DNA from: Rhodoferax ferrireducens
GTDB lineage: Bacteria; Pseudomonadota; Gammaproteobacteria; Burkholderiales; Burkholderiaceae_C
Length of the DNA stretch: 64,000 nucleotides
Assembly: GCA_002083775.1 (NCBI GenBank)
Contig: MTEI01000001.1
Location: 124,001-188,000, forward strand
Direction: 5' to 3'
Shown: in pieces, positions 1 through 64,000 of the stretch
Layout of the letters: every line of letters starts with the position of its first letter
Numbering within the stretch: position 1 is the stretch's first letter
Notes under the pieces: model-generated
Told to the model about the DNA's origin: nothing
What the model saw: the letters and a program-made list of their open reading frames with translations, nothing else
Database searches by the model: none
Program-made: the position numbers and the translations under genes

Positions 1-1
1 G

Positions 2-301
2 GAGGTTCTGGGCCAGTTGCCGCTTTACACCACCGGCTCGGCGTTTATGGTCACGCCGGTCGTGGCGCTGGTGCGGCCGGGCTTCACCCTGCAACCCAAC
101 GCCTATGAAGTGGCCGACGTGTTTGAGGTACCACTGGCTTTTTTGATGAATCCGGCACACCATCGGCACCACCAGATGCACTGGCAAGGTATGCAGCGGC
201 AATGGTTGTCGATGCCGTATCAGGATTGTGACCAAGAGCGTTTTATTTGGGGCGCTACGGCGGGCATGCTGCGAAACTTTTACAGGTTTTTGAGCGCCTG
301 A
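2..301 (+). CDS. Nudix hydrolase, CoA pyrophosphatase-like (C-terminal part; 5' end outside window)
   Basis: The reading frame is open from base 2, before the TTG at 17 used by the ORF track, so this is the tail of a gene that begins upstream of the window. The visible part reads LPLYTTGSAFMVTPVVALV and then NAYEVADVFEVPLAFLM. That is the conserved C-terminal half of the NudL/YeaB group of Nudix proteins, which hydrolyse coenzyme A and its derivatives. The Nudix box itself (GX5EX7REUXEEXGU) would lie upstream and cannot be checked. The next gene starts 38 bases downstream on the same strand. The family call rests only on the C-terminal pattern. Confidence 0.72.
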   Translation, partial: EVLGQLPLYTTGSAFMVTPVVALVRPGFTLQPNAYEVADVFEVPLAFLMNPAHHRHHQMHWQGMQRQWLSMPYQDCDQERFIWGATAGMLRNFYRFLSA

Positions 302-339
302 AGCCAGGGCCGGTCTAGCGCAACCGCTATGATCATTGG

Positions 340-1311
340 ATGAGCTTCATCTCGGTGCTTTTTGCGCTGCTGCTGGAACAGGCACGGCCTCTGAACCGCG
401 GCAACATCATTCATGTGGCCATGCGTGCCTGGGTGCGTTGGTGCACCCGCACGCTGGATGCGGGCAAGCCGGTGCATGGCTGGTTGGTCTGGAGCCTGGC
501 GGTCGGCGGCCCGGCGTTGGCGGCTTTGGCAATTTACTGGTTGCTGGCGTATTTTGTTGGCTGGCCGCTGGCGGTGCTGTGGAGCGCGCTGGTGCTGTAC
601 GCCTCGCTGGGCTTTCGTCAGTTCAGCTTTCACTTCACGCAGATTCGCGACGCCCTGGCTCAGGGTGATGACGCTCTGGCCCAGCGGCTGCTGGCAGACT
701 GGCAACATGCCGACGCCAAAGACCTGCCCCGCACCGAGATCATTGGCAGGGTGATTGAGACCTCGGTGCTGGCCGCGCATCGCCATGTGTTTGGTGTGCT
801 GGCCTGGTTTTCGGTGCTGGCGGCGCTGGGACTGGGGCCGGTTGGGGCAGTTTTGTACCGGTTGGGTGAGTTTGTCGCACGTTATTGGCGCCATCAGAGC
901 GAAGCCCACCATCAACCCGTTAGCGATGCGCTACAAGGTTATGCGCGGCATGCCTGGTACGTCATGGACTGGCTGCCTGCCCGGGTGACCGCCATCAGTT
1001 TTGCGGTGGTGGGCAATTTTGAAGAAGCCATTGACGCCTGGCGCCGTTATGCCCAGCAAGCACAGCCCGGCAACGATGGCCTGGTGCTGGCGGCCACGGC
1101 TGGCGCGGTGAACATTGCCCTGCGCGGCATCGCTGGGCGGGCCTATCCGGACGCCTCTGCGCCCGCCATGTCCCTCAGCGACGACGTTACCGCCGGGCGC
1201 CCCACGCCCGAGTTGCCTCATCTGGCCATTGTGGTCGGGTTGGTGTGGCGCACAGTCGTCATGTGGGTGCTGCTGCTGGCCTTGTTGACGCTGGCGCGCC
1301 TGCTGGGTTAA
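340..1311 (+). CDS. CobD/CbiB-family (AmpE-like) inner-membrane protein
   Basis: A 323-residue polytopic membrane protein. It begins MSFISVLFALLLEQ, has hydrophobic stretches near residues 45-90 and 150-185, and ends in a C-terminal transmembrane helix. The middle part (RTEIIGRVIETSVLAAHRHVFG, then a Leu/Gly-rich segment with GPVGAVLYRL) matches the CobD/CbiB fold also found in AmpE. CbiB attaches the aminopropanol arm to cobyric acid, but no other cobalamin gene is present here, so a B12 role is not supported by context. An AmpE-like signalling or unknown membrane role is equally possible. Only a type A palindromic repeat separates it from hisC, on the same strand. Confidence 0.7.
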   Translation: MSFISVLFALLLEQARPLNRGNIIHVAMRAWVRWCTRTLDAGKPVHGWLVWSLAVGGPALAALAIYWLLAYFVGWPLAVLWSALVLYASLGFRQFSFHFTQIRDALAQGDDALAQRLLADWQHADAKDLPRTEIIGRVIETSVLAAHRHVFGVLAWFSVLAALGLGPVGAVLYRLGEFVARYWRHQSEAHHQPVSDALQGYARHAWYVMDWLPARVTAISFAVVGNFEEAIDAWRRYAQQAQPGNDGLVLAATAGAVNIALRGIAGRAYPDASAPAMSLSDDVTAGRPTPELPHLAIVVGLVWRTVVMWVLLLALLTLARLLG

Positions 1312-1326
1312 TTTATATACAAAATT

Positions 1327-1363
1327 GGCCTCTAGCCCTTATACAGAAAGGGTTAGCAGCTAT
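1327..1363. repeat. Type A palindromic repeat (intergenic)
   Basis: The arms GGCCTCTAGCCCTT and AAGGGTTAGCAGCTAT form an imperfect hairpin. It fills the 71-base gap between the CbiB-like gene and hisC. The same sequence family recurs at least ten times in the window. Confidence 0.85.
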
Positions 1364-1382
1364 CATTTAAAAGAAACTTGCG

Positions 1383-2453
1383 ATGCCATTTGCGTTTGTT
1401 AGCCCGGTGGTTCAGCGGCTGGTCCCTTACGTTCCCGGCGAGCAACCCAAGCTTGACAAACTGGTCAAGCTCAACACCAACGAAAACCCTTACCCACCAT
1501 CACCGCAGGTGATCGCCGCCATCAACCAGGCGGCGCAGCAGGGTCTGCAGTTCTACCCTGACCCCGAATCCACCGCCTTGCGCCAAGCTGTTGCTGGGCA
1601 CTTGGGGCTGGCGTTGCAGCATGTTTTTGTTGGCAATGGCTCGGACGAAGTGCTGGCGCATGCGTTCTTCGCCTTCTTCCAGCACGGCTGCCCGCTGCTG
1701 ATGCCCGACATCAGCTACAGCTTTTACCAGGTGTATTGCGGCCTGTACGGTATTGCGGCGCAAACCGTGCCACTGGATAAGCATCTGCGCTTACAAGTGG
1801 CGGACTTTGCCCGCGCGCCTGAACAACTGGTGGCCGGCGTGGTCGTTGCCAACCCCAACGCCCCCACAGGCATCGGCTTGCCACTGCCAGATATTGAGCG
1901 CCTGTTGCAGATGCACCCACAGCGCGTGGTGCTGGTGGACGAAGCCTATGTGGATTTTGGCGGCCAGAGTGCTGTGGGCCTGATCGCCCGCCACCCGAAC
2001 CTGCTGGTGGTGCACACGCTGTCCAAATCGCGCTCGCTGGCCGGGCTGCGTATTGGTTACGCCTGCGGCCAGGCGCATCTGATAGAGGCGCTGGAGCGTG
2101 TCAAAAACAGCTTCAATTCGTACCCGCTGGACCGTCTGGCGATCGCCGGGGGTGTGGCAGCCTTTGAAGACCACGACTATTTTGAGCAAACTTGCCACAA
2201 GGTGATGAGTAGCCGCGAAGGTCTGACGCTGGCACTGGAAGATCTGGGTTTTGTGGTGCTGCCGTCGCAGGCCAATTTTGTCTTTGCCCGTCATCCACGG
2301 AAGGATGCTGCTGCCCTGGCGGCTGACTTGCGTGCCCGCGGCGTGCTGGTGCGGCACTTCAAGCAGCCGCGCATCGACCAGTATCTGCGCATCACGGTCG
2401 GTACGCCGCAGCAGTGTGATGCGCTGGTGCAGGCCCTGACTGAACTGCTTTGA
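1383..2453 (+). CDS. hisC: Histidinol-phosphate aminotransferase
   Basis: A 356-residue fold-type I PLP aminotransferase of the HisC group, which converts imidazole-acetol phosphate to histidinol phosphate and often also acts on aromatic amino acids. Visible motifs in order: [12 protein letters not shown] (substrate loop), [25 protein letters not shown], and [18 protein letters not shown] with the PLP-binding lysine. It ends with the typical [12 protein letters not shown] segment. Length is normal for the family. The gene lies outside a his operon, as second hisC copies in Burkholderiales often do. HisC-like threonine-phosphate decarboxylase (CobD/CobC) is an alternative given the CbiB-like neighbour, but the sequence reads as HisC. 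Confidence 0.88.
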
Positions 2454-2493
2454 CCGGGAAGACATCGCCAGCCAATCTGCCCCAAGGAGTCGA

Positions 2494-3414
2494 TCAATAG
2501 CGCCGGATTTGTTTTAGTTCGGCGTACAAATCGCTATAAATTTTGTATCTGTTGGCGCTTATAGAATCTGGGCTAGAAGCCGATTTGACACTTGCCATCA
2601 CGCCACAACCCGGTTCGTGCAAGTGGCTGCAGTTGTAAAACTTGCACTGCGCCACATGCGGTTTCAAGTCGGGCATGTAGGCGGCCAGTTGCGCCGGATC
2701 GATGTGGTTTAGGCCAAATTCCTGGAACCCCGGCGAGTCCAGCAGCGCGGTGGTTTTGGTCTCGTCGAGCCAGTACCAGGTGGTGCTGGTGGTGGTGTGT
2801 TTGCCCGAGTTCAGAGCTTGTGACAGCTCGCCGGTCTGCGCCAAAGCACCGGGGATCAGGCAGTTGATCAGCGTGCTTTTACCGGCGCCCGAGGGGCCCA
2901 GCACCAGCGTGGTTTTGCCACTCAGGCGCTCTAGCAGCGTGGCGCGGTCAGGCTCGGTGTTGTTGGCCATGGCCAGCGGAATCACGTCGTAACCCATTTG
3001 CCGGTAAGGGGCCAACCAGTCCCAGGCGCGGGCAAAGGGTGCGGCCAAGTCGCTTTTGTTGAGCGCAATGATCGGCGTGATGTGCTGCTCTTCAGCGGCG
3101 ATCAGCGCACGTGACAGTTGGCTGCTGGAGAACTCGGGCTCAGCCGCAATCAGGATCAGCACCTGGTCCAGGTTCGCCGCAAACGATTTGGTGCGCACCT
3201 CATCCTGGCGGTAAAACAGGTTGCGCCGGGGTTCGAGCTTCTCGATGGTGCCTTCGTCTTGCGAGGCCTGCCACAACACTCGGTCACCCACCACGCCCTG
3301 GCTTTTTTTGCCACGTGAATGGCAGATGCGCCGCTCACCCGAAGCGCTTTCCACCAGGAAATGTCGGCCATAGTTGGCCACGATCAGGCCAGGCAGCAGG
3401 GTTGGCAGCGCCAT
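2494..3414 (-). CDS. rsgA: Ribosome small-subunit-dependent GTPase A
   Basis: A circularly permuted GTPase that acts in late 30S ribosome maturation. It has an N-terminal OB fold, then NKSDL (G4), GPSGAGKSTLIN (P-loop, about residue 175) and DSPGFQEFGL (G3), in the permuted order typical of RsgA. A C-terminal zinc site (C...CSHLHEPGC) follows. The ORF track starts at 3519, but the first 35 residues there look non-native. ATG at 3414 gives MALPTLLPGLIVANYG, a 306-residue protein of normal length, and overlaps the phhB stop by one base (TGATG), implying translational coupling. The last codons may contain a decayed type A repeat. Confidence 0.93.
   Translation of the reverse strand: MALPTLLPGLIVANYGRHFLVESASGERRICHSRGKKSQGVVGDRVLWQASQDEGTIEKLEPRRNLFYRQDEVRTKSFAANLDQVLILIAAEPEFSSSQLSRALIAAEEQHITPIIALNKSDLAAPFARAWDWLAPYRQMGYDVIPLAMANNTEPDRATLLERLSGKTTLVLGPSGAGKSTLINCLIPGALAQTGELSQALNSGKHTTTSTTWYWLDETKTTALLDSPGFQEFGLNHIDPAQLAAYMPDLKPHVAQCKFYNCSHLHEPGCGVMASVKSASSPDSISANRYKIYSDLYAELKQIRRY
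2549..2582. repeat. Possible decayed type A repeat inside the rsgA 3' end
   Basis: The stretch GGCGCTTATAGAATCTGGGCTAGAAGCC keeps the half-sites of the repeat (GGGCTAGA-GCC on one side) but the left arm is degenerate. If correct, it encodes part of the variable RsgA C-terminus (SSPDSISANRYK). The assignment is weak. Confidence 0.35.
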
Positions 3415-3740
3415 CAGGCCGTGGCTGACTCTGGCTGCAAGGCATCCACCCGCTTGGCGCAGGCAAAGTCTGCCAGGGAGATGCCGTTCACATCGTGGGT
3501 GCGCCAGCGCACCAGGCACTGGCGTGCTTGCACCAGCAATTCAGGGTGATGGTCTTCGGCGTGGGCGATGAAAGCCACCGCGTTCACAAAAGCCACCGTC
3601 TGGTAATAGTTGGCAAAGCCAAACGGCTTTTCAATGGCCAGCGTATCGCCGTCACCGGAGAGCGTCCAGCCCTCCAATTTGGCCAAATTTGCTACAATTT
3701 CAGTAGCTCTTAACGCTCGTAAGGTATGGGCTACAGGCAT
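3414..3740 (-). CDS. phhB: Pterin-4a-carbinolamine dehydratase
   Basis: A 108-residue protein of the PCD/DCoH family, which dehydrates 4a-hydroxytetrahydrobiopterin and recycles pterin cofactor. The signature HAEDHHPEL (active-site histidines) and a C-terminal segment RTHDVNGISLADFACAKRVD are present. A good ribosome binding site (AAGAGGT) sits before ATG 3740. It overlaps rsgA by one base and lies 9 bases downstream of the M48 protease gene, so the three probably form one transcript. The first dozen residues (MPVAHTLRALRA) lie in what may be a decayed type A repeat. No phenylalanine hydroxylase gene is nearby. Confidence 0.88.
   Translation of the reverse strand: MPVAHTLRALRATEIVANLAKLEGWTLSGDGDTLAIEKPFGFANYYQTVAFVNAVAFIAHAEDHHPELLVQARQCLVRWRTHDVNGISLADFACAKRVDALQPESATA
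3702..3739. repeat. Possible decayed type A repeat at the phhB start
   Basis: GTAGCTCTTAACGCTCGTAAGGTATGGGCTACAGGC resembles the repeat (TAGCT...GGGCTA-AGGC) in spacing and end sequences, with several mismatches. It would encode the phhB N-terminus. Confidence 0.35.
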
Positions 3741-3749
3741 ATTTACCTC

Positions 3750-5075
3750 TTAAGTTGACGAGAGCGGCTGCGGTACATGGGCGGTGCCGGGTAGGCCACC
3801 CGGCAGCATGCGCGCCAGCCGCTCCGACGCGCCCGGGTGTGAATAATAAAAAGACACGTACAGCGGGTCGGGTGTCAGGGTGGAGGCATTGTCCTCGTAA
3901 AGCTTGAGTAGCGCGGTGGCCAGATCCTGCCCGCTGGTCTGCAGCATGGCGTAGGCATCGGCTTCAAACTCGTGTTTGCGAGAGAGCTGCGCGAAGATCG
4001 GCGAGACAAAGAAACTGAACACCGGCATGACCAGTAAAAACAGCAGCAGTGCCAGCGCGTCACTGGGTGCTGCCACGTTAGGCATCACCCCCAACCCGGT
4101 GTAAAACCAGCTTTGTGTGGCCAGCCAGCCCAGCAGCGCGAAACCAGCAAAACTCATGGCAAACATTGAGGAAATGCGTTTGATGATGTGTTTATGTTTG
4201 AAGTGCCCCAACTCATGCGCCAGCACCGCATCCACCTCGGCCGGGCTCAGCTTGGCCAGCAGGGTGTCATAAAACACCACGCGTTTGGCGGCACCAAAAC
4301 CGGTGAAATAGGCATTGGCGTGGGCGCTACGCTTGCTGCCGTCCATGACAAACAGCCCCTTGGCGGCAAAACCGCAGCGCTGCATCAGTGCGGTCACCCG
4401 CGCTTTGACGGTTTCATCCTGCAGCGGGGTGAATTTGTTGAACATCGGCGCGATCAGTGTCGGGTAAATCACGAGCAACAGCAGGTTGAAACCCATCCAA
4501 ACGCACCACGCCCACAGCCACCACAGGCCGCCGCTGGCAGCCATCATCCACAATATCAGCGCGGCAATCGGCAGGCCGATCAGCGCGCCCATCAGGCTGC
4601 CCTTGATGGCATCGAGCAGCCACAGCTTGAGCGTCATCTTGTTGAAGCCAAAACGCTCTTCCAGCACAAAGGTCTGGTACAGCGACAGCGGCAGGTCTAG
4701 CAGCCCGCTGATCAGCGCAAAGCTGGCCAGCAATGCCAGCTGCTGCACCATGCCCGCGCCCAACCAGGGCATCAAAGCACTGTTGAGCGCCGACAAGCCA
4801 CCGAGCAGCGTCCAGCCAATCAAAACCGCTGCGCCCAAAGCGGTTTCCAGCAGGCCCAGGCGCGCCTTGGCCACGGTGTAGTCGGCGGCTTTCTGGTGCG
4901 CGGCGAGCGAAATGGTTTGGGTAAACGCCGCGGGCACCTGCCCACGGTGCAGCGCCACATGGCGGATTTGCCGCGAACTCAGCCAGAATTTGAGCAGCAG
5001 GCCCAACACCAGCGCTACGGCAAAAGTGGTGCTCAGCAGCAGGGAAGGGTCAGAAAGTAAGGGGGTATCAGGCAT
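3750..5075 (-). CDS. M48 family membrane metalloprotease (Ste24/CAAX protease 1-like)
   Basis: A 441-residue membrane protease with the zinc motif [10 protein letters not shown] (HEXXH), several transmembrane segments before it, and the third-ligand segment [13 protein letters not shown]. This layout (N-terminal membrane domain, motif in the last third) is that of the Ste24/M48A group, whose bacterial members take part in envelope protein quality control. I start it at ATG 5075 ([20 protein letters not shown]). The longer ORF-track start at 5114 would overlap the start of orn on the other strand. It is followed 9 bases later by phhB and then rsgA. The substrate is unknown. Confidence 0.88.
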
Positions 5076-5112
5076 GGCGGTCGAGTTTAGGCGATCAGCG
5101 ACAATTTGCCCC

Positions 5113-5718
5113 ATGCCTACACCTCACGTCCCTACCCACTTACCCGCTATCGCGCCTGCGGCCAGGCTGCCCAAATCTGATCAAAACCTGGTTTGGCTCG
5201 ACTGCGAGATGACCGGGCTGGACCCCGAAACCGAGCGCATCATTGAGATAGCCGTCATCGTCACCGGCCCCCGGCTGGAGAATCGCACCGAAGGCCCGGT
5301 GCTGGTGGTGCACCAAAGTGAGGCGCTGCTGGAGGGCATGGACAAGTGGAACAAAAGCACCCACGGCAAAAGCGGCCTGATCGACAAGGTGCGCGCCTCG
5401 ACCCTGACAGAAGACGAAGCGCAGGCGCAGATCATGGCCTTCTTGAGCCATTACGTTCCCAAAGCCACCTCGCCCATGTGTGGCAACAGCATCGGCCAGG
5501 ACCGGCGTTTTCTGGCCCGCTATATGCCCAAGCTGGAAGCCTTTTTCCATTACCGCAACCTGGATGTGAGCACGCTCAAGGAACTGTCCAAACGCTGGGC
5601 GCCGGAGGTTTACAAAAGCTTCAAAAAGAAGCAGCGCCACACGGCGCTGGCGGATGTGCATGAGTCGATTGACGAGCTGGAACACTATCGGGAGCACTTC
5701 CTCAAGTTCCCGGTTTGA
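5113..5718 (+). CDS. orn: Oligoribonuclease
   Basis: DEDDh-family 3'-5' exoribonuclease that degrades very short RNAs, including pGpG, the breakdown product of c-di-GMP. That is relevant here because the window encodes several c-di-GMP enzymes. Motifs: [19 protein letters not shown] (Exo I), [17 protein letters not shown] (Exo II), [16 protein letters not shown], and [14 protein letters not shown] (Exo III with His and Asp). The ORF track begins at 4912, but the family begins close to the first motif. ATG 5113 gives 201 residues with a short extra N-terminal tail ([19 protein letters not shown]). It is divergent from the M48 gene with about 37 bases between start codons. Confidence 0.94.
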
Positions 5719-5736
5719 GGGCGGTTTGACGGCGCC

Positions 5737-5766
5737 TTAGGTAGAAACCCGAATCTGTGCCATAAT
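5737..5766 (+). promoter_or_regulatory. Candidate promoter for the helicase leader
   Basis: CATAAT at 5761-5766 is a good -10 match, but the -35 candidate 18 bases upstream (TTAGGT) is poor. A better -35 match (TTGACG, 5726) is too far away. If used, transcription would begin near 5773, giving a leader of about 210 bases before the helicase start. Confidence 0.35.
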
Positions 5767-5818
5767 CGCAGGCTGCGCTGCAAACAGTGGCGCTTATTTG
5801 TACATCTCCCAACATTCA

Positions 5819-5960
5819 CCGGGTCCAAAGTCAGGCTGCTAGCAGACTGAATCAATAAGGACCCCCGGCGCTGAAGTCACTCAATGCATTGAGTCAGAGC
5901 TGGTTCCGTTTGATGGTTGATGTTTTTTAACCATAAACGGAGCCCCCGCACAACCTGCGG
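5819..5960 (+). promoter_or_regulatory. Highly folded 5' leader of the DEAD-box helicase gene
   Basis: Consecutive hairpins are visible. An outer stem CCGGGTCC (5819) pairs with GGACCCCCGG (5859, two-base bulge) and encloses TCAGGCTGCTAGCAGACTGA (5831-5850), itself a near-perfect stem. Next come a 16-base perfect palindrome ACTCAATGCATTGAGT (5879-5894), a stem CCGTTTGATGGTT/AACCATAAACGG (5906-5940), and CCGCACAACCTGCGG (5946-5960). Just downstream a six-codon ORF (5970-5990, MKEIHD) preceded by GGAG overlaps the helicase start codon. The arrangement suggests post-transcriptional control of the helicase. Confidence 0.6.
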
Positions 5961-5982
5961 AGCTCGCGCATGAAAGAAATCC

Positions 5983-7938
5983 ATGACTGACGCTACTCTA
6001 GCGACAGGCGACTTGTCGTCTGCCGAAAATTTGTCCACCGACCTGCATTTGATTGCCAATGACAGCCCTGACACCGCCGACATCGCGTTGACGGACGACG
6101 TCCCGGCGGCTGAGCCCGAAGTGCCCAACGGCTTTGTCACCCTGGGCTTGGCCCCCGAGCTGATTCTGGCAGTGAAAGACCTGGGCTTCACCCAGCCCAC
6201 CACCGTGCAGCTCAAAACCATCCCGTTGGCGCTGCAAGGCCACAACGAAGGCGCCAAAGAGGCCCGTTTTATCGACCTGATGGTCTCCAGCCAGACCGGC
6301 AGCGGCAAAACCGCCGCCTTCTTGCTGCCCGTGCTGCATACCCTGCTGACCCAAATGGCCGAAGCTGAAACCAAAGAGCGTGAAGACTACCAACGCGCCG
6401 TGGCCGAAGCCGCCGCCAAAGGTGAAGCGCCGCCGAAGCGCGCCAAGCGCAAAGACCCGACCAACCCGCGTCATTTTTCAGCACCCACCCCGGGCGCGCT
6501 GATTGTTTGCCCAACCCGCGAACTGGCCCAGCAAGTGGCCCATGACGCGATTGACCTGGTGCAGCATTGCCGTGGCTTGCGCGTGGCCAACATCGTCGGC
6601 GGCATGCCTTACCAACTGCAAATTGCCAAGTTGCAAAACGCCAACCTGGTTGTCGCAACCCCCGGCCGTCTGCTGGACCTGCAACGCTCGATGCAAATCA
6701 AGCTCGACCAGGTGCAGTTTTTGGTGGTGGACGAAGCCGATCGCATGCTCGACCTGGGCTTCTCGGACGACCTGGCTGAGATCAACCAGCTGACCATCGC
6801 CCGTAAACAGACCATGATGTTCAGCGCCACCTTTGCGCCGCGCATCCAGCAACTGGCTGCCCGCGTCATGCGCGAGCCACAACGCATCACCATCGACAGC
6901 CCGCAAGAAAAACACGCCAACATCAAACAGGTGATGTTCTGGGCCGACAACGCCCAGCACAAACGCAAGCTGCTGGACCACTGGCTGCGCGACACCACCA
7001 TCAATCAGGCCATCGTGTTTGCCAGCACCCAGATCGAGTGTGACGGCCTGGCCAACGACTTGCAGCAGGACGGTTTTGACGCCGTCGCCTTGCACGGTGC
7101 CCTGAGCCAGGGCCTGCGCAATCGCCGCCTGATGGCGTTGCGTCAAGGTCAGGTGCAGATTCTGGTGGCGACTGACGTGGCTGCCCGTGGTCTGGACGTG
7201 CCCACCATCACCCACGTGTTCAACTTTGGTCTCCCGATGAAGGCCGAGGATTACACCCACCGCATTGGCCGTACCGGTCGCGCCGGGCGTGATGGCTTGG
7301 CCGTGACGTTTGCCGAGTTCCGCGACCGTCGCAAGATTTTTGACATCGAAGCCTATAGCCGTCAGCCCATCAAGGCCGAAGTGGTGCCGGGCCTGGAGCC
7401 GCAGCAGCGCATGCCTGACTCCCGTCCGAGTGGCTTTGGTGGCCGTGACAACCGCGGCGGCAACGACCGTGACCGCAAGTTTGGCGGCGGTGGCCGTCCC
7501 GCAGGTGGTGGTTTTGCTGGCAACCGTGGCGGCTTTGCCGAGAACCGTGGTGGTTTCAACGACAACCGGGGTGGCTTCGCAGACAACCGCGGCGGTTTTG
7601 GTGACAGAAACGCCTCTGGCCCGCGTGTGGTCGGCCCGGACAGCTATCAAAATAATAAGCCAAGTGGCTTGGCTGACCGCGATGCGCGTCCGGCAGCGCC
7701 GCGTGAAGGCTTCAGCTATGAGCGCAAGGGGGGCTTCAACGACCGCTTTGCTGGCGACCGCAATTCCGGTGCCCCCGCGCCACGGGCCGACTTTGCTCCG
7801 CGTGGCGATTTTGCCGACCGCAAGCCCGCTTTTGGCAAACCTGCCTTTGGCAAGCCCGCGTTTTCCAAACCGGCCGGCGGTGGTAAGGTGTTTGTGCCGC
7901 GCGATGCACAGAAGCGCTTCTCCAAGAACGACCGCTGA
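5983..7938 (+). CDS. DEAD-box ATP-dependent RNA helicase (RhlE-like) with low-complexity RGG-type tail
   Basis: 651 residues. Helicase core: Q motif (TQPTTVQLKTIPLAL), SSQTGSGKTAAF (I), PTRELAQQ (Ia), ATPGRLLDL (Ib), VDEADRMLD (II), FSATF (III), VFASTQ (IV), ATDVAARGLDV (V), HRIGRTGRAGR (VI). A charged insert of about 40 residues (KEREDYQ...PPKRAKRKDP) lies between motifs I and Ia. After about residue 460 the protein becomes a low-complexity tail: repeated NRGGF units, FGDR/FADR units, then three KPAF units and a basic end. Such tails bind RNA and can favour condensates. It probably unwinds structured mRNA or assists ribosome assembly. The leader is folded and a strong terminator follows, so the gene is monocistronic. 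Confidence 0.92.
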   Translation: MTDATLATGDLSSAENLSTDLHLIANDSPDTADIALTDDVPAAEPEVPNGFVTLGLAPELILAVKDLGFTQPTTVQLKTIPLALQGHNEGAKEARFIDLMVSSQTGSGKTAAFLLPVLHTLLTQMAEAETKEREDYQRAVAEAAAKGEAPPKRAKRKDPTNPRHFSAPTPGALIVCPTRELAQQVAHDAIDLVQHCRGLRVANIVGGMPYQLQIAKLQNANLVVATPGRLLDLQRSMQIKLDQVQFLVVDEADRMLDLGFSDDLAEINQLTIARKQTMMFSATFAPRIQQLAARVMREPQRITIDSPQEKHANIKQVMFWADNAQHKRKLLDHWLRDTTINQAIVFASTQIECDGLANDLQQDGFDAVALHGALSQGLRNRRLMALRQGQVQILVATDVAARGLDVPTITHVFNFGLPMKAEDYTHRIGRTGRAGRDGLAVTFAEFRDRRKIFDIEAYSRQPIKAEVVPGLEPQQRMPDSRPSGFGGRDNRGGNDRDRKFGGGGRPAGGGFAGNRGGFAENRGGFNDNRGGFADNRGGFGDRNASGPRVVGPDSYQNNKPSGLADRDARPAAPREGFSYERKGGFNDRFAGDRNSGAPAPRADFAPRGDFADRKPAFGKPAFGKPAFSKPAGGGKVFVPRDAQKRFSKNDR

Positions 7939-7953
7939 ACAAGCACACATAGG

Positions 7954-7988
7954 AAAAGCCCGCAGGCCAAAAACCTGCGGGCTTTTTT
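7954..7988 (+). terminator. Rho-independent terminator after the helicase gene
   Basis: AAAAGCCCGCAGG, a short A-rich loop, then CCTGCGGGCTTTTTT: a 9-bp GC-rich stem followed by a T run, 16 bases after the stop codon. Confidence 0.92.
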
Positions 7989-8041
7989 GGTTGTTTGGTA
8001 CCGACGTTCAACGTCAAATCCCTGGCTGTCACACAGGATGT

Positions 8042-8120
8042 CATGCCGGGCCACGACCCAATGCATGACTTCGGACTGCATGGATTACGGGTCAAGCCCG
8101 CAATGAGAGCCTTCTTTCAT
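8042..8120. repeat. Type B repeat (TGCGGGTCAAGCCCGCAATGA family), intergenic
   Basis: It contains CATGCCGGGCCACGACCC and the core TGGATTACGGGTCAAGCCCGCAATGA (8081-8106), ending in GCCTTCTTTCATG. It closely matches the element at 18493-18580 over the whole length and shares its core with the copy inside the E2 gene. It lies between the helicase terminator and the end of the HlyD-type gene. Confidence 0.8.
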
Positions 8121-8163
8121 GCTTCAGGGTGGTTTCGCGGTTTGGACTCCAAAAAGAGCTGGG

Positions 8164-9411
8164 TCACTTCAGCGGCACGCGCACTGCTTGTCCATCGGCC
8201 ACCATGCTGCCGGGGTACAGCACCACCTGCTCACCCTCACGCAACCCGTCCTTGAGCCACGCCACATCCGCATTGCGGTCTTGCAACTGCACCGGTCTGG
8301 CTCGGGCATGGCCGTCAGTCACGACGAACACACGCCAGTGCGGGCCATCGCGCACCAGGGCGGCAGTGGGCAACAGCAGCGCGTTTGGCTGCGAGGACAG
8401 AGTGATGTGCGCATCGACCCGGTAGCCGTCGCCCAACTGCGCCGTGCTGGTCTGCGCGTCTGCAGGTGATGTCCCTGCCGTGGCTGGCGCCAGAGCCACA
8501 ATCACATTCACGCGTTGCTCCTCAATGCCGAGCGCCGACACCTTGGTGAACGCCACCGGCTCCACACGGGTAACTGTGCCCGCCATGGCTGCTGCCCCGC
8601 CGCCAAGCAGCAGGCGCACCGGCGCGCCGGATCGGATCCGGGTCACTTCGCCCGACAGCACGTCAATCACCGCTTCCATTGCCGCGGTGTCACCCATCTC
8701 CAGCAGTGGCTGACCCGCCGTGACCGTCACGGCGCTGTCTTGGTACAGCTTGAGCACCTGACCATTCACCGGGCTTTTGATGTCCCAGCGACTACCCGCA
8801 TGGCCAGCGGTTACGGGCTCGGCGCGGGCCAGGGCGGCGCGCGCTTCGGCCGCCGCGTAGTCCGCCATGCCTTGCTCGGCCTGCGCGGCTAACAGCGCCT
8901 GTTGCGCAGCCTGGCGGGCCAGCACGGACTGGTCACGTGCGGCCGGGGCGATGAAGTTTTCTTGTGCCAGTTTGCCGGCGCGATCGGCCTCCAGCGTTGC
9001 TTGCGCCAGCGCCGTCTGTGCACGCTGCACTTGGGCTGCGGTGGCACGCCGGGCGGCATCGGCACTGCCCGCGCGCTGCTGCAGCACGCTGCGGGTGCGG
9101 GCGTCAATCATCTGCGGCGCCTCGGGCTCCAGGGTGGCCAGGATGTCACCCGCTTTCACCACGTCGCCCACCTTGAGGGTCGGGCGCAGCAAAGCGGCCT
9201 GGGTGGGCGCGGTGATGATGTAGCGGGTTTTGATGCGCAGGCGGCCATCTTCTTCAATGGCCTGCTCAAAGGTACCCTTGGCTACCGTCGCCACTTCCAC
9301 CGGCAGCGCGCGGGGTTGGTAGATGACGACGATGAACGCGGTCGCAACGGCCAGCAACAGTACACCGATGAGCCAGCGCCGGGTCTTTTTGACGTGGATT
9401 TTCTCGTTCAT
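8164..9411 (-). CDS. HlyD-family periplasmic adaptor of an ABC exporter
   Basis: 415 residues. A single N-terminal membrane helix (RRWLIGVLLLAVATAFIVVIY) is followed by a lipoyl-like half motif (GRLRIKTRYIITAP...VGDVVKAGDILATLEP). Then come a long Ala/Gln-rich alpha-helical hairpin (about residues 105-200), the second lipoyl half (SPVNGQVLKLYQDSAVTVTAGQPLLEMGD) and a beta-barrel. This is the membrane-fusion architecture of MacA-like adaptors linking an inner-membrane pump to an outer-membrane channel. Its ATG overlaps the permease stop (ATGA), so pump and adaptor are translationally coupled. No outer-membrane TolC gene is in the window. Substrate unknown. Confidence 0.88.
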   Translation of the reverse strand: MNEKIHVKKTRRWLIGVLLLAVATAFIVVIYQPRALPVEVATVAKGTFEQAIEEDGRLRIKTRYIITAPTQAALLRPTLKVGDVVKAGDILATLEPEAPQMIDARTRSVLQQRAGSADAARRATAAQVQRAQTALAQATLEADRAGKLAQENFIAPAARDQSVLARQAAQQALLAAQAEQGMADYAAAEARAALARAEPVTAGHAGSRWDIKSPVNGQVLKLYQDSAVTVTAGQPLLEMGDTAAMEAVIDVLSGEVTRIRSGAPVRLLLGGGAAAMAGTVTRVEPVAFTKVSALGIEEQRVNVIVALAPATAGTSPADAQTSTAQLGDGYRVDAHITLSSQPNALLLPTAALVRDGPHWRVFVVTDGHARARPVQLQDRNADVAWLKDGLREGEQVVLYPGSMVADGQAVRVPLK

Positions 9412-11777
9412 TCGCGCACCTTCAAAACGGCGACCAGGTCCAACCGGTCGATCTGGCGGCGCACCAGCAGCGCGCTGGTGATGCCTGCACCCAAAACAAT
9501 CAGCGCCGCCGACACATAAGTGGCGGGCTCGATCACCACAGAGAAATCTATCGCATCCGACGACATCAGCTGCATCATCAAGGTGGCCAGTGCCCAGCCC
9601 AGCAGGGCGCCAATGGGCAGCGCCAACAGCAATTCAGCACCAAGTTCTGCCAGCAGCAGCACCGATACTTCAGCCCGGGTCATGCCCAGCACGCGCAGGC
9701 TGGCCAGTTCCCAGGCCCGCTCGGACAACGCGATACGCGCCGCGTTGTAGATGATGCCCACCGCCATGGCCACCGCAAACAGCGTGAGGATGCCGCTGAA
9801 CACGCCCATGTTGCGCGAGGTGGTTTTGTTGAAGTTGTCCATGGAACTGGCTTTGTCAAACACCGCATTGATCAACGGCGCAGCTTTCACAGCTGCCCAG
9901 AAGGCCCCCATCGCTTGCGGGTCCACCTGCAACACTGCGTCAGCCACACCCGCACCATCGCGCGCCAGGGCGTTCATGGCATCCAGGTTCATGTAGAGCA
10001 GTTTGCCAAACAGGGTATGCACGATGTCGACCACTTCAACTTCGGTGTGCACCTGGTTCCACAGGCGGAACTCCAGCGCAATGTGGTCACCCACGCGGGC
10101 ACCCAGCGCGCGCGCCAGCAGCGCCGACAGCACCACGCCATGGGGCGGCATGGCTACCGGGCCGCGTTGCTCGTCCACCACCCGCAGTAGCCTGGCATCT
10201 GTGCGGTAACCAGTCAGTGCGGTATCTTCGCTGCGGCCGTGCAGAAGCACCCGCACGGGTTCGGTGCGGTAGGGCTCAGACGCCATCACGCCGGGTAAAC
10301 GGTTCAGGTCTTGCACCACGCCCAGCGGCACCGGGCGCTGAAAATTGACCAGCACATCGCCCTGCTGGACCTGGCGAAACTGCACGTCCACAATATGCGC
10401 AATGGCATCCAGCCAGAAGGCGCCCGAGATCTGCAGTGCCACTGACAGCGCAATCCCGGTCACCGTGAATGCAGCGCGCAGCGGGCGGCGTTCAAAGTTG
10501 CGGATCACCATCATGGCGCCGGTACTCACCCGGTGGCCTAGCCCAAGACGTTCAATCAGCGTGGGTTGGAAGCTGGGGGGTGACGGGGGCAGCATGGCTT
10601 GTGCAGGTTTGAGCCGAACCACAGCGTGGATCGCAGTCCAGGTGCCCAAAGCCGCTGCGCTGGCGGCCAGGGCCAGTGAGGTAACGATCAGCCACGGGTT
10701 GGTGCCGTAGGCCAAGCCGTTGAAGCGAAACACCTCGTCGTACAGGCCTAGCATGCCCCGCCCGATCAGCTCACTCACCCCCAGGCCCACCAGCACACCC
10801 AGCCCGGCAATGACCAGCGCCAGTTGGATGTAGTGCCAGGCAATCGCACCGTCGCTGTAGCCCAGCGCCTTGAGCGCGGCAATCTGGCTGCGCTGGGTGG
10901 CCACTTGCCGACTCAGCACCACGTTGAGAATGAACATGGCTACCGCCAGAAAGATCGACGGCAACACCGTGCCCATGACCTTGAGGGATGCCAGTTCGTC
11001 CTCCACAATCTTCGCCGACAACAGCTTGTCGCGCCCGGTCGCACCGATGGCCCCGTAGGGCGACAACAGGCGATCAACGCCAAGTATCACCGGCTGCACG
11101 GCGGAGCCAGTGTCCAGCCGCAAGGCCACCTGGTTGAACGCACCTTGCATGTCAAAGGCCTCGGTCATGCGGCCCGTATCGACCCACCAGATGCCAAATG
11201 ACTGGTCGTCGGGCGCGCCGCCCTGCGAAGCAAACACGTATTCGGGCGAGGCGGCGGTGCCGACCAACAACACGCGCACGCGTTTGCCGTTCAGGATGGC
11301 ATGCACGCTGTCGCCAGGGTTCAGGTTGTGTGCTGCTGCAAAACGGTCACTCACCAGGGCCTCCAGCACGCCGTCACGCTCGGGCCAGCGCCCGCGTTTC
11401 AGGGTCAGGGCGTTCATGCCTTGCCGACCGGTGTGCAAGCGCGCCAGGTCCACGCCAATAAAACGCCCGGTGACCGGCGGGGCAACGCCGGGCAGATCAA
11501 CCTGCGCGTCAAACACCACATCCAGCTTGACCTCAGCCACACCGGGCAAGGCCGCCAACCGCTGGCGCAAATGCACTGGCGCGCGCTTGACGCTGGCAAA
11601 CACCTCGGCCAGCCGGTTATCGCGGTAAAAGGCATCACGCGAGCCTTTGAGCGATTCGTGCACCGAGAACATGCCGACAAACCCGGCCACACCAATCGCC
11701 ACCACCAGCGCAATCGTGGCCACCTGGGCACGTAAACGCGTCAGGTCGCGCCAGAGCTTGATGTGGATGGCTTTCAT
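9408..11777 (-). CDS. ABC transporter permease, FtsX/MacB type, duplicated FtsX domains
   Basis: 789 residues. An N-terminal membrane helix (VATIALVVAIGVAGFVGMF) precedes a large periplasmic domain. A first FtsX-like block of three helices spans about residues 275-390 (VLPSIFLAVAMFILNVVLSRQ), then a second periplasmic domain and a second FtsX block near the end (TLFAVAMAVGIIYNAARIALSERAWELASLRVLGMTRAEV). This is the four-plus-four helix form seen in exporters and lipoprotein-type pumps. It is coupled by ATGA to the HlyD adaptor downstream and lies 8 bases after the ATPase gene. Together the three form a complete inner-membrane and periplasmic efflux unit of unknown substrate. Confidence 0.88.
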   Translation of the reverse strand: MKAIHIKLWRDLTRLRAQVATIALVVAIGVAGFVGMFSVHESLKGSRDAFYRDNRLAEVFASVKRAPVHLRQRLAALPGVAEVKLDVVFDAQVDLPGVAPPVTGRFIGVDLARLHTGRQGMNALTLKRGRWPERDGVLEALVSDRFAAAHNLNPGDSVHAILNGKRVRVLLVGTAASPEYVFASQGGAPDDQSFGIWWVDTGRMTEAFDMQGAFNQVALRLDTGSAVQPVILGVDRLLSPYGAIGATGRDKLLSAKIVEDELASLKVMGTVLPSIFLAVAMFILNVVLSRQVATQRSQIAALKALGYSDGAIAWHYIQLALVIAGLGVLVGLGVSELIGRGMLGLYDEVFRFNGLAYGTNPWLIVTSLALAASAAALGTWTAIHAVVRLKPAQAMLPPSPPSFQPTLIERLGLGHRVSTGAMMVIRNFERRPLRAAFTVTGIALSVALQISGAFWLDAIAHIVDVQFRQVQQGDVLVNFQRPVPLGVVQDLNRLPGVMASEPYRTEPVRVLLHGRSEDTALTGYRTDARLLRVVDEQRGPVAMPPHGVVLSALLARALGARVGDHIALEFRLWNQVHTEVEVVDIVHTLFGKLLYMNLDAMNALARDGAGVADAVLQVDPQAMGAFWAAVKAAPLINAVFDKASSMDNFNKTTSRNMGVFSGILTLFAVAMAVGIIYNAARIALSERAWELASLRVLGMTRAEVSVLLLAELGAELLLALPIGALLGWALATLMMQLMSSDAIDFSVVIEPATYVSAALIVLGAGITSALLVRRQIDRLDLVAVLKVRE

Positions 11778-11785
11778 GGTTGGCG

Positions 11786-12523
11786 TTACCAGTTCAGGCT
11801 GCAGGCGGCCATTTTGTGAGTGTTGGCACGGGCTTCGACTATCCGGCCGTCGGCCAGGCGCAACACGCGATCCGCCATTTCGGCAATCGGTGCGTTGTGG
11901 GTGATCACCACGGTGGTGGTGCCCAACGTGCGGTTCACCTGTTCAATCGCCTGCAACACCATCACGCCCGTGGCGCAGTCGAGCGCGCCGGTGGGCTCGT
12001 CGCATAACAAGACGGCAGGATTTTTGGCGATGGCGCGCGCAATCGCCACGCGCTGCTGTTCACCGCCGGAGAGTTGCGAGACAAAGTGATTCATGCGCTC
12101 ACCCAGGCCCACCAGCGCCAGCGCGTCTTCAGGCGGCATTGGCTCCAAAGCCAGATCCGTCACCAGCGCCACGTTTTCACGCGCGGTCAGGCTGGGGATC
12201 AAGTTGTAGAACTGGAACACAAAACCCACATGCTCACGCCGGTAACGCGTCAGCTCGGCATCGTCGGCACCGATGAGCTCGTGCGTCTGCCCCGCATGGG
12301 TCCAGCAGGCTGAGCCGCTGGTGGCGGTGTCCAGGCCGCCCAGGATGTTGAGCAAGGTTGACTTGCCGCTGCCCGAAGCGCCTAGCAACACCACAAATTC
12401 GCCCTGCACGATATCCAGGTCAACCCCACGCAAGGCGTGCACAGCGGTATCCCCGTCGCCATAAACCTTGGTCAGGCCACGCGCTTTGAAAACCGGTGCA
12501 GAGTGAGTTCTTGGGGTGTCCAT
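11786..12523 (-). CDS. ABC transporter ATP-binding protein (LolD/MacB-type)
   Basis: 245 residues with [20 protein letters not shown] (Walker A), [17 protein letters not shown] (Q loop), [16 protein letters not shown] (signature), [11 protein letters not shown] (Walker B) and VITHN (switch His). The pattern is that of ATPases partnered with FtsX-type permeases, here the next gene. The ORF track runs back to 12760, but the family start is [25 protein letters not shown] at ATG 12523. There is no strong ribosome binding site before it. The intergenic 12524-12670 stretch separates it from the divergent thioesterase gene and should hold both promoters. Confidence 0.9.
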
Positions 12524-12670
12524 CCCGTAAGGCTCATGAGGAGGTTTGAGCTTACGCCGAAACGGTTCGGCAGAAAAGTGCGCGTGGCTACGAACCGGAC
12601 AAGTAGAACGCCCAGGGGGCAGCTCACTTGGTGGTCCAATCTGCACTTGACCCATCTTCAAAGGTTCCTC

Positions 12671-13153
12671 ATGACCCGCATCTGCATCCGACTGCCCAGC
12701 CAGTTCGCGTTTTCTACCGACATCACGCTGTATCAGAGCCACCTGAATTACGGTGGCCATCTGGACAATGCGCTGTTGCTGACCGTGGTGTCGGAGGCGC
12801 GGGTCAGGTTCTTCAAATCACTTGGCTACACCGAGCTTGACGTGGAAGGCGTCGGGATTTTGGTGGCGGATGCCGCGCTGCAGTACCGCTCAGAAGCGTT
12901 TCATGGTGAGGTGATGGTGGTGCGCCTGGGAGCGACCGACCTGGGCCGCAAGGGGTTTGATCTGGTGTGGTCGATGAACGAGCTCACCACCCAACGTGAG
13001 GTTGCGCGTGGCAAAACCGGCATCGTGTTTTTTGACTACGCCAACCACCAGGTGGTGCCGATGCCTGCCGCTTTTCGCGACAAGATGGCCCGGTTCAAGG
13101 CACCCAGTGCCTTGGAGGCGTCGTTAGCGCAGTCGGAATTGGTTCCGGCCTGA
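12671..13153 (+). CDS. Acyl-CoA thioesterase, 4HBT (hot-dog) family
   Basis: 160 residues with the hot-dog segment [35 protein letters not shown], where the Asn/Gly-His region corresponds to the 4-hydroxybenzoyl-CoA thioesterase active-site helix. A later strand pattern reads [21 protein letters not shown] use ATG 12671, which places the domain at the protein start; the longer ORF (from 12437) would run into the divergent ABC ATPase. It presumably hydrolyses an acyl-CoA, but the chain length cannot be told. No co-directional neighbour suggests a pathway. Confidence 0.78.
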
Positions 13154-13206
13154 CGCGGCAAGTGGGTGGCGTTTAGGCGCTTAACGCGCTTATTGCCCGG
13201 CACCTG

Positions 13207-13698
13207 TCACGGGAAAATGATGTTGTTGTCATTGCGGGCGCATTCCGGCGGCTGACCATAACCCGTCGAGCGCACTTGCTGCTCTTGGGAAAGCTCCACC
13301 TGGAACCATTGGCAGAAGTGGTTTTCATAGCGGTAGTTCCACACCACACCGCGCGAGCGCCCCAGCCCCTGCGTTTCACTGGGTCGGCCCAGGCGTTGGC
13401 GGACTTCGGCCTGAGCCATGCCGGGCGTGATGAGATTGAAGTTTGGCTCGGTCAATACCTGCTCGGCGTTGATGATCTTGCCTTCGGTATCCACATCCAC
13501 AAACCAGGTGTGGTGGCCCATCGGCCCGCGCGGAAACTCCAGCCGGGTGCCGCTGGCGGTTTGGCGCACGGTGTCGGGTTGACCCATTTGGGCGACCAGT
13601 TGGGCTTGGGTCAAACCGGTCACGTTGGCGGGTGGCGCGTAACCGCTGCACGCTGTCAGAAAAGACAGCGCCATAAGGCTCCAAGTAGAAAAACGCAT
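13207..13698 (-). CDS. BamE/SmpA-like outer-membrane lipoprotein
   Basis: 163 residues. A lipoprotein signal MRFSTWSLMALSFLTACSG has the lipobox LTAC (Cys about residue 17). The mature part has two SmpA/OmlA-type repeats: LTQAQLVAQMGQPDTVRQTASGTRLEF and ITPGMAQAEVRQRLGRPSETQGLG. Each has the 'G(M/Q)...V...LG.P' pattern of BamE-fold proteins. It is therefore probably an outer-membrane-anchored assembly or accessory protein. True BamE is about 110 residues with one repeat, so this double-repeat form is a relative rather than BamE itself. GGGAGA lies upstream; ATG 13698 or the GTG one codon earlier could start it. Confidence 0.75.
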   Translation of the reverse strand: MRFSTWSLMALSFLTACSGYAPPANVTGLTQAQLVAQMGQPDTVRQTASGTRLEFPRGPMGHHTWFVDVDTEGKIINAEQVLTEPNFNLITPGMAQAEVRQRLGRPSETQGLGRSRGVVWNYRYENHFCQWFQVELSQEQQVRSTGYGQPPECARNDNNIIFP

Positions 13699-13845
13699 CA
13701 CAGTGTCTCCCGATGGATTGGCTGATATCAGACCGTCTTTGACGACAGGGGTAGGGCGTAGTGTGCACCTGTGGCGACGAATATCAAGTAACCCTCAGTG
13801 CAGTCGGCGACGTGGATGCAGGCAATCCCCTGCAAGCAACACCCA

Positions 13846-13880
13846 AAGAAAAAGCCCACTATTTATTAATAGTGGGCTTT
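13846..13880 (-). terminator. Rho-independent terminator downstream of tRNA-Lys
   Basis: Read on the minus strand: AAAGCCCACTATT, short loop, ATAGTGGGCTTTTT. It is a 12-bp stem ending in T residues, 13 bases after the tRNA 3' end. It also has A/T flanks that would let it work on the plus strand. Confidence 0.88.
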
Positions 13881-13892
13881 CGTTATCTGGCT

Positions 13893-13968
13893 TGGTGGGA
13901 ACTGAGAGATTCGAACTCTCGACCTACGGATTAAGAGTCCGCTGCTCTACCAGCTGAGCTAAGTTCCC
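13893..13968 (-). tRNA. tRNA-Lys (anticodon CTT)
   Basis: 76 bases on the minus strand, from GGGAACTTAGCTCAGCTGG to CAGTTCCCACCA. Acceptor GGGAACT pairs with AGTTCCC. The D arm contains AGCTCAGCTGGTAGAGC, and the anticodon stem encloses loop CTCTTAA (anticodon CTT, reading AAG). The T arm is GAGAGTTCGAATCTCTC. The CCA end is encoded. A terminator follows. The plus-strand ORF at 13703-13957 that crosses this gene is spurious. Confidence 0.97.
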
Positions 13969-14006
13969 GTTCTGCAAGCAGTATGCGCCGCTTACCGAAG
14001 CCGCAA

Positions 14007-14012
14007 ATTATA
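14007..14012 (-). promoter_or_regulatory. -10 element of the tRNA-Lys promoter
   Basis: A perfect TATAAT on the minus strand, 38 bases upstream of the tRNA 5' end. The -35 region (around GCCAAA) is a weak match. This is the only good promoter element between guaC and the tRNA. Confidence 0.5.
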
Positions 14013-14056
14013 GCCAGAAAGTGGATGGTTTTGGCCCACCATGGCAGCCGTTAGCG

Positions 14057-15034
14057 CTACATCAACAGGTGTTCACCCGCGTTGTCGCCACCCAGGGTGA
14101 CGTAGTTCACCTTGCGGATGTCCATGAGTTTTTTGCCGCCTGAGTAGCTGATGGAGCTTTGCACGTCCTGCTCCATCTCGATCAGCGTGTCGGCCAGTTT
14201 GCCCTTGATGGGCTCCAGAATGCGCTTGCCTTCGACGTGTTTGTATTCGCCCTTGTTGAAGTCGCTGGCCGAGCCGTAATACTCTTTGTACAGCCTGCCG
14301 TCCACCTCCACTGTCTGGCCGGGGCTTTCTTCGTGGCCGGCAAATAACGAGCCAATCATGACCATGGTGGCGCCAAAACGCACGCTTTTGGCAATGTCGC
14401 CATGGTCGCGGATGCCGCCGTCGGCAATGATCGGTTTGGTGGCCACGCGGGCACACCATTTGAGCGCGCTGAGTTGCCAACCGCCGGTGCCGAAACCAGT
14501 TTTGAGTTTGGTGATGCAGACCTTGCCCGGGCCGATGCCGACCTTGGTGGCGTCGGCACCCCAGTTTTCCAGGTCAATCACCGCTTCGGGCGTGGCCACG
14601 TTGCCGGCAATGATGAAGGTGCTGGGAATTTTTTCGCGTAGGTAGGCAATCATGTTTTTCACGCTATCGGCATGGCCGTGGGCGATGTCGATGGTGATGT
14701 ACTCAGGCGTCAAGCCCAGCGCCACAAGTTGATCCACCGCGTCGTAGTCGGGCTTTTTCACGCCTAGCGATATGGAAGCGTACAGGCCCAGCGCCTTCAT
14801 GTCCTGGACAAACTTCACGTTGTCCAAGTCAAAGCGGTGCATCACATAAAAGTAACCGTGCTGCGCCAGCCAGACACATATCGGCTGGCTCACCACGGTT
14901 TTCATGTTGGCCGGCACCACCGGGATGCGAAAGCGGCGCGGGCCCAGTTCCACGCTGGCATCACATTCGGAGCGGCTTTCTACCCGGCATTTGCGGGGCA
15001 GCAGCAGGATGTTGTCGTAGTCAAAAATTTCCAT
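14057..15034 (-). CDS. guaC: GMP reductase
   Basis: 325 residues. NADPH-dependent deamination of GMP to IMP in purine salvage. TIM-barrel IMPDH/GMPR family motifs: [12 protein letters not shown] at the N-terminus, [40 protein letters not shown] (phosphate loop with the catalytic Cys), [17 protein letters not shown] and the K+/substrate flap EYYGSAS. There is no CBS domain pair, which separates it from IMP dehydrogenase. The length and [10 protein letters not shown] sequence fit the GuaC2 subgroup. I start at ATG 15034 (MEIFDYDN). The ORF-track extension to 15139 is low-quality sequence. Confidence 0.93.
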
Positions 15035-15175
15035 GGTCAAGCGCCTTATCAATGGGTTGAAAACAGAGCGCTTGGATTGCCGCCGGTGGGTGTAGGCAGC
15101 GGCACAGCGGCCGCGCGGACACAAAAAACCGGGCTGCAATTGCTTGGGCCCGGTGACTGATTCTAGTCGCTTTGG

Positions 15176-15925
15176 CTACCTGGCCTGGTATTCAGGGGCG
15201 GGCTGACAAGCGGACTGCACGGCAGCAAGAACTCGGCCCTGCGCGTCCTGCACCCAGCCCGCCACCCGCAGGCGATCTGTTGCCACAGCGTCTGGCAGGC
15301 TCATGGCACGCACTTCATTGAAATCAAGGCCTTCCTGATTTAGTAGCTTCTCGCCCATATGCCATAAGGGCTGGAGGGCATTTTTAACCACATATCTCGG
15401 AACGGGTGAGCCGGCTGTATCCACGGGCACGGTTTCCAGCAACACCACCCAGCCCGTGACCGGCAACGCCAGCGCCGTGTTTGGCGGCAGGCGCAGCGAG
15501 ATCAACACGCCCATGTAGTTGCCCACGGCTGGCCCATGCGCAACACGCATCATGGTCATTGGCTCGCCAGGGATGGCGGTGAGCAGGTGGTCTTGGCTGG
15601 CAACGGGTGAACGTTGCAGCGCTGCCAGTCGGACCCGTGCATCGCTGTTGGCAGCCGCAGCCAGTGCAGCGGCGTCGCCCTGGCTGCCCGGTACGAGCCA
15701 GTCGAGTGTCAACGCGTTGGGTGGACTGCTTGGCGTGGCGGGGTCTGCCCAGCAACTGGCGCAGTCGGCGTTGGTGAAACGTTCAAACAGTGCGCTGGGT
15801 GCGGGCTGGCCATCGCTGCTGCAGGCGCTTTGGCTGTGCGCCAACGGGGCAGCCAACGCGGTCAGCAGCAGCCAGCCAGCTCGCGCCCAGGGCTTGGCGG
15901 AGCGTTTTCGCAGGGGTGGGGTCAT
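15176..15925 (-). CDS. Secreted protein of unknown function with an N-terminal CxxC motif; carries a repeat-encoded segment
   Basis: 249 residues starting at ATG 15925. A basic N-terminus and hydrophobic stretch (WARAGWLLLTALAAPLAHSQS) form a Sec signal peptide. Near the mature start is SALFERFTNADCASCWADP. This recalls the thioredoxin-like 'ELFTSQGCSSCPPAD' start of DUF1223 secreted proteins, and the CxxC could be redox-active. The rest is not familiar to me. Residues of about NALQPLWHMGEKLLNQ are encoded by a type A palindrome (15341-15379) in frame. The gene is divergent from uvrD, with only 24 bases between start codons. Confidence 0.65.
   Translation of the reverse strand: MTPPLRKRSAKPWARAGWLLLTALAAPLAHSQSACSSDGQPAPSALFERFTNADCASCWADPATPSSPPNALTLDWLVPGSQGDAAALAAAANSDARVRLAALQRSPVASQDHLLTAIPGEPMTMMRVAHGPAVGNYMGVLISLRLPPNTALALPVTGWVVLLETVPVDTAGSPVPRYVVKNALQPLWHMGEKLLNQEGLDFNEVRAMSLPDAVATDRLRVAGWVQDAQGRVLAAVQSACQPAPEYQAR
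15341..15379. repeat. Type A palindromic repeat inside a coding region
   Basis: TAGTAGCTTCTCGCCCATATGCCATAAGGGCTGGAGGGC keeps both ends of the repeat (TAGTAGCT...GGGCTGGAGG). It is read in frame on the minus strand as ALQPLWHMGEKLLN within the secreted protein gene. Confidence 0.72.
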
Positions 15926-15949
15926 CGGTCGCCTTTCTACAATGAACCC

Positions 15950-18391
15950 ATGTTTTCTACCATGACCCCCCAAACCCCGGATGCCGGCCTGCTACATAAC
16001 CTTAACCCCGAGCAGCTGGCCGCTGTCACCTTGCCGGCCGAGCACGCACTGATTCTGGCTGGTGCCGGTTCCGGCAAAACCCGGGTGCTGACCACGCGCA
16101 TTGCCTGGCTGCTGCAAACCGGCCAGGTGTCGCCGGGCGGCATTCTGGCGGTGACCTTCACCAACAAAGCCGCCAAGGAGATGATGACGCGCCTGGGCGC
16201 GATGCTGCCGGTGAACGTGCGTGGCATGTGGATTGGCACTTTCCACGGCCTGTGCAACCGGTTTTTGCGCGCCCATTACAAGCTGGCCAACCTGCCGCAA
16301 GCGTTTCAGATTCTGGACACGCAAGACCAGCTCTCCAGCATCAAGCGCCTCTACAAACAGTTTGGCATTGACGACGAGCGTTACCCGGTCAAACAGATGC
16401 AGTGGTTCATTGGCGGCTGCAAGGAAGACGGCCTGCGCCCGAACATGGTCCCGGCCAAAGACCCGGAAACCCGCAAAAAGGTCGAGATCTACCAGCTCTA
16501 CGAGGAGCAATGTCAGCGTGAAGGCGTGGTCGATTTTGGCGAGCTGATGCTGCGCAGCTACGAGCTGCTGCGTGACAACGACCCGATCCGTGAGCATTAC
16601 CAGCGGCGTTTCCGGCACATCCTGATCGACGAGTTTCAGGACACCAACAAGCTGCAATACGCCTGGATCAAGATGCTGGCGGGCACCGGCGCGCACAGCA
16701 GTGTCGACGGCGCGTTTCAGCCCACCGGTTGTGTGCTGGCCGTGGGCGACGATGACCAGAGCATCTACGCCTTTCGCGGTGCACGCGTGGGCAACATGGC
16801 TGACTTTGTGCAGGAGTTCCATGTCCAGCATCAGATCAAGCTGGAAGAAAACTACCGCAGCGGCAGCAACATCCTCGACAGTGCCAACGCGCTGATCGCC
16901 AACAACAGCAAACGCCTGGGCAAAAACCTGCGCACCGCGCAAGGTCCGGGTGAGCCCGTGCGTGTGTTCGAGGCCACCAGCGACTTTGCCGAAGCCAACT
17001 GGATGGTCGACGAGATGAAGCAGCTGGTGCGGGAAGACGTCGAGCGCAAAGAAATCGCTGTGCTGTACCGCAGCAACGCCCAAAGCCGGGTGATCGAAAC
17101 CGCTCTTTTTAACAACGGCATGCCGTACAAGGTCTATGGCGGCCTGCGCTTTTTTGAGCGCGCCGAAATCAAGAACGCGCTAGCTTACCTGCGCCTGCTG
17201 GAAAACCCGCGTGACGACACCAGCTTCATGCGGGCGGTGAACTTTCCGCCGCGCGGCATCGGCGCACGCAGCCTGGAGCAATTGCAGGACTTGGCGCGCG
17301 CCAGCGGTTGCGCTTTGAGCGATGCGGTCAGCGGCCTGAGCGGCAAAGCCGGCACGAACATTGGTGCGTTTCTGGCGGGTATCGACGTGTTGCATGAACA
17401 AACACAAGGCTTGAGCCTGCGCGACATCATCGCCGCCACGCTGGAGCACAGCGGCCTGATCACCCATTACAAAGCCGACCGCGAAGGCGCCGATCGGGTG
17501 GAGAACTTGGAGGAACTGGTCAACGCCGCCGAGAGTTTTGTCAGCATCGAAGGTTTTGGCCGCGACGCAATCGCCCTGCCGGTGGATGAACTGGGACAGG
17601 CTTTGACGCAATCCCCTGCCTCGCAAGGGCTGGACCTGAACCAGCCGGTGCTGGACATTCCCGCGCCCGACCTGGAGACTGGTGAAACCTTGTCGCCGTT
17701 GGCCGCCTTTCTGACGCACGCCGCGCTGGAGGCCGGTGACAACCAGGCGCAGGCCGGGCAGGACGCCATCCAGCTCATGACGGTGCACGCCAGCAAGGGG
17801 CTGGAATTTGACTGCGTATTCATCACCGGCATGGAAGAAGGCCTGTTTCCGCACGAAAACTCGATGACGGACCGCGACAGCCTGGAGGAAGAACGCCGCC
17901 TGATGTACGTAGCCATCACCCGCGCACGCAAACGCCTGTACCTGAGCCATTCGCAGACCCGCATGTTGCACGGCCAGACGCGTTACAACATGAAGAGCCG
18001 GTTTTTTGAGGAACTGCCCGAAGAGGCGCTGAAATGGATCACACCCAAACAATCCGGCTATGCCGGGCACAGCGCTGGCGGCTTTGTTGGTGGCAGTTTT
18101 GGCTCTGGCGGTAGTTCATATTCAGGAGCTACCAGCCCTTATGCTGAAAGGGATAGAGGCCAATTTGGCACTGATTATTCAAAGTACTCAGCCCCGGTGC
18201 CACCGCAGCGCCAGGAGGCCAGTGGCCACAGTTTCAAGGTCGGCCAGAAGCTGTTTCACGCCAAGTTTGGCGAAGGCACGGTGCTGGCGCTGGAAGGTGT
18301 TGGTGACGATGCCCGCGCCCAGATCAACTTCCCGCGCCACGGCGTAAAGTGGCTGGCGCTGAGTGTGGCCAAGCTGACGCCGCTGCCTTGA
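15950..18391 (+). CDS. uvrD: UvrD/Rep-family DNA helicase (helicase II)
   Basis: 813 residues; superfamily 1A 3'-5' helicase of excision and mismatch repair. Motifs: NPEQLAAV (Q), LAGAGSGKTRVLTTRIAWLL (I), GILAVTFTNKAAKEM (Ia), ILIDEFQDTNKLQY (II), VGDDDQSIYAFRGA (III), LEENYRS (IV), VHASKGLEFDCVFITGMEEG (V) and VAITRARKRLYLSHS (VI). The C-terminus ends in the Tudor-like region GQKLFHAKFGEGTVLALEG. Between the core and this tail the linker contains SGATSPYAERDRG (about residues 726-737), encoded by a type A palindrome. ATG 15950 or 15962 may be the start (MFSTMTPQTPD). The ORF track's 15614 start is too far upstream. Confidence 0.93.
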   Translation: MFSTMTPQTPDAGLLHNLNPEQLAAVTLPAEHALILAGAGSGKTRVLTTRIAWLLQTGQVSPGGILAVTFTNKAAKEMMTRLGAMLPVNVRGMWIGTFHGLCNRFLRAHYKLANLPQAFQILDTQDQLSSIKRLYKQFGIDDERYPVKQMQWFIGGCKEDGLRPNMVPAKDPETRKKVEIYQLYEEQCQREGVVDFGELMLRSYELLRDNDPIREHYQRRFRHILIDEFQDTNKLQYAWIKMLAGTGAHSSVDGAFQPTGCVLAVGDDDQSIYAFRGARVGNMADFVQEFHVQHQIKLEENYRSGSNILDSANALIANNSKRLGKNLRTAQGPGEPVRVFEATSDFAEANWMVDEMKQLVREDVERKEIAVLYRSNAQSRVIETALFNNGMPYKVYGGLRFFERAEIKNALAYLRLLENPRDDTSFMRAVNFPPRGIGARSLEQLQDLARASGCALSDAVSGLSGKAGTNIGAFLAGIDVLHEQTQGLSLRDIIAATLEHSGLITHYKADREGADRVENLEELVNAAESFVSIEGFGRDAIALPVDELGQALTQSPASQGLDLNQPVLDIPAPDLETGETLSPLAAFLTHAALEAGDNQAQAGQDAIQLMTVHASKGLEFDCVFITGMEEGLFPHENSMTDRDSLEEERRLMYVAITRARKRLYLSHSQTRMLHGQTRYNMKSRFFEELPEEALKWITPKQSGYAGHSAGGFVGGSFGSGGSSYSGATSPYAERDRGQFGTDYSKYSAPVPPQRQEASGHSFKVGQKLFHAKFGEGTVLALEGVGDDARAQINFPRHGVKWLALSVAKLTPLP
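18127..18161. repeat. Type A palindromic repeat inside uvrD
   Basis: AGCTACCAGCCCTTATGCTGAAAGGGATAGAGGCC, a full-length copy with both arms recognisable. It is translated in frame as ATSPYAERDRG in the flexible linker before the UvrD C-terminal domain. Confidence 0.88.
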
Positions 18392-18492
18392 ACCAGCATC
18401 ATCAGGCGCTGTCTGGGTATGTTGCTGCCGGGTCAAAAGTAGCAGGTTGACGCCAAGGTCTTTGCCTTTTACCCTGACTGTCACCCTGACTG

Positions 18493-18580
18493 TCCTGCCG
18501 GACCACGACCCGGCATTCATGATGTCACCTTGCATGGATTGCGGGTCGCGCCCGCAATGACGGCCTTCTTTCGGCCTTCG
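18493..18580. repeat. Type B repeat, intergenic
   Basis: CCGGACCACGACCCGGCATTCATGATGTCACCTTGCATGGATTGCGGGTCGCGCCCGCAATGACGG. It contains the inverted pair TTGCGGG/CCCGCAA and is followed by GGCCTTCTTTCGGCC. It matches the element at 8042-8120 in order and content. It occupies most of the 213-base gap between convergent uvrD and the BPSS1780-family gene; I see no gene in this gap. Confidence 0.82.
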
Positions 18581-18604
18581 GAGAAGGCGTCATTTCCCTG
18601 CCAG

Positions 18605-19393
18605 TCAGTCAGGCTGCCTGCCAGCATCCACCGGCGCCTCAAAGCTGTCACGGTAAGTGAAATACAGCGAGGTGAAGAACATCGCTGCCACCAGCAGCAA
18701 GGCGGGAAATAACATCACGCTGGCCAGGCTGGGGCTGCCGAAGATGGCGGATGCGGCAGTCACGGTCAGCACCGCGCCCACCATGATGCCCATCCACAAA
18801 AACGCGAACACCGTCAGTGCCCAGAAATTGCGTCCACAGGCCACGATGCTGAAAAACATGGCTTTGAGCGCGGGCAAATTCTGCCAGTAGACCAGCGCCG
18901 GGGCGTGCCAGAACAGCAGTGACAGCGGCAGGTGCAAGCCGATGAAGGTCCACATGGCCATCTGGAAGCTGCCTGCGCTCATCATCTCGGTGGTGGGCGC
19001 CTGGCCACCAAGGTACATGCGGGCAAAACCCCCATCGTCGATCAGGTAAGACGCCCCGATGGCGCACAGAAACCCGGTGGCGTAGAAGCCGCCCAGCAAC
19101 AGCATGGCGCGCAGTTTGACCGGCCCGGCGCGAAAAGCGCTCAGCAGGATCAGCGGCATGGGAAATTTGCCTTGGGCGGCCTCGCGGCTGGCGGCCATCA
19201 GCCCCAGGGTGATGGCTGGCAGCAACGTCATGGCCAATGGCAGACCCACCAGTGGCACCATGGTAGCCACTGACATCAGGGCCATGAACATGAAAAACAG
19301 CCCGGCCAGCGCCAGCGGTTGTTTCAGGAAAGTCTGCACACCCAGGCGAACCCAGATGGCCCCGGTGCGGGCAGGAACCAGATTGAGCTTCAT
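18605..19393 (-). CDS. BPSS1780-family inner-membrane protein
   Basis: 262 residues, polytopic. At least six hydrophobic segments are visible, such as LALAGLFFMFMALMSVATMVPLVG, AMLLLGGFYATGFLCAIGASYL and ASVMLFPALLLVAAMFFTSLYF. The opening KLNLVPARTGAIWVRLGVQTFLKQPLAL matches the family of uncharacterised betaproteobacterial membrane proteins named after Burkholderia BPSS1780. Its ATG overlaps the thrB stop (ATGA), so the two are co-translated. This pairing next to thrB and polA is usual in Burkholderiales. Function is unknown. Confidence 0.8.
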   Translation of the reverse strand: MKLNLVPARTGAIWVRLGVQTFLKQPLALAGLFFMFMALMSVATMVPLVGLPLAMTLLPAITLGLMAASREAAQGKFPMPLILLSAFRAGPVKLRAMLLLGGFYATGFLCAIGASYLIDDGGFARMYLGGQAPTTEMMSAGSFQMAMWTFIGLHLPLSLLFWHAPALVYWQNLPALKAMFFSIVACGRNFWALTVFAFLWMGIMVGAVLTVTAASAIFGSPSLASVMLFPALLLVAAMFFTSLYFTYRDSFEAPVDAGRQPD

Positions 19394-20385
19394 GCTGTGC
19401 GCGCCAGTTGGTCAAACGTCAAAGGGTGGTGGGCGCGCTGCTGCAGCACCCGCTCAAAGTGAGCCGGGTCGTGCGCCTGCAAAACGCTGGCGGCACGCGG
19501 CAGGTAAAAGTCCCACAGGCGCGACACCCAGAAGCGCAGGGCGGCCGCGCGCAACATGGCCGGCAGCAGGTCGCGTTCATTGTCCTGCAGTGGCCGCACC
19601 GCGTTGTAAGCCGCTATAAAAGCATGAGCACGTTGGGCATGATGCACGCCGGTTGTGGGGTCAATACACCAGTCATTGAGGCATACCGCCAGGTCAAAGA
19701 CAAAGCTGTCCACGCCGGCAAAATAAAAGTCAAAAAAACCGCTCAAGGTGGGCTGGCCATGCAGCGTGTCAAACATCACGTTGTCACGAAACAGGTCGGC
19801 GTGGATCGGTCCGCGGGGCAGGGCTGCGTAACCGGGCTGGGTAGCCAGGCTGTTCTGGTAGGTCAACTCACTCTGAATCAGTTCTTTTTGGCTATCTGAC
19901 AGGTGTGGCAGCACCACCGGTACCACCTCATTCCACCAGGGCAGGGCGCGCAGATTGGGTTGGGTCAACTCAAAGTCCTGTCCCGCCAGATGCAACTGCG
20001 CCAGCCTGGCACCCACCTGGGCGCAGTGCACCCCGGTCGGGTTGGCCTCGCTTTTGCCGCGTAACTTGTCCACCACGGCCGCGGGCTTGCCTTTGACTTC
20101 AAACACCAGTGCGCCTGACGCATTGGCATGGGGCTCGGGAACAGCGATGCCACGCTGCGCCAGATGTTTCATGAGCCGCAGGTAAAACTGCAACTGCTCA
20201 AACGTCAGGCGCTCAAACAGCGTCAGCACGTAGTCGTGGGCCTGGCCCGCGCGCTCGGTGGAGGCAAAATAGTTGGTGTTTTCAATGCCGCCTGCGCAAG
20301 GCCGCAAGTCGGTCAGTTCCCCCAAGCCCAGTCCACGCAGCAGGGTGCGTGCCTCTGGTTCGGAAACTTCCGTGTAAACCGCCAT
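19390..20385 (-). CDS. thrB: Homoserine kinase (choline-kinase-fold type)
   Basis: 331 residues. It phosphorylates homoserine in threonine synthesis and belongs to the APH/choline-kinase fold used by Pseudomonas and betaproteobacteria, not the GHMP-type ThrB of enterics. Signatures: AVYTEVSEPEARTLL at the start, GGIENTNYFA, LRGKSEANPTGVHCAQVG, and the catalytic HADLFRDNVMFD (Brenner-type HxDxxxxN) followed by GFFDFYFAGVDSFVFDLAVCLNDWC with the metal-binding Asp. An AAAGG motif immediately precedes the ATG. It lies 3 bases downstream of the DUF2782 gene and overlaps the membrane-protein gene that follows. Confidence 0.93.
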   Translation of the reverse strand: MAVYTEVSEPEARTLLRGLGLGELTDLRPCAGGIENTNYFASTERAGQAHDYVLTLFERLTFEQLQFYLRLMKHLAQRGIAVPEPHANASGALVFEVKGKPAAVVDKLRGKSEANPTGVHCAQVGARLAQLHLAGQDFELTQPNLRALPWWNEVVPVVLPHLSDSQKELIQSELTYQNSLATQPGYAALPRGPIHADLFRDNVMFDTLHGQPTLSGFFDFYFAGVDSFVFDLAVCLNDWCIDPTTGVHHAQRAHAFIAAYNAVRPLQDNERDLLPAMLRAAALRFWVSRLWDFYLPRAASVLQAHDPAHFERVLQQRAHHPLTFDQLARTA

Positions 20386-20388
20386 CCT

Positions 20389-20718
20389 TTAAAACCCCAG
20401 GACTTTCCAGGTGCGCTCGCCGCTGGCGGGTGCCACGTCGTAGGCAGGCATACCGTCTTTGGGTTTCACGGTGATGCTCTTGGTTTCGCTGCCCACGCGC
20501 ACCTCGTCAATGCGGGTGCTGGCGTCTTCCACCACGATGTGGCGGGTGGTTTGCTCCGGTACCTGCCTGGCTGACGCAGGGGCGCTGGCCGCTGGGGCAG
20601 GTGGCGGGCTGGCCACAGTCTGCGCTTGCGCCGCGCCGCACAGCAGCAGGCACAGGGGCAGAACAGAGGTCAGTGAACGGGCAAAAAAGGGCCTGGAGGG
20701 GGGTGTTGAGTGCATCAT
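20389..20718 (-). CDS. DUF2782 domain periplasmic protein
   Basis: 109 residues with a Sec signal peptide (SLTSVLPLCLLLCGAAQAQ), then a Pro/Ala-rich stretch and the DUF2782 core RHIVVEDASTRIDEVRVGSETKSITVKPKDGMPAYDV. The family is small, uncharacterised and commonly encoded between thrB and polA in betaproteobacteria, as here. It is divergent from polA; the 50-base gap must carry both promoters. Two consecutive ATG codons (20718, 20715) could start it. Confidence 0.82.
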   Translation of the reverse strand: MMHSTPPSRPFFARSLTSVLPLCLLLCGAAQAQTVASPPPAPAASAPASARQVPEQTTRHIVVEDASTRIDEVRVGSETKSITVKPKDGMPAYDVAPASGERTWKVLGF

Positions 20719-20768
20719 TTGATTGTAGTTGGGCGGCTATATCCCGGTGGCACAGGCAAAATGCCGCC

Positions 20769-23627
20769 ATGAACACTGCCCCACCCAAAACCCTGTTGCT
20801 GGTCGACGGCTCCAGCTACCTGTACCGCGCTTTTCACGCCATGCCGGACCTGCGCGCGGTGCCGGGCGACCCCAGCAGCAGCCCCACCGGGGCCATTCGC
20901 GGCATGATCAACATGCTGCAAAGCCTGCGCAAAGAGGTGCCTGCGGCCTACGCCGCCTGCATTTTTGACGCCAAAGGCCCCACTTTCCGCGACGATCTGT
21001 ACCCCGAGTACAAGGCGCACCGCTCGCCCATGCCCGATGACCTGCGCAGCCAGATCGAGCCGATTCACGAGGTGGTCAAGCTGATGGGCTGGAAGGTGCT
21101 GGCCATTCCCGGCGTGGAGGCTGATGACGTGATCGGCACCTTGGCCGCTGCGGCGGATGCGCAAGGCATGCAGGTCATCGTCAGCAGCGGCGACAAGGAT
21201 CTGGCGCAGCTGGTGAACGAGCGCATCACCATCATCGACACCATGAACGGCCGTGTGCGCGATGTGGCTGGCGTCACCGCCGAATTTGGCGTGCCGCCAC
21301 ACTTGATGCGCGATTACCAGGCGCTGGTGGGCGACATGGTAGACAACGTGCCCGGTGTGCCCAAGGTCGGCCCCAAAACTGCTGCCAAGTGGCTCAACGA
21401 ATACGGCTCACTGGATGCCATTGTGGCCAATGCCGACAACATCAAAGGCGCGGTGGGTGAGAGCCTGAAAAAGTCGCTGGACTGGTTGCCGACGGGCCGC
21501 ATCCTGGTCACCATCAAGACCGACTGCGACCTGAATGGCTGGCTGCCGGGGCTACCTGCTATGGATGAAATAGCTGTTGGCGCAATGGATACGGGGGCTT
21601 TGGCCGGTTTTTATGATAAATATGGGTTCAGGGGGTTGGCACGGACGTTGGCAGCGAGCGGGTCGGAAGGAATGGGGGTCAGATCCACGCAGCGAAGCGG
21701 AGCTGGCTCTGACCCCCATTCCGTTGCTAGCCCGTCAGTGAAGCCCACCCGTGAGCGCGACCTGTTCGACGACCCCGACCCAGCGCCGTCAGTCGACCCT
21801 GCGCCATCCCCCAAACCCGCCAACACCTTGCGCTACGACACCATCCTGACCTGGGAAGCCTTCGACACCTGGTTCGCTAAATTAAAAGCCGCCGAGCTGG
21901 TCGCCATAGACACTGAAACCACCTCGCTCGACGAGATGCGCGCCCAGATCGTTGGCATCAGCTTCAGCGTGACACCGGGCGAAGCGGCTTACATCCCGCT
22001 GGCCCATGCCTACCCCGATGCACCCGCGCAACTGCCTTTAGACGAGGTGCTGGCCAAAATGAAACCCTGGCTGGAAGACGCCAGCCGCCAGAAACTGGGT
22101 CAACACGTCAAATACGACCGCCACGTTTTCGCCAACCATGGCATCGAGGTGCAAGGTTACGCCCATGACACCATGCTGCAAAGTTACGTGTTGGAAGTGC
22201 ACAAACCGCACGGCCTTTCCAGCCTGGCCCAGCGGCACTTGGACCGCTCGGGCATCAATTTTGAAGACCTGTGTGGCAAAGGCGCCAACCAGATCTGTTT
22301 TGACCAGGTGGACATTGCCCAAGCCGCTGAGTATTCATGCGAAGACTCCGACATGACGCTGGCGGTGCACCAGGTCTTGTGGCCGCGGCTGGAGGCGGAT
22401 GTCAAATTGCGCTTTGTTTATCAGCTGGAAATCCAGAGCAGCGAAGCGCTGTACCGCATCGAGCGCAACGGCGTGTTGATTGACGCGCCCACGCTGGCCG
22501 CGCAAAGCCACGAACTGGGCCAGCGCATTTTGCAGCTGGAAAAAGAAGCGCATGAGTTGGCTGGTCAGCCGTTCAACCTGAGTAGTCCCAAACAAATTGG
22601 CGAGATTTTTTTTACGCAACTCGGCCTGCCGGTGGTCAAGAAAACCGCCACCGGCGCGCCCAGTACCGACGAAGAAGTGCTGGAAAAACTCGCGGAAGAC
22701 TACCCGCTGCCGGCCAAGATTCTGGAGCACCGGGGCCTGGCCAAGCTCAAGGGCACTTACACCGACAAGCTGGCGCAACTCGCCCTGCCTAGCGACGGGC
22801 GCGTCCACACGCACTACGCGCAGGCCGTGGCGGTGACCGGGCGACTCTCCAGTAATGACCCGAATCTGCAAAACATCCCGATCCGCACCCCCGAGGGCCG
22901 CCGTGTGCGTGAAGCGTTTGTCGCGCCGCCCGGGCATCTGATTGCCAGCGCCGATTACAGCCAGATCGAGCTGCGCATCATGGCGCACATCAGCGGTGAC
23001 GCCGCCTTGCTGCTGGCGTTTCATGACGGCATGGACGTGCACCGCGCCACCGCGGCCGAAATTTTTGGCATCGACACCGCGCAAGTCACCAGCGAGCAGC
23101 GGCGTTATGCCAAGGTGATCAACTTTAGCCTGATCTACGGCATGAGCGCCTACGGCCTGGCCAAGGCACTGAGCATTGACAACACCGCCGCCAAAAACTA
23201 CATCGCCCGCTACTTTGAGCGTTACCCCGGCGTGAAAAACTACATGGATCACACCCGCCAATTGGCAAAAAGTCAAGGTTACGTGGAAACCGTGTTTGGC
23301 CGACGCCTGTACCTGCCCGAGATCAACAGCCCGAACGGCCCGCGCCGCAGTGGTGCTGAGCGCGCTGCTATCAACGCCCCCATGCAAGGCACGGCCGCGG
23401 ATCTGATCAAGCTCAGCATGGTCAAGGTGCAAAACGTCATTGACGACCAAAAACTGGCCACCAAAATGATCATGCAGGTGCACGACGAACTGGTGTTTGA
23501 AGTGCCTGAGTTTGAAGTGGACTGGGTGCGCCACGAGGTGCCCAAACTCATGGCCGGTGTGGCGCACCTGAAGGTGCCGCTGCTGGCCGAGGTGGGTATA
23601 GGGCTGAATTGGGACAAGGCGCATTGA
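20769..23627 (+). CDS. polA: DNA polymerase I
   Basis: 952 residues. The 5' nuclease domain (about 1-290) begins TLLLVDGSSYLYRAFHAMPDLR and has GVEADDVIGTLA and SGDKDLAQLV. The 3'-5' exonuclease domain (about 365-570) keeps the catalytic AIDTETTSLDEM and YSCEDSDM, so proofreading should be active. The polymerase domain has ADYSQIELRIMAHISGD (A), RRYAKVINFSLIYGMSAYG (B) and QVHDELVFE (C). The linker between the nuclease and exonuclease domains is unusually long and holds a 54-base palindrome in frame (21669-21722) and a probable decayed type A repeat. ATG 20769 gives MNTAPPKTLLLVDG; the ORF-track extension to 20601 overlaps the divergent gene. Confidence 0.95.
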   Translation: MNTAPPKTLLLVDGSSYLYRAFHAMPDLRAVPGDPSSSPTGAIRGMINMLQSLRKEVPAAYAACIFDAKGPTFRDDLYPEYKAHRSPMPDDLRSQIEPIHEVVKLMGWKVLAIPGVEADDVIGTLAAAADAQGMQVIVSSGDKDLAQLVNERITIIDTMNGRVRDVAGVTAEFGVPPHLMRDYQALVGDMVDNVPGVPKVGPKTAAKWLNEYGSLDAIVANADNIKGAVGESLKKSLDWLPTGRILVTIKTDCDLNGWLPGLPAMDEIAVGAMDTGALAGFYDKYGFRGLARTLAASGSEGMGVRSTQRSGAGSDPHSVASPSVKPTRERDLFDDPDPAPSVDPAPSPKPANTLRYDTILTWEAFDTWFAKLKAAELVAIDTETTSLDEMRAQIVGISFSVTPGEAAYIPLAHAYPDAPAQLPLDEVLAKMKPWLEDASRQKLGQHVKYDRHVFANHGIEVQGYAHDTMLQSYVLEVHKPHGLSSLAQRHLDRSGINFEDLCGKGANQICFDQVDIAQAAEYSCEDSDMTLAVHQVLWPRLEADVKLRFVYQLEIQSSEALYRIERNGVLIDAPTLAAQSHELGQRILQLEKEAHELAGQPFNLSSPKQIGEIFFTQLGLPVVKKTATGAPSTDEEVLEKLAEDYPLPAKILEHRGLAKLKGTYTDKLAQLALPSDGRVHTHYAQAVAVTGRLSSNDPNLQNIPIRTPEGRRVREAFVAPPGHLIASADYSQIELRIMAHISGDAALLLAFHDGMDVHRATAAEIFGIDTAQVTSEQRRYAKVINFSLIYGMSAYGLAKALSIDNTAAKNYIARYFERYPGVKNYMDHTRQLAKSQGYVETVFGRRLYLPEINSPNGPRRSGAERAAINAPMQGTAADLIKLSMVKVQNVIDDQKLATKMIMQVHDELVFEVPEFEVDWVRHEVPKLMAGVAHLKVPLLAEVGIGLNWDKAH
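21570..21605. repeat. Probable decayed type A repeat inside polA
   Basis: ATAGCTGTTGGCGCAATGGATACGGGGGCTTTGGCC keeps the end pattern ATAGCT...GGGGCT-GGCC and length of the family, but both arms have changed. It encodes IAVGAMDTGALA at the end of the 5' nuclease domain. Confidence 0.5.
21669..21722. repeat. Perfect 15-bp inverted repeat in the polA linker (type C palindrome)
   Basis: GGAATGGGGGTCAGA and its exact reverse complement TCTGACCCCCATTCC flank a 24-base loop. The total is 54 bases, exactly 18 codons, and no stop is introduced. The arm sequence resembles REP-type palindromes (GGGGTCAGA...TCTGACCCC) common in betaproteobacteria. Confidence 0.88.
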
Positions 23628-23654
23628 GCGTTGGATTGCCTGGAAGGTGAAACC

Positions 23655-24326
23655 ATGGAGCCGATGACAATTTTTGCAATCTCGGGCGGCGTTCTGAGCA
23701 CAGTGATGGTGTACGTGGCGATGAAGGTCAGCCACTTTGGCGAGAGCCAGGCGTTGTCAGACAAGCTGTTGAAGGCCGACACCGACCTGGCCAACGCCAA
23801 AAAAACGCTGCAGGGTTATACCCACTATGCCGGTTGTCTGGAGGCCAGCCGCCAGACGGCGGCCGACCTACTCAAAGCACCGGTACTCACGCTCACCCGC
23901 GAGTACACGCAGGTGGAGGCCCTGTCCAAGGACAAATACAAACTCCGGGTTGATGCCACCGTGGTGGCCAAATACGCGGTGGAATTTGCCTTCGCGCTGG
24001 ATGTCAGCCCGGCGGGGCTGGCATTGAGCGAACTCGCCAACGGGGTGGCCCTGAAGATCACCCGCCCCACGCTGGTTGACGAACCCAAGGTCAGGCTCGT
24101 GTCCAGCCAAGTGATCAGCAGCGTCGATTTGCCCGACAAACCCCAGGTGCTGGCCGATTTGCAGGCCCAGTTTGCGCAGCAGTCCCGGCTCTACGGCACC
24201 GCCTTGAGTGCCGAGGATTCTGTGCGCAACCTGTGCAAACTCAAGGCGCTGGAAGCCGTTCGTGACGCACTGGCCCGCCAGCCGGGTGTGCGCCACGTGC
24301 CTGCGGTATTTGTGGAACTGCGTTAG
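23655..24326 (+). CDS. Membrane-anchored protein of unknown function
   Basis: 223 residues from ATG 23655, which has a GGAAGG site 10 bases upstream. One N-terminal hydrophobic helix (MTIFAISGGVLSTVMVYVAMKV) is followed by a short helical region (SDKLLKADTDLANAKKTLQGY). A soluble domain with strands follows: APVLTLTREYTQVEALSKDKYKLRVDATVVAKYAVEF and LALSELANGVALKITRPTLV. The domain loosely recalls DUF4230-type proteins, but I do not recognise it with confidence. It follows polA by 27 bases on the same strand and converges on the E2 gene. Function unknown. Confidence 0.6.
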   Translation: MEPMTIFAISGGVLSTVMVYVAMKVSHFGESQALSDKLLKADTDLANAKKTLQGYTHYAGCLEASRQTAADLLKAPVLTLTREYTQVEALSKDKYKLRVDATVVAKYAVEFAFALDVSPAGLALSELANGVALKITRPTLVDEPKVRLVSSQVISSVDLPDKPQVLADLQAQFAQQSRLYGTALSAEDSVRNLCKLKALEAVRDALARQPGVRHVPAVFVELR

Positions 24327-24341
24327 CGCAAAAGCACGCCG

Positions 24342-25661
24342 CTACCCCAGCAGCAGCGTGCCCGGGCACTCCAGGTAGCCGCGCAGGCGCTGGACGAACT
24401 CGGCGGCATTCATGCCGTCCACCACCCGGTGGTCAAAAGATGACGACACATTCATCATCTTGCGCGCCACCACCATGCCATTCAGGATCACCGGACGCTC
24501 GACGATGCGGTTGGGCCCGACGATGGCCACCTCGGGGTGGTTGATGACCGGCGTGTGGCTGATGCCTGACAGCGGCCCCAGGCTGGTGAGGGTGATGGTC
24601 GAGCCACTGAGTTCCTCGCGCGTGGCTTTGCCGCTGCGGGCGACTTCTGCCAGCCGGGTGATCTCGGCGGCGCAGGCCCACAGGTCCAGCGCCTCCGCAT
24701 GGCGGATCACCGGCACCATCAGCCCGCCCTCCGTCTGCGTGGCCATGCCCAGGTGCACCGCGGCGTAACGGGTAATGACGGCGGCATCGTCGTCGTAACG
24801 CGCGTTCACCTCGGGGTGCTCGCGCACCGCCAGCACCAGTGCGCGGATCAAGAACGGCAGCAGCGTGAGGCGACCGCGCGTTTTGCCAAACTCGGTGTTG
24901 AGCCTCCCGCGCAGGGCTTCCAGCTCGGTCACGTCGATTTCTTCCACATAGGTGAAGTGCGGGATGCGGCGCTTGGCCTCCTGCATCTTGTGCGCAATCT
25001 TGCGGCGCAGGCCAATCACCGGCAGGGTTTCCTCGGCGGTGCGCTGGGCATAGCGGGGGTCGGCGCTGGGGGTGCTTGGGACGCTTGAGTTGGCACTGGG
25101 GGTTGCGGTGGCCGCGTCCAGGTCGGCTTGGGTGATGCGCCCGGCGGGGCCAGTGCCGCGCACCGTGCTCAGGTCCAGCCCCAGCGCCCAGGCACGCTGA
25201 CGAACGGCAGGGGCGGCAATGGGTTTCTCGCCAGCCACGACCTGGGAGGATCCATGAAGTTCGGACGTCCGTGATTGCGGATCAAGTCCGCAATGACTCG
25301 CAACCGGAGCGGGTAGGGGCGCGGTTTGCACAGCCGCCGGGCTGGCTGGGGCTAGGCTAACTTCCAGATCTGCAGGTGCTTCTTTATCCATAGCTACTTG
25401 CCCATTATCCATAAGGGCTACAGCCGTTTTTATATGAATAATCGGGGTACCCACCGCCACCACCTCACCCACCGCTGCATCCAGCGACACCACCGTGCCA
25501 GCCACGTGGGAGGGGATTTCCACTGTGGCTTTGTCGGTCATCACGTCGGCCAGGATCTGGTCCTCGGCCACCAACTCACCCACGCTCACACGCCAGGCCA
25601 CCACTTCCACCTCCGCAATGCCTTCGCCAATATCGGGCATCTTGATGCTTTGAATGGTCAT
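24342..25661 (-). CDS. bkdB: Branched-chain 2-oxoacid dehydrogenase E2 (dihydrolipoyl acyltransferase) with two repeat-encoded linkers
   Basis: 439 residues. The lipoyl domain (residues 1-78) has the lipoylated lysine in DVMTDKATVEIPS. The peripheral-subunit-binding domain (about 150-185) reads PAVRQRAWALGLDLSTVRGTGPAGRITQAD. The catalytic domain has SFDHRVVDGMNAAEF with the active-site His and Asp. The linker between lipoyl and binding domains contains two unrelated palindromes in frame: type A (ALMDNGQVAMDK) and type B (SHCGLDPQSRTS). The gene lies 3 bases after the E1 beta gene. It should transfer acyl groups from branched-chain 2-oxoacids to CoA, but a pyruvate or acetoin complex cannot be fully excluded. 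No E3 gene is nearby. Confidence 0.85.
   Translation of the reverse strand: MTIQSIKMPDIGEGIAEVEVVAWRVSVGELVAEDQILADVMTDKATVEIPSHVAGTVVSLDAAVGEVVAVGTPIIHIKTAVALMDNGQVAMDKEAPADLEVSLAPASPAAVQTAPLPAPVASHCGLDPQSRTSELHGSSQVVAGEKPIAAPAVRQRAWALGLDLSTVRGTGPAGRITQADLDAATATPSANSSVPSTPSADPRYAQRTAEETLPVIGLRRKIAHKMQEAKRRIPHFTYVEEIDVTELEALRGRLNTEFGKTRGRLTLLPFLIRALVLAVREHPEVNARYDDDAAVITRYAAVHLGMATQTEGGLMVPVIRHAEALDLWACAAEITRLAEVARSGKATREELSGSTITLTSLGPLSGISHTPVINHPEVAIVGPNRIVERPVILNGMVVARKMMNVSSSFDHRVVDGMNAAEFVQRLRGYLECPGTLLLG
25250..25297. repeat. Type B repeat inside the E2 gene
   Basis: The core GTGATTGCGGATCAAGTCCGCAATGAC forms a hairpin (TTGCGGA/TCCGCAA) and matches the cores at 8081 and 18535. On the coding strand it reads SHCGLDPQSRTS, in frame, in the inter-domain linker. 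Confidence 0.82.
25390..25426. repeat. Type A palindromic repeat inside the E2 gene
   Basis: ATAGCTACTTGCCCATTATCCATAAGGGCTACAGCC, a nearly complete copy with both ends. On the coding strand it reads AVALMDNGQVAMD, directly after the lipoyl domain. Confidence 0.85.
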
Positions 25662-25664
25662 GAT

Positions 25665-27964
<2,300 letters not shown>

Positions 27965-28158
27965 CTACAGAATACGTTGAACAGATGCCTGGGTGCATCG
28001 GGTAAAGCACCTAGACGGGTCATGCTGCGCGCGCCACAGGGTCGCTGGGGCGCTCGCAGGCAGGGCAGAGCATATCGGATTTTTGGCCTTTAATTCCCCA
28101 CAAAATGACAGGCTGGCGCGGGCCGCTAAGCTATTGATTTTTATCAAAGGAGACCACT

Positions 28159-29070
28159 GTGCTTGACACCAACCAGACTCAGGATTTCTCGTCCCTGCTG
28201 CCCGGCCAGTCCTCGCAGGCCGGTGCCAGCCGCCGAACCGCGCTCAAAGTGGCGCTGGGCGTGGGCTACGCGGCCACAGCCATGCCGATCATGGCGCAGA
28301 CTGCCATCAAAACCTCTGCCGAAGGTTTGCGTTCAGGCGAGGCCATTTATGACGTGGAAGGCTTTTCGGTGCCGTTTTACTTTGCCGCCCCAGAGGGCAA
28401 GACCAATTTGCCGGTGGTGCTGGTCATTCAGGAAATTTTTGGCGTGCACGAATACATTGCCGATACCTGCCGCCGCTTTGCCAAGGCTGGTTACCTGGCC
28501 ATTGCGCCTGAGTTGTTCGCCCGCCAGGGCGACCCCAGCAGCTACGCCCAGATGGCCAAGTTGATGGCTGAAGTGGTCTCCAAGGTGCCCGATGAGCAGG
28601 TGATGAAAGATCTGGACGGCGCGGTAGCCTGGGCGGGTGAGAACGGCGGCAACCTGAAAAAGGTAGGCATCACCGGCTTTTGCTGGGGTGGGCGCATCAC
28701 CTGGCTATATGCCCAACAAAGTAACAACATCAAGGCCGGGGTGGCTTGGTACGGGCGCCTGGTGGGCACGGCGTCAGAACTCACGCCCAAACATCCGCTG
28801 GACCAAGCTGGGCAAATCAAGGCACCGGTGCTGGGCTTGTATGGCGGGCAGGACGGCGGCATACCACTGACCACCGTCAACCAGATGAAAGACGCATTGG
28901 CCGAGGCTGCTGCCAAGGGCAACAAGGCCGCCAAGGCCAGCACCTTTGTGGTGTACAAGGATGCGCCGCACGCCTTTCATGCCGACTACCGGCCCAGCTA
29001 CCGCAAAGAGGAAGCGGCTGACGGCTTTGCCCGGGCGTTGGCCTGGTTCAAGTCACACGGCGTGGCTTGA
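28159..29070 (+). CDS. Dienelactone hydrolase family protein, Tat-exported
   Basis: 303 residues from a GTG start with AAAGGAG 8 bases before it. After a hydrophilic N-terminal region of about 24 residues comes a twin-arginine segment ASRRTALKVALGVGYAATAMPIMAQ, so the enzyme is probably exported folded. The hydrolase fold shows VIQEIFGVHEYIADTCRRFA, the nucleophile motif GFCWGG (Cys), GLYGGQDGGIP (Asp) and APHAFHADYRP (His). This is the Cys-Asp-His triad of the DLH family, which opens dienelactones or other esters. Similar exported homologues are common in proteobacteria with unknown substrates. No chlorocatechol pathway genes are nearby, so a dienelactone substrate is not supported. Confidence 0.85.
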   Translation: MLDTNQTQDFSSLLPGQSSQAGASRRTALKVALGVGYAATAMPIMAQTAIKTSAEGLRSGEAIYDVEGFSVPFYFAAPEGKTNLPVVLVIQEIFGVHEYIADTCRRFAKAGYLAIAPELFARQGDPSSYAQMAKLMAEVVSKVPDEQVMKDLDGAVAWAGENGGNLKKVGITGFCWGGRITWLYAQQSNNIKAGVAWYGRLVGTASELTPKHPLDQAGQIKAPVLGLYGGQDGGIPLTTVNQMKDALAEAAAKGNKAAKASTFVVYKDAPHAFHADYRPSYRKEEAADGFARALAWFKSHGVA

Positions 29071-29095
29071 AACCCTGCCGAGCTAATCTAAAAAT

Positions 29096-29133
29096 ATAGC
29101 TACTAGCCCTTTGTCAACAAGGGCTAGAGGGCT
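29096..29133. repeat. Type A palindromic repeat (intergenic, between convergent genes)
   Basis: ATAGCTACTAGCCCTTTGTCAACAAGGGCTAGAGGGCT. CTAGCCCTT and AAGGGCTAG are exact complements, the clearest hairpin of the family in the window. It sits between the convergent dienelactone hydrolase and HiPIP genes, where it could act as a transcription barrier. Confidence 0.92.
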
Positions 29134-29146
29134 ATTTCTTGTAAAT

Positions 29147-29605
29147 TTAAGCGACGTTCTTTACCCAGGCACTGCACCAGCCTTTGGCTGCCACTTGTTT
29201 GCCCGGGAACAGCGGACAGCCACCAGCGGCGTCGCCCGGCTTGCCTTGGAACAGCCCGCAGTTGCTGCATTGGCTGCCTGGCACAAACTTGGTGTATTTG
29301 ACCTTGTCGGCGCGGCTGGCGTCTGATACATAACCCAGTGCTTGGGCCTGCGCATCTTTTTCGTCGGCCATGGGCATGGCACCGGAAGACTGGGCGGGCG
29401 CTGCAGGCGCAGCAGCTGGCTCGGCCGCAGAAGCTGGCGCTGCTGCTGGTTCTGGAGCTGGCGCTGGCGCGGGGGGCGGCGGTGCCACCGGCGCCGTGGT
29501 GGGCTCGGGAGCCGGTGCCGGCTTGTCGGAGCAGGCGGCAATCATCGCCATGCCGGCCAGCGGGAAAATCTGAATGAAATGGCGGCGGGTGGAAGCTTGT
29601 TGCAT
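29147..29605 (-). CDS. High-potential iron-sulfur protein (HiPIP), predicted Tat-dependent lipoprotein with long Ala/Pro linker
   Basis: 152 residues. The C-terminal 75 residues are the HiPIP domain, with four cluster cysteines spaced as SQCSNCGLFQG...GGCPLFPGKQVAAKGWCSAW. This is a periplasmic one-electron carrier between the bc1 complex and oxidases or reaction centres. The N-terminus STRRHFIQIFPLAGMAMIAACS has a twin-arginine motif and also a lipobox-like IAAC, suggesting membrane anchoring. A Pro/Ala/Glu linker of about 45 residues (PAPAPEPTTAPVAPPPPAPA) separates anchor from domain. Soluble HiPIPs normally lack both lipobox and linker. I start at ATG 29605; the 494-residue ORF of the track is a shadow extending over the next gene. 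Confidence 0.88.
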   Translation of the reverse strand: MQQASTRRHFIQIFPLAGMAMIAACSDKPAPAPEPTTAPVAPPPPAPAPAPEPAAAPASAAEPAAAPAAPAQSSGAMPMADEKDAQAQALGYVSDASRADKVKYTKFVPGSQCSNCGLFQGKPGDAAGGCPLFPGKQVAAKGWCSAWVKNVA

Positions 29606-29783
29606 GGTGAATTCCTTCGTCATCAAAGACATGCCAGATTGGCATAACGCGCAGCATACTGCAAGCCTTTGGCGTTGGCGTGTGCGTTTGTTCACATAAG
29701 CGCGCTGTTGCCAGACTGCCCTGGTGATTTCTAAAGCCTGAAAAGAGCCTGAATTGCGGTGCTTTTCTGCCGATAAGCCTTTC

Positions 29784-30875
29784 ATGAAGATCACCGAATC
29801 CACCGTTGCGATGCAAAGCCAGCATGCCAGTCTGTCCCTACACAGCACCCAAATGCGGTTGCGAAGCTGGGTGGGCAACCAGCGGCCAGACTTTGAGGGC
29901 CGCGCCCAGCAGCAGGGTACGCCGGGTGTGCGGTTCACCTTGTCGGAAGTGGCGCGCTCGCAACTGGCGCGGCTCAGCCAGGCGCAGGCCACCCGGTCTG
30001 CCAGCCGCAGCGAAGTTGGCACGCTGGCAGACGATGCCAGCCCGATCGAGCCGCGCATGCGGGTGCTGATGGAGATGGTGCAGGCCATCACCGGGCGCGA
30101 AGTGAAAGTGTTCAACGCCCGTGACCTGCAGCCGCAGACCGGTGCCGGGGACGTGGCAACGCCAGCCCCAGCGCAGGCGGCCGCTTCGGCTTCGGCCACC
30201 CCGCAGCCAGCTGGTTGGGGGCTGGAGCTTGATGCGACTGAGCGTGTGGTCGAGGCAGAAGCCATGCAGGTCAGCGCCCAAGGCGAGGTCCGGACAGCCG
30301 ACGGCCAAAACATCGCGTTCAGCTTGCAATTGGCGATGAGCCGCAGCTTTGTACAAGAGAGCAGCGTGTCGGTCCGCGCGGGGGATGCAGTGCGCCAAGA
30401 CCCGCTGGTGATCAATTTCAACGGCAGCGGCGCTGAGCTGTCTGACGCGCAGTTTGCCTTCGACCTGGATGCCGATGGCCAAACGGAAAACATGGCGTTT
30501 GTGCGCGGTGGCAGCGGTTTCCTGGTGTTCGACAAAAACGCGGATGGGCAGGTGAACAACGGCAGCGAGTTGTTTGGCCCGGCCAGTGGCGACGGTTTTG
30601 CCGACTTGGCGCAGTACGATTTGGACGGCAACCAGTGGATTGACGAAAACGACGCCGTCTACAGCCAGTTGCAGGTGTGGCAGCGTGATGCTGGCGGGCA
30701 GGACCGCTTGACCACGCTGGCGCAAAACGGTGTCGGCGCGCTGTTTCTGGGCCGGGTGGCGAGTCCGTTTTCGGTGAACACGGCGGCCAACCAGACACTT
30801 GGGCTGGTGCGCAGCACCGGGGTTTTTTTGTATGAATCCGGCGCGGTGGGCACGCTGCAGCAGGTGGATTTGTAG
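29784..30875 (+). CDS. Protein of unknown function with EF-hand-like calcium-binding C-terminus
   Basis: 363 residues from ATG 29784 (MKITESTVAMQSQHAS). The N-terminal part is polar and low in structure signals, and has no signal peptide. From about residue 205 a repeated acidic pattern appears: DLDADGQTENMAF, DKNADGQVNNGSELFG and DLDGNQWIDENDAVY. These are Dx(D/N)xDG loops like those of dockerin, EF-hand and VCBS-type calcium-binding proteins. The end (LQVWQRDAGGQDRLTTLAQNGVGALFLGRV) is a segment often found at the end of large surface proteins. Similar stand-alone proteins in Pseudomonas and Burkholderiales have no assigned role. No clear ribosome binding site is seen. Confidence 0.65.
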   Translation: MKITESTVAMQSQHASLSLHSTQMRLRSWVGNQRPDFEGRAQQQGTPGVRFTLSEVARSQLARLSQAQATRSASRSEVGTLADDASPIEPRMRVLMEMVQAITGREVKVFNARDLQPQTGAGDVATPAPAQAAASASATPQPAGWGLELDATERVVEAEAMQVSAQGEVRTADGQNIAFSLQLAMSRSFVQESSVSVRAGDAVRQDPLVINFNGSGAELSDAQFAFDLDADGQTENMAFVRGGSGFLVFDKNADGQVNNGSELFGPASGDGFADLAQYDLDGNQWIDENDAVYSQLQVWQRDAGGQDRLTTLAQNGVGALFLGRVASPFSVNTAANQTLGLVRSTGVFLYESGAVGTLQQVDL

Positions 30876-31005
30876 CCGCAGGCGTCTTTTTTCTGGCTCT
30901 TTTTTTACACAAAGACACACTTTTGTTGGGCACCTTGGTCCTGTTGCGTTGAATGTGCCCCATACCGTGCCCCATGGGCTGGGTGCCAATTTATAAGTGT
31001 TTTAT

Positions 31006-31040
31006 GCCTCCAGCCCTTATTGCTAAAGGGTGAGTAGCTA
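31006..31040. repeat. Type A palindromic repeat; supplies the lysR stop codon
   Basis: GCCTCCAGCCCTTATTGCTAAAGGGTGAGTAGCTA. The last three bases, read on the minus strand, are the TAG that ends lysR. It lies at the right edge of a 162-base gap after the EF-hand-like gene that otherwise shows only T-rich stretches. Confidence 0.85.
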
Positions 31041-31952
31041 TTGGGAGCGTAGCGCCAGTGACGCTTGCATGGCCTGGGCGGCTTCGTCCAGCGCGTTCAC
31101 CAGTTGGCCTCTGAGTGGGTGCGGCGCCGTCAGCTCGGGCAGCAGCAGACTCACCTGAAATGCAATCGCCACGCTCAAAGGGCGCACCAGCAGGTCGGGG
31201 CCAGACAGCGCCAGCGCGGTGAGCGGGTTGACGATGGCCACCCCCAGCCCTTGGCGCACCATGGCGCACACCGCCACCGCGCTGGCGGTCTCCAAGGCGG
31301 TGATGCGCGTCACGCCCGCTGCGGCAAACATCTGGTCAATGGCCTGGCGGTAAGGGTCGTCGGCCGCCAGGCTGACAAAGCGCTGGCCTTCAAAGTCCTG
31401 CGGTCTCAAGACTGGCAGGCGCGCCAGGGCGTGGCCGTGTGGCAGTACCGCCACCTCATTCACCTGCAACAGCTTCTTTAACGTCACGCCGGTGGGGGCC
31501 TCGGTGGTTTCGCTCAAACCCAGATCGAACCGCAGCTTGCTCAGCGCCTGCTCTAGCCAGGGCGACTCCAGCGGCACCACGCTCACCGCCGCCTCGGGCA
31601 AGGTTTGCTGGAACGCCAGCAGCGCGCGCGGCACCAGCGCTTGCGCCAGCGCAGGCAGGCAAGCCAGCCGCAGCCGCCCGGTGGATAACGTGCGCAACTC
31701 CAGCGCGCGGGCGGCAATCTGCTCCAGCCCGACAAAGGAGCGCTCCACCTCCTGCATCAGCGCCAGTGCACGCACCGTGGGGCGCAAGCGGCCACGCACC
31801 CGGTCAAACAGAGCAAACCCCAGCAGGTATTCCAGCCGTGCCAGCTCACGGCTCAGCGTGGGCTGGCTGGAGGCGGTGACTTCTGCTGCGCGGCTCAGAT
31901 TGCCGTGCTGCATGATGGCGCGGAAGATGGCCAGCTGGCGGTGGGTCAGCAT
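31038..31952 (-). CDS. lysR: LysR, transcriptional activator of lysA
   Basis: 304 residues from ATG 31952 (MLTHRQLAIFRAIMQHG). It matches the E. coli LysR pattern closely along its length, not just the general family. The helix-turn-helix SRAAEVTASSQPTLSRELARLE is followed by LFDRVRGRLRPTV, RLACLPALAQALVPRALLAF, DLGLSET and TASAVAVCAMVRQGLGVAIVNPLTAL. LysR activates lysA in response to diaminopimelate. Here it is on the strand opposite lysA, as in enterics, but two small genes lie between them. An alternative start at 31985 would overlap the antitoxin stop. Its own stop codon is contributed by a type A repeat. Confidence 0.85.
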   Translation of the reverse strand: MLTHRQLAIFRAIMQHGNLSRAAEVTASSQPTLSRELARLEYLLGFALFDRVRGRLRPTVRALALMQEVERSFVGLEQIAARALELRTLSTGRLRLACLPALAQALVPRALLAFQQTLPEAAVSVVPLESPWLEQALSKLRFDLGLSETTEAPTGVTLKKLLQVNEVAVLPHGHALARLPVLRPQDFEGQRFVSLAADDPYRQAIDQMFAAAGVTRITALETASAVAVCAMVRQGLGVAIVNPLTALALSGPDLLVRPLSVAIAFQVSLLLPELTAPHPLRGQLVNALDEAAQAMQASLALRSQ

Positions 31953-31984
31953 GGGGATGGGCCCAGGCGGTCGCACACGCAGCA

Positions 31985-32338
31985 TCAGGCGGCTTTCAAA
32001 TACATGTCAATGTGCAAGGACGAATAGGGGCACACCACGCCGCCGCCTTCAGTGCGCTCCAGCAAGCCCAGCCCTGCCAGGATCACCACGTCTTCATGCA
32101 CGCGCTTGACATCGCGCCCCACGGTGCGGGCCAGTTCGCGCACCGAGAGTTCGCCCCGGCCCTGGGCCGCATGGACGATTTCCCATCGCTTCTCGGTGAG
32201 TTGCCCAAAAAATTGGCCAGGGCTCTCGAAATTGAGCACTTCGCCTTGATAAGTGTCAGCTTGCGTGGTCTGACCCAGGGCACGCAAGGCGCCTTTCCAG
32301 TCGGGTTGCAGGGTGATGGTGAGGTAACGGTCGGTCAT
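31985..32338 (-). CDS. Predicted antitoxin, winged-HTH (HVO_A0114/TumA-like)
   Basis: 117 residues. The C-terminal two-thirds form a winged helix: EKRWEIVHAAQGRGELSVRELARTVGRDVKRVHEDVVILAGLGLLERTEGGGVVCPY. This is the pattern of the HVO_A0114 family of DNA-binding proteins, which are usually encoded with TumE-type partners. The start ATG overlaps the stop of the upstream toxin gene (ATGA). In such pairs this protein neutralises the toxin and represses the shared promoter. The toxin-first order is the less common arrangement. Function is by family association only. Confidence 0.72.
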   Translation of the reverse strand: MTDRYLTITLQPDWKGALRALGQTTQADTYQGEVLNFESPGQFFGQLTEKRWEIVHAAQGRGELSVRELARTVGRDVKRVHEDVVILAGLGLLERTEGGGVVCPYSSLHIDMYLKAA

Positions 32339-32619
32339 GGTTCTCTCCTGGCAGCCACGGCTGCAATAAAGTCTTCGATCAATTGCGCCACACTGGTGAA
32401 GGCGTAGGGCACTTCAGCGCCGTCCAGGTGACAGTGGTCGCCCTTGCCGCGCTCGTTGTCAAAGCCCACCACGCGCACACCGTTCACCACATAGACCGCG
32501 CTGTATTTGTAGCCGTGCTCGGTGGGTGGCACGGGCGCGGGCACTTTCCACACCACCACTTCCAAAATGGCGCCGTCAGGGGTGATGTCTTTGAAGCGGG
32601 TGATGAGTTGGGCTGGCAT
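32335..32619 (-). CDS. Predicted toxin, TumE family (DUF6516)
   Basis: 94 residues from ATG 32619. The sequence DGAILEVVVWKVPAPVPPTEHGYKYSAVYVVNGVRVVGFDNERGKGDHCHLDGAEVPYAF carries the family hallmarks: 'GYKYxxxYV..G..VV.(F/Y)DNERGKGDH' and a His-rich site suited to nuclease or nucleotidyl chemistry. An alternative ATG at 32649 adds ten hydrophobic residues (MTSYVVIIAN). Neither start has a clear ribosome binding site. Immediately upstream is the palindrome ATGACGTCAT (32640-32649). Translation is coupled to the HTH gene by an ATGA overlap. The ORF track's 298-residue version is an upstream extension over lysA. Confidence 0.75.
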   Translation of the reverse strand: MPAQLITRFKDITPDGAILEVVVWKVPAPVPPTEHGYKYSAVYVVNGVRVVGFDNERGKGDHCHLDGAEVPYAFTSVAQLIEDFIAAVAARREP

Positions 32620-32821
32620 GTTGGCAATTATGACAACATATGACGTCATCGGCTTGACGCCTGGCAGATGACATCGCGCCCAGCTGTTTGCCAACAGCGT
32701 GCAGGGTTGTGGTGTCAAACATGACGTGAGCAACGCCGCAGGTTGCGACGCTGAGTTTGGCCTTTGTATATCAAAAGTGAATAGGTGCAAAACAAAATGC
32801 CTATTGATTGAATGGAAAGGC

Positions 32822-32838
32822 GTTGGCATGATGCCAAC
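32822..32838. promoter_or_regulatory. Inverted repeat abutting the lysA start codon
   Basis: GTTGGCA-TGA-TGCCAAC, 7-bp perfect arms, ending one base before ATG 32839. The inner TGGCATGATGCCA has the T-N11-A form of LysR-family sites. The nearest Shine-Dalgarno-like sequence (GGAAAGG, 32814-32820) lies on its far side. The element could be a LysR operator or an mRNA hairpin that brings that site nearer the start codon. Confidence 0.55.
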
Positions 32839-34098
32839 ATGAACCCATTCACCCCCACCACCTTGGCCGCACTGGCCCAAACCGACGGCACGCCGCTGTG
32901 GGTGTACGACGCCGCCACCATTGAGCGGCAAATCGCCGCGTTGCGCGCCTTCGACGTGATCCGTTTTGCCCAGAAGGCCAATTCCAACACCCACATCCTG
33001 AAGCTGATGAAGCGCTGCGGGGTGATGGTGGATGCGGTGTCGCTGGGCGAGATCGAGCGCGCGCTGGCCGCTGGCTACACACCCGGTGTGCACCACGGCC
33101 ATGCCGAGATTGTGTTTACCGCCGATTTGCTGGACCGCGCCACGCTGGCGCGCGTGGCTGAGTTGGGCATTCCGGTGAATTGCGGCTCGATCGACATGCT
33201 GGACCAGTTGGGTAGCGTGAGCCCCGGCCACCCGGTGTGGTTACGCATCAACCCCGGTTTTGGCCACGGCCACAGCAACAAGACCAACACTGGCGGCGAG
33301 CACAGCAAACACGGCATCTGGCACACCGATCTGGCACAAGCCTGTCAACGGGTGCGTGCCAACGACCTGAAACTGATGGGCCTGCACATGCACATCGGCT
33401 CGGGCGTGGATTACACGCACCTGCAGGAGGTGTGTGGCGCGATGGTGGAACTGGTGGCCGAGGTCGCCGTGCAAGGCCTGGACCTGCAGGCCATTTCCGC
33501 AGGTGGTGGCCTGTCGATTCCCTACCAGGCGGGTGAGCCGGAGATCGACACGGCGCATTACTTCAGCCTGTGGGACGCCGCGCGCCAGCAGATTGCCGAC
33601 CTGTTGGGCCACCCGGTGGCGCTGGAGATTGAGCCGGGCCGTTACTTGGTGGCTGAATCTGGCGTGCTGCTGACCGAGGTGCGCGCCACTAAAACCATGG
33701 GCAGCAACCCGTTTGTGCTGGTGGACGCGGGTTTCAGCGATCTGATGCGCCCGGCCATGTACGGCAGTTTTCACGGCATGGAGATCCTTCACGCCGACGG
33801 CACACCGGCTAGCGGGCCGTTGCAGGACACAGTGGTAGGTGGGCCACTGTGCGAGTCGGGGGACGTGTTCACGCAGGGCGAAGGCGGCGTGGTGTTGACG
33901 CGCCCGTTGCCGGTGGCGCAAGTGGGGGATGTGCTGGTGTTGCACGACACCGGGGCCTATGGCGCGTCGATGTCATCCAACTACAACACCCGGCCGTTGA
34001 TTGCTGAAGTGCTGGTTGAGAACGGTCTGCCGAGGTTAATTCGGCGGCGGCAGACGGTGGCGGAGTTGCTGGCGCTGGAAGACACGGGAGCCGATTGA
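32839..34098 (+). CDS. lysA: Diaminopimelate decarboxylase, enteric (E. coli-like) type
   Basis: 419 residues. PLP enzyme catalysing the last step of lysine synthesis (meso-diaminopimelate to lysine). It matches the E. coli LysA pattern very closely: GTPLWVYDAATIERQIAAL, VIRFAQKANSN (PLP lysine), GVMVDAVSLGEIERALAAGY, INPGFGHGHSNKTNTGGEHSKHGIW, LMGLHMHIGSGVDY, LQAISAGGGLSIPY, EIEPGRYLVAESGVLL, CESGDVF and GAYGASMSSNYN. Length equals the E. coli enzyme. ATG 32839 is used; upstream ATGs (32828, 32831) are out of frame. The cognate lysR lies beyond the toxin-antitoxin pair. Betaproteobacteria commonly use a different LysA form next to cyaY, so this one may be acquired or additional. Confidence 0.94.
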   Translation: MNPFTPTTLAALAQTDGTPLWVYDAATIERQIAALRAFDVIRFAQKANSNTHILKLMKRCGVMVDAVSLGEIERALAAGYTPGVHHGHAEIVFTADLLDRATLARVAELGIPVNCGSIDMLDQLGSVSPGHPVWLRINPGFGHGHSNKTNTGGEHSKHGIWHTDLAQACQRVRANDLKLMGLHMHIGSGVDYTHLQEVCGAMVELVAEVAVQGLDLQAISAGGGLSIPYQAGEPEIDTAHYFSLWDAARQQIADLLGHPVALEIEPGRYLVAESGVLLTEVRATKTMGSNPFVLVDAGFSDLMRPAMYGSFHGMEILHADGTPASGPLQDTVVGGPLCESGDVFTQGEGGVVLTRPLPVAQVGDVLVLHDTGAYGASMSSNYNTRPLIAEVLVENGLPRLIRRRQTVAELLALEDTGAD

Positions 34099-34111
34099 CG
34101 CCACCAGCCTT

Positions 34112-34204
34112 GGGTGTGGTCCGGGGCGCGGGCTGGGCGGACGCCGAGGCCTCATGACGCTTCGCTTTTTAAAATCGGCCTCGACATCCGCCCAACCCAC
34201 ACCC
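34112..34204. repeat. Large imperfect inverted repeat between lysA and the PCu(A)C gene
   Basis: Left arm GGGTGTGG...GGCTGGGCGGACGCCGAGGCC pairs with right arm GGCCTCGACATCCGCCCAACCCACACCC around a 25-base loop containing CTTTTTAAAA. A further pair, GCCTTGGGTG (34108) and CACCCAAGGC (34253), extends the structure. It fills the 212-base gap between convergent genes; I see no coding sequence. It may act as a bidirectional terminator or be a decayed mobile palindrome. Confidence 0.75.
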
Positions 34205-34310
34205 CTGCCGTTGCGTGGGGCTGACAGAGGGCCAATTTCCGCGCCCAGGGACACCCAAGGCATACCGCGGGTCAAAGCGGACAGCAACCGGACACCATGT
34301 CAGAAGTGCT

Positions 34311-34763
34311 TCAATGCTTCATCGGCATGTTCCCGCCCCCCAGCGCGGTCACAGGGGCTTTGACTTCCTGGGTGAACTGCTTTTTGGTCTGGGTGTCTTC
34401 AAAAATGAGCGTGATCGGCACCACATCACCGCCTTTGAGCTGCTGCTTGAGCTCGATCAGCATGATGTGAAAGCCACCGGGTTTGAGCTCCAGCACGCGC
34501 CCGGGCACGATGTCCAGGCCGGGGATCTGGCGCATTTTCATGATGTTGTTGTCCATCAGCATCTCATGGATTTCCACCACATGGGCCACCGGCGACTGCG
34601 CTGCGATCAGGCGTGTGTCTTTGCTGGCACTGAGCTGCATGAACGCGCCGCTGGCCTGCTGCTTGGGCACGGTGCCGCGCACCCACGGGTCTTGAATGGT
34701 GACCTGGGCTTGCGCCAAAGTGGCAGCGGCCAGCAGGCAGAGGGAGGCAACAAGTTTTTTCAT
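34311..34763 (-). CDS. Periplasmic copper chaperone PCu(A)C
   Basis: 150 residues from ATG 34763. Signal peptide MKKLVASLCLLAAATLAQAQ, then the PCuAC domain: VTIQDPWVRGTVPKQQASGAFMQL, VEIHEMLMDNNIMKMRQ and LKPGGFHIMLIEL. The His and Met residues match the family copper-binding set H(M)X10MX21HXM. PCu(A)C delivers Cu(I) to the CuA or CuB site of cytochrome oxidase. The usual neighbour (SenC/Sco) is absent. The C-terminus MPMKH adds further Met/His. It follows the sulfurtransferase gene by 42 bases, a gap that contains a run of ten G. Confidence 0.92.
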   Translation of the reverse strand: MKKLVASLCLLAAATLAQAQVTIQDPWVRGTVPKQQASGAFMQLSASKDTRLIAAQSPVAHVVEIHEMLMDNNIMKMRQIPGLDIVPGRVLELKPGGFHIMLIELKQQLKGGDVVPITLIFEDTQTKKQFTQEVKAPVTALGGGNMPMKH

Positions 34764-34790
34764 AGTCGGCATTCCGGGTGGCGTGAAATC

Positions 34791-34800
34791 GGGGGGGGGG
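34791..34800. repeat. Run of ten G upstream of the PCu(A)C gene
   Basis: Ten consecutive G (ten C on the coding strand) lie 28 bases upstream of the PCu(A)C start codon and just after the sulfurtransferase stop. Such tracts can slip during replication and change spacing, or be miscounted in sequencing. Confidence 0.9.
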
Positions 34801-34805
34801 TGGGG

Positions 34806-35663
34806 TCAGCCTCGGGCCACGGGGCGCGCCGGGTTGCTGCACCACTCGCTCCAACTGCCCGCGTACAGGCGGGTGCGACCCAGGCCAGCCACCTCCATGG
34901 CCAGCACATTGGGCACCGAACTCACGCCGCTGCCGCAGTGGTGCACCACCGTGGCCGGGTCACGCTGGCCCAGCACGGCGTTGAATTCGCCTTGGAGTTG
35001 TTCGGGTGATTTGAACAAACCATTGCTTTGCAGGTTGCTGGCAAACGGGCGGTTCAAGGCACCGGGAATGTGCCCGGCGACCGGGTCAATCGGCTCCACC
35101 TCACCCAGAAAACGCGGTGTGGCGCGGGCATCCAGAATGGTTTGGGTCGGGCGACCCAGGTTGTTTGCTATATCTTCCGTAGTGACCCACTCAACCAGCG
35201 CGGGGGCTGGCGTGAAATTGGATGCTGAAGCCGCAGCACCCGGCCCGGATTCAACCGCACCACCCGCCGCTACCCAGGCCTGCAGGCCACCGTCCAGCAC
35301 GGCCACGGCCTCGTGGCCCAGCCATTTCAGCAGCCACCACAGGCGCCCGCAGTAGTTGATGCCCTGGCGGTCGTACACCACCGCTTGCATGTCGTTGGTA
35401 AAACCAACGCTGGCTAGCCAGGCCGCCAGCACCTTGCGCTGGGGCAGCGGGTGGCGGCCGCCACACACCGCTTGTGTGGGGTCAAAGCAGCACAGATGGC
35501 GGTCCAGATCGGCGCGCACGGCACCGGCGATGTGGCTTTCCAGAAACTGCACATCACCCTGCTGGGGTTGCAGCAGCTCAAAGCTGCAGTCAAACACCAT
35601 CAGTGCTTGGCCGCTGGTGCGCAGGGTCTGGAGTTGGTCAACGGAGATTAGGGTGGTGTACAT
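34806..35663 (-). CDS. Sulfurtransferase, two rhodanese domains (3-mercaptopyruvate sulfurtransferase-like)
   Basis: 285 residues with two tandem rhodanese domains. The inactive N-terminal one includes ISVDQLQTLR, VFDCSFEL, HIAGAVRADLDRHL and VVYDRQGINYCGRLWWLLKWLGH. The catalytic one includes ILDARATPRFLGE, DPVAGHIPGALNRPF and the active-site loop VVHHCGSGVSSVPNVLAM. CGSGVS matches the mercaptopyruvate-type loop (CGSGVT) rather than the thiosulfate type (CRKGVT). It moves sulfane sulfur from 3-mercaptopyruvate to acceptors such as thiols or cyanide. An internal ATG or weak upstream site makes the start less certain, but 35663 suits the family. Confidence 0.9.
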   Translation of the reverse strand: MYTTLISVDQLQTLRTSGQALMVFDCSFELLQPQQGDVQFLESHIAGAVRADLDRHLCCFDPTQAVCGGRHPLPQRKVLAAWLASVGFTNDMQAVVYDRQGINYCGRLWWLLKWLGHEAVAVLDGGLQAWVAAGGAVESGPGAAASASNFTPAPALVEWVTTEDIANNLGRPTQTILDARATPRFLGEVEPIDPVAGHIPGALNRPFASNLQSNGLFKSPEQLQGEFNAVLGQRDPATVVHHCGSGVSSVPNVLAMEVAGLGRTRLYAGSWSEWCSNPARPVARG

Positions 35664-35743
35664 CTGGAGGGCTTTTCAGAAAATGGGTGCAAGTGGCAGG
35701 TGCTGATTCTAGGAAACCGGGCCGTTGGCGGCGGCGTCGCTCC

Positions 35744-36634
35744 TCAACCGGGCTCGGCCGGGGCGATGTTGGGCAGGGCGCGGTTGCGCAGCACGGTCGC
35801 GGTGATGCCGCTGGCGATGATCAAGGTGATACCAACCCAGCCCATTGGGGTTACCGGCTCACCAAAGATGACCAGGCTGTACCCGGCTGCAAAAACAATC
35901 CCCATGTATTGCAAGTTGGCCACTAGCAGGGTAGAGCCTCGGCTGTAGGCGCGCGTCATGGCCCATTGGCCCAGTGAAGCGAGTACGCCAATGGGAACCA
36001 GCCAGGCCAGGGCCTGCCAACGCACGCCGCTCCAGGGCGTGAAACCAAACCACAGCGCGCCCAGCAGGCCAACCACGGTGGTGCCAATGGCAAAGTAAAA
36101 CACCACCCGCCCCTCTGGCTCGCCCACCTTGCCCAGTGCCGCCACCTGCAACATGGCCATGGCAGCCCCCAGGCCCGACATCAGGCCGATCAACCCGGCA
36201 AACAGCTGGTCCTGGGCCAGAGTAGGGCGCAGCAGCAGAATCACCCCGGCAAAACTGGCCAACACCGTGGCCATCAGCGGCCCCTGGCGGCCGGTTTTGC
36301 CGTAAAGCAGCGCACCACCGATGACAAAGGTCGCCACCCACACGCCGCTCATGTAGTTGAGGGTCATGGCCGTGGCCAGCGGTAGATGGGCAATGGCGTA
36401 GAACCAGCTGGTCATGGAGAAAACGCCCACCATGGAGCGCCAGGCGTGCATCATCGGCACGGTGGTGGCAATGGGTGTGCGGTGCGCCCGCAAGATCAGC
36501 CAGACAAACACCATGCTGATCAGGCCACGGTAGAACACCAATTCAAACGAATGGAAGTCGGCCCCGGCGATCTTGATGCCCACCGCCATGGTGGAGAAAA
36601 AGAGGGCCGCCAACACCATCCACAGGGCTTGCAT
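35744..36634 (-). CDS. DMT-superfamily transporter (two EamA domains)
   Basis: 296 residues, about ten transmembrane helices in two EamA repeats. The first includes MVLAALFFSTMAVGIKIAGADFHSFELVFYRGLISMVFVWL and ALNYMSGVWVATFVIGGALL. The second includes LGALWFGFTPWSGVRWQALAWLVPIGVLASLGQWAMTRAYSRG and VIFGEPVTPMGWVGITLIIASG. These are drug/metabolite exporters; the substrate cannot be read from sequence. The start follows a T-rich tract. It lies 70 bases after the Rieske oxygenase gene on the same strand, separated from it by a type A repeat. Confidence 0.87.
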   Translation of the reverse strand: MQALWMVLAALFFSTMAVGIKIAGADFHSFELVFYRGLISMVFVWLILRAHRTPIATTVPMMHAWRSMVGVFSMTSWFYAIAHLPLATAMTLNYMSGVWVATFVIGGALLYGKTGRQGPLMATVLASFAGVILLLRPTLAQDQLFAGLIGLMSGLGAAMAMLQVAALGKVGEPEGRVVFYFAIGTTVVGLLGALWFGFTPWSGVRWQALAWLVPIGVLASLGQWAMTRAYSRGSTLLVANLQYMGIVFAAGYSLVIFGEPVTPMGWVGITLIIASGITATVLRNRALPNIAPAEPG

Positions 36635-36653
36635 TTTTTTATATAAGAAATCA

Positions 36654-36689
36654 GGCTCCAGCCCTTATTCGATAACGGCTAGTAGCTAT
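36654..36689. repeat. Type A palindromic repeat (intergenic)
   Basis: GGCTCCAGCCCTTATTCGATAACGGCTAGTAGCTAT. It sits between the Rieske oxygenase gene and the EamA transporter gene. Confidence 0.87.
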
Positions 36690-36703
36690 TTAAAAAAGAG
36701 TAT

Positions 36704-37831
36704 TCATGTGGCCATTTGGCGGCGGTACCAGTCGTGAAAGTGCTGCATGCCGTCTTCCATCGGGCTCTGGTAGGGGCCCACCTCGTTGTCGCCACGGTCC
36801 AGCAGCGCCTTGCGGCCCGCGTCCATGCGCTCGCCAATTTCGTCGTCTTCGATGCAGGTTTCCATGTAAGCGGCCTGCTGGGCTTCGACGAACTCGCGCT
36901 CAAACGCCACGATGTCTTCGGGGTAATAAAACGCCACCATGTTCATGGTCTTGTCCACCCCCATCGGGTGCAGCGTGGACACGGTCAGCACATGCGGGTA
37001 CCACTCGACCATGATGTGCGGGTAATAGGTCAACCAGATGGCGCCGCGTTCAGGTTGCTGGCCGCCTCTGTAGGCCAGCAGGGCATCGTGCCAGCGCTTG
37101 TAAACGGGTGAGCCGGGGCGGCCAAAGGCCTTGGAGACGCCCACGGTTTGCACCGAGTAGTGCTCCTTGAACTCCCAGGTCAGGTCGTCACAGGTGACAA
37201 AACTGCCCAGCCCGGGGTGAAACGGGCCCACGTGGTAGTCCTCCAGATAGACCTCGATGAAGGTTTTCCAGTTGTAGTTGCACTCGTGCAGTTCCACCTT
37301 GTCGAGCACAAAGCCCGAAAAATCGAGCTGCGCGCGAGTGTCCATGCCCGCCAGATCGGCGGCAATGTCGCGGTGATTGCCTTCAAACAGCAGCCCGTTC
37401 CACTCTTGCAGCGGGTAGTTGGCCAGGCTCAGGCACGGGTCTTGTGCAAAGTGCGGCGCGCCAATCAATTCGCCCGCAGGTTTGTCGCCGCCGCCGCTGT
37501 AGGTCCAGCGGTGGATCGGGCAGACGATGTTGCCCCCCGCGCCAGTCGCCCCGAGCGAGCCGCGCCCTTTGAGCATCAGCGCCTGGCGGTGGCGGCAGAC
37601 GTTGGAGACCAACTCCACGCCTTTGTCGGTGCGCACCAGCAGGCGACCTTCTTTTTCCTGCGGCAGGGCGTAGTAATCGCCCACGTTGGGCACACTGGAG
37701 GCGTGACCCACGTAACGTGGTCCCCGCTGGAAAAGGGTTTGCAGTTCGCGCTGGTACAGCGCGTCATCAAAATAAGCTGAAACTGGTAGTTGGCCGGTGG
37801 CCTGCTGCAGTTGAAGACTTAAATCAGACAT
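36704..37831 (-). CDS. Rieske-type aromatic-ring-hydroxylating oxygenase, alpha subunit
   Basis: 375 residues. Rieske [2Fe-2S] site: CRHRQALMLKGRG (about residue 77) and CPIHRWTYSGGG (about 102), i.e. CxH...CxxH. The catalytic iron site is in EVYLEDYHVGPFHPGLG (two His), with a later Asp expected near the C-terminus. The SRPBCC domain then runs to the end. Relatives include ring-hydroxylating dioxygenases and choline or carnitine monooxygenase-type enzymes. No beta subunit, ferredoxin or reductase gene is nearby, so it must use an unlinked reductase. The substrate is unknown. ATG 37831 has AGGTCA a few bases upstream. Confidence 0.88.
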   Translation of the reverse strand: MSDLSLQLQQATGQLPVSAYFDDALYQRELQTLFQRGPRYVGHASSVPNVGDYYALPQEKEGRLLVRTDKGVELVSNVCRHRQALMLKGRGSLGATGAGGNIVCPIHRWTYSGGGDKPAGELIGAPHFAQDPCLSLANYPLQEWNGLLFEGNHRDIAADLAGMDTRAQLDFSGFVLDKVELHECNYNWKTFIEVYLEDYHVGPFHPGLGSFVTCDDLTWEFKEHYSVQTVGVSKAFGRPGSPVYKRWHDALLAYRGGQQPERGAIWLTYYPHIMVEWYPHVLTVSTLHPMGVDKTMNMVAFYYPEDIVAFEREFVEAQQAAYMETCIEDDEIGERMDAGRKALLDRGDNEVGPYQSPMEDGMQHFHDWYRRQMAT

Positions 37832-37945
37832 GGGTGACCTGACCTAAAGACTCCCCACAGGGAGATGCACAAAGCGTGCTGAGTGAAAAAAACCAGCGCA
37901 AGGCTGGCACAAGGCAGCGGGATTGTAGCCCCCGCCTCCCGCTGC

Positions 37946-39664
37946 TCAGCGCTGTAGCGCAAACCCGAAGTCGTTGCGGCTGGCCGACTTGACGCGGTAC
38001 ATGGCGCTGTCGGCACTGCTCAGCAAGGCATCGACGGTGTCACCGTCCTGCGGGTACAAGCTGATGCCCATGCTGAGTTCGATACTGCACAGGTGGCCTT
38101 CAAAAAACCACGGCTCGCGCATGCTGTCGATCAGCTTTTGGGCAATGGTGGCGAGCTGGTCGATGGCCACCGGGCTGTCCAGCAGCACCACAAATTCGTC
38201 GCCGCCCAGGCGCGCCACGGTATCGGTCTTGCGGGTGTTGGCCAGCAATTGGTTCGCCACCCATTGCAGCGCAGCATCGCCGGCGTCGTGGCCCCAGCGG
38301 TCATTGATGGCTTTGAAGTGGTCCATGTCGATGAACATCACCGCCAGAGGGTTGTGGGTGCGCTGGGCGCGCTCCAGGGCGTTGTCCAGCCGTTCCATGA
38401 ACAGGCGCCGGTTCGGCAGACCGGTGAGGGCATCCATGCGTGCCAGGTGTTCCAGCTCCTGGCGATTGGCCTGCAACTCGGTGAATTGCTGCCGGATTTG
38501 CTGCTGCATCTGATCAAAACTGCGCGCCAGCTGGCCAATCTCGTCCTGCCTGTTCACCGGCAGGCTGACGATGGGCTGCTCGGTAGAAAAGCGCGCCACC
38601 GCCGTGCTCATGCTGTTGATCGGGCGGGTGATCCAGCGCGCCAGCAACAGTGCCAGCGCAAAACCCAACAGGCCCAGTGCCCCGGCGATCTGCAAAATGG
38701 TCTGGCCTAGGGCCTCGGAGCGCTTCAGCACGCTGCTGCGGGGCTGTGCCAGCCCCAAGTGCAGCGCGGCCTCGCTGTTGGCAATCTTCACCTGGCTGCT
38801 GATGAAGGCGGCCACCATCGGCACATCGGCGTGGGCGCCGTCATTGGTCTCCAGCAGCACCTGGGTGGCGCGGCCTTCCACCAGCGCCTGGGTGGCTGGA
38901 AACTCGTCCTGCATCAACACCCGCCTTCCGGCATCGAACCCAAAGGTCTTGCTGCTGTCGGGATGAATCAAAAAATCGCCCTGCTGGTTGGCCAGAAAAA
39001 GCTGAAACTCGGCCGGCAGGTCGGCGGTCAGTCTGGCAAAGTTGCCTTTCAGGTCAATGTTGATCACGATCACCCCGATCGCCTGCCCCTGCGCATTGAC
39101 CACCGGCGAGGCCAGTTGTGCGGTGGGCTGGCCCAGCCCGGCGTGGGCGCCGCGCTCGTGGTTGATCACAATGCGCGACAGGTAAGTGCTGTCTGCAGGC
39201 AGCTTCAGGGTGTCTGACACGTAGGGGTAGTGGCTCTTTTCCTGCAACTCGTCGCCTTGCACCATCAAAAGTTGGTCGTTATGGCGGTCCACCCGCACCC
39301 GCTCCAACCCATAGTCGGCAGCCGAGATCAACCGCAACTGAAAGAAACCGGGGTTGGCGGTCATCAGCAGCTTGAACAGGGTGGCCAGTTCATCGGCGTG
39401 GCGGGCAGTCTGGCTGGGTGGCTGGAGCAGCAGCGCCTGGCTGGCCGGGTGCCTGGCCAGCAGCAGCAAATCGCGCGATATATCCAGCCGGATCTCCTGA
39501 ATGCGCCGTGCCACGGCTTGTGTGGCGTTCATCAGCTCATCTTTGGCGGCCTGCACCAGCAGGTCGCGGCTGATCTGGTAGGCGTACAAGCCAGTCATCC
39601 CGGTGGTCAGCAGGCTGACCAGGGCCAGCACGCTACCAAATCGCGCGGCCAGCCCCCACCTCAT
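37946..39664 (-). CDS. Membrane diguanylate cyclase: cache-type sensor, HAMP, GGDEF
   Basis: 572 residues from ATG 39664. TM1 (RFGSVLALVSLLTTGMTGLYAYQIS) is followed by a periplasmic region of about 270 residues with double-cache character (VRVDRHNDQLLMVQGDEL, GQAIGVIVINIDLKGNFARL, GDFLIHPD). TM2 (ILQIAGALGLLGFALALLLARWI) leads to HAMP (PINSMSTAVARFS), a coiled coil, and a GGDEF domain with the intact RLGGDEF active site (about residue 485). The inhibitory site RKTD lies five residues before it. It should make c-di-GMP. The ATG overlaps the stop of the upstream PotD-like gene (ATGA), which suggests that the binding protein is its ligand-sensing partner. Confidence 0.9.
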   Translation of the reverse strand: MRWGLAARFGSVLALVSLLTTGMTGLYAYQISRDLLVQAAKDELMNATQAVARRIQEIRLDISRDLLLLARHPASQALLLQPPSQTARHADELATLFKLLMTANPGFFQLRLISAADYGLERVRVDRHNDQLLMVQGDELQEKSHYPYVSDTLKLPADSTYLSRIVINHERGAHAGLGQPTAQLASPVVNAQGQAIGVIVINIDLKGNFARLTADLPAEFQLFLANQQGDFLIHPDSSKTFGFDAGRRVLMQDEFPATQALVEGRATQVLLETNDGAHADVPMVAAFISSQVKIANSEAALHLGLAQPRSSVLKRSEALGQTILQIAGALGLLGFALALLLARWITRPINSMSTAVARFSTEQPIVSLPVNRQDEIGQLARSFDQMQQQIRQQFTELQANRQELEHLARMDALTGLPNRRLFMERLDNALERAQRTHNPLAVMFIDMDHFKAINDRWGHDAGDAALQWVANQLLANTRKTDTVARLGGDEFVVLLDSPVAIDQLATIAQKLIDSMREPWFFEGHLCSIELSMGISLYPQDGDTVDALLSSADSAMYRVKSASRNDFGFALQR

Positions 39665-40722
39665 GGCGCCAGCACCCTGGAGGCACGATCGCCCGACAAA
39701 ATGCGCTCCCAAAGCTGCTGGCGGCGATCACTGTCTTCTACCGGTTCCAGCCAGACGATGCGGTCCTTGGGCTGCAGGTAAGGCGGCTCGGCCAGTGTGT
39801 TGGCCAGGCCCTGGCGTTCCACCAGCGCCTGGCTGGGCGCGGGCCCCAGCAGGTAATTGACCCAAGTGTGTGCCAGCGCCGTGTTTTTGCTCAGGCGTGT
39901 GATGGCCCAGGTGTCCAGCCACGCCAGCGCCCCCTCTTTGGGAATGACATAACCCGCATCAACCCCTGCCGCCTTGAGCAATTGCAGCTGCTGCGAGCCG
40001 TAGTTGGCCAGCATCAGGGCCGCGCGCTTTTGCTGGAACAGATTCACTGACTCTTGCGGCTGGGTATAAAAGCCCAGCGCATTGCGCCGCAGGGCGATCA
40101 GCCGGTCCACAGCGGCAGGCCATTGGCTGGCGGTCAGCTGGAACGGCCGGTTGTTGCCCAAAGATTGCGCCGCCAGCGTGAAATTGTGGCTGCTGCCGTT
40201 GTAGAGCAGCACTTTGCCGCGGTACTGCGGGTCCCACAAGGCCGTGACCGAGCTGGGTGGCGCCTTGATCTGCTGGCGGTCATAGATCAGGCCCATTTCG
40301 GCATAGGTGTAGGGCACGCCGAACACCTGGCCCTGCTGCACCAGGCCGCTGATGCGGTCCAACTGGCGAAACCTGGGCAATTGCTTGGCGGTGTTGGGCA
40401 CTTTGGCGGTGTCGATGGGCCCCACCAATGCTGCCCGGATGTAGCGCTGCAACTCCGCCGTGTTCACCGCAAAGACGTCAAAGTCTTGCCCCTGGTTGCG
40501 GTTGATGCGCTCCCACAGGGCTTCGTCGGAGTCAATATACGTGACGCTGACCTGGCTGCCGGTGCGCGCTTCGAAGGTTTTCACCAGATCGGCGTCGGCG
40601 TAACCCGGCCAGCTCAGCACCCGCAGGGTGTCTGCATGGGCGAACACGGGCAACAGCACGGCCAGCAGAAGCAGGCCAAACCACTCAAAACGTTGGAAGG
40701 CTATCGCACGGATGACCATCAA
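39661..40722 (-). CDS. PotD-like periplasmic polyamine-binding protein, partner of the adjacent GGDEF protein
   Basis: 353 residues. Signal peptide (FGLLLLAVLLPVFAHA) precedes a type II periplasmic binding fold. Residues matching E. coli PotD spermidine contacts are present: the W and Y of RVLSWPGYAD (W34/Y37) and the W and D of ALAWLDTWAI (W255/D257). The Tyr85-type residue is not seen (DVFAVNTAE). There are no potABC permease or ATPase genes nearby. The downstream overlapping gene instead encodes a membrane diguanylate cyclase, as in the NspS-MbaA polyamine-sensing system of Vibrio cholerae. I infer a sensory, not transport, role. The start is either of two ATGs (40722, 40719). Confidence 0.85.
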   Translation of the reverse strand: MMVIRAIAFQRFEWFGLLLLAVLLPVFAHADTLRVLSWPGYADADLVKTFEARTGSQVSVTYIDSDEALWERINRNQGQDFDVFAVNTAELQRYIRAALVGPIDTAKVPNTAKQLPRFRQLDRISGLVQQGQVFGVPYTYAEMGLIYDRQQIKAPPSSVTALWDPQYRGKVLLYNGSSHNFTLAAQSLGNNRPFQLTASQWPAAVDRLIALRRNALGFYTQPQESVNLFQQKRAALMLANYGSQQLQLLKAAGVDAGYVIPKEGALAWLDTWAITRLSKNTALAHTWVNYLLGPAPSQALVERQGLANTLAEPPYLQPKDRIVWLEPVEDSDRRQQLWERILSGDRASRVLAP

Positions 40723-40845
40723 AAATATTGATGTTAATCAAATTTGTTACCTAGACCTGCTGATCGTACAGGCTTTTGAACACGTCCTGATGGCATTCTG
40801 GTAACGCCTAAAATGCGCCCTTTTGCACCCTGGAATAATGCGTTT

Positions 40846-41088
40846 ATGGCTACAGCCTCCAAACATGGACCAGCGCCACCTGTCAGCTATGAAGCTGCCC
40901 TGCAGGAGCTTGAGCAACTGGTCGCCAAACTGGAGTCGGGCGACATGCCGCTGGAGCAACTGCTGACCCAATACCAGCGTGGTGCCGAGCTGATGGCCTT
41001 TTGCCGCGCCCGTCTGGAAGCGGTGGAAGCGCAGGTCAAAGTGCTGGACCTCGGTGTTTTGAAAACCTGGACTTCGGACGAACGATGA
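40846..41088 (+). CDS. xseB: Exodeoxyribonuclease VII small subunit
   Basis: 80 residues from ATG 40846. It shows the helical XseB pattern: [55 protein letters not shown]. XseB binds the large subunit XseA in an enzyme that degrades single-stranded DNA to oligonucleotides; xseA is not in the window. The ORF-track start at 40813 would add 11 residues. The gene overlaps ispA by ATGA, heading the conserved xseB-ispA-dxs order. The 123-base gap before it is shared with the divergent PotD-like gene and must contain both promoters. Confidence 0.93.
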
Positions 41089-42122
41089 CTTCTCCTCTCG
41101 CGCTCCCCTTTGAACTCGATGGCTGGATCACCCGTCAACTCGCCGCCGTGGAGCAGGCACTCAACCTTTGGGTGTCGGTTGATGCCTCGGCGCATCTGGC
41201 GCATCAGGCCCCCAACGACTTGATGGCCGCCATGCGCTATGCAGTGCTTGACGGTGGCAAACGCCTGCGCCCCTTGCTGGTGATGGCTGCCTTTGAGGCG
41301 GTGCAGTCCGGCGTGCTGCCACCGCTGGACCGCGACGAAGAAGACGCCGACGAAGCGGCCCGCCGTGGTGTGGCGCTGGAGCCGCCCACCCTGCAGAGCG
41401 CGCACCAAAGTCTGGAGATGCAACGCGCTGCCCTGCGTGCGGCCTGCGCCGTGGAACTGATTCATGCCTACTCGCTGGTGCATGACGACATGCCCTGTAT
41501 GGACAACGATGTGCTGCGCCGTGGCAAACCCACCGTGCATGTGGCTTTTGGTGAAGCCACGGCACTGCTGGCGGGCGATGCCTTGCAGGCGCTGGCCTTT
41601 GAATTGCTGGCCCCTGATGACGCCAGCATGCCCGCCGCCCAGCAAGCGCATTTGTGCCGCTTGTTGGCCCGTGCCGCTGGTTGCACTGGCATGGCGGGCG
41701 GGCAGGCGATCGACCTGGCCAGTGTCGGGATACAGCTCACCGAGAGCCAGTTGCAGGAAATGCACCGCTTGAAAACTGGCGCCCTGCTCAAGGCCAGTGT
41801 GATGATGGGTGCCGCCTGTGGCTTCACCAAGCCCAAGGTCTGGGCGGCACTGCAAGAATTTGGTGCCGCCATCGGCCTGGCGTTTCAGGTGGTGGATGAC
41901 GTGCTGGACGTTACCGCCGACTCGGCCACGTTGGGCAAAACGGCCGGCAAGGACGCCGATGCCCATAAGCCCACCTATGTGTCTTTGATGGGGCTCGACA
42001 ACGCCCGGGCATTGGCCAGCACGCTCAAGGCTCAGGCACTCGGCGCGCTGGCGCGCACTGGCCTGGCCGATGTGCGTGCCTTGCAGGGTTTGGCCGCGAT
42101 GGTGGTTGACAGGACGCACTGA
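41085..42122 (+). CDS. ispA: Farnesyl diphosphate synthase (polyprenyl synthetase)
   Basis: 345 residues. The first Asp-rich motif [11 protein letters not shown] and second [11 protein letters not shown] bind magnesium-diphosphate. [18 protein letters not shown] and [10 protein letters not shown] are also typical. It condenses isopentenyl diphosphate to make farnesyl diphosphate for quinones and undecaprenyl phosphate. A family member has about 300 residues; the extra length is mostly an acidic insert ([29 protein letters not shown], about residues 75-105) between the first helices. The start overlaps xseB. The acidic insert is unusual, but the catalytic motifs are complete. Confidence 0.93.
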
Positions 42123-42149
42123 GCGCTGCAATGTTTATAAGATAAAAGT

Positions 42150-42185
42150 GCCTCCAGCCCTTATGTATCAAGCCTAAGTAGCTAT
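42150..42185. repeat. Type A palindromic repeat between ispA and dxs
   Basis: GCCTCCAGCCCTTATGTATCAAGCCTAAGTAGCTAT. It occupies most of the 83-base ispA-dxs gap, within what should be one transcript, so it would be carried in the mRNA. Confidence 0.85.
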
Positions 42186-42205
42186 TTAAATTAGAGCGTC
42201 ATTCC

Positions 42206-44077
42206 ATGAAAAACACGTATCCCCTGCTGCAGACCATTGATTCGCCAGATGATCTTCGGCGGCTCAACCGCTCCCAACTGGAGCCGCTGGCCAACGAGTT
42301 GCGTGCCTACCTGCTCGACAGCGTGGCCAAAACCGGTGGGCATTTGAGCTCCAACCTGGGCACGGTGGAGCTCACGGTGGCACTGCATTACGTGCTCAAC
42401 ACGCCCTATGACCGCATCGTCTGGGACGTGGGTCATCAAACCTACCCGCACAAAATTCTGACCGGGCGACGTGACCGCATGCACACCTTGCGCCAGCTCG
42501 GTGGCCTGAGCGGCTTCCCGCGGCGCGACGAGAGCGACTTTGACACCTTTGGCACCGCGCACTCCAGCACCTCGATCTCGGCAGCGCTGGGCATGGCACT
42601 GGCCAGCCGTCTCAAAGGCGAAGACCGGCAGGTGACCGCCGTCATTGGCGACGGCGCGATGACCGCCGGCATGGCTTTTGAGGCCTTGAACAACGCCGGT
42701 GTGGCCGACTGCAACCTGCTGGTGATCTTGAACGACAACGACATGTCGATCAGCCCGCCCGTGGGTGCGCTCAACCGCCACCTGGCCAAGCTGCTCAGCG
42801 GGCAGTTTTACGCGGCGGCCAAAAACGCCAGCAAAACCGTGCTCAAGGGCGCGCCGCCCTTGTGGGAACTGGCCAAACGTTTTGAAGAGTCGGCCAAGGG
42901 CATGGTCAAGCCGATCACGCTGTTTGAGAAATTCGGCTTCAACTACGTGGGTCCGATTGACGGGCACGACGTGGATACGCTGGTCAGCGTGCTGGAAAAC
43001 ATCAAGCACCTCAAAGGCCCGCAGTTTCTGCACGTGGTCACCAAAAAAGGCCAAGGCTACAAGATGGCCGAGGCCGACCCGGTGGCCTACCACGGCCCGG
43101 GTAAATTTGACCCGGCGGTGGGTCTGGCCAAGGCCAGCGCCCAGGCCAAGATCACTTTCACCGAGGTGTTTGGCAACTGGCTGTGTGACATGGGGGCAGT
43201 CGATAACCGCCTGGTGGCCATCACCCCGGCCATGCGCGAAGGCTCGGGCATGGTCGAGTTCGAGAAGCTATTCCCCAAACGGTTCTTCGACGTGGGCATT
43301 GCCGAGCAACACGCGGTGACCTTTGCCGCTGGCTTGGCCTGCGAGGGGCTGAAACCGGTGGTGGCCATCTATTCCACCTTTTTGCAGCGCGGGTACGACC
43401 AGCTGGTGCACGACGTGGCCATCCAGAATCTGCCCGTGGTGTTTGCGCTGGACCGCGCCGGCCTGGTGGGTGCCGACGGTGCCACCCATGCGGGCGCGTA
43501 CGACATCGCCTTCATTCGCTGCATTCCCAACATCAGTCTGGCCTGTCCGTCCGATGAGAACGAATGCCGCCAGCTGCTCTGCACCGCCTTCGCGCAAGAG
43601 ACGCCGGTGGCCGTGCGTTACCCGCGTGGTGTGGGTGCCGGTGTGACCGTGTCGCGCGCGCTCGACACCCTGCCGTTTGGCAAGGGCGAAATCCGCCGCA
43701 CCGGCAAGGGTGTGGCGTTGCTGGTGTTTGGCACCCTGTTGTACCCCGCGCTGCAAGCCGCTGAACAGCTCGACGCCACGGTGGTCAACATGCGTTGGGC
43801 CAAGCCGCTCGATGCCGAGCTGTTGCTGCAGATTGCCGCTGACCATGATGCGCTGGTGACGGTGGAAGATGGTTGCATCATGGGCGGCGCCGGCAGCGCC
43901 GTGCTGGAGGCGCTGGCGCAAGCCGGGCAGGCCAAGCCGGTGCTGCAACTTGGCCTGCCCGACAAATTCATCGAGCATGGTGACCCGGCCAAATTGCTGA
44001 GTATGCTGGGCCTGGACGCTGCAGGTATCGAGGCCTCGGTGCGCGCCCGGTTTGCTGACAAGTACCCGGCTGCCTGA
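42206..44077 (+). CDS. dxs: 1-deoxy-D-xylulose-5-phosphate synthase
   Basis: 623 residues. Thiamine diphosphate enzyme joining pyruvate and glyceraldehyde 3-phosphate, the first step of the MEP isoprenoid pathway. Motifs: [57 protein letters not shown] with NDNDMSIS (ThDP site), [48 protein letters not shown] and [18 protein letters not shown]. Normal length. It provides precursors for IspA, the gene immediately before it, so the operon couples the first step to prenyl chain growth. Confidence 0.96.
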
Positions 44078-44217
44078 GGCTTTTTGCTGTAGCCGACAAG
44101 GGTAAACCCGTGCTGGCTGTCTCTTCCAGCTAAATAGAATAAAGAGTTTTCTCTCTGGGCCATGCGTGGCGCAGGCGTTCCGGGAGCTATCCAGTTATCA
44201 ACTACAGGAGTCAATCA

Positions 44218-45300
44218 ATGGATCGTCGTTCAATCATCAAGAATGTGGGTATTGCGGGCGTTTTGGCCGCAGGTGCTGCACCTGCCGTGCATGCCCAGGC
44301 GGCTGTGCGCTGGCGCTTGGCATCGAGCTTTCCCAAGTCGCTTGACACCATTTACGGTGGCGCCGAGGTGATGGCCAAGGCCGTCAAGGCCATGTCGGGT
44401 GGCAAGTTCGAGATTTCTGTGCACGCCGGTGGTGAGTTGGTGCCGCCGTTTGGTGTGGTTGACGGTGTTCAAAACGGCACGGTCGAAATGACCCACACCG
44501 TGCCGTACTATTTTTACGGCAAGAACCCGGCATTTGCCCTGGGCTCGGCCATTCCGTTTGGCCTGAACGCGCGCCAGATGACCGCCTGGATGATGCACGG
44601 CAATGGCCGCAAGCTGATGAATGAACTGTATGCCACCTACGGCATGGTCAGCTACGCTGGCGGCAACACCGGTGTGCAGATGGGTGGCTGGTACCGCAAA
44701 CAGATCAAGTCGATTGCCGATTTCAAGGGCATGAAAATGCGTTTGGGCGGTGGTCTGGTGGGCGAGGTGATGCAAGGCATTGGCGCTGTGCCACAAAGCA
44801 TTCCTGGCGGCGAAATTTACCAGTCGCTGGAGAAAGGCACGATTGACGCCGCCGAGTGGGTGGGCCCGTATGACGACCAGAAGCTGGGCTTCAACAAGGT
44901 CGCGCCGTTCTACTATTACCCCGGCTGGTGGGAGGGCGGCCCAGAGGTGGACTTCTTCGTCAACCAAAAGGCGCTTGACAGCCTGTCGCCAGAAAACAAA
45001 GCCATCCTGGAAACCGCTTGCGCCATGGCTGCCACTGACATGCTGGCCAAATACGACGCTTTCAACCCGAAAGCCCTGAAACAACTGGTAGCTGCCAAAA
45101 CCAAGGTGCTGCCTTTCCCGCAAGACGTGCTGGAAGGCTCCTACAAGTCGGCCATGGCCGTTTTTGAAGCCAACAACGCCAAGAGCCCGGAGTGGAAGAA
45201 AATTTACGCTGACCTGCGCGCCTTCCAGCGTGACCAGGTGTTGTGGTTCCGTTTTGCTGAAGCCAAGTTCGACTCCTTCATGGCCACCCGCAAAATCTGA
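44218..45300 (+). CDS. TRAP transporter substrate-binding protein (DctP family, 2-oxo/hydroxy-acid TakP-like)
   Basis: 360 residues with a twin-arginine signal MDRRSIIKNVGIAGVLAAGAAPAVHAQ and an ACAGGAG ribosome site. The body shows VRWRLASSFPKSLDTIYGGAEVMAKAV, PYYFYGKNPAFALGSAIPFG, GMKMRLGGGLVGEVMQGIGAVPQSIPGGEIYQSLEKGTIDAAEWVGPYDD and YYYPGWWEGGPEVDFFVN. The WVGPYDD...YYYPGWWEGGP signature belongs to the DctP-type group that binds lactate or 2-oxoacids (TakP-like). It converges on the dctMQ-type permease genes and probably supplies ligand to them. A strong terminator lies between. Confidence 0.9.
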   Translation: MDRRSIIKNVGIAGVLAAGAAPAVHAQAAVRWRLASSFPKSLDTIYGGAEVMAKAVKAMSGGKFEISVHAGGELVPPFGVVDGVQNGTVEMTHTVPYYFYGKNPAFALGSAIPFGLNARQMTAWMMHGNGRKLMNELYATYGMVSYAGGNTGVQMGGWYRKQIKSIADFKGMKMRLGGGLVGEVMQGIGAVPQSIPGGEIYQSLEKGTIDAAEWVGPYDDQKLGFNKVAPFYYYPGWWEGGPEVDFFVNQKALDSLSPENKAILETACAMAATDMLAKYDAFNPKALKQLVAAKTKVLPFPQDVLEGSYKSAMAVFEANNAKSPEWKKIYADLRAFQRDQVLWFRFAEAKFDSFMATRKI

Positions 45301-45321
45301 CGCGGCGCTCCGAGCTCCAGC

Positions 45322-45350
45322 AAAAAGCCCCGCAATGCGGGGCTTTTTTT
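45322..45350. terminator. Bidirectional rho-independent terminator between the TRAP binding protein and permease genes
   Basis: AAAAAGCCCCGCAATGCGGGGCTTTTTTT: an 8-bp GC stem with A and T runs on both sides, so it can end both converging transcripts. Confidence 0.93.
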
Positions 45351-45396
45351 ATGACCCGCTGCAGTGCGCAGCGGGCGGTGGTGCCAGGAATGCCGG

Positions 45397-47223
45397 CTAC
45401 TTTTTCTTCAGTTCTTCTTCCATTGCCTTCATCGGGTCGTCTTCTACAGCGGCACCCGGGTTAGCGGCTGCAGCGTCTGCTGGTGCAGGCTCGGCACCTT
45501 CTGTGGCAGCGTCAGGCGCGGTGGGCTCGGCATTGGGATCTTCGGCGCCCGGATCAGGTGCGGCAGGCTCTTCTGGCGGCATATCGGCCATCATCTCGCT
45601 GCCGATCTTGTCCAGGTCCACCGCTTCGGTCTTGTCCAGACCGCTCGACACAATGCCAGGGAAAGCGATGATCAGCCCCACCATGATGATCTGGATGATG
45701 ACAAACGGGACGGCACCCCAGTAGATCTGCATGGTGGTCACCGGCTGGATGAGCTTCTTGGTCAGCCGGTCGGTATAAGCCTTGCCGGGTGCCACGCTGC
45801 GCAGGTAAAACAGCGCAAAACCAAACGGCGGGTGCATGAACGAGGTTTGCATGTTCACGCCCAGCAGCACACCAAACCAGATCAGGTCAATGCCCATCTT
45901 CTCGGCCACTGGCGCCAGCAGCGGCACCACGATGAAGGCCAGTTCGAAAAAGTCCAGGAAGAACGCCAGGAAAAAGATCAGCACGTTCACCACAATCAAA
46001 AAGCCGGTCTGGCCGCCCGGCACCGAGCTCAGCAAATGCTCCACCCATTTGGAGCCATCCACCCCCTGGAACACCAGGCTGAACACCGTGGAGCCCACCA
46101 GAATGAACACCACAAAACTCGACAGCTTGGTGGTGGAGGTGAGCGCTTGTTTGAGCAGCGAAATGCTCAGGCGTTTGCGGCTGGCGGCCATCAGCAGCGC
46201 GCCCATGGCGCCCATGGCACCGCCTTCGGTAGGTGTGGCCACGCCCAAAAAGATCGTCCCCAGCACCAGAAAGATCAGCAGCAGCGGCGGAATCAGCACA
46301 AAGGTCACGCGCTCAGCCATGCGCGACAGCAGCCCGGCACGTGTGACCTTGTTGATCACGGCGATCAAAAACGCCAGCACCACCCCGGCGCAAAGCGACA
46401 CCACAATGGTTTCATCCTTGGCCACCATCAGCACTTCTTCACCCTTGATATAGCTGAGCACTTCAGCATAGTGCTGCCCCAGGTAGATGGCCACGCCAGT
46501 AGTCAGCACCGTCAAAATGCCCAGCGACGGAAGGCCGCTGCTGCCGTTGTCTTCACGGATGGTGCGCGCCTCGGGTGGCAAGGCAGGCACCCAGTTGGGA
46601 CGGATGAAGGTGATCAGCACCACATAGCCAAAATACATGGCCGTCAGCGCAAAGCCTGGAATGAACGCCCCCTTGTACATCTCACCCACACTGCGGCCAA
46701 GCTGGTCGGCCAGAATGATCAGCACCAGTGACGGTGGAATGATCTGCGCCAGCGTGCCGGATGCGGCAATCACGCCAGAGGCAATGCGCCGGTCATACCC
46801 GTAACGCAGCATGATCGGCAACGAGATCAGGCCCATGGAGATCACCGAGGCCGCCACCACGCCGGTGGTCGCTGCCAGCAGCGCACCGACAAAAATTACC
46901 GCAAAGGCCAGGCCACCACGCAGCGGGCCAAACAGTTGGCCAATGGTGTCGAGCAGATCCTCGGCCATGCCGCTGCGTTCCAGAATCAGCCCCATCAGAG
47001 TGAAGAACGGAATCGCCAGCAGCGTGTCGTTTTGCATGATGCCGAAAATGCGCAGTGGCAGCGCCTGCAGCAGGGCTTCGGGCAGCAGGCCGAACTCCAC
47101 GCCGATAAAGCCGAAAAACAGGCCGCAGGCGCCCAGACTGAATGCCACCGGGAAGCCCATCAGCATAAAAACGATGAGCCCACCAAACATGATGGGGGCG
47201 ATATTGGTCGCGATAAATTCCAT
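45397..47223 (-). CDS. TRAP transporter large permease (DctM-like) with acidic C-terminal tail
   Basis: 608 residues with about twelve transmembrane segments. It starts NIAPIMFGGLIVFMLMGFPVAFSLGACGLFFGFIG, with PFFTLMGLILERSGMAEDLLDTIGQLFGPLRGGLAFAVIFVGALLAATTG, the DctM signature region. The conserved IIPPSLVLIILADQLG and WFGVLLGVNMQTSFMHPPFGFALFYLR follow. After about residue 525 comes an Ala/Pro/Glu/Asp-rich tail of about 75 residues (PPEEPAAPDPGAEDPNAE...MEEELKKK) absent from typical DctM proteins. It has AGGAG upstream of ATG 47223 and follows the small permease by 23 bases. Confidence 0.93.
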   Translation of the reverse strand: MEFIATNIAPIMFGGLIVFMLMGFPVAFSLGACGLFFGFIGVEFGLLPEALLQALPLRIFGIMQNDTLLAIPFFTLMGLILERSGMAEDLLDTIGQLFGPLRGGLAFAVIFVGALLAATTGVVAASVISMGLISLPIMLRYGYDRRIASGVIAASGTLAQIIPPSLVLIILADQLGRSVGEMYKGAFIPGFALTAMYFGYVVLITFIRPNWVPALPPEARTIREDNGSSGLPSLGILTVLTTGVAIYLGQHYAEVLSYIKGEEVLMVAKDETIVVSLCAGVVLAFLIAVINKVTRAGLLSRMAERVTFVLIPPLLLIFLVLGTIFLGVATPTEGGAMGAMGALLMAASRKRLSISLLKQALTSTTKLSSFVVFILVGSTVFSLVFQGVDGSKWVEHLLSSVPGGQTGFLIVVNVLIFFLAFFLDFFELAFIVVPLLAPVAEKMGIDLIWFGVLLGVNMQTSFMHPPFGFALFYLRSVAPGKAYTDRLTKKLIQPVTTMQIYWGAVPFVIIQIIMVGLIIAFPGIVSSGLDKTEAVDLDKIGSEMMADMPPEEPAAPDPGAEDPNAEPTAPDAATEGAEPAPADAAAANPGAAVEDDPMKAMEEELKKK

Positions 47224-47246
47224 GTATGTCTCCTGGCGCAGGTCGA

Positions 47247-47855
47247 TTAAGCCGTTTTGGCTTGCGCGGCTTTTTCTTCAGCCAGTTTCTGGATGGCTTC
47301 TGCCAGCTCTTCTTCGGCGGTCTTGCCCACCACCTTTTCTGTCGGGTCGTCAATCAGCCCCATCAGGAAGGCCAGACGCTTGATCAGTTCCGATACCCCT
47401 TGCAGCCACAGCAGGCCAAAACCCAGCGGCATCATGGCGTACACCGGCCAGCGGATCAGGCCACCAGCGTTGCCGGACATTTCGCCGCTGTAATAGCCCT
47501 TCAGGAAGAACGGCACGCTGAACCAGATGATGGCGCTGCAAAACGGCAGCAGGAAAAACGTGAAGCCAAACACGTCGATCCAGGTTTGGGTGCGCTTGTG
47601 AAAGTTGCTGTAAATCACGTCAATCTTCACGTGCTCGCCGTTAAGCAAGGTGAAGGCAGCCGCCAGGAGGAAGGTAGCGGCAAACAGATACCACTGCACC
47701 TCCAAAAAAGCATTGGAGCTGACGTTGAAGGTTTTTCGCACCACCGCGTTGAGTGCGCTGATCACGGTGGAGGCCAAAATAAGCCAGATGACGTGTTTGC
47801 CAATGAAGCGATTGACCGCATCAATAAGGTTGGAAAGCTTTAAAAGCGCTTGCAT
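47247..47855 (-). CDS. TRAP transporter small permease (DctQ-like)
   Basis: 202 residues, four transmembrane helices: FIGKHVIWLILASTVISALNAVV, VQWYLFAATFLLAAAFTLLNGEHVKID, FGFTFFLLPFCSAIIWFSVPFFL, and MPLGFGLLWLQGVSELIKRL. The 'EVQWYLFAA.FLL..A..LL...HV.ID' pattern marks DctQ. It forms the membrane complex with the large permease. An Ala/Lys/Glu-rich end (EEELAEAIQKLAEEKAAQAKTA) extends into the cytoplasm and may interact with the tail on the partner subunit. Confidence 0.92.
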   Translation of the reverse strand: MQALLKLSNLIDAVNRFIGKHVIWLILASTVISALNAVVRKTFNVSSNAFLEVQWYLFAATFLLAAAFTLLNGEHVKIDVIYSNFHKRTQTWIDVFGFTFFLLPFCSAIIWFSVPFFLKGYYSGEMSGNAGGLIRWPVYAMMPLGFGLLWLQGVSELIKRLAFLMGLIDDPTEKVVGKTAEEELAEAIQKLAEEKAAQAKTA

Positions 47856-48002
47856 GGTGTCTCCAGCTTTGTTTCTTTGTGACGAAGGCCAACGCCTTGG
47901 GGGATGCTCAAAACCAAGCGCCGAAGTTTACCGGGTCTGACGGACTATTGGCCCTGAATCATGGGTGCACTGGTTTTGAAATTTTTTTGTGGTTGCGGGG
48001 TG

Positions 48003-49157
48003 TCAGCTGGTGCTGGCCGGGACGGAAGGCTTGCGCTGGCGGTAGTCCCACCACGGCAGTACCTGGCGCATGGGCAGCACCTGACCGCTTTGCAGCGCCT
48101 GATAGCCTGGCAGACTGGTCAGGGTGGCTTGCCACTGTAGGGTTTGCAGCAGTTGGCGCAGGTGCTGCACGCCCGGCTGCTCCAGCGCCGACTTCAGGCA
48201 GGCCAGGTGGTAATGTTCTTCGGCCAGGGGCACAAAATCCAGCCCGGCCTGTTGAGCGGCTGCAGCAATGCCCAGCCCCACATCACACTGCCCGGCGGCC
48301 ACAGCCTGCGCCACCGCGGTGTGCGATGGCTCTGCATGGTCATAACCAGGCAACTGGCCGCTCTGCAAGCCAGTCTGGGTCAGCAACTCGTCAAGCACCA
48401 CCCGTGTACCGCTGCCCAGGCTGCGGTTGGCAAAGCGCGCCCGCTGGCGCACCACGTCCTGCAAGGTGTGCAGCCCCAGCGGGTTACCGCGCGGCAGCAT
48501 CAGCCCTTGGGTGCGCCGGGCAAAGCCGATGATCTTGTGCCGGCCGGGTTGCAGCAGCGGCTTGTAGGTGTGCCCGGTAAGAGACTTCTTGTCAGCCCCC
48601 TGCAGGGTATGAAAACCCGCCATCACGCAGCGTCCCTCGTTCAGGGCGCGGATCGCATCCACGCTGCCCATGAAGCGGATGTCCAGATGCAGCCGGGTGC
48701 CACCCGCTGCGCCTTGCCGATCAGGCGCGTGGTTGGCACCTTGCAAGGCATATTCGCGCAGGGCTGTCAGCGCATCGTCGTGGCTGGCGTACAGGGTCAG
48801 CACTTGCACCTGGTCGTCAAAAGCCTGGGCGAAGCTGTGCTCCAGCTCGGCGCGCAGGGCTTCAATTTGCGGTGCCAGTCGGGCCTGGGCCTGGCGCTCG
48901 GCCCACATCAGCTTGGTGCCAAACTCGGTCAGTCGGGCGCTTTGGCCTTTTTCCCACACCAGCAGCTCGTTGCCCAGTTCGTTTTCCCAGCGTTTGAGTT
49001 CACCCCAGACGTGGCGGTAGCTCAGGCCCAGCAGACGTGCGCCGCCCGAGATGGAGCCCTGGCTGCTGACCGCCTGCAGCAAATCGATCAGCGGGTTGCG
49101 CACCAGTGCCGGGCTGGCATTGCTGGAGAGGGTGTAGTGGAGTTGCAGCCTATGCAC
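48003..49157 (-). CDS. ModE-like one-component regulator: HTH plus PBP-like ligand domain
   Basis: 384 residues from GTG 49157. The N-terminal ModE-type winged HTH reads LLQAVSSQGSISGGARLLGLSYRHVWGELKRWENELGNELLVWEKGQSARLTEFGTKLM. The rest resembles a periplasmic binding-protein domain: LHLDIRFMGSVDAIRALNEGRCVMAGFHTL, GLMLPRGNPLGLHTLQDVVRQRARFANRSLGSGTRVVLDELL and VAAGQCDVGLGIAAAAQQAGLDFVPLAEEHYHL. Such proteins regulate molybdate or tungstate genes. It is divergent from tupBCA (89-base gap), so I infer that it controls tungstate uptake. The ligand could be the oxyanion or a molybdopterin-related compound. Confidence 0.85.
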   Translation of the reverse strand: MHRLQLHYTLSSNASPALVRNPLIDLLQAVSSQGSISGGARLLGLSYRHVWGELKRWENELGNELLVWEKGQSARLTEFGTKLMWAERQAQARLAPQIEALRAELEHSFAQAFDDQVQVLTLYASHDDALTALREYALQGANHAPDRQGAAGGTRLHLDIRFMGSVDAIRALNEGRCVMAGFHTLQGADKKSLTGHTYKPLLQPGRHKIIGFARRTQGLMLPRGNPLGLHTLQDVVRQRARFANRSLGSGTRVVLDELLTQTGLQSGQLPGYDHAEPSHTAVAQAVAAGQCDVGLGIAAAAQQAGLDFVPLAEEHYHLACLKSALEQPGVQHLRQLLQTLQWQATLTSLPGYQALQSGQVLPMRQVLPWWDYRQRKPSVPASTS

Positions 49158-49166
49158 GGGAGTTCA

Positions 49167-49198
49167 TATCGTCAGTGATTGTGTCGGTGGCTACGATA
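49167..49198. promoter_or_regulatory. Candidate operator between the ModE-like gene and tupB
   Basis: TATCGT (49167) and ACGATA (49193) form a 6-bp inverted pair separated by 20 bases. Known ModE boxes end in ATCG...CGAT, so the arms are suggestive. The centre lacks the usual TATATA. Location between divergent genes supports a regulator-binding site, but the evidence is modest. Confidence 0.4.
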
Positions 49199-49246
49199 CC
49201 GCAAGTTTTTTGTCACCTCTCTGCCGCTCTTTCCCTCAGCCGTTGC

Positions 49247-49987
49247 ATGACCACATTTACCGACAGTGCCGCCACAGCGCTGGAGCTTGTTTTTTCTCTG
49301 GACCCTGAACTGGTGGCCATTGTGGGCCGCTCTATGGCGGTGAGCACGCTGGCTACGGTGCTGGCGGGCGCTGCGGGTCTGGTGCTGGGTGCCTGGTTGG
49401 GGGTGGCGCGGTTTGCCGGGCGCGGCGCGCTGCTGACGCTGCTGAATACGTTTCTGGCCGTGCCCTCGGTGGTGGTTGGCCTGGTGGTGTATTTGCTGCT
49501 GTCGCGCAGCGGGCCGCTGGGTGCACTGGGCTGGTTGTTCAGCTTCAAGGCGATGGTGCTGGCGCAGGCGCTGCTGGTGCTGCCGGTGGTCATGGCGCTG
49601 ACGCGCCAGGTGGTGGAAGACGTGCAAATGCTGCACGGTGAGCAACTGCAGTCGCTGGGCGCGGGCACCAGCCTGCGCGGCGCCTTGCTGGCCTGGGACG
49701 AGCGCTACACGCTGCTCACGGTGATGATTGCCGCCTTTGGCCGCGCCATCTCTGAGGTGGGCGCGGTGATGATTGTCGGCGGCAACATTGAAGGCTTCAC
49801 CCGTGTCATGACCACGGCCATTGCTTTGGAGACCAGCAAGGGCGACCTGCCGCTGGCGCTGGGCTTGGGACTGGTGTTGCTGGGTGTGGTGTGGTTGCTC
49901 AATGCCCTGATTGCCTTGCTGAAACGCTGGCGCCAGGGCCAGGAGGCCGGTTCAGCCACGCCGGCCCTGTCCGGGGTGGGTTTGTGA
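49247..49987 (+). CDS. tupB: Tungstate ABC transporter permease
   Basis: 246 residues from ATG 49247. Six or so transmembrane helices with the ModB/TupB permease pattern: VAIVGRSMAVSTLATVLAGAAGLVLGAWLG, TFLAVPSVVVGLVVYLLLSRSGPLG, then the cytoplasmic EAA-loop region DVQMLHGEQLQSLGAGTSLRGALLAWDERY. AAFGRAISEVGAVMIVGGNIEGFTRVMTTAIALETSKGDLPLALGLGLVLLGV is distinctive of TupB-type tungstate permeases. It overlaps tupC by GTGA. The first gene of the tupBCA operon, it faces the ModE-like regulator gene. Confidence 0.9.
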   Translation: MTTFTDSAATALELVFSLDPELVAIVGRSMAVSTLATVLAGAAGLVLGAWLGVARFAGRGALLTLLNTFLAVPSVVVGLVVYLLLSRSGPLGALGWLFSFKAMVLAQALLVLPVVMALTRQVVEDVQMLHGEQLQSLGAGTSLRGALLAWDERYTLLTVMIAAFGRAISEVGAVMIVGGNIEGFTRVMTTAIALETSKGDLPLALGLGLVLLGVVWLLNALIALLKRWRQGQEAGSATPALSGVGL

Positions 49988-50700
49988 CGGCCTTGTTTGC
50001 CTTGAGGGGTGTCGGCGTGCGCTTTGGCGGTGAGCGTGGTGTGCAGGCGCTTAGCTGTGTGACGTTGACCATCCAGCCCGGCGAACGCGTGGCACTGGTA
50101 GGCGCCAACGGCTGTGGCAAAAGCACGCTGCTGCGCGTGTTGCATGGTCTGGTGTCGCCGAGCCAGGGGCAACGGCAGAGCCCGCCACCCAGCAGCCAGG
50201 CGATGTTGTTCCAGAAGCCTTACCTGATGCGCCTGTCAGTTCAAGCCAATGTGGCGCTGGGTTTGTGGCTGCGCGGTACACCCTGGGCGCAGGCTAAAGC
50301 GCAGGCGCTGCAGGCACTGGCGCGGGTGGGCATGACGGCGCTGGCTGCGCGCGCCGCGCGCACGCTCTCCGGCGGGCAGCAGCAGCGCCTGGCCATGGCG
50401 CGCGCCTGGGCGCTGGCGCCGCAGGTGTTGCTGCTGGACGAACCCACCGCCAGTCTGGACCCGCACGCCAAGCGTGAGGTGGAGGCGTTGATGCACGAAT
50501 TTGCCCAGCACAGCCCGGCTGTGACGCTGGTTTTTGCCAGCCACAACCTCGGCCAAGTCAAGCGCCTGGCCAGCCGGGTGATCTATCTGGAAGGCGGCCG
50601 GGTGCTGGCCGATTTGCCGGTGAACGAGTTTTTTGGCGGGAACGTGCTGCAAGTGCAGTACCCCGAAGCCCATTTTTTTGTCAAAGGAGAAACCCTGTGA
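49984..50700 (+). CDS. tupC: Tungstate ABC transporter ATP-binding protein
   Basis: 238 residues from GTG 49984, overlapping the tupB stop. Motifs: VALVGANGCGKSTLLRVLHGLV (Walker A), AMLFQKPYLMRLSV (Q loop), TLSGGQQQRLAMARAWAL (signature), LLLDEPTASLDP (Walker B) and FASHN (switch His). Short length and pairing with TupB/TupA give the tungstate assignment. Its stop overlaps the GTG of tupA. Confidence 0.9.
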   Translation: MTALFALRGVGVRFGGERGVQALSCVTLTIQPGERVALVGANGCGKSTLLRVLHGLVSPSQGQRQSPPPSSQAMLFQKPYLMRLSVQANVALGLWLRGTPWAQAKAQALQALARVGMTALAARAARTLSGGQQQRLAMARAWALAPQVLLLDEPTASLDPHAKREVEALMHEFAQHSPAVTLVFASHNLGQVKRLASRVIYLEGGRVLADLPVNEFFGGNVLQVQYPEAHFFVKGETL

Positions 50701-51554
50701 AAACCATGCCATCTGTTCAATCTTATAAGCTTTTTAGACCTCTAGCCCTTATCAATAAAGGGCTAGTAGCTACGTTAATAGTAGCATCTGCGAGCTGGGC
50801 AACCGCTGTGCAGGCGCAGTCGATTGTGGTGGCCTCCACCACTTCTACCGAGCAGTCGGGGTTGTTTGGCTTTCTGTTGCCCGAGTTCAAGAAGGCCAGC
50901 GGCATCGACGTGAAAGTGGTGGCGGTGGGCACCGGCCAGGCCATCGACATGGGCCGCCGGGGTGATGCGGACGTGTTGTTTGTGCATGACCGCGTGGCCG
51001 AAGACAAGGTGGTGGCGGAAGGCTTTGCAGTCAAGCGTTTTGACGTGATGTACAACGATTTTGTGCTGATTGGCCCGAAAGCCGACCCGGCCAAGACAAA
51101 AGGCAACGACATTGTGGAAGCCCTCAAGAAGGTGGCGGGCAGCAACGCCGCCTTCATCTCGCGCGGTGACAAGAGCGGCACCCATGCCGCCGAACTGCGT
51201 TACTGGAAAGATGCCGGTCTGACCGACCAGATGGGCACTGGTTACAAAGCCTGCGGCTGCGGCATGGGCCCGGCGCTGAACATGGCTGCCAGCACCGGCG
51301 CTTATGTGCTGGCCGACCGCGGCACCTGGCTCAACTTCAAAAACCGCGCTGACTTGGCGATTCTGGTGGAAGGCGACAAACGCCTGTTCAATCAGTATGG
51401 CGTGATGCTGGTCAACCCGGCCAAACACCCGCATGTGAAGGTCGCAGACGGTCAGAAATTTGTCGACTGGCTGGTCTCCCCCAGTGGCCAGGGCGTGATT
51501 GCGGGATACAAAATCGGCGGTGAACAGCTGTTTTTCCCCAACGCCGCGCCGTAA
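50697..51554 (+). CDS. tupA: Tungstate-binding periplasmic protein; signal peptide encoded by a palindromic repeat
   Basis: 285 residues from GTG 50697 (AAAGGAG 7 bases upstream), or ATG 50706. The mature part starts SIVVASTTSTEQSGLFGFLLPEFKKASGIDVKVVAVGTGQAID and shows SRGDKSGTHAAELRYWKDAG and GYKACGCGMGPALNMA, the TupA anion site residues (TTST and SRGD.SGTH). TupA proteins bind tungstate with very high affinity for tungsten enzymes. The N-terminal signal region FRPLALINKGLVATLIVAS is encoded by a type A palindrome (50738-50773) that fills the n-to-h region, so the repeat forms the core of the export signal. Expression is coupled to tupC. Confidence 0.9.
   Translation: MKTMPSVQSYKLFRPLALINKGLVATLIVASASWATAVQAQSIVVASTTSTEQSGLFGFLLPEFKKASGIDVKVVAVGTGQAIDMGRRGDADVLFVHDRVAEDKVVAEGFAVKRFDVMYNDFVLIGPKADPAKTKGNDIVEALKKVAGSNAAFISRGDKSGTHAAELRYWKDAGLTDQMGTGYKACGCGMGPALNMAASTGAYVLADRGTWLNFKNRADLAILVEGDKRLFNQYGVMLVNPAKHPHVKVADGQKFVDWLVSPSGQGVIAGYKIGGEQLFFPNAAP
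50738..50773. repeat. Type A palindromic repeat inside the tupA signal peptide
   Basis: ACCTCTAGCCCTTATCAATAAAGGGCTAGTAGCTAC, with CTAGCCCTT/AAGGGCTAG intact. In frame: PLALINKGLVAT. A start codon and ribosome site lie before it and the cleavage site after it (AVQAQ). Confidence 0.93.
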
Positions 51555-51592
51555 ACCGGCTGGGGTGGCTGCGATGGTGCTAAATTGCAGCC

Positions 51593-52281
51593 ATGAACCC
51601 TCTACGATGGCTCTCCCAGGTTTGTTCTGTCACATTGTTCAGCCTTGGGCTCGCTGTGGCGGGGGAACTGGCCAGCCCCGCCAGCGCCACGCCGAAGCGC
51701 CCACCCGCGGCGCCAAAATTTGTTGAAGCGCCGGGCACCCCGAGCCTGTTGGCGGCGTTGCGTAGCGGTGGTTTTGTGCTGTACATGCGCCACGGCACCA
51801 CCGACAACCGCCGCCCGGACCGATTCCCCCGCGTTGACCTGAACGACTGCGCCACCCAGCGCCCCCTCACCGAAGAAGGTCGGCAACTTTCTGCGCGCGT
51901 GGGTGAGGCCATCCGCGCCGCGCAGATCCCGATTGCCGACATCTTCATCAGCCCGCTGTGCCGGGTCAAGGACACCACGGCGGCAGCTTTTCCGCAGCGT
52001 GAAGCCACGCTGGACATGAACCTGATGTACACCGCCAACCTGACCACGTCGCAAAAGGCACCCATCCTGGCGCGGACCCGGTTTCTGTTGTCGGAGCCAG
52101 TGACGCCCGGGGGGAATCGTCTGCTGGTGGCGCATGGCCCCAATCTGATGGACCTGATGGGTTACTTCCCGAAAGAAGGCACCGTGGTGGTGTTTGTTCC
52201 GCGTGGGCAAGGCCGCTTTGACTACGTGGCCAGCTTCGCGCCCAGTGGGTGGCCGCAACTGTTGCCAGCGGATACGTTGAA

Positions 52282-52285
<4 letters not shown>
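51593..52285 (+). CDS. Exported histidine-phosphatase superfamily protein
   Basis: 230 residues. Signal peptide [32 protein letters not shown]. The phosphatase core has [11 protein letters not shown] (RHG motif with catalytic His), [15 protein letters not shown] (second Arg) and [16 protein letters not shown] (distal His). It acts outside the cytoplasm, so it cannot act on cytoplasmic Hpt domains like SixA. Its stop overlaps the ATG of the large hybrid kinase gene (ATGA), so it is the first gene of a signalling operon. A second homologue of the same general kind lies just past the operon (58815-59480). The substrate is not known. Confidence 0.83.
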
Positions 52286-57296
<5,011 letters not shown>

Positions 57297-57300
<4 letters not shown>

Positions 57301-58451
57301 ATTCCCCGGACATCAGCGCTCCCGCCAAGGCCACCGTGCTGGTGGTGGATGACACGCCCGACAACCTGGCGCTGGTCAGCAGCCTGCTGCGTGATGATTA
57401 CATCGTGCGGGTGGCCAATAACGGTGAAAAGGCCCTGCGCATCGCCACCTCAGACCAGCCGCCAGACCTGATTTTGCTCGACATCATGATGCCCGGCATG
57501 GACGGCTACGAGGTTTGCCAGCGCCTCAAGGCCGACCCGAAGGCGCGTGACATCCGGGTGATTTTTCTCACCGCCCGGGCCGAGGTGGAAGACGAACGCA
57601 AAGGTTTCCAGATGGGCGCGGTGGATTACATCACCAAGCCGATCAGCCCACCCATCTTGCAAGAGCGCGTCAAGATTCACTTGGCGCTGAAAGCCTCGGC
57701 CGACTTTTTGCGCGACAAGAACGACTACCTGGAGCAGGAGGTGGCCCGTCGCACCCAAGAGGTGATGGCCATTCAGGATGTGACCATTCTGGCCATGACG
57801 TCCCTGGCCGAAACCCGCGACAGCGACACCGGTAACCACATCCGGCGCACTCAGTATTACGTGAAGGCGCTGGCGCAGCAGTTGCACGCGCACCCGCGCT
57901 TTGCGGCTTACCTGACCGATGCCAACATCACCATGCTGTTCAAGTCGGCCCCGCTGCACGACATTGGCAAGGTGGGCATTCCGGACCGCATTCTGCTCAA
58001 GCCCGGGCGCTTTGAGCCGTATGAGTTCGAGATCATGAAGCGCCACACCACGCTGGGCTTTGATGCCATCGAACATGCTGAGAAGGCGCTGGGCATTGAC
58101 GTGGGTTTTCTGCGCACCGCCAAAGACATTGCGCTGTCGCACCAGGAAAAGTGGGACGGCAGCGGTTACCCGCAGGGGCTGGCGGGTGAAGCGATACCGA
58201 TCAGTGCGCGGCTGATGGCGCTGGCTGATGTGTACGACGCACTGATCAGCCGCCGCGTTTACAAGGAAAGCATGTCGCACGAACAGGCGGTGGCGATCAT
58301 TGTGGCCGGGCGAGGCAAGCACTTTGACCCCGATATCGTTGACGCTTTTCTGTCTATTCAAGACGAGCTCAAGGCGATTGCTGCGCGCTTTGCGGACTCT
58401 GATCTGGATATGAAGAAGAAGGCGGAAACGCTGGCGCTGTTGAAGGGTTAG
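57297..58451 (+). CDS. REC-HD-GYP response regulator (predicted c-di-GMP phosphodiesterase)
   Basis: 384 residues from ATG 57297, overlapping the kinase stop (ATGA). The receiver domain has [34 protein letters not shown] (phospho-Asp) and [12 protein letters not shown]. The HD-GYP domain has [37 protein letters not shown] (HD, about residue 220), [36 protein letters not shown] (GYP, about 288) and [19 protein letters not shown]. The catalytic and metal residues are all visible. It should hydrolyse c-di-GMP when phosphorylated by the Hpt of the preceding kinase. This opposes the GGDEF enzymes in the window, with Orn able to finish pGpG. Confidence 0.93.
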
Positions 58452-58814
58452 ACGGGGCTGCCGTTGCCTTGATGATGGTTTTGCTGCTTATGGGTTGACT
58501 TGAAAAGGCTTTCATGTCCCGAGGGTGATCAGAGTCCGCAACTGTCAGTAGTTTTGCGTGAGATGACAATTTGTAGCGCTTGCGCCTTGGGTTTTGACCC
58601 GCAGCGCGCGTCGGGTGCCTGACTCCGCGAATGTCCCCCGGCCCTTCGGGCCTCCTCCTTTATTTCGCTACGTCAGACACCCAACGCACACCGCTGGACG
58701 TTGGGAGGGTTCGTTCATCAGCTTATGTTTCACTGGATGACCTTTATGGACTTTGACCAGCTGTCGGATATGGAGCAAATTTCACGTTAACGTGAATCCA
58801 TTCAGGAGCCTTTT
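58452..58814. other. Intergenic region with nested inverted repeats
   Basis: 363 bases without a supported gene. GGGTGCCTGAC (58613) and GTCAGACACCC (58672) flank a region with hairpin GGCCCTTCGGGCC (58640-58652). A second hairpin, CCCAACG...CGTTGGG, covers 58680-58705. A 21-codon ORF starting at 58724 (MFHWMTFMDFDQLSDME) is too short to claim. The nested structure looks like a mobile palindrome or its remnant. Confidence 0.65.
58781..58796. promoter_or_regulatory. 16-bp perfect palindrome upstream of the second histidine phosphatase gene
   Basis: TTCACGTTAACGTGAA, ending 18 bases before the start codon and just before the ribosome site (CAGGAG). Palindromes of the form ACGTTAACGT are known sites for MerR-type regulators such as LiuR in proteobacteria, so an operator is likely. 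The regulator is not identified. Confidence 0.6.
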
Positions 58815-59480
58815 ATGCAGCCCACCCAATCAATGACCCCTGGCCTGCCTTCTCGCCGCTGTTTTTTGCTGGCTGGTGCGGCGGCAATTGGGGTGTTGCC
58901 CGCGTCGGGGGTGATGGCGGTCACCGAGGCAACTGACGCAGCTCGCGTGGCAAGTACATCGCCTGAGTTGGACGAAGCATTGCGTCGCCTGCGTCAGGGT
59001 GGCGTGGTGGTGATGTTTCGGCATGCTTTGGCACCCGGCACTTTTGACCCGCCAGAGTTCAAGTTGGGCGACTGCCGCACGCAGCGTAACCTGAGTGAGG
59101 CGGGGCGGTTGCAGGCGCAGAGAATTGGTCGCTGGTTTGCCCGCCACGGGCTCAAGCCTGAATCGGTGCGCGCCAGCCCGTGGTGCCGGTGTCTGGACAC
59201 TGCCACGTTGGCTTTTGGTGCGGCGCAACCTTGGGATGCTTTGGTGTCGCCGGTGGGTAGCGCACCGGTGCAGCGACAAGCGCGTATTCAAGCTCTGCAG
59301 TCTGCTGTGCGTGATGCCACGGCACGGCCTGGTTTTCAGGTATGGGTGACGCATGATTTTGTGGTGTCGGACTTGACTGGGTCCAACGCGCAGTCTGGCG
59401 AGGGGTTGGTGCTGCAAGCCAATGCGGCGGGAGACGTGTTGATTGTGGCCCGGCTCAGCGGTTTGGCTGATGCTGTTTAG
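58815..59480 (+). CDS. Exported histidine-phosphatase superfamily protein, Tat-type signal
   Basis: 221 residues with a twin-arginine-like start: LPSRRCFLLAGAAAIGVLPASGVMA. The core shows VVMFRHALAPGTFDPPEF (RH motif, with Ala in place of the usual Gly), RNLSEAGRLQAQRIGRWFARHGL, VRASPWCRCLDTATLAFG (distal Arg region) and VWVTHDFVVSDLTG (distal His). It is the same broad family as the protein at 51593 but not a close copy. It is transcribed in the same direction as the kinase operon but after a 363-base gap with its own promoter region and palindrome. Substrate unknown. Confidence 0.82.
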   Translation: MQPTQSMTPGLPSRRCFLLAGAAAIGVLPASGVMAVTEATDAARVASTSPELDEALRRLRQGGVVVMFRHALAPGTFDPPEFKLGDCRTQRNLSEAGRLQAQRIGRWFARHGLKPESVRASPWCRCLDTATLAFGAAQPWDALVSPVGSAPVQRQARIQALQSAVRDATARPGFQVWVTHDFVVSDLTGSNAQSGEGLVLQANAAGDVLIVARLSGLADAV

Positions 59481-59490
59481 TAGTAAAAAG

Positions 59491-59527
59491 TGCCTCCAGC
59501 CCTTTTTCCATAAGGGCTATTAGCTAT
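59491..59527. repeat. Type A palindromic repeat (intergenic)
   Basis: TGCCTCCAGCCCTTTTTCCATAAGGGCTATTAGCTAT. It lies between the convergent second phosphatase gene and azlD and fills most of the gap. Confidence 0.88.
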
Positions 59528-59540
59528 CAAATATGGTAAA

Positions 59541-59870
59541 TCAAAGCCAAGTTGTGTTGCGCAGCAGCACGTACAAAGCGGTGGCCAGCAGGATGCTCAG
59601 CAGGGCGTGGCGCTTCCACCATTGCAGGCCCAGTGCCACGGCCACTGCCGCCAGTTCTGCCCACGGTCCGTGGGGGTTGTCGCGGGCATTGCCGACCAAC
59701 GTGTGCACCAGCAGCAGGGTCATGATGGCCAGTGGCAAAAAGCGGCCGAGTTGCTGCACCATCGGGTGCTTCTGCAAAAATTTGGCTGCCAGAAAGGGCA
59801 TGGCGCGCAGACCAAAGGTGACCCCGGCCATGGCGGCCAGCACGCCCAGCGCGTAGGTGGTGTCGATCAT
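59541..59870 (-). CDS. azlD: Branched-chain amino acid exporter, small subunit (AzlD family)
   Basis: 109 residues. Four hydrophobic segments with the AzlD pattern: TTYALGVLAAMAGVTFGLRAMPFLAAKFL, FLPLAIMTLLLVHTLVG, AAVAVALGLQWW and LLSILLATALYVLLR. It starts at ATG 59870, which overlaps the azlC stop (ATGA). With AzlC it should export branched-chain amino acids or analogues. The longer ORF in the track is an out-of-frame extension. Confidence 0.88.
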   Translation of the reverse strand: MIDTTYALGVLAAMAGVTFGLRAMPFLAAKFLQKHPMVQQLGRFLPLAIMTLLLVHTLVGNARDNPHGPWAELAAVAVALGLQWWKRHALLSILLATALYVLLRNTTWL

Positions 59871-60586
59871 GTGGCCTCCTGCTCCGCCGTCTTGGACGGC
59901 GAACGCTTGGGCAACACCAGCCCGGCCAGCACGCTCAGGGTGATGCTGATCAGCAGTGCCTGCTGCGGCATCAGCGCTTGCGCCAGCGCGTAGCTGCCCA
60001 GCGCCACCCACAGCGGCAAAGAGGTGTTGGCGCTGCGCCACTGCTCTACGGCCAGCACCGCAAACAACGCGGCCAGAGCAAAGTCCAGCCCCACAAGCGG
60101 CACCTGGGCTTGGGTGCCAATCAGTGCGCCGAGCAGCGTGCCCAGCACCCACCAGCCCTGATTGAGCAGGGCCACCGCCACCATCTGGCGCGTGGTGGTG
60201 CCAGCGGGCAAAGTGGTTAGCACCGAATAGGTTTCATCGGTCAGCGCAAACACCAGATACCAGCGCGCCCACGGTTGGTGCGGTAGTTTGTCGAGCAAAG
60301 ACAAGCCGTAAAAAATGTGCCGCAGGTTCACCACCAACGTGGCCAGCGCGATGGCTGCCACCGGTAGCCCGGCAGCCAACATGGGCACCATCATGAACTG
60401 CGCCGCCCCGGCAAACACCAGTACGCTGGCGACCACGGCCAGCCACCAGACAGCGCCTGCCTGCACAAACAAAAAGCCAAATACCATGCCCAGCGGCACG
60501 TAGCCCATGGCCACCGGGATGGAGAGGCTCAAGACAGAGGTCGGTGGTGCTGGGGTTTCGGGCAAGGCAGAGGGGAGAGACGACAT
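59867..60586 (-). CDS. azlC: Branched-chain amino acid exporter, large subunit (AzlC family)
   Basis: 239 residues, about seven transmembrane helices. It shows SIPVAMGYVPLGMVFGFLFVQAG, AGAAQFMMVPMLAAGLPVAAIALATLVVNLRHIFYGLSLL, LTDETYSVLT and LGTLLGALIGTQAQVPLVGLDFALAALFAVLAVEQW, the AzlC pattern. Its stop overlaps azlD. Both genes point away from elbB. With the bkd operon this gives the window both catabolic and export functions for branched-chain amino acids, but not adjacent. Confidence 0.9.
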   Translation of the reverse strand: MSSLPSALPETPAPPTSVLSLSIPVAMGYVPLGMVFGFLFVQAGAVWWLAVVASVLVFAGAAQFMMVPMLAAGLPVAAIALATLVVNLRHIFYGLSLLDKLPHQPWARWYLVFALTDETYSVLTTLPAGTTTRQMVAVALLNQGWWVLGTLLGALIGTQAQVPLVGLDFALAALFAVLAVEQWRSANTSLPLWVALGSYALAQALMPQQALLISITLSVLAGLVLPKRSPSKTAEQEAT

Positions 60587-60719
60587 GAAGCGCAGTCAGC
60601 GGCAAGACGGGTGCCGGGCGGTAGTTTGGCGGACGATTATCGGCGACATCATGGCCGCTGCAGGGCTGGCGCGGGTGGGGCTGTGCTGGTAAATTGGCAG
60701 TTTTCTCAAGGAGGCCTTT

Positions 60720-61400
60720 ATGCGTTCATCCCCCAAAGTGGCTGTGTTGCTCTCAGGCTGTGGTTACCTCGACGGTGCCGAGGTGCGTGAATCGGTGCTG
60801 ACTCTGCTGGCGCTGGACCAGCAGGGTGCCACGTTTCAGTGCATTGCGCCCAACGCGCCACAGTTTCATGTGGTCAACCATGCCACCGGCGAGCCGGTAG
60901 CCGGTGCACAGCGCAATATGCTGGAGGAAGCCAGCCGCATTTCACGCATGGGCCTGTGCCTGGACCTGGCGCATGCCCAAGTGGCAGACTTTGATGCGCT
61001 GGTGATGCCCGGTGGCTACGGTGTGGCCAAAAACCATTGCAGCTTTGCCTTTGACGGCCCACAAGCGCACGTGCGCCCGGATGTGGCGGCTTTTGTGGCT
61101 GGCTTTTTTGCGGCGGGCAAGCCGGTGGGCGCGATCTGTATTGCCCCGGCACTGGTGGCGCTGGCGCTGCATCACCAGGGTGACAGTGCGGCCATGACCT
61201 TGGGCAACGATGTGGGGGTGGCGCAGGCGATTGAATCGCTGGGCCAGCAGCACCAAGCCACCCCCAGCCCGCGCGACATCGTCATTGACGAAGCGCACAA
61301 ACTCGTCACCACCCCAGCCTACATGTTTGACGACGCGCGCCTGAGCGATGTGATGGCGGGCATTGAGCGCTGCGTGGCCGAGGTGCTGAAACGGGTGTGA
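60720..61400 (+). CDS. elbB: Isoprenoid biosynthesis-associated glyoxalase ElbB
   Basis: 226 residues with a strong AAGGAGG ribosome site. DJ-1/PfpI fold: KVAVLLSGCGYLDGAEVRESVLTLLALDQQGATFQCIAPN, DLAHAQVADFDALVMPGGYGVAKNHCSFAFDG and FFAAGKPVGAICIAPALVALAL (nucleophile Cys region). The length and GCGYLDGAEVRE start match ElbB, a glyoxalase that converts glyoxal to glycolate in vitro. It sits between azlC (divergent) and the MscS gene (convergent), so it forms a single-gene unit. Confidence 0.93.
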   Translation: MRSSPKVAVLLSGCGYLDGAEVRESVLTLLALDQQGATFQCIAPNAPQFHVVNHATGEPVAGAQRNMLEEASRISRMGLCLDLAHAQVADFDALVMPGGYGVAKNHCSFAFDGPQAHVRPDVAAFVAGFFAAGKPVGAICIAPALVALALHHQGDSAAMTLGNDVGVAQAIESLGQQHQATPSPRDIVIDEAHKLVTTPAYMFDDARLSDVMAGIERCVAEVLKRV

Positions 61401-61448
61401 GCTTGTGATTTGACCAGCCGGCCACCTGATGGTGCGTAGATCAAAGCC

Positions 61449-62264
61449 TCACACCGGGTAAACCTTTACCGGGCGGGTGGCCACCGGGAAGCCTGCGCCG
61501 CCCAGGGTGTCGGCAATCGTCTTGTTGGTGTCAAAGTAAACCTGCCAGTAATGCTGCGTGTGGCAAGACGGGCGCACCGCCAGCTTGGGGCCAAATTCGT
61601 TGAATTCCAGAATTTCCACATCAACCGCCGCAGCCTGGCTGATGTTGGGAACCTTCGCCACGGCGTCTTTCAGCAGGGTGATGGCTTTGTCCACATCGGC
61701 ACTGCCAGCCAACTGCGCCACCAGATCAACCCGCCGGTAGGCGTTGGACGAGAAGTTTTTGATGTCGCTGCCCATGATCTTGCCGTTGCCAACAATGGTC
61801 CGGACGTTGTCGGGCGTGGTCAAGGTGGTGCCGAACAGGCCCAGTTCCATGACGGAGCCCTCGGTGCCGCCAATCAGCACGTAATCACCCACCTGGTACG
61901 GGCGCAACACCAGCAGAAAAATGCCAGCTGCAAAGTTGCCCAGCAAGCCGCTCCAGGCCGCGCCAATGGCCACCCCCGCACCCGCCACCAACGCCGCAAA
62001 CGAGGTGGTTTCAACCCCGAAGTAGCCCAGAATCGCCACCACCAGAATGATGTTCAGCGCCACCGTGATGAAATTGACCAGGTAGCGCTGTACTGTGGGG
62101 TCCACCTGCTGGCGCGTCATGGCAGCACCCACCAGCCGGGTCACCATGCTGATCAACCAGCGGCCCACCACAAAGACCGCGATGGCGCCCAGCGCCTTCA
62201 GGCCAAAGGCCACCAGAATGGGCTGTGCCTGCGACATCCAGCCGCCAAGAGTGTTGGTATCCAT
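61449..62264 (-). CDS. MscS-family mechanosensitive channel
   Basis: 271 residues from ATG 62264 (GGAGCAGAGC before it). Three transmembrane helices: LVAFGLKALGAIAVFVVGRWLISM, FITVALNIILVVAILGYFGV, and the pore helix region TTSFAALVAGAGVAIGAAWSGLLGNFAAGIFLLVLRPYQVGDYVLI, with the Gly/Ala-rich TM3 of MscS. The beta domain follows (VGNGKIMGSDIKNFSSNAYRRVDL). Size matches the small MscS type (E. coli MscS 286). It releases solutes during hypo-osmotic shock. Confidence 0.93.
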   Translation of the reverse strand: MDTNTLGGWMSQAQPILVAFGLKALGAIAVFVVGRWLISMVTRLVGAAMTRQQVDPTVQRYLVNFITVALNIILVVAILGYFGVETTSFAALVAGAGVAIGAAWSGLLGNFAAGIFLLVLRPYQVGDYVLIGGTEGSVMELGLFGTTLTTPDNVRTIVGNGKIMGSDIKNFSSNAYRRVDLVAQLAGSADVDKAITLLKDAVAKVPNISQAAAVDVEILEFNEFGPKLAVRPSCHTQHYWQVYFDTNKTIADTLGGAGFPVATRPVKVYPV

Positions 62265-62454
62265 GCTCTGCTCCGATCTGTAGTTATGGCGGCCGTTGTT
62301 CGCCGCCAGTTGGGTTTGCCAAGCCAGGCTCGGGTGCTGTTGCCTCACCCCGCCGCAGAAATATTAGCAAAAGCGCTGGTCAAATGGATGTCATCAAGCG
62401 CTGCAAAGGCAGGTACGGGCGTGCATTCGTTCACGATTTACCGCAGCATCGCAG

Positions 62455-64000
62455 TCATAGGCCTGCATCCAGCTCCACCCGGTTGCGACCGGACGCCTTG
62501 GCGCGGTACATGGCCTGGTCGGCATGACGCAGGATGGTTTCCTGGTCCGTCTGACTGGGTTCAAACACGGCCACGCCCACACTGGCGGTGCAATGGTGCT
62601 CGATTTGCACGCTGTCAGACCCTGGCTGCGCGCTGACACGCTTGAGCCGGTACACCGCCGAGAGCGACTGGCGGATTTTCTCGGCAATGCTCATGGCCTG
62701 GACTTTGGACTTTTCAAGCGTGGTGTCGAGCTCGCTGAGCACCACCACAAACTCATCGCCACCCAGTCGTGCCACGGTGTCAACCTCGCGCACGCAGATC
62801 TTCAGGCGCTGCGCCACTTCAACCAGCAACATGTCGCCCACGGCGTGGCCGTGGGTGTCGTTGAGGGGCTTGAAGTTGTCCAGGTCCAGAAACAGCACCG
62901 CGCCAAAATGCCCGCTGCGCTTGTTGGCCAGCAGGATCTGGGTCAGGCGGTCGTTCAGCAGACGGCGGTTGGGCAATTCGGTCAGGGCGTCAAAAAACGC
63001 CAGTTGGCGCACCCGGTCTTCAATGGCTTTGCGTGCCGAAATGTCGGAGAACAGGGCCACGTATTGCCTGGTGACACCGCGCTCGTCGCGCACTGCGCTG
63101 ATCGTCAGCAGTTCGGGATAAACCTCGCCATTCTTGCGGCGGTTCCAGATTTCGCCGCTCCAGTTGCCGTTGACCAGCAGGCTTTTCCACATCAGTTCGT
63201 AAAAGGCTTTGTCCTGGCGTTCGGATTTGAGCAGCCGGGTGTGCTGACCAATCACCTCGGTGCGGCTGTAGCCAGTGATCTGGCAAAAGGTGTCGTTCAC
63301 ATTCAGGATGTTGCCTTGAACATCGGTGATGCTGATGCCTTCATGCGCGTGGCTGAACACGCTGGCGGCCATCTCCAGGCGCAGCTGTGCTTGCTTGCGC
63401 TCAGTCACGTCGCGCAGAAAGGCAAATATCTCACCACCCGCGGTGTTGACTGTGATGCTGGCCTCCACGTCCCACAGGCTGCCATCCTTGCGGCGGTGCC
63501 GGGTTTCGAACTGTTCACGCCCGGTCTGGTACAGGCGCACAATGCGCGCGGCAACCCGTTCAGGGCTCTCGGTGGCTTCCAGGTCCAGCACCGACATCTG
63601 CAGCAACTCGTCTTGCGTGTAGCCCGACATGGCGCAGTAGGCCGGGTTCACCTGCAGCAGCCGCCCCTGCCGGTCAGTGCGAAAAAACCCGTCCAGCGTG
63701 GTTTGCAGCACGCCCTGCAAGGCCACATAACTTTGTTGCAGGGTTTCCTGGATCTGCTTGAGTTCAGTGATGTCTTGCAGCGACCCCACCAGTTTGCGCA
63801 CCACGTTGTGGGCGTCGCGCTGCACCTCGCCGCGCGCCAGGTAGTAGCGCTGCGAGCCGTCGTGGCGCATGGTGTGCAATTCCAGCTCGTAGGGGATGGC
63901 GTAACGCAGTGCCTGCTCAATGGCTTCGCGCAGACGCCGTGCGTCTTGCGGCACGTACAGCCTGAGCTGCTGCTCCAGGCTGGGCGCGCCCCGCGCAGGG
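62455..64000 (-). CDS. Multi-PAS diguanylate cyclase (N-terminus beyond the window)
   Basis: At least 514 codons; the frame is open to base 64000, so the start lies outside. In order: end of a PAS/PAC (RYYLARGEVQRDAHNVVRKLVGSLQDITELK), PAS (VLQTTLDGFFRTDRQGRLLQVNPAYCAMSGYTQDELLQM), and PAS (FSHAHEGISITDVQGNILNVNDTFCQITGYSRTEVIGQ). The GGDEF domain has RLGGDEFVVVLSE with the inhibitory site REVD five residues before it. Both active and feedback sites look intact. There is no EAL domain. It is soluble in the visible part. It ends with RAKASGRNRVELDAGL. Confidence 0.92.
   Translation of the reverse strand, partial: PARGAPSLEQQLRLYVPQDARRLREAIEQALRYAIPYELELHTMRHDGSQRYYLARGEVQRDAHNVVRKLVGSLQDITELKQIQETLQQSYVALQGVLQTTLDGFFRTDRQGRLLQVNPAYCAMSGYTQDELLQMSVLDLEATESPERVAARIVRLYQTGREQFETRHRRKDGSLWDVEASITVNTAGGEIFAFLRDVTERKQAQLRLEMAASVFSHAHEGISITDVQGNILNVNDTFCQITGYSRTEVIGQHTRLLKSERQDKAFYELMWKSLLVNGNWSGEIWNRRKNGEVYPELLTISAVRDERGVTRQYVALFSDISARKAIEDRVRQLAFFDALTELPNRRLLNDRLTQILLANKRSGHFGAVLFLDLDNFKPLNDTHGHAVGDMLLVEVAQRLKICVREVDTVARLGGDEFVVVLSELDTTLEKSKVQAMSIAEKIRQSLSAVYRLKRVSAQPGSDSVQIEHHCTASVGVAVFEPSQTDQETILRHADQAMYRAKASGRNRVELDAGL

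Follow-up and report, generated by a model that had tools for sequence, protein, structure and literature searches.

Two overlapping genes of Rhodoferax ferrireducens, which encode a solute-binding protein (SBP) and a transmembrane diguanylate cyclase, probably constitute a relay from a chemical cue to c-di-GMP. In this relay the SBP would gate a cyclase with a dCache sensor; the system would be apart from NspS-MbaA in origin, and its ligand is likely not a polyamine. The SBP would be secreted to the periplasm and would bind a small ligand in its Venus-flytrap cleft. There it would dock on the dCache domain (PF21623) of the cyclase, a membrane protein co-translated with it, and the apo or holo state of the SBP, or its closure, would be relayed via the second transmembrane helix (TM2) and the HAMP domain to the GGDEF dimer. 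The dimer would then make c-di-GMP, subject to product inhibition through the I-site. The gene pair with its conservation and architecture, the intact catalytic and inhibitory motifs, and the separate phylogeny and pocket of the SBP are shown by the sequence data; the SBP-sensor docking, the direction of control and the ligand are what we infer.

Layout of the gene pair

The window analyzed here (64,000 nt of R. ferrireducens DNA) carries both genes at the place originally predicted for them, on the minus strand and with the stop/start overlap that had been claimed. The features are as follows.

39661..40719, minus strand: SBP gene, 352 aa, counted from ATG
37946..39664, minus strand: transmembrane diguanylate cyclase gene, 572 aa
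39661..39664, minus strand: 4-bp ATGA stop/start overlap of the SBP and cyclase genes, read from the sequence
37892..37908, minus strand: hairpin with T-run, resembling an intrinsic terminator, directly past the cyclase stop codon, from a terminator scan

An in-frame TTG at position 40722 directly precedes the SBP ATG. The hairpin likely marks the end of the two-gene unit, ahead of a Rieske oxygenase gene; it is its position alone that backs it, because terminator-like matches in the region equal the shuffled expectation in number. A promoter scan at the locus gave no match. On neither side of the pair are there ABC transporter genes, in agreement with the claim made for this SBP. Upstream and divergent lie exodeoxyribonuclease VII small-subunit-like (assigned by eye), ispA-like and dxs-like genes, and downstream lie the Rieske ring-hydroxylating oxygenase gene and then an EamA-type transporter gene. 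These neighbors are common only to close Rhodoferax relatives.

Sensor and catalytic domains of the cyclase

The cyclase matches the Pfam GGDEF (180 bits) and HAMP (50 bits) families and the PF21623 sensor family (48.2 bits, above its curated cut-off of 27), the last of which is also matched at E up to 0.001 in 32 of 34 homologs. Its chain starts with TM1 (residues ~8 to 30), followed by the periplasmic dCache-type PF21623 sensor (~31 to 321) and TM2 (~322 to 344), with transmembrane limits set by inspection. On the cytoplasmic side are the HAMP domain (340 to 392) and the GGDEF domain (408 to 564), the latter with the I-site R478xxD481. When the full cyclase was compared with the PDB by Foldseek, GGDEF matches dominated; a profile search with the sensor alone found homology to the solved double-PDC structures 3lid and 2p7j (E about 1e-7).

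The I-site (R478, D481) and the GGDEF signature both fall within the motif RKTDTVARLGGDEF. The residues D446, N454, D455, R478, D481, G488, E490, and F491 do not vary among 67 aligned cyclase homologs, and at least 90% of these have D489. With the GGDEF signature, the metal/guanine residues and the RxxD I-site all present, the protein is predicted to be an active, product-inhibited enzyme. The original prediction of intact, and in fact near-invariant, active and inhibitory sites is thus borne out, as is that of a GGDEF-only partner, since the window cyclase has no EAL domain.

The SBP pocket and the polyamine reading

The SBP matches SBP_bac_8 (100.5 bits) and starts with a Sec signal peptide of about residues 1 to 29, for which cleavage between VFAHA and DTLRV was placed by inspection. 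Its single-chain AlphaFold2 model has a mean pLDDT of 93.9, and the best fold matches of the model in the PDB (Foldseek) are YdcS, PotD, and PotF, with TM scores of about 0.7 to 0.8. The window SBP has the same fold as Escherichia coli PotD and PotF (TM scores of about 0.7 to 0.79), the aromatic W/Y/W cleft and D269, but it is only 25 to 26% identical to them and has no potABC neighbors.

The PotD contacts W34, Y37, W255, and D257, which had been noted as kept, do align with W37, Y40, W267, and D269. However, the polyamine reading drawn from these four residues was rejected as non-diagnostic: they occur in nearly all SBPs compared, including sugar-context transporters and YdcS-like proteins, and therefore do not point to polyamines. 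The aromatic box of PotF (W37/W244/F or W276) is matched by W37, Y240 (aromatic), and W267 and is equally generic to the superfamily. The loss of PotD Tyr85, which is A88 here, had been taken to suggest a different ligand. We too favor a non-polyamine ligand, on the evidence of the pocket alignment, but the Tyr85 argument is weak because PotF carries Ser at that position (PMC8666671). The stronger evidence comes from PotF D247, D278, and E185, for each of which conservation of at least 96% among polyamine SBPs has been reported (PMC8666671). In 73 sequences of the window SBP family, D247 is replaced by an invariant Q243 and E185 by H178 (at least 90% of the sequences), while D278 is retained as the invariant D269. 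PotD E171, like PotF D247 and E185, falls at a Gln/His position in the window SBP. The signature D65, N86, T87, E89, H178, and Q243 recurs with few exceptions in the paired family and in solitary orthologs and was found in none of the ABC-associated SBPs examined.

In the SBP tree, a split with 97/97 support puts NspS with PotD/PotF and the window SBP family opposite, among other transporter SBPs, in a data set that lacks Vibrio cholerae NspS and in which the tree program flagged long branches, NspS_Smeliloti among them. The nearest relatives of the window family are importer-linked SBPs of Rhizobium and Phaeobacter (L139, L145, L146, and L140; 33 to 35% identity, E about 1e-70). They are encoded with an ATPase and permeases and with no cyclase, and their pockets differ at positions 65, 86, 89, 178, 240, and 243.

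Comparison with NspS-MbaA

The pair resembles NspS-MbaA in that an orphan PotD-fold SBP overlaps a membrane c-di-GMP enzyme with a periplasmic domain, HAMP, and GGDEF (PMC9993111, PMC8967002). This parallel, part of the original prediction, holds for the layout (an SBP gene overlapping a membrane GGDEF gene, with no transporter) and for the two proteins as a unit; it fails for the SBP branch, the homology of the sensor, the ligand contacts, and the EAL domain. Our reference was NspS-MbaA of Sinorhizobium meliloti (SMc00991/SMc00992-type), which lies beside purD in a record labelled pSymB. The window SBP is about 25% identical to this NspS and stands on a different branch. Eight norspermidine contacts have been predicted for NspS, namely W41, D70, D90, F131, Y233, D236, W261, and D263 (PMC9993111). 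Mapped through S. meliloti NspS, the matched contacts are W37, D65, Y240, W267, and D269, and the unmatched ones are D90, F131, and D236, which are N86, T138, and Q243 in the window SBP.

The window sensor and the periplasmic domain of S. meliloti MbaA gave an hhalign probability of 0.04 over 6 columns, hmmsearch of the sensor against S. meliloti and Shinella MbaA gave no significant score, and PF21623, found in the window cyclase, had no match in S. meliloti MbaA. The two sensors may share a fold below sequence detection. Furthermore, MbaA has SGDEF without an I-site, plus EAL/EVL (PMC9993111), whereas the window cyclase has GGDEF and an I-site and no EAL, a domain that few of its homologs have. 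Orthology with NspS-MbaA was rejected on the SBP tree, the dissimilarity of the sensors and the catalytic features. NspS-MbaA was reported in 222 of 16,076 complete proteobacterial genomes (PMC9993111), and the text names no betaproteobacterium among the carriers. From these comparisons, the window pair probably works like NspS-MbaA and LuxP-LuxQ but is separate from both in origin, a case of parallel evolution with NspS-MbaA.

Could the pair still be a true polyamine sensor, in which relocated acidic residues let the SBP hold putrescine, spermidine, or a similar amine and control the cyclase as NspS controls MbaA? We consider this unlikely. The fold and the aromatic cleft residues are common to PotD/PotF and D269 is kept; D65 corresponds to the predicted NspS contact D70 (PMC9993111), and E89 sits where F88 of PotF points into the pocket (PMC8666671), so that carboxylates are still available for an amine. 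Against this stand the Q243 and H178 replacements of PotF D247 and E185 (PMC8666671), the non-conserved NspS contacts, the branching of the SBP apart from PotD/PotF/NspS, and the fact that no conserved polyamine genes lie near the pair.

Candidate ligands

Suggestive hints make a sugar acid or deoxyhexose the leading ligand candidate class for the window SBP. The nearest ABC-linked relatives adjoin an L-fucose mutarotase-like gene, an L-fucono-lactonase-like amidohydrolase gene, or an aldo/keto reductase gene, and also a galactarate/altronate-type dehydratase gene, or sugar-acid dehydratase and gluconolactonase-like genes; several of these assignments are below the NCBIfam equivalog cut-offs. 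The Burkholderia pairs (L137:1051-7927 and L138) follow a GntR/FCD regulator gene most like ExuR/UxuR and lie beside a mannonate dehydratase gene, uxuA (above cut-off), and a galactonate-type MFS transporter gene. This context suggests a hexuronate or sugar acid. The hint is limited in that the Burkholderia context comes from one genus and the pocket of the ABC relatives differs (V65, E/D86, N178, P243). Besides, amine-catabolism-like (glutamine-synthetase/amidotransferase) genes adjoin an SBP of Ruegeria (L142) on the same branch, and such contexts keep amines among the possible ligands. Naming the ligand by genome neighborhood was rejected, as no neighbor is conserved outside close relatives and the Burkholderia context alone is suggestive. 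As a separate observation, the Rhizobium loci L139, L145, and L146 are ABC importers with fucose-type catabolic genes and an SBP akin to the window family.

Recurrence of the pair

An ortholog was present in 13 of 61 genomes of the same genus and in 38 of 301 genomes of the same family, the window's own genome being counted in both samples. At these loci, a homologous sensor lies directly downstream of the SBP in 48/48, a count that includes L052, a fragmented contig. Among 84,980 species genomes (GTDB), a scan turned up 433 candidate relatives; the top 80, which were named, include Rhodoferax, Curvibacter, Thauera, Azoarcus, Zoogloea, Dechloromonas, and Candidatus Accumulibacter, as well as Gallionella, Vogesella, Pelomonas, Paucibacter, and others. 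Wherever the named loci had any downstream sequence, the sensor was there (79/79: 76 with GGDEF, 1 with a histidine kinase, and 2 truncated), in a set that overlaps with the 48 loci in some records. Counted by hand from coordinates, 65 of 73 named homologous pairs retain this 4-bp overlap. The pair also occurs in Burkholderia multivorans and B. cenocepacia, and the SBP in B. arboris and B. stagnalis. A pairing that recurs in every readable locus of the paired clade goes far beyond what chance would give. It is not unique to one genome but found across other betaproteobacteria, and its retention across loci supports the original view of the two proteins as one signaling unit.

Conserved flanking genes were absent outside close Rhodoferax relatives, the flanks being mostly unrelated housekeeping genes; the pair is therefore a stand-alone module without a transporter. 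Our literature searches found no description of this SBP-cyclase pair. Around some pairs, further signaling genes were seen. Upstream of the pair in L207, L211, L236, and L237, two co-directional genes resemble a second periplasmic receptor (an ABC-type SBP) and a membrane sensor. In L155 (5640-7748), a GGDEF-EAL gene lies on the same strand a few hundred bases past the pair, and similar c-di-GMP genes seem to come after the pair in L190 and L191.

Output exchange, co-variation, and solitary orthologs

The usual partner of the SBP is a GGDEF protein of 560 to 600 aa with an I-site (70/73). In L242 the partner is a GGDEF-EAL protein, in one genus it is a PAS/GAF-GGDEF-EAL protein of 1388 aa, and L202 (3938-7404) combines the same SBP and sensor with the output of a hybrid histidine kinase. 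The SBP remains with the sensor across these changes of output, the strongest indirect sign that it is the input of that sensor; so, as judged from these gene arrangements, the SBP and sensor would form a conserved input unit with an exchangeable output. SBP distances correlate with sensor distances (partial r 0.62 given GGDEF, a value reached in 0/500 permutations) more than with GGDEF distances (partial r 0.48), the SBP-sensor correlation being partly shared phylogeny and linkage.

SBP orthologs also occur alone. In 200 sampled genomes of the order, there were 14 orthologs outside the window's genome, 5 paired and 9 unpaired. The nine solitary SBPs (L156 to L164; 46 to 52% identity) come from three other families of the order, with no cyclase adjoining, which means that the SBP can have another role. 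Those examined have nearly the same pocket signature as the paired family. The six that were included in the tree all branch off before the paired clade, whose support is moderate (90/70); pairing may thus have been acquired within the family or repeatedly lost. Some of the genomes with solitary SBPs encode PF21623 proteins of about 1260 to 1366 aa, in which no special similarity to the paired sensors was found.

These solitary proteins bear on the idea that the Cache domain senses a ligand of its own and that the SBP is an accessory, which scavenges or delivers the ligand or is simply co-expressed. PF21623 sensors without a neighboring SBP exist in related genomes, so the PF21623 fold may signal alone, and the solitary SBP orthologs fit the same idea. 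Such an arrangement is nevertheless improbable, given the near-universal linkage with its 4-bp overlap, the persistence of the SBP in pairs with another output domain, and the co-variation of SBP and sensor.

The rest of the genome encodes three PotD/PotF-like SBPs with 22 to 27% identity to the window SBP; two belong to clear, complete operons of the order SBP-ATPase-permease-permease, and near the third lie a permease-like gene and amine-catabolism-like genes. Although members of the SBP superfamily usually serve ABC importers and these three loci could offer one, it is highly improbable that the window SBP feeds an importer in trans with the cyclase only as operon-mate, since at least two of the loci encode whole importers, each including an SBP, the pair has no recurrent importer alongside it, and the pocket signature is unlike that of every transporter SBP examined.

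Implications and related systems

Extracellular cues are known for few c-di-GMP enzymes, and the periplasmic-binding-protein clan has been described as prevalent in c-di-GMP networks and almost unstudied (PMC8846402, a review). An SBP-gated cyclase relay with a likely non-polyamine ligand would be a simple module of this kind, in which a single secreted receptor and a single enzyme are encoded by briefly overlapping genes with no transporter, and for which there are hundreds of candidate relatives. Thus, one ligand screen could assign the signal across many wastewater, groundwater, and Burkholderia lineages. More speculatively, the pair could represent a betaproteobacteria-wide, previously undescribed family of SBP-gated diguanylate cyclases, parallel to NspS-MbaA, that reads a hexuronate- or fucose-like ligand outside the cell, namely a sugar acid or deoxyhexose. 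If true, plant- or mucus-derived carbohydrates would be tied to c-di-GMP in Rhodoferax, Thauera, Azoarcus, Zoogloea, Accumulibacter, and the Burkholderia cepacia complex. The comparison further points to more than one origin of binding-protein gating in c-di-GMP signaling and to a sensor unit that is movable between cyclase, cyclase-phosphodiesterase, and kinase outputs.

In LuxP-LuxQ and other SBP-activated receptors, a periplasmic SBP reports its ligand to a membrane receptor, and the sbp gene adjoins the receptor gene. The window pair differs from this class in its protein families and in its output, which is normally a diguanylate cyclase in the family, although L202 does use a histidine kinase. 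SBP-activated sensor kinases are treated elsewhere (PMC11113362). The L202 pair lies directly after another large hybrid kinase gene. SBP gating of c-di-GMP enzymes seems to have had several origins: two more pairs of an SBP and a GGDEF(-EAL) protein, with different SBPs and sensors, were seen in other gammaproteobacterial families, in L149 (G391) and L150 (G393), and the SBP of L150 groups with NspS.
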